From: Bacillota bacterium
GTDB lineage: Bacteria; Bacillota; Clostridia; Acetivibrionales; DSM-1351
DNA length: 12,724 nucleotides
NCBI GenBank assembly: GCA_023436515.1
Contig: JAEZIV010000016.1
Location: 1-12,724 of the forward strand
Reading direction: 5' to 3'
The translations under genes were made by a program, and so were the position numbers. Positions 1 to 12,724 of the stretch are shown in pieces; the stretch's first letter is position 1, and each line of letters opens with the position of its first letter. Below the pieces are notes generated by a model. That model did not search any database and had not been told where the DNA came from. It was given only the letters and a program-made list of their open reading frames with translations.

Positions 1-1570
1 GATTCCTGACGATATCCATGCCAACTCCCCGTCCCGAGACGTCACTGACAGCTTTTGCTGTAGAGACGCCTGTATGGAATATTAGATTCACCGCTTCATT
101 GTCGGATAAGCCATCTGCCTCCTGCTGGGTAATGATTTGCTTCCTGACTGCCGCTTCCTTGATTTTCTTTGCATTTATGCCTGCACCATCGTCTTCAATG
201 GTAAGAATAACGTGGTTTTCCTGGTGAAATGCAGTGACTCGGAGCACTCCCTTTATGGGTTTTCCGGCTTTCAGACGTTCTTCCTTTGTTTCCAGGCCAT
301 GATCAAGGGCGTTTCTGATTATATGGATCATGGGATCATTAATTTCTTCGATAATGGTTCTGTCCATCTCGGTTTCTCCACCCTCAAGTATTAACTCAAT
401 CTCCTTATCCAGAGATTGTGCCAAATCCCTTACCATTCGCGGGAAACGATTAAATAATTGCTGTATTGGTAACATACGGGCCTTCATAACCCCCTCTTGA
501 AGTTCACTGATTACCCTTGAAACATGATTGGATATTCCCATTAAATCGTCAATTGCATCATCAGAAGGGTATCGATTATATAAGGTATTTCCGACCTGGG
601 CTATTCTGGTTTGCTCTATTACTAGCTCACCCACCAGATTCATCATTTTTTCAAGGCGTTCCACATCAACCCGGACAGTTTGAGCAATCTTTTTTTCTGT
701 ACCAGGTGACCTTTGAGCATCTCTAGCTTCAAGGCCTTCATCCACATCCTTATCAGACTTTACGGACTCTTCCTTCTTCGTATTAATATCGTAAGGCTGG
801 ACCTTGACTCCCTCAATATCCATTATTTCAATTTGTGCTTTTGACTGAAGAGTGCCTGAATCGAGCTCCGATATGACAAGATAAGAAACTTCTCTGATAT
901 CGGCATCGTCACTGAGTTCGAGAATATTAGGCTTTGTATCAATAACAGTGCTTATTTCATTGAAGTAGTTGAGAATTAGGTAGGCACGAGTGACTTTCAT
1001 AGGGCTCTCTTCAAGAATTCTAACTGTGCAATTCAGATTATGTAATCCATTTTCTACTGCTTTTACCATCAAGGCTTCTTTATCCCGAGAAATCTCAAAC
1101 TCAGCTGCTGTAATGAGCCTATCGGGGATAACTTCCCGTTTTACTTCATCGATTTTTGTTTGAAACTCTTTCAATTCACCGGATAATATCTGTCTTAAAG
1201 CATTTAAGGTAGATGATATATCCGTTCTTATATCCTTCCTGTCTGTTGAAAAATCTTCCTTCAGCATTCTTAAATGATCTGCACATTGAAAGAGTATATT
1301 GATAACAGGTCTACTAGCTTTTAAAAGATTATTTCTTATTCTATCTAGAACATTTTCCATCTCATGTGTAAGGTGTTTCATCTTTTCAAATCCCATTGCT
1401 GATGAAGAACCTTTTAATGTATGAGCTACTCGAAAGATTTTTTGGATAACCTCGGGTGATTCACCCTCTTTCTCCAACTCCAATATGCTACCCTCAAGGA
1501 GCTGAAGCTGTTCTTCCACTTCATCAAGAAATGCTCCAATCATTTCAGAACTTTCATATACCGAGGACAT
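1..1570 (-). CDS. cheA: Chemotaxis histidine kinase CheA (3'-truncated by window edge)
   Basis: CheA is the cytoplasmic kinase of the receptor-CheW-CheA array; it autophosphorylates on a histidine and passes the phosphate to CheY and CheB. Translating the minus strand from the ATG at 1570 gives 523 uninterrupted residues up to the window edge. Visible in order: a P1 HPt domain with the phospho-accepting His50 in VAHTLKGSSSAMGF; a P2-like CheY/CheB-docking region at about 155-260; a charged linker; the P3 dimerisation helices at about 297-370 (RLEKMMNLVGELV); and the P4 ATPase with N-box NDPMIHIIRNALDHGLE (411-427), G1 DDGAGI (460-465) and G2 SGRGVGMDIV (512-521). The last part of P4 and the CheW-like P5 domain lie beyond the window. 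The start follows a GGTGGT ribosome site and sits 11 bases after the second cheW. Kinase residues look intact, so I expect an active enzyme. Confidence 0.97.
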   Translation of the reverse strand, partial: MSSVYESSEMIGAFLDEVEEQLQLLEGSILELEKEGESPEVIQKIFRVAHTLKGSSSAMGFEKMKHLTHEMENVLDRIRNNLLKASRPVINILFQCADHLRMLKEDFSTDRKDIRTDISSTLNALRQILSGELKEFQTKIDEVKREVIPDRLITAAEFEISRDKEALMVKAVENGLHNLNCTVRILEESPMKVTRAYLILNYFNEISTVIDTKPNILELSDDADIREVSYLVISELDSGTLQSKAQIEIMDIEGVKVQPYDINTKKEESVKSDKDVDEGLEARDAQRSPGTEKKIAQTVRVDVERLEKMMNLVGELVIEQTRIAQVGNTLYNRYPSDDAIDDLMGISNHVSRVISELQEGVMKARMLPIQQLFNRFPRMVRDLAQSLDKEIELILEGGETEMDRTIIEEINDPMIHIIRNALDHGLETKEERLKAGKPIKGVLRVTAFHQENHVILTIEDDGAGINAKKIKEAAVRKQIITQQEADGLSDNEAVNLIFHTGVSTAKAVSDVSGRGVGMDIVRN

Positions 1571-1581
1571 AACACACCACC

Positions 1582-2010
1582 TTATTGTTCATGTAATACC
1601 CTTTCTACTCTTAGAAGGCTGACTACACCCTCTTCTGCTAGTCCAATCCCGTCAAAATAATTGCCGTCAATGCCTGCAATCATATCAGGCGGAGGCTGTA
1701 TATCATTAAATTTTACAACCTGATTTACTTTATCTACAACTATTCCTACCATTTCATCTCTGCTTTGAACTACAACAATACGAGTAGATTTTGTTGCCAG
1801 GTAATCAGAGAGACCAAATCGCTTATGCAGATTTACCACAGGTACAATTTTTCCGCGGAGATTGATAACTCCCTCAAGATAAGCTTTACTATTATACACT
1901 GCAGTAATTTTCTGCATTTTAATAATTTCATAAACATCGGAGATTTTTAATGCATACCTCTCTGTGGCCAGTTCATAGACTACATATTGGCTACTTAATA
2001 ATTCACTCAC
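1582..2010 (-). CDS. cheW: Chemotaxis coupling protein CheW (second copy, next to cheA)
   Basis: CheW links receptors to the P5 domain of CheA. The 142-residue product is a single CheW/SH3-like domain with the family hallmark GVINLRGKIVPVVNL at about residues 47-61 and a later GIVVDKVNQVV segment. The start codon is GTG, placed about 9 bases after an AAAGGGGG ribosome site; no other in-frame start fits. The gene lies between cheY (23 bases upstream) and cheA (11 bases downstream), the usual neighbourhood of the CheW that works with the resident CheA. It is clearly diverged from the other cheW at 12178-12666, which carries an acidic N-terminal extension that this one lacks. Confidence 0.95.
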   Translation of the reverse strand: MSELLSSQYVVYELATERYALKISDVYEIIKMQKITAVYNSKAYLEGVINLRGKIVPVVNLHKRFGLSDYLATKSTRIVVVQSRDEMVGIVVDKVNQVVKFNDIQPPPDMIAGIDGNYFDGIGLAEEGVVSLLRVERVLHEQ

Positions 2011-2033
2011 TCTTCAACCCCCTTTTTAACCCT

Positions 2034-2387
2034 TTACAGTTTACTTAATGTTTCAACAACATAGTCTTCATTCCAAGGCTTTACAATGAATCCTTTGGCT
2101 CCAAGCATTACTGCTTCTCGTACGAAATTCTCCTGCCCCATTGCAGATATCATAATAATTTTTGCATTACTATCAATAGAGCGAATCATCCGCAGAGCTT
2201 CTACTCCATTCATTTCCGGCATGGTGATATCCATAGTAACAATATCAGGATTTAGCTCACCATACTTTTTCACACCAACTACCCCGTTTTCAGCTTCACC
2301 GATCACTTCAAAACCATTCTTTTCAAGGACAGTTTTTAATGCTATACGCATAAAAGAAGCATCATCGACAATAAGTACTCGTTTCAT
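2034..2387 (-). CDS. cheY: Response regulator CheY
   Basis: A stand-alone receiver domain of 117 residues. The acidic pocket (Asp8-Asp9), the phospho-acceptor Asp53 in TMDITMPEMNG, the switch Ser81-Ala82 and Lys103 in KP are all present, so it should be phosphorylatable. In Gram-positive chemotaxis CheY-P binds the flagellar motor switch and is dephosphorylated by CheX, CheC or FliY. It lies first in a tight cheY-cheW-cheA run, which is why I call it CheY rather than a generic receiver. The ATG follows an AAAGGGGG ribosome site by 6 bases. A 110-base gap separates it from the tetR gene upstream; I see no clear terminator there, so it may be co-transcribed with tetR as well as having its own promoter. 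Confidence 0.93.
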   Translation of the reverse strand: MKRVLIVDDASFMRIALKTVLEKNGFEVIGEAENGVVGVKKYGELNPDIVTMDITMPEMNGVEALRMIRSIDSNAKIIMISAMGQENFVREAVMLGAKGFIVKPWNEDYVVETLSKL

Positions 2388-2427
2388 CAGTATCCCCCTT
2401 TCTTAAGTAAAGGCACAAGACTAATAA

Positions 2428-2455
2428 ACTATAATGTCAAAGATATGTTTGTGAA
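2428..2455 (-). promoter_or_regulatory. Candidate sigma-A promoter for cheY-cheW-cheA
   Basis: On the minus strand, TTCACA (2450-2455) lies 16 bases before TATAGT (2428-2433) in the tetR-cheY gap, about 40 bases upstream of the cheY start. The match is only moderate in an A+T-rich stretch, so chance is a real possibility. I found no convincing flagellar sigma-D type site (TAAA-N15-GCCGATAA) here. Confidence 0.3.
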
Positions 2456-2497
2456 AATATTCTTTATGTTTCTTCACTTATTAATTTGTCATCTATG

Positions 2498-3085
2498 TTA
2501 ACATTTTTGGCAGGCTCTCATTATTTTCTCATGTGCTGTAAGAATTCGCTGTTTCAACGGGAAGTTATAATTCCTCATTCTCCATTTAAGACATATTGCT
2601 TGAAAAGTACCGAGAACCACATCAGAAAGGCTTTCTGAATCAATATCGGCATTGATTTCTCCATTCTCTCGACCTTTTTCAACCAGATATGATATGAAAT
2701 TGGTACGGGATTCAAAAATTTCTATAACCTTGTCAGCAACTCCTGCTTCATTCCTCAATACTTCATGTGAATTCTGAATTGCAGTCATAGCTGGATAACT
2801 TTCATAGTACTCTGCAAACCGAGCAATAAAATATGTAATTCCTTCTGTTGCAGACATGTTTTTCATCTCAATGGTTTGCTTGATATCTTCATCAAACTTC
2901 GAATAATAGTTTAAAACACCAAGAATAACATCATTCTTACTGCGGAAATGCTTGTAAAGAGTCCCTTCCGAGACCTCCTGTCTCCGGCAGATCTCCTTTG
3001 TGGACAAGCTTTGAAAACCAAGTTCATCCATAATCTCAATGGATGTAAGTATTATTCTCTCTTTACGTGATATATAGAAGCTCAT
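2498..3085 (-). CDS. TetR-family transcriptional regulator
   Basis: A 195-residue protein, the usual TetR size. The N-terminal helix-turn-helix is clear: SLSTKEICRRQEVSEGTLY followed by KHFRSKNDVIL at about residues 27-55. The remaining all-helical part is a ligand/dimerisation domain too variable to name a ligand. The reading frame is open further upstream to an ATG at 3124, but I chose the ATG at 3085 because a CGGAGG ribosome site precedes it by 7-8 bases, while the longer start would fall inside the operator-like palindrome and has no ribosome site. A strong promoter and the palindrome directly upstream suggest autorepression. It sits in line with, and just upstream of, cheY-cheW-cheA, so it may also affect their expression by read-through; that part is inference. 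Confidence 0.92.
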   Translation of the reverse strand: MSFYISRKERIILTSIEIMDELGFQSLSTKEICRRQEVSEGTLYKHFRSKNDVILGVLNYYSKFDEDIKQTIEMKNMSATEGITYFIARFAEYYESYPAMTAIQNSHEVLRNEAGVADKVIEIFESRTNFISYLVEKGRENGEINADIDSESLSDVVLGTFQAICLKWRMRNYNFPLKQRILTAHEKIMRACQKC

Positions 3086-3099
3086 TTTAAATCCTCCGT

Positions 3100-3125
3100 G
3101 GTGGGTGAGTGACCACTTACCCACC
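3100..3125. promoter_or_regulatory. 26-bp palindrome, probable TetR operator
   Basis: Twelve of thirteen base pairs match across the dyad; the exceptions are 3107/3118 and the central 3112/3113 step. The half-site reads GGTGGGTNAGTG. It lies between the tetR promoter and the tetR ribosome site, about 9 to 34 bases after the expected transcription start, where a bound dimer would block transcription. Length and symmetry are typical of TetR-family operators. Binding by the adjacent regulator is inferred from position. Confidence 0.7.
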
Positions 3126-3140
3126 TACTCTATGTACTAT

Positions 3141-3169
3141 ATTGTATAGGTATATTTCCCCATTGTCAA
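3141..3169 (-). promoter_or_regulatory. Sigma-A promoter of the tetR gene
   Basis: The minus strand has a perfect TTGACA (3164-3169), a 17-base spacer and TACAAT (3141-3146). This is the best housekeeping promoter in the window. Transcription should start near 3134, giving a leader of about 50 bases that contains the operator-like palindrome. Confidence 0.85.
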
Positions 3170-3249
3170 GCATTGTTTTTTTATGTAAAAATTTGTTGAA
3201 TTGGTGCGTATTAAAGCTCCTTTATTGTGTCCTTAGTCATTATAACTAA

Positions 3250-3289
3250 AAGAGCCCGAAGGATGTGAAAACTTATCCTTCAGGCTCTT
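3250..3289 (-). terminator. Intrinsic terminator after the 53-codon ORF
   Basis: Two 7-bp arms (AAGAGCC and GAAGGAT with their complements) are separated by a single mismatch at 3257/3282 and closed by a 10-base loop. On the minus strand the stem is followed by TTTTAG, and the ORF stop codon is only 8 bases upstream. It separates the riboswitch module from the tetR promoter. Confidence 0.85.
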
Positions 3290-3296
3290 CTGGGAG

Positions 3297-3458
3297 TTAA
3301 TAATTTTCTCCTTTTGTGTCTGCAGCAACATCTTCAAAGCAGATCACTAGCTCCTTAAGCTTGTTGCCATAGTCGCTGTTAAGCTTAAGTATGTCCTCTT
3401 TTTTCCCGCTTCTCAGCGCTTCGTTTATCCGTTCAAGTAGAATATCCAATTTATCCAT
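3297..3458 (-). CDS. Small hypothetical protein, 53 aa, downstream of a c-di-GMP riboswitch
   Basis: I do not recognise this protein. Translation from the ATG at 3458 gives 53 residues, mostly helix-forming and charged (LLERINEALRSGKKEDI, then KLKELVICFED), with one cysteine and no signal peptide or membrane segment. The frame is open upstream to 3572, but only the ATG at 3458 has a ribosome site: an excellent GGGAGG about 7 bases before it. The longer frame would also run through an A+T-rich leader and almost reach the upstream terminator. A good ribosome site, a tidy terminator right after the stop, and a riboswitch leader upstream argue that it is real. Its length and helical character resemble small regulatory or adaptor proteins such as the Spo0E type, but the signature residues of that family are missing. 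Function unknown. Confidence 0.7.
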   Translation of the reverse strand: MDKLDILLERINEALRSGKKEDILKLNSDYGNKLKELVICFEDVAADTKGENY

Positions 3459-3570
3459 AGCTCTTCCTCCCTTTTTGCTCAACATATACTTAATAGTTAT
3501 TAATACTTTATTTTTGTTTTTGCTTATACTCCTTGCCAAGCAATAATAAGTTAAAGGCTGAGCTTTTTTC

Positions 3571-3617
3571 AAAAATAAAACAAGCAGGTATTCAAACAGT
3601 GCAAATCGCCTACTTGT
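3571..3617 (-). terminator. Intrinsic terminator of the riboswitch leader
   Basis: A 9-bp stem (3580-3588 with 3609-3617) closes a 20-base loop and is followed on the minus strand by TTTATTTTT. One pair is G-U only on the minus-strand RNA and would be an A-C mismatch on the plus strand, which fixes the direction. It lies between the c-di-GMP riboswitch and the 53-codon ORF, so it can act as the regulated terminator of the leader or as the end of a short RNA of about 260 nt. Confidence 0.75.
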
Positions 3618-3633
3618 AAATAAGTTAGTCCCA

Positions 3634-3729
3634 CCGGCTGTAGGCCGGCAGTGTTGGTTTAGGGCTGAAGTCCCATGAAACAGAATCTACAACACCCAAA
3701 CCGGATTAAAGCCTTAAGGCTTTGCTCCG
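3634..3729 (-). other. Structured leader RNA between riboswitch and terminator
   Basis: Several stems can be drawn on the minus-strand RNA. One is at 3702-3729: a perfect 16-base palindrome at 3708-3723 plus an outer 4-bp CGGA/TCCG stem. A second joins 3695-3702 with 3656-3663 (8 bp, with one G-U that only works on this strand). A third is a 5-bp CCGGC/GCCGG hairpin at 3634-3648 with the loop CTACA. A competing pairing joins GCCTAC (3640-3645) with GTAGGC (3608-3613), which is part of the terminator's 5' arm, so it could serve as an antiterminator. I do not recognise this as a named RNA family. It fits an unusually long expression platform, or a second RNA domain. Confidence 0.5.
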
Positions 3730-3743
3730 TTAGCTTATGTATG

Positions 3744-3819
3744 AGGCAACCCGACTATCCTATCGGAATTCCGACTTAGACTCGTAGCTTTGCGTCATCA
3801 CCTTTAGGTGATTTTGCCT
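3744..3819 (-). promoter_or_regulatory. Cyclic di-GMP-I (GEMM-I) riboswitch aptamer
   Basis: Read on the minus strand, the element has the family landmarks in order. AGGCAA (3814-3819) starts P1. A 6-bp P2 hairpin ATCACC/GGTGAT (3797-3812) has a UAAA loop. The nearly invariant GACGCAAAGC follows at 3787-3796. Next comes a P3 arm with TCTAAG and a TCGG-AATT-CCGA hairpin, and the conserved end GGGTTGCCT closes P1 with TTGCCT (3744-3749). Known members bind c-di-GMP at the three-way junction and usually act by termination or ribosome-site exposure. The loop is normally GNRA (GAAA), so UAAA is a deviation. Its own promoter lies just upstream, and the first gene downstream is the 53-codon ORF at 3458. 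Confidence 0.9.
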
Positions 3820-3840
3820 TTATCTTTATTACTTGAGTTT

Positions 3841-3868
3841 ATTTTAGCATAGTTTATATATTCAATAA
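3841..3868 (-). promoter_or_regulatory. Promoter of the riboswitch transcript
   Basis: On the minus strand an extended -10, TGC-TAAAAT (3841-3849), follows a -35-like TTATTG (3863-3868) by 16 bases (TTTATT with 17 also fits). The predicted start near 3834 places the 5' end about 15 bases before the riboswitch P1 stem, the normal arrangement. It lies just after the cheX stop codon, so the riboswitch RNA can be made independently of the chemotaxis operon upstream. Confidence 0.6.
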
Positions 3869-3890
3869 AAGGTTTTTATTAGATATTACT

Positions 3891-4364
3891 CTAATTATTT
3901 CTATCCAAATAGGATATATCAATATGTATTTGATTTCCATCCTCCAGTATCAGAGGTACGCAAACAACCACACTCCTATGCACACTCATCTGGATGTTGT
4001 CTCCAATAAAGATTGTAGGTGGTGTTATATCAATTTCAATTCCCTTTTGTGAGAAAATGGTTGCAGTGTTACCCAATATCATATTGCATAGTTCACCTAT
4101 TGCACTTTTAGCGATCTCGTCAAGCTCCTCCACCGGCATTCCCATCATCATGGAAGATGCTATCCTTAATGCTGTGAATCTATTAAAGGTGATAACAGCA
4201 CTGCCCATGATCTGGCCGGTTAAGCCTATCAAAACAACTAAATTTTCTTTTGTATAGGGCTCTTCCTTTACAAATATGTTGCCCAGTTTTGGTGAAAACC
4301 CGGTAGTTTGATGTACGATATTCATACTAGCCTCAATAAAAGGGTTAATGTATTCTGCCTTCAT
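3891..4364 (-). CDS. cheX: CheY-P phosphatase CheX
   Basis: CheX-type phosphatases remove phosphate from CheY-P. The 157-residue product has the family's catalytic signature on one helix: Glu91 and Asn94 in AIGELCNMILGN, followed by the usual Pro-Pro about 20 residues on (ITPPTIFIG). One such signature is seen, as in CheX; CheC carries two. The frame is open to an ATG at 4382, but I chose the ATG at 4364 because AGGAG lies 8 bases before it while the upstream ATG has no ribosome site. The gene closes the first block, 131 bases after the response regulator. Its natural substrate could be CheY (2034-2387), the neighbouring 135-aa regulator, or both. Confidence 0.9.
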   Translation of the reverse strand: MKAEYINPFIEASMNIVHQTTGFSPKLGNIFVKEEPYTKENLVVLIGLTGQIMGSAVITFNRFTALRIASSMMMGMPVEELDEIAKSAIGELCNMILGNTATIFSQKGIEIDITPPTIFIGDNIQMSVHRSVVVCVPLILEDGNQIHIDISYLDRNN

Positions 4365-4441
4365 ATTCTTATCTCCTGACATTACTTTATGGTTTAATTA
4401 TCAACACTTTTTACTTCTTAATTACTCACATTTCTGCATAC

Positions 4442-4463
4442 CTCAGGAACTTAAGTACCCGAG
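4442..4463 (-). other. Imperfect hairpin between response regulator and cheX
   Basis: The minus strand reads CTCGGG-T-AC-TTAA-GT-T-CCTGAG: eight pairs, one of them G-U, around a T-T mismatch and a TTAA loop. No T-run follows, so it is not a standard terminator. It may affect mRNA processing or stability in the 131-base gap. The rest of the gap shows a TATAAT-like hexamer without a fitting -35 box. Confidence 0.35.
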
Positions 4464-4495
4464 CATTATATAATAGGGTTTACTCCTGTGTGAGA

Positions 4496-4903
4496 TCAGG
4501 CCATTTCATCCCCTATAAGTCCAAGTTTTTTCATTACTTCAACCAGCTTTTCTGTGTCCAGAGGCTTCGACGCAAAGCCTTCACAGCCCAGCTCGAAGGC
4601 CTTATTGACAAGATCAGTCCCATTTAAAGCAGTTGTCATAATAACCTTGGATCTGCTTTCGGCAGGTATTCCCTTTTGGGTCTCTATATCTCTAATAGTT
4701 TTCAGCACTTTCATACCATCAACCTTTGGCATCATTATATCAAGGCATACAAGGTCGTAAGGACTCTGGCCTTTTAATGAAAACAAAAATGCATCCAAAG
4801 CTTCTATTCCATCAACAACAACATCACATTCTCCATATCGGGATAAAAACTTCTGTAAGAATCTTCTGCTTACTAAATCATCCTCAACGATTAGAATCCG
4901 CAT
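4496..4903 (-). CDS. Single-domain response regulator
   Basis: A 135-residue protein made of one receiver domain and no output domain. Key residues are present: Glu7-Asp8-Asp9, phospho-acceptor Asp55 in CLDIMMPKVDG, Thr91-Ala92 and Lys113 in SKP. It starts one base after the stop of the hybrid kinase, with the ribosome site AAGGAG inside the kinase's last codons, so the two are translationally linked and the regulator is probably the kinase's partner, receiving phosphate from its HPt domain. It is longer than CheY and has an insert before the fourth strand (ETQKGIPAESRSK), so I do not call it CheY. The output could be the motor, competition for phosphate or CheX, or another protein. Confidence 0.92.
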   Translation of the reverse strand: MRILIVEDDLVSRRFLQKFLSRYGECDVVVDGIEALDAFLFSLKGQSPYDLVCLDIMMPKVDGMKVLKTIRDIETQKGIPAESRSKVIMTTALNGTDLVNKAFELGCEGFASKPLDTEKLVEVMKKLGLIGDEMA

Positions 4904-4904
4904 T

Positions 4905-7900
4905 TTATTTCTCCTTTTCTGTGCAATAAATATTTTTAAAGGTTTTTAGTTCCTTCTCAAATGCAAGAAAACTATAGAGTACATCCTTAAATTTACTTCG
5001 TCTTACCGCAAGCTCTATCTGAAAGGCAAGACTTTTTAACTCGTCTGCACCAATACTATTGCATAGGTTTTTAAGCTCATGTGCATATTTTCCGGTCAAC
5101 GACAAATCCTTTTCATTAATGCATTCTTCCAAGCATACCATTGCTTTTTCTATTTTCTCAATCTGTTCTCCGTTCACTTTGTCAAAATCTCTATTACTCA
5201 TCTTCTGTACAAACACAATGTTTCCGCTGCTGTCTATTTTAAGACTGTTAGCTTCTGAATTCATCTGGATCTTGACATATACCTCTTCTATTACCCTGAA
5301 CATTTCTTCCATTCTTACGGGCTTTGGAATGTATTCATCCATACCGAGTTCCAGAAATCTTTCCCTGTCTCCCTGCAGTGCATGGGCAGTTATTGCGATT
5401 ATTGGTGTATGATAATTTGTACCCTCTCTCTCTCTGATACATTGCGCTGTCTGAATACCGTCCATTTCTGGCATATGAATATCCATGAGAATAACATTAT
5501 ATTTATTTTTTGAATGAAGCTCAAGCACTTCAATTCCGCTGTTTGCAGTATCAACCTTGTAGCCCCGCTCCTTCAGCATTCTTGAAATAACTGTCCGATT
5601 AACAGAATCATCTTCTGCAAGAAGTATATGCAGGTTGTAGGAGGTCTTGTGATGAACGGATATATGATGTTTAACTTCCTGTGCTGCCTCACCTTCTTTA
5701 AATCTTACAGTAAAGTGAAAGGTACTGCCCTTCCCTTTCTCGCTTTCAATCCATACTCTGCCGCCCATCATCTCTGCCAATTGCCTTGAAATGGCCAAGC
5801 CCAGCCCATTACCTCCATATTTTCTGGTAATTGAACCATCCACCTGACTAAAGGTTTTAAAAAGCTTCTCCTGTTCAGCTTCACTAATACCTATCCCGGT
5901 ATCTGCTATTGAAAACTGCAGTTCAACCTGCTCTTCTTCAACATGGTTTTTCCTGACAGATATTTTTACTTCCCCTTCCTCGGTAAACTTAATAGCATTT
6001 CCAATAAGGTTGTTAAGTATCTGCTTGAGTCTATTGGGATCTCCCTTTAAGTATTGCGGAATACCGGAATAGAAGGAGTAATTTATTTCCAAGCCCTTTT
6101 TCTCAGCTACTGTGGCTTGTGTTTTAAATATATCTTCAATAAGCTCTCTTATATTAAAATTGATATCATCAATTAACAGCTTTCCTGCTTCCATTTTTGA
6201 AAAATCCAGAATATCATTTATTATTTTCAACAGGGAATCGACGCAGTTTTTAGCTGTTTTAAGATTATCCTTTTGTTCTAAATCCAGTCCGGTATGCAGG
6301 GTAAGATCGATCATTCCAACTATACCATTTAAAGGTGTCCGAATTTCATGACTCATGTTGGCAAGAAACTCGCTTTTTGCCTTATTTGCTTTTTCAGCCT
6401 CTTCCTTAGCCCTTTTAAGCTCGATTTCCGCCTTTTTCTTTTGATCAATATCAGTAATAACAATTGCAAAATGATCTTTCTGCGGACTGTATAAGGCAAT
6501 TGAATACCACTTTTTATAGATTTCAGAGAACACTTCATCAACGGAGATACTATTCCCATCCTGAAGCATTTTTTCAACAATGCAGAAATCAAGCTGAAGT
6601 ATCTGCTGAGTGGAATCAAAAAGCTCGGAGTACAGCTTGCCTTCAATCTCTTTACCCTCAAATCCAAACATCTTTTTGAAGGCCTCATTTACTATTAAGA
6701 ACTCAACGTCGGAGCATTGTCCCTTTTCGTCATATACAACCCTGTGATATGCAAATCCGCTGTGCAGATTCATAAACAGATGTCTATACCTCTCCTCACT
6801 TTCAAGCAGGAGGCTTTCGGTTATCTTTTTACCATTGATATCCAGACCTATTCCTATGTAACCATCCTGGTTTCCATGCATATCAATAAAGGGTTTTATG
6901 ATAATATATATCCATCTGTATTCACCGCTAACATGCCTTAGCCTTAATTCTGTATTGTTAAGAAAAAGCTTATTAATCTGTTCTTCAGTATCTATTGAGA
7001 GCCTTTCTCTGTCTTCAATATGAGTATACCGGAGCCAGCCCTCCTCAAGAATTTCCTGTTCACTCCTGCCTATATATTCTGATAAACTTCGACTGACATA
7101 AACATTCTTCCCGGAATTGTTTGTCTTCCATATCATAGCAGGAAAGTTTTCCATCATCTTGAGGCTGAAATTATTGGCCTCAATCAATCTCTTCTCACGT
7201 TCCATACTATCGGTCACATCGTTTATTACAAGTAAAATTGCTTTCTCTCCGGCAAGGTTTATGGGTATAAAGAATATGTTATACCAGGGAGTCTCAACCT
7301 TACCATTCCGCATTACTGTCTGTTGTATGACAAGATCTCTGTTGGGTATTCCTGTTTTGATAACAGATACAATTTTTTTTCTTATTTCACATAGTCCGCA
7401 TTGTACTCCATATCCGCAGCCTCTTTCTCTGCTGCCTAGACAATTAATTCCATCCCCATAGCTTAATCCTAAAACCTCCTCAACAGTCAGATCAAGCATT
7501 TGAAGAAAGGCTGGATTCACCTCTTTAATAACTCTGTTGTAATCCATTATGAGCATTCCCAAGGGAGAATAGTCGAAGGTCATCTTCAGGTTGTTCCTCT
7601 CCTGAACCAGCTCCTCCTCAATTTTTTTTATTCTGCTGATATCACGGAAAACAACTACAACACCGTCTATATTATCCCCTTCGCCCTTTATGGGTGAACA
7701 GCTTGCTGATACAATAAGCCTCTCACCCGGTTTGGAGACAAGGGCCGAATTATTCTTAAGCCCTACCACAGCTTTCAGCCGCAATGCCTCATCAATGGGA
7801 TTTTCCATTATTTCTCCGGTTTTTATGTTTATAAGGGGGAATACCTCATGGAAATCCTTCCCCATCGCGTCCTCAGTTGTCCAACCTGTCAAAGCCTCAG

Positions 7901-7997
7901 CCGACCTATTGATAAAAACAATCTTGCTGTATATATCTACCACGATCAGGCCATCACCAATATTGTCCAGCACAGCAGTCACTCTATTTTTCTCCAT
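4905..7997 (-). CDS. Hybrid sensor histidine kinase: four PAS domains, kinase, REC, HPt
   Basis: A 1030-residue soluble multi-sensor kinase without membrane segments. Order: PAS1 (about 5-125), PAS2 (135-265), PAS3 (275-393), PAS4 (400-520), a short coiled coil, then a HisKA domain with His550 in MSHEIRTPLNG. The ATPase domain has an N-box ending NLIGNAIKF, G1 DTGIGI (699-704) and G2 GGNGLGLAI (728-736). A receiver with Asp839 in MDIHMPEMDG follows, then a C-terminal HPt-like domain with His973 in AHELKNLCNSIGA. This is a full His-Asp-His relay whose final acceptor is probably the receiver encoded one base downstream. PAS2 carries four cysteines (186, 194, 200, 203; C-x7-C-x5-C-x2-C), a likely metal or Fe-S site. 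A GTG at 8006 is in frame, but the ATG at 7997 has AAGGGG 8 bases upstream and the GTG overlaps that site. The gap to cheD is 12 bases. Confidence 0.95.
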   Translation of the reverse strand: MEKNRVTAVLDNIGDGLIVVDIYSKIVFINRSAEALTGWTTEDAMGKDFHEVFPLINIKTGEIMENPIDEALRLKAVVGLKNNSALVSKPGERLIVSASCSPIKGEGDNIDGVVVVFRDISRIKKIEEELVQERNNLKMTFDYSPLGMLIMDYNRVIKEVNPAFLQMLDLTVEEVLGLSYGDGINCLGSRERGCGYGVQCGLCEIRKKIVSVIKTGIPNRDLVIQQTVMRNGKVETPWYNIFFIPINLAGEKAILLVINDVTDSMEREKRLIEANNFSLKMMENFPAMIWKTNNSGKNVYVSRSLSEYIGRSEQEILEEGWLRYTHIEDRERLSIDTEEQINKLFLNNTELRLRHVSGEYRWIYIIIKPFIDMHGNQDGYIGIGLDINGKKITESLLLESEERYRHLFMNLHSGFAYHRVVYDEKGQCSDVEFLIVNEAFKKMFGFEGKEIEGKLYSELFDSTQQILQLDFCIVEKMLQDGNSISVDEVFSEIYKKWYSIALYSPQKDHFAIVITDIDQKKKAEIELKRAKEEAEKANKAKSEFLANMSHEIRTPLNGIVGMIDLTLHTGLDLEQKDNLKTAKNCVDSLLKIINDILDFSKMEAGKLLIDDINFNIRELIEDIFKTQATVAEKKGLEINYSFYSGIPQYLKGDPNRLKQILNNLIGNAIKFTEEGEVKISVRKNHVEEEQVELQFSIADTGIGISEAEQEKLFKTFSQVDGSITRKYGGNGLGLAISRQLAEMMGGRVWIESEKGKGSTFHFTVRFKEGEAAQEVKHHISVHHKTSYNLHILLAEDDSVNRTVISRMLKERGYKVDTANSGIEVLELHSKNKYNVILMDIHMPEMDGIQTAQCIREREGTNYHTPIIAITAHALQGDRERFLELGMDEYIPKPVRMEEMFRVIEEVYVKIQMNSEANSLKIDSSGNIVFVQKMSNRDFDKVNGEQIEKIEKAMVCLEECINEKDLSLTGKYAHELKNLCNSIGADELKSLAFQIELAVRRSKFKDVLYSFLAFEKELKTFKNIYCTEKEK

Positions 7998-8009
7998 TTT
8001 GTTCACCCC

Positions 8010-8480
8010 TTAAATAATGATTGGGTGGGTAGACATCATGACAAGCCCAGTATTTGCATCTAATTCAATGGTTCTGCTGACCTTGCCGCCAATTTCTGCA
8101 TTATTTACTTTAAGACTCAAGCTGTTCAGAGTTTCATAAACAGCCTCTATGTTTCTTCTGCCGATGTGAAAGACATCCTTTTCTCCGATGGACCCTGCTC
8201 CTCCAAAAATCTGAATTTGCAGCTCCTCCTTTTTGCAGTTGCAGTCCCTGTATAGCCTGTTAAGCATCAACGGTATTCCTGTACTAGCATAATAACATGG
8301 TCTGGCAAAGGCCTCCTCGGCAGTGGCTGGTCTGGGAAGAGCCACATGAATCATTGCACCCCTATGCCTTATGGGACTATAGGCGGTAACCGCAACACAG
8401 GAGCCTAGTGCAAAGGTTTTGATGGCATCAATGCTGTAGTTTGATACAGCATATTCGCCAATACCTATTATCGATTTCAT
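8010..8480 (-). CDS. cheD: Chemoreceptor glutamine deamidase CheD
   Basis: CheD deamidates glutamines in receptor methylation regions and, in Bacillus and Thermotoga, binds CheC. The 156-residue product has the family's catalytic residues: Cys28 in LGSCV, His45 in MIHVALP and Thr22 upstream of the cysteine, plus the conserved YASTGIPLML segment. The ATG follows AAGGAG by 6 bases; the gene starts 10 bases after cheB and ends 12 bases before the hybrid kinase. No cheC is seen in the window; cheX is the only phosphatase of that family here, so CheD's usual partner would have to be encoded elsewhere. Confidence 0.96.
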   Translation of the reverse strand: MKSIIGIGEYAVSNYSIDAIKTFALGSCVAVTAYSPIRHRGAMIHVALPRPATAEEAFARPCYYASTGIPLMLNRLYRDCNCKKEELQIQIFGGAGSIGEKDVFHIGRRNIEAVYETLNSLSLKVNNAEIGGKVSRTIELDANTGLVMMSTHPIII

Positions 8481-8490
8481 AAATATCTCC

Positions 8491-9504
8491 TTACTTTAGC
8501 ATTTCAACCAATAACTGCGGGATTTTGTCAAGGGCGCTCTGCTTTTCTATCGCACCTATTTCGAAGGCCACCCTTGGCATACCAAAAACAATAGAGGACT
8601 TTTCATCCTGTCCGATTGTACGGGACCCTTTTCTTCTCATTGCCAGTAAACCTCTTGCCCCATCGTAGCCCATACCCGTCAATATTATCCCAACAGCATT
8701 GCTTCCCGCTTCTTTTGCGACAGATTCAAACAGTATATCTACTGAAGGACAATGTCCGTTCACCTTTTCTCCAGCAAAGACTTCTACTTTGAATTTATCA
8801 CCAACTCTTTTAATGCGCATATGCCTGTCACCGGGTGCAATAAGGGCTTTGCCCTTCTCCAGCCAGTCTCCGGTCTCTGCTTCCTTAACATTTAGCTTTG
8901 TCTGACTGTTCAGCCTCTCGGCAAACATTTTAGAAAACACTGAAGGAATATGTTGTACTATAAGTATCCCCGGCATTTCTGCAGGCAGCTTGCTCAGGAT
9001 GCTGAATATGGCTTCAGTTCCTCCTGTAGATGCTCCGATGGCTATTATTTTATTTGTGGAAGTACTGACCTTTGGCAAGCTACTCTCAGCTACGGGAATA
9101 TTTGCTACAATCTTTGCTTTAGCAGCTATCTTTATTTTAGCAATTATATCCAATAGGAAAGACTCTACACTTTTTGGTGACTGTACCTCCGGCTTTTGGA
9201 TAAAGTCTACCGCACCGGCATTCATAGCATCAAATACCGCCTCATTAACGGTACTGATTACAATAACAGGAATAGAATACTGGGGGAGCAGTCTCCTGAT
9301 AAATTCTATTCCATTCATTTTAGGCATTTCCACATCACAGGTCATAACATCGGGCTCAAACTGTAATATTTTGTCTCTTGCATCGAAGGGATCAGCAGCC
9401 TTGGCTACCACCTCAATTGAAGGATCAGTTTCAATCCCTCTGGCTATAACCTCTCTGAACAGCAAGCTGTCGTCAACTACCAATACTTTGATCTTTCTGT
9501 TCAT
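8491..9504 (-). CDS. cheB: Receptor methylesterase/deamidase CheB
   Basis: CheB removes methyl groups from receptor glutamates when phosphorylated by CheA. The 337-residue product has a receiver domain with Asp11-Asp12 and Asp57 (TCDVEMPKMNG), an interdomain linker at about 125-150, and the methylesterase domain with the catalytic triad Ser159 (GASTGG), His185 (VQHIP) and Asp281 (GMGYDGA). Length and layout are those of full-size CheB. It starts 12 bases after cheR; the strong AAAGGAG site overlaps the cheR end and is rather far (about 15 bases), while a weaker GGGTG is nearer. Paired with cheR and cheD, it completes the adaptation system for the receptor encoded upstream. Confidence 0.97.
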   Translation of the reverse strand: MNRKIKVLVVDDSLLFREVIARGIETDPSIEVVAKAADPFDARDKILQFEPDVMTCDVEMPKMNGIEFIRRLLPQYSIPVIVISTVNEAVFDAMNAGAVDFIQKPEVQSPKSVESFLLDIIAKIKIAAKAKIVANIPVAESSLPKVSTSTNKIIAIGASTGGTEAIFSILSKLPAEMPGILIVQHIPSVFSKMFAERLNSQTKLNVKEAETGDWLEKGKALIAPGDRHMRIKRVGDKFKVEVFAGEKVNGHCPSVDILFESVAKEAGSNAVGIILTGMGYDGARGLLAMRRKGSRTIGQDEKSSIVFGMPRVAFEIGAIEKQSALDKIPQLLVEMLK

Positions 9505-9516
9505 AAAAACACCCGA

Positions 9517-10332
9517 CTACTCCTTTCTGTATACTGAGGGTAGTATGTATTTGAACCTCGTAGTTTCTCTGCTTAGGGATTCGGAATGTCCGATAAATAA
9601 ATACCCTCCATACTCCAAGCTGTCGTAGAGCTTATCAACCAGTCTGTTTTTCGTCTCATTGTCAAAATAAATCATAACATTGCGACAGAATATAGCATGG
9701 AGCTTCTTCCTGAAGGGAAATACATTATCCATTAAATTCAGCTTTCTAAAAATAACTTCATCCTTTATTCTATCAATCAACACCGCGTTATCCCCATCAT
9801 AGGCCTTGAAATAATTCGTTTTCCACACGGATGGCAGCGGAGCTATTTTATCCATGCTATACACGCCTTTTTTGGCCAAATCCAACACATGCTCTGAAAT
9901 GTCAGTAGCCAAAATCTTTGTATCCCACCACATTTTTGCCTTGCCAAAATACTCATCAATAAGCATGGCAAGGGTGTAGGCTTCCTCTCCTGTGGAACAA
10001 GCGGCACACCACACACGTAAGTCCTTCTCGGTTACTTTTTCAGCTAGGTAGGGAAGTACCTTGTTTTTAAAATACTCAAAATGGCTTGACTCTCGCATAA
10101 AGTAAGTATGGTTGGTTGTTATTTTGTTTACTAGAGTTATAACTGCATTTCCGGTTTTATCTGCTATCAGATAGTCATAATACTCTGTAAAACTGTTGAA
10201 TCCAGACTGTTGCAAGACATTGTGCAGTCTTCCCGAAACAAGTGTCCTCTTCTCTTCCTTCAACCTGATCCCGTAATTATTCTTAATATATTCAGATAAC
10301 TGTTGAAATTCCTTATTGGTTAACTCTACCAC
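9517..10332 (-). CDS. cheR: Chemoreceptor methyltransferase CheR
   Basis: CheR transfers methyl groups from S-adenosylmethionine to glutamates in the receptor's cytoplasmic helices. The 271-residue product has the N-terminal helical domain (1-75), the TNHTYFMRE motif (73-81), the SAM-binding WCAACSTGEEAYT (108-120), the LATDIS acidic loop (141-146) and the IFCRNVMIYFD segment (214-224). The start is GTG, with GGAGG unusually close (4 bases); no better in-frame start exists nearby. It follows the mcp gene after a 103-base gap that contains a GC-rich hairpin, and precedes cheB by 12 bases. Confidence 0.96.
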   Translation of the reverse strand: MVELTNKEFQQLSEYIKNNYGIRLKEEKRTLVSGRLHNVLQQSGFNSFTEYYDYLIADKTGNAVITLVNKITTNHTYFMRESSHFEYFKNKVLPYLAEKVTEKDLRVWCAACSTGEEAYTLAMLIDEYFGKAKMWWDTKILATDISEHVLDLAKKGVYSMDKIAPLPSVWKTNYFKAYDGDNAVLIDRIKDEVIFRKLNLMDNVFPFRKKLHAIFCRNVMIYFDNETKNRLVDKLYDSLEYGGYLFIGHSESLSRETTRFKYILPSVYRKE

Positions 10333-10397
10333 GTTACCTCCGGTTTTTCGCTGGTATAAGCAATGTAAATATTTTATAGTAAAGCATTATTATTCGC

Positions 10398-10420
10398 CGG
10401 GAGGGCAGTCGCCCCTCCCG
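10398..10420 (-). other. GC-rich hairpin between mcp and cheR
   Basis: A perfect 8-bp stem (CGGGAGGG with CCCTCCCG) closes a 7-base loop, 15 bases after the mcp stop codon. The minus strand continues with GCGAATAATAATG, without a T-run, so full termination is unlikely. A stem like this in mid-operon can protect the 3' end of the upstream message and let mcp-cheW RNA outnumber cheRBD RNA. That role is inferred. Confidence 0.65.
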
Positions 10421-10435
10421 ACTTCTTATTTGTTA

Positions 10436-12163
10436 TTAATATTTTCCGAAATCTCTGTCACTTAATATAATTTTCTTGGGGGCAGCAGCTGCAGCTTCCT
10501 TTTGCCCTTCATGAACCACTGTCGATCCCTTCCTGGCATTCATTTGATCCAACAGCTTTAAAATATCGGGATTGAGATCATCAACACCCCTATATGTCTG
10601 AACAGCATTTTTTGACTTTCTGAGTCTAAACCTGGAGACCTGTTCCTTTAGAAGCTCAGCCTGACTTGAAAGCTCCTCACTGGCTGCTGCACTTTCCTCA
10701 GAGGTAGCCGAGTTTGTCTGAACAACTTCGGAAACCTGCATTATACCCTGATTTACCTGTGCAATACCTGTGGCCTGCTCATTAGATGCAACATCAATAT
10801 TGTTGACAAGACCGGCTACCTTTGTAACATCCTCAACGATTTTGTTCAAGGCTTCTGCTGTCTGATTTGCTATTTTTGTGCCACCCTCTACCTTTTTGAT
10901 GGAGCCCTCAATCATATCAGTAGTTTCTTTAGCTGCACTTGCTGATCTTGCTGCGAGGTTTCTGACTTCCTCAGCCACAACTGCAAAGCCCTTACCGTGC
11001 TGTCCTGCTCTTGCAGCTTCAACTGCTGCGTTGAGTGCCAGTATATTTGTTTGGAAGGCAATGTCATCTATTACCTTTATGATCCTTGAAATATTGCTTG
11101 AGGACTCATTTATATCCTCCATTGCCTTTAACATTTCCTTCATCTGATCATTTCCATGAATTGCATTGTTCTTAGCAGTTACAGCAAGAGTATTTGCCTT
11201 ATTTGCATTCTCGGCATTGAGTCTGGTCTGAGAAGCTATCTCTTCAAGAGAGGCGGTAAGCTCCTCAACAGAGCTTGCCTGTTCGGTAGCGCCCTGAGAC
11301 AGCGCCATACTTGAATCAGATACCTGTTTTGAACCTGAAGCTACCTGTTCAGAAGCAACGTTTATATTTGACATTACATCGTTTAGGTTGTCTGTCATTT
11401 TAGTAAAGGCTTGAGCCAGTATGCCCACCTCATCCTTTGTTTCAACGTTGATGCTTACGTCTAGATTACCTTCGGCAATTAGGTTCGCAGATGCTACAAG
11501 CTTATTCAGCGGTCTACTGATAATATTTGCGACTACTAGCCCAAGACCAACTGATAATATAACACCTGCAATTATTATTGCAATCATTATGAGGGATTGG
11601 CTCTTGTATTCAGCAGTGCTCTCGGTTGACAGGGTATGCGCCTTATCTGTGTTATAATTGATCATTTCCTCAACAGCACTGTCTACTGCTAATCTTGCAT
11701 TGGTAAACTCTAAAATTCTTCTATTCGCCTCATCAAATTTACCATCCTCAATCATACCCAGATGCTCGGTTCTGATTGCTCTATAGGTCTGTAAATTAGC
11801 CATCAATTTATCATATAGTTCCCTGTTGTATTTATCATCACCTATCGTTTTCTCATATGCAGCCAGTGTGGCGTTATTTTCATCTGTAAAGCCGTTTATT
11901 TCATTTACTCTCTCCTGATATTTCGAAGCATCTCTTTCATATAAAAGCAGAAGATAATTTGATCTTATTACAAGCAAGGACTTTTCTACTTTTGCAAGGG
12001 ATGTTGCTGAAATAAAGTTTTTGCTGTACATTTCTTCCCCACGCTGGTTTATAGTCCCCATATTGTGAATACCCATATATCCTATTATACCGGTAAAAAT
12101 CGCCAATATTACAAAGCATATTATAAGCTTTATCTTTATTTTTAAATCTCCGAACCATTTCAT
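10436..12163 (-). CDS. Methyl-accepting chemotaxis protein, transmembrane
   Basis: A 575-residue chemoreceptor. Visible in order: first membrane helix (about 11-32), an all-helical external sensor domain (33-188) of the four-helix-bundle type, second membrane helix (190-214), a HAMP domain (about 215-267), then the long coiled-coil signalling hairpin with the conserved tip [20 protein letters not shown] (365-384). Two Glu/Gln-rich candidate methylation zones flank the tip, around 292-312 and 486-503. The C-terminal tail ends RDFGKY after an alanine-rich linker and has no NWETF-like pentapeptide for tethering CheR. The ligand cannot be told from sequence. The ATG follows GGGAGG by 8 bases and lies 14 bases after the first cheW, with cheR next, so this receptor is probably a main client of the local adaptation enzymes. 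Confidence 0.96.
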
Positions 12164-12177
12164 AGCATCGCCCTCCC

Positions 12178-12666
12178 TTAAAGGTTTTGAATTTGGTCTG
12201 AATCCTCTTCATTTAATAATTTATTGCAGTCAAGCAAAAGCTTCACTTCCCCATGAACCTTGCCAATACCCTTTACATATTTATTCCCTCCGTGGTTAAA
12301 CTCAGGAGGCGGTACTATTTCCGTTTCGGGGATGGATATTACCTCTGATACGCTATCCACAATGAGTCCAATGGAAAGCTCCATTATGTCAATTACAATT
12401 ACACAGGTACGATCGCTGTATTCCTTAAAATCTTTACGAAATCTCAGCCTTACATCCATAACTGGGATGATCTTTCCCCTGAGATTAATTATTCCCCGGA
12501 TATAATCCGGGAGCTCAGGGACTTGGGTAATGGGCTGTATACCAATAATTTCGGTAACATAGGAAATTTCAATTCCATAGGATTCCTTCCCGAGATTAAA
12601 GGTAAGATATCTGCCTTTTTGAGTATCCTCCTGCTCTATCACTTCCTGTTCCTGCATCTCGTCCAT
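12178..12666 (-). CDS. cheW: Chemotaxis coupling protein CheW (first copy, next to the receptor)
   Basis: A 162-residue CheW-domain protein with the hallmark [16 protein letters not shown] (57-72), [11 protein letters not shown] and the VPPPEF loop. It differs from the second cheW (1582-2010) by an acidic, glutamine-rich N-terminal extension of about 17 residues and an acidic C-terminal tail. An AAAGGGG ribosome site lies 10 bases before the ATG at 12666; a second in-frame ATG at codon 4 is possible. The gene sits directly before mcp, so it may favour coupling of that receptor, whereas the other copy is next to cheA. That division of labour is inference. Confidence 0.95.
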
Positions 12667-12672
12667 ACTATT

Positions 12673-12724
12673 CTAACCCCTTTCAAGATATTTTTCGGTT
12701 CTTCTGTCATAACCTCCTGTGTGT
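12673..12724 (-). CDS. Possible C-terminus of an unidentified upstream gene (partial)
   Basis: One minus-strand frame entering from the window edge reads GGYDRRTEKYLERG and stops with TAG at 12673-12675, six bases before cheW, overlapping its ribosome site. Such spacing fits an upstream operon member. Only 17 codons including the stop are visible, so this could be chance and no function can be given. Confidence 0.35.
   Translation of the reverse strand, partial: HTGGYDRRTEKYLERG

Follow-up and report, generated by a model that had tools for sequence, protein, structure and literature searches.

A c-di-GMP-I riboswitch that probably turns off a 53-residue protein gene in a clostridial chemotaxis cluster

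A stretch of clostridial DNA of 12,724 nucleotides, referred to below in its entirety as the window, carries a c-di-GMP-I riboswitch followed by an intrinsic terminator and an open reading frame (ORF) of 53 codons, in the midst of chemotaxis genes. Modeling of the leader RNA leads us to consider it probable that this riboswitch turns off, at the level of transcription, a short unit encoding a single helical protein of 53 residues. Switching off by termination was taken as the most likely mode of action because the computed direction matches the rule measured for class-I riboswitches of Clostridioides difficile, which are reported to be mostly OFF switches acting, where examined, by early termination (PMC6200980, PMC3649979). 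All of the features of the window described below are on the minus strand.

Aptamer, leader and predicted direction of the switch

The first-pass annotation had proposed a GEMM-I aptamer and a covariance search as the way to check it. The Rfam model of the c-di-GMP-I (GEMM-I) aptamer, RF01051, matched positions 3742 to 3828 over all of its 87 positions (1 to 87) with 83.5 bits (E = 1.1e-15), compared to a gathering score of 35, and the conserved GGCAAA of the model was found in the sequence. In riboswitches of this class, a guanine in contact with the ligand confers a preference for c-di-GMP over c-AMP-GMP. The conserved aptamer sequence points to c-di-GMP as the ligand.

The leader (3840 to 3545) was predicted to fold with a free energy of -94.9 kcal/mol (z = -4.5), and equal stability was reached in 0 of 200 shuffles, in agreement with the structured leader of the first-pass annotation. 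Downstream of the aptamer, folding revealed an insert of three hairpins (3631 to 3728; hairpins at 3728-3703, 3702-3656, and 3651-3631), followed by an intrinsic terminator (3571 to 3616; -11.0 kcal/mol). The latter consists of an 8-bp stem (3616-3609 / 3588-3581), a 20-nt loop, and the U-rich tract UUUUAUUUUU, so that the first of the two terminators annotated earlier is present in the sequence. It was missing from a simple terminator scan limited to loops of 3 to 8 nt, since its 20-nt loop exceeds the upper limit of 8. A mobile origin of the insert was considered, but no convincing relatives were detected among the compared loci or phages. Among the loci, a 28-base match corresponded to a palindromic part of the window's own insert and the remaining match, in locus L018, was 15 bases long; the six matches obtained with phages (E = 0.6) involved the terminator end only.

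In the unconstrained, minimum-free-energy fold, the aptamer's 3' portion, together with the bases just beyond it (3760-3734), forms a 25-bp helix with positions 3624-3594, which overlap the 5' stem and the loop of the terminator. This predicted antiterminator encloses the three hairpins and captures the 5' strand of the terminator. According to this model, at low c-di-GMP concentrations the 3760-3734 strand would pair with 3624-3594, and the resulting capture of the terminator 5' strand would allow RNA polymerase to read on into the ORF. Upon binding of c-di-GMP, the aptamer would retain its own 3' strand, the terminator (3616-3581) would fold, and the 53-residue protein would not be produced. 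Expression of the protein would be expected in the motile state, in which c-di-GMP is low.

Enforcing the aptamer fold on the RNA extending from 3840 to 3565 raised the mean pairing probability of the terminator from 0.31 to 0.996. For seven 3' ends, the probability in the free RNA was 0.07 to 0.46 with a start at 3840 and 0.10 to 0.88 with a start at 3832; in all 14 RNAs (two starts, seven ends), enforcing the aptamer led to an increase, to 0.88 to 0.998. For the RNAs starting at 3832 and reaching into the ORF, the probability in the free form was already 0.75 to 0.88, which counts against a switch. Scrambled controls (150 of each kind) switched at least as strongly as the natural sequence in 12 cases if the loop was shuffled, in 37 if the stem was permuted, in 18 if both were altered, and in 17 if the insert was shuffled. 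We therefore regard the computation as suggestive only. In silico deletion of most of the insert preserved the predicted switch (0.05 to 0.99). An ON switch, by which c-di-GMP would raise expression of the ORF, has a precedent in Cdi-1-1, a C. difficile class-I target reported to be positively regulated by c-di-GMP (PMC6200980), but the direction computed for every one of the 14 RNAs makes this reading improbable for the window.

A similar computation was run automatically on 14 riboswitches, seven of which had no usable terminator and hence provided no controls; at six Clostridioides-like loci, discussed below, that encode 58-residue proteins, the terminator finder picked hairpins within or beyond the ORF, and it picked none at L167. 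Three riboswitches came out as OFF, namely, that of the window (0.45 to 0.92), a Clostridioides-like one preceding an ORF for a secreted-looking protein (L165; 0.03 to 0.90), and one belonging to a cheX operon in genome G057 (0.36 to 0.98). The static method detected no switching at the cheX riboswitches of genomes G409 and G437 (0.95 and 0.95) and hardly any change at two flgB-like riboswitches (0.97-0.98 to 0.98-1.00).

The 53-codon ORF and its transcription unit

The ORF (3297 to 3458) has an ATG at 3458 preceded, at a distance of 7 nt, by the Shine-Dalgarno sequence AGGGAGG (3466 to 3472), and the good ribosome site of the first-pass annotation is indeed there. Codon usage amounted to 0.159 bits per codon, compared to a mean of 0.143 for 66 pieces of 53 codons taken from neighboring genes, 35 of which scored at or below the ORF. 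Open stretches in wrong frames averaged -0.048 bits per codon (4 of 58 at or above the ORF), the in-frame codons ahead of the ATG scored -0.091, and 1 of 2,000 shuffles reached the score of the ORF. A single relative, P0002, which comprises 61 residues and is encoded by a contig of 509 bp, was 78% identical in an alignment covering 87% of the query. The nine differences within the first 45 aligned residues included none with a negative BLOSUM62 score. In simulations without selection, 10 of 2,000 sequences were as conservative as P0002, and 987 of 2,000 gained a stop codon or lost the start codon. Because codon usage fits that of the neighboring genes and P0002 differs conservatively, the ORF is very probably translated; both codon usage and purifying selection agree with a genuine gene, the latter as judged at the protein level from one relative.

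The first-pass annotation had described the protein as conserved, and had named a lack of conservation as a reason to abandon its reading. Neither the protein nor the two-row alignment, used as the query of a word-based search covering 5.8 billion proteins, retrieved anything except the protein itself and P0002, so that the protein has a relative and comes close to having none. No credible match was detected in the genome samples, and no related genome carrying the ORF next to che genes came to light. Searches with the alignment returned nothing in 58 genomes at an E value of ≤0.001 and nothing in 7 genomes at ≤0.01. At ≤0.02, matches were obtained in 16 of 391 genomes, and all 17 places were dismissed as chance matches to pieces of unrelated proteins and spurious short frames, three of them within the same binding-protein-like family. 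The single match in 398 genomes (E = 4.8e-4) was located within a 274-residue frame and is about what chance would provide; these samples overlap, contain no known carrier of the gene, and thus bound its distribution little. A translated search of phages and plasmids returned nothing at an E value of ≤1, and no relative was present among 64 pattern matches in viral contigs.

The protein had no match in Pfam, NCBIfam, or PHROGs, and PDB comparisons yielded no convincing hit, the best E values being 0.14 by sequence and 4.2 by fold. Profile matches of P0002 all remained below threshold, with E values of 0.018 for Pfam DUF7121, 0.084 and 0.099 in PHROGs, and 0.11 in NCBIfam. AlphaFold2, run with the two-row alignment, predicted two helices (residues 3 to 17 and 20 to 50; pLDDT of 80.7 and pTM of 0.48), consistent with the helical character attributed to the protein earlier. 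Inspection of the sequence had suggested a Spo0E-like phosphatase, a Sda-like hairpin regulator, or an FlgM-like protein, none of which received profile support. Foldseek matches (E = 4.2 and above) are meaningless for a two-helix model, and FlaG, as a sequence match in the PDB (E = 0.26), is at chance level.

Downstream of the ORF, a strong hairpin (3248 to 3291; -26.1 kcal/mol, z = -5.9) is followed by only a short U tail, and we consider this second terminator of the first-pass annotation to be a probable one. Two Rfam microRNA matches in the interval 3239-3304 correspond to this hairpin and were discarded, their scores being far below the gathering scores.

Profile matches confirmed that the riboswitch and the ORF lie between cheX (3891 to 4382; PF13690, E = 3.2e-19) and tetR (PF00440), amid che genes. 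The riboswitch is preceded on the same strand by cheW, an MCP gene, cheR, cheB, cheD, and genes for a hybrid kinase, a 135-residue receiver protein (4496-4903), and CheX, and the ORF is followed on that strand by tetR, cheY (2034-2387), cheW, and cheA. The promoter placed ahead of the aptamer by the first-pass annotation could not be established: a consensus scan of positions 3200 to 3950 found four sites, compared to 2.2 ± 1.6 in shuffles, i.e., weak matches at a frequency near chance. One candidate (TTGATA-17-AATAAT; 3894 to 3922) matches the consensus at 10 of 12 positions, overlaps the 3' end of cheX, and is located just upstream of the aptamer.

The weakness of the promoter matches leaves room for a different organization, in which transcripts of the che operon would run past cheX and a promoterless riboswitch would gate their extension into the ORF, acting as a conditional terminator at the end of the operon. 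Scans limited to loops of 3 to 8 nt listed no terminator on the same strand between cheX and the aptamer, and none was seen by eye in the 62-nt gap between them, which speaks for this organization. Riboswitch units, on the other hand, usually begin at their own promoter, for which the 3922-3894 site is a candidate, and we hold the end-of-operon arrangement to be unlikely. A second site of similar quality (TTGAAA-18-TATTAT, 10 of 12; 3543 to 3572) is located downstream of the riboswitch terminator and could let the ORF bypass the riboswitch. Carried to its conclusion, this would make the riboswitch a relic or a producer of a short RNA, and five C. difficile class-I riboswitches are indeed reported to have no detectable downstream coding sequence (PMC6200980). 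The full-length aptamer, with its 83.5 bits, and the intact terminator argue for a maintained function, and promoter matches of such quality occur near chance in this region; we accordingly give little credence to an escape of the ORF from its riboswitch.

Class-I riboswitches ahead of small genes in other genomes

The C. difficile riboswitch of the flagellar operon, which had been cited as a parallel in the first-pass annotation, is a valid one, but class-I riboswitches that precede small hypothetical genes, rather than flgB, are nearer to the window. Cdi-1-3, ahead of flgB, has in common with the window a c-di-GMP-I aptamer, a long leader, and a link to motility; it controls the early flagellar operon (PMC3649979), in contrast to the lone microprotein gene of the window. 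In C. difficile 630, Cdi-1-8, Cdi-1-9, and Cdi-1-11 precede the 177-bp genes CD630_19903, CD630_23090, and CD630_33682 according to the coordinates of Table 1 of PMC6200980, so that, as in the window, a c-di-GMP-I riboswitch is found ahead of a gene whose hypothetical product is very small. Expression of these three genes in RNA-seq was 4.7- to 8.9-fold lower when c-di-GMP was raised, but only four of seven class-I genes tested by qRT-PCR fell significantly (PMC6200980). The OFF direction is thereby common to the three riboswitches, for which it was measured (PMC6200980), and to the window, for which it is predicted. A review lists five class-I targets of C. difficile as "small hypothetical protein" (PMC11477304). 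The combination of a c-di-GMP-I riboswitch and a lone microprotein gene is thus already known; the novelty of the window lies in this particular microprotein and in the location of its gene among che genes.

In four Clostridioides-like genomes, 15 of 30 c-di-GMP-I loci had an intact ORF of one 58-residue family just downstream (L143, L146, L148-L153, L155-L157, L160, L164, L166, and L169), and three had a shortened one; in this reading the aptamer was misplaced at 4 of the 30 loci (L144, L145, L158, and L159), and the ORF of L151 was listed from an internal start. A scripted treatment of 103 c-di-GMP-I loci parsed 82, of which 23 had a small first ORF. Eighteen of these ORFs belonged to the 58-residue family, and the other five (L022, L094, L100, L108, and L135) look unconvincing. 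Members of the family contain Cys, and in some loci the next ORF encodes 66 residues resembling, by eye, a cold shock protein. Genome G141 contains three c-di-GMP-I riboswitches of equal score (87.6 bits; L079, L088, and L097), two of which precede ORFs sharing an identical start (224 residues).

The shared architecture, a c-di-GMP-I aptamer and then a lone gene of 53 to 58 codons, raises the question of whether the 53-residue protein groups with these riboswitch-controlled small proteins of C. difficile and does the same job. Comparison with the collected small ORFs, including the 58-residue family, gave phmmer full-sequence E values of 1 or more, i.e., no sequence similarity, and the distance from the end of the aptamer to the ATG is 283 nt in the window and far shorter at the 58-residue loci. 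Such a grouping thus appears very improbable. The Clostridioides-like proteins are unrelated to the 53-residue protein and occur as several similar copies per genome, and the riboswitch of the window differs from those of the C. difficile small genes by its location inside a che cluster and by its longer, hairpin-filled leader. A long terminator-based expression platform is also described for the c-di-GMP-I riboswitch Bc1 of Bacillus thuringiensis, which, unlike the window, is reported to have two terminators 28 bp apart and to show no response to c-di-GMP in in vitro transcription (PMC11218506).

cheX loci and a possible role in chemotaxis

In a search for relatives of the window's cheX, we scanned 71 cheX loci, none of them longer than about 3.5 kb (67 places plus four more, in batches of 7, 20, 20, 17 of 19 sources, and 7 loci). 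A c-di-GMP-I riboswitch was present at 3 of the 71, representing two lineages, and was in each case upstream on the cheX strand. In genomes G409 (L026, 2086-2169) and G437 (L062, 2087-2170), the minus strand carries a riboswitch and a terminator directly ahead of cheX, which, to judge from this layout, looks to be controlled by c-di-GMP. The two genomes are close relatives, and their CheX proteins are 55 to 56% identical to that of the window. In G057 (L190, 2419-2503, minus strand), the riboswitch is followed by a terminator, an 87-residue ORF without a Pfam match, and then cheX. All three resemble the window in having a c-di-GMP-I riboswitch at a cheX locus, and they differ from it in that cheX is downstream, in the presumably controlled unit, whereas cheX of the window is upstream of the switch.

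About 0.3 riboswitches would be expected by chance in 71 cheX loci, a figure calculated by hand from the 56 riboswitches found in approximately 47.6 Mb of 14 genomes, which were a chosen set including G409 and G437 and most of which had only part of their candidates scored. Occurrence in two lineages exceeds this expectation, but the excess is small and was found after the fact. No riboswitch was detected within the scanned stretches around the cheX gene closest to that of the window by sequence (65%), in genome G234. There (L025, 432-1478, minus strand), cheX is followed by an HD-domain gene (PF13487) with an HD-GYP look, which may encode a c-di-GMP phosphodiesterase. Among a further 18 cheX loci, 16 of which were scanned (all except L017 and L018), one c-di-GMP-I riboswitch was found after cheX, in Mobilisporobacter (L006, 10760-10883). 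This candidate for a second succession of cheX and c-di-GMP-I riboswitch was not counted as a parallel, because the gene behind the riboswitch encodes a type IV pilus ATPase containing an MshEN domain, so that the riboswitch serves the pilus operon. Pilus ATPases with an MshEN domain are c-di-GMP targets of a classic kind.

A link between c-di-GMP and CheX is known from earlier work and involves proteins: CheX is reported joined to the c-di-GMP-binding MshEN domain (PMC5013675), and an action of c-di-GMP on the activity of CheX or CheY3 of Borrelia via the PlzA protein is discussed in PMC4013479, which names riboswitches in general terms only. A riboswitch at cheX was not described in the titles or opening abstract lines returned by an open-access full-text literature search.

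The position of the 53-residue protein among che genes makes a role in modulating chemotaxis, as advanced in the first-pass annotation, plausible, and the occurrence of c-di-GMP-I riboswitches ahead of cheX in other genomes slightly strengthens this proposal. A bolder one, which we offer as a speculation and consider rather unlikely in its entirety, is that c-di-GMP-I riboswitches have been repeatedly recruited to cheX loci of Clostridia, providing a direct RNA link from c-di-GMP to the CheY-P phosphatase step of chemotaxis, and that the c-di-GMP-repressed 53-residue microprotein has CheX, CheY, or the hybrid kinase as its binding partner, thereby setting signal decay only in motile cells. Whether c-di-GMP controls a CheY-P phosphatase gene can be tested with the cheX-riboswitch pairs of G409, G437, and G057. 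Should the protein prove to modulate chemotaxis, individual genes for excitation or adaptation would be tuned by c-di-GMP via RNA, and this tuning would stand beside the known protein receptors and the control of the flagellar operon. Even without a role in chemotaxis, the riboswitch would place an otherwise unrecognizable microprotein in the c-di-GMP regulon.
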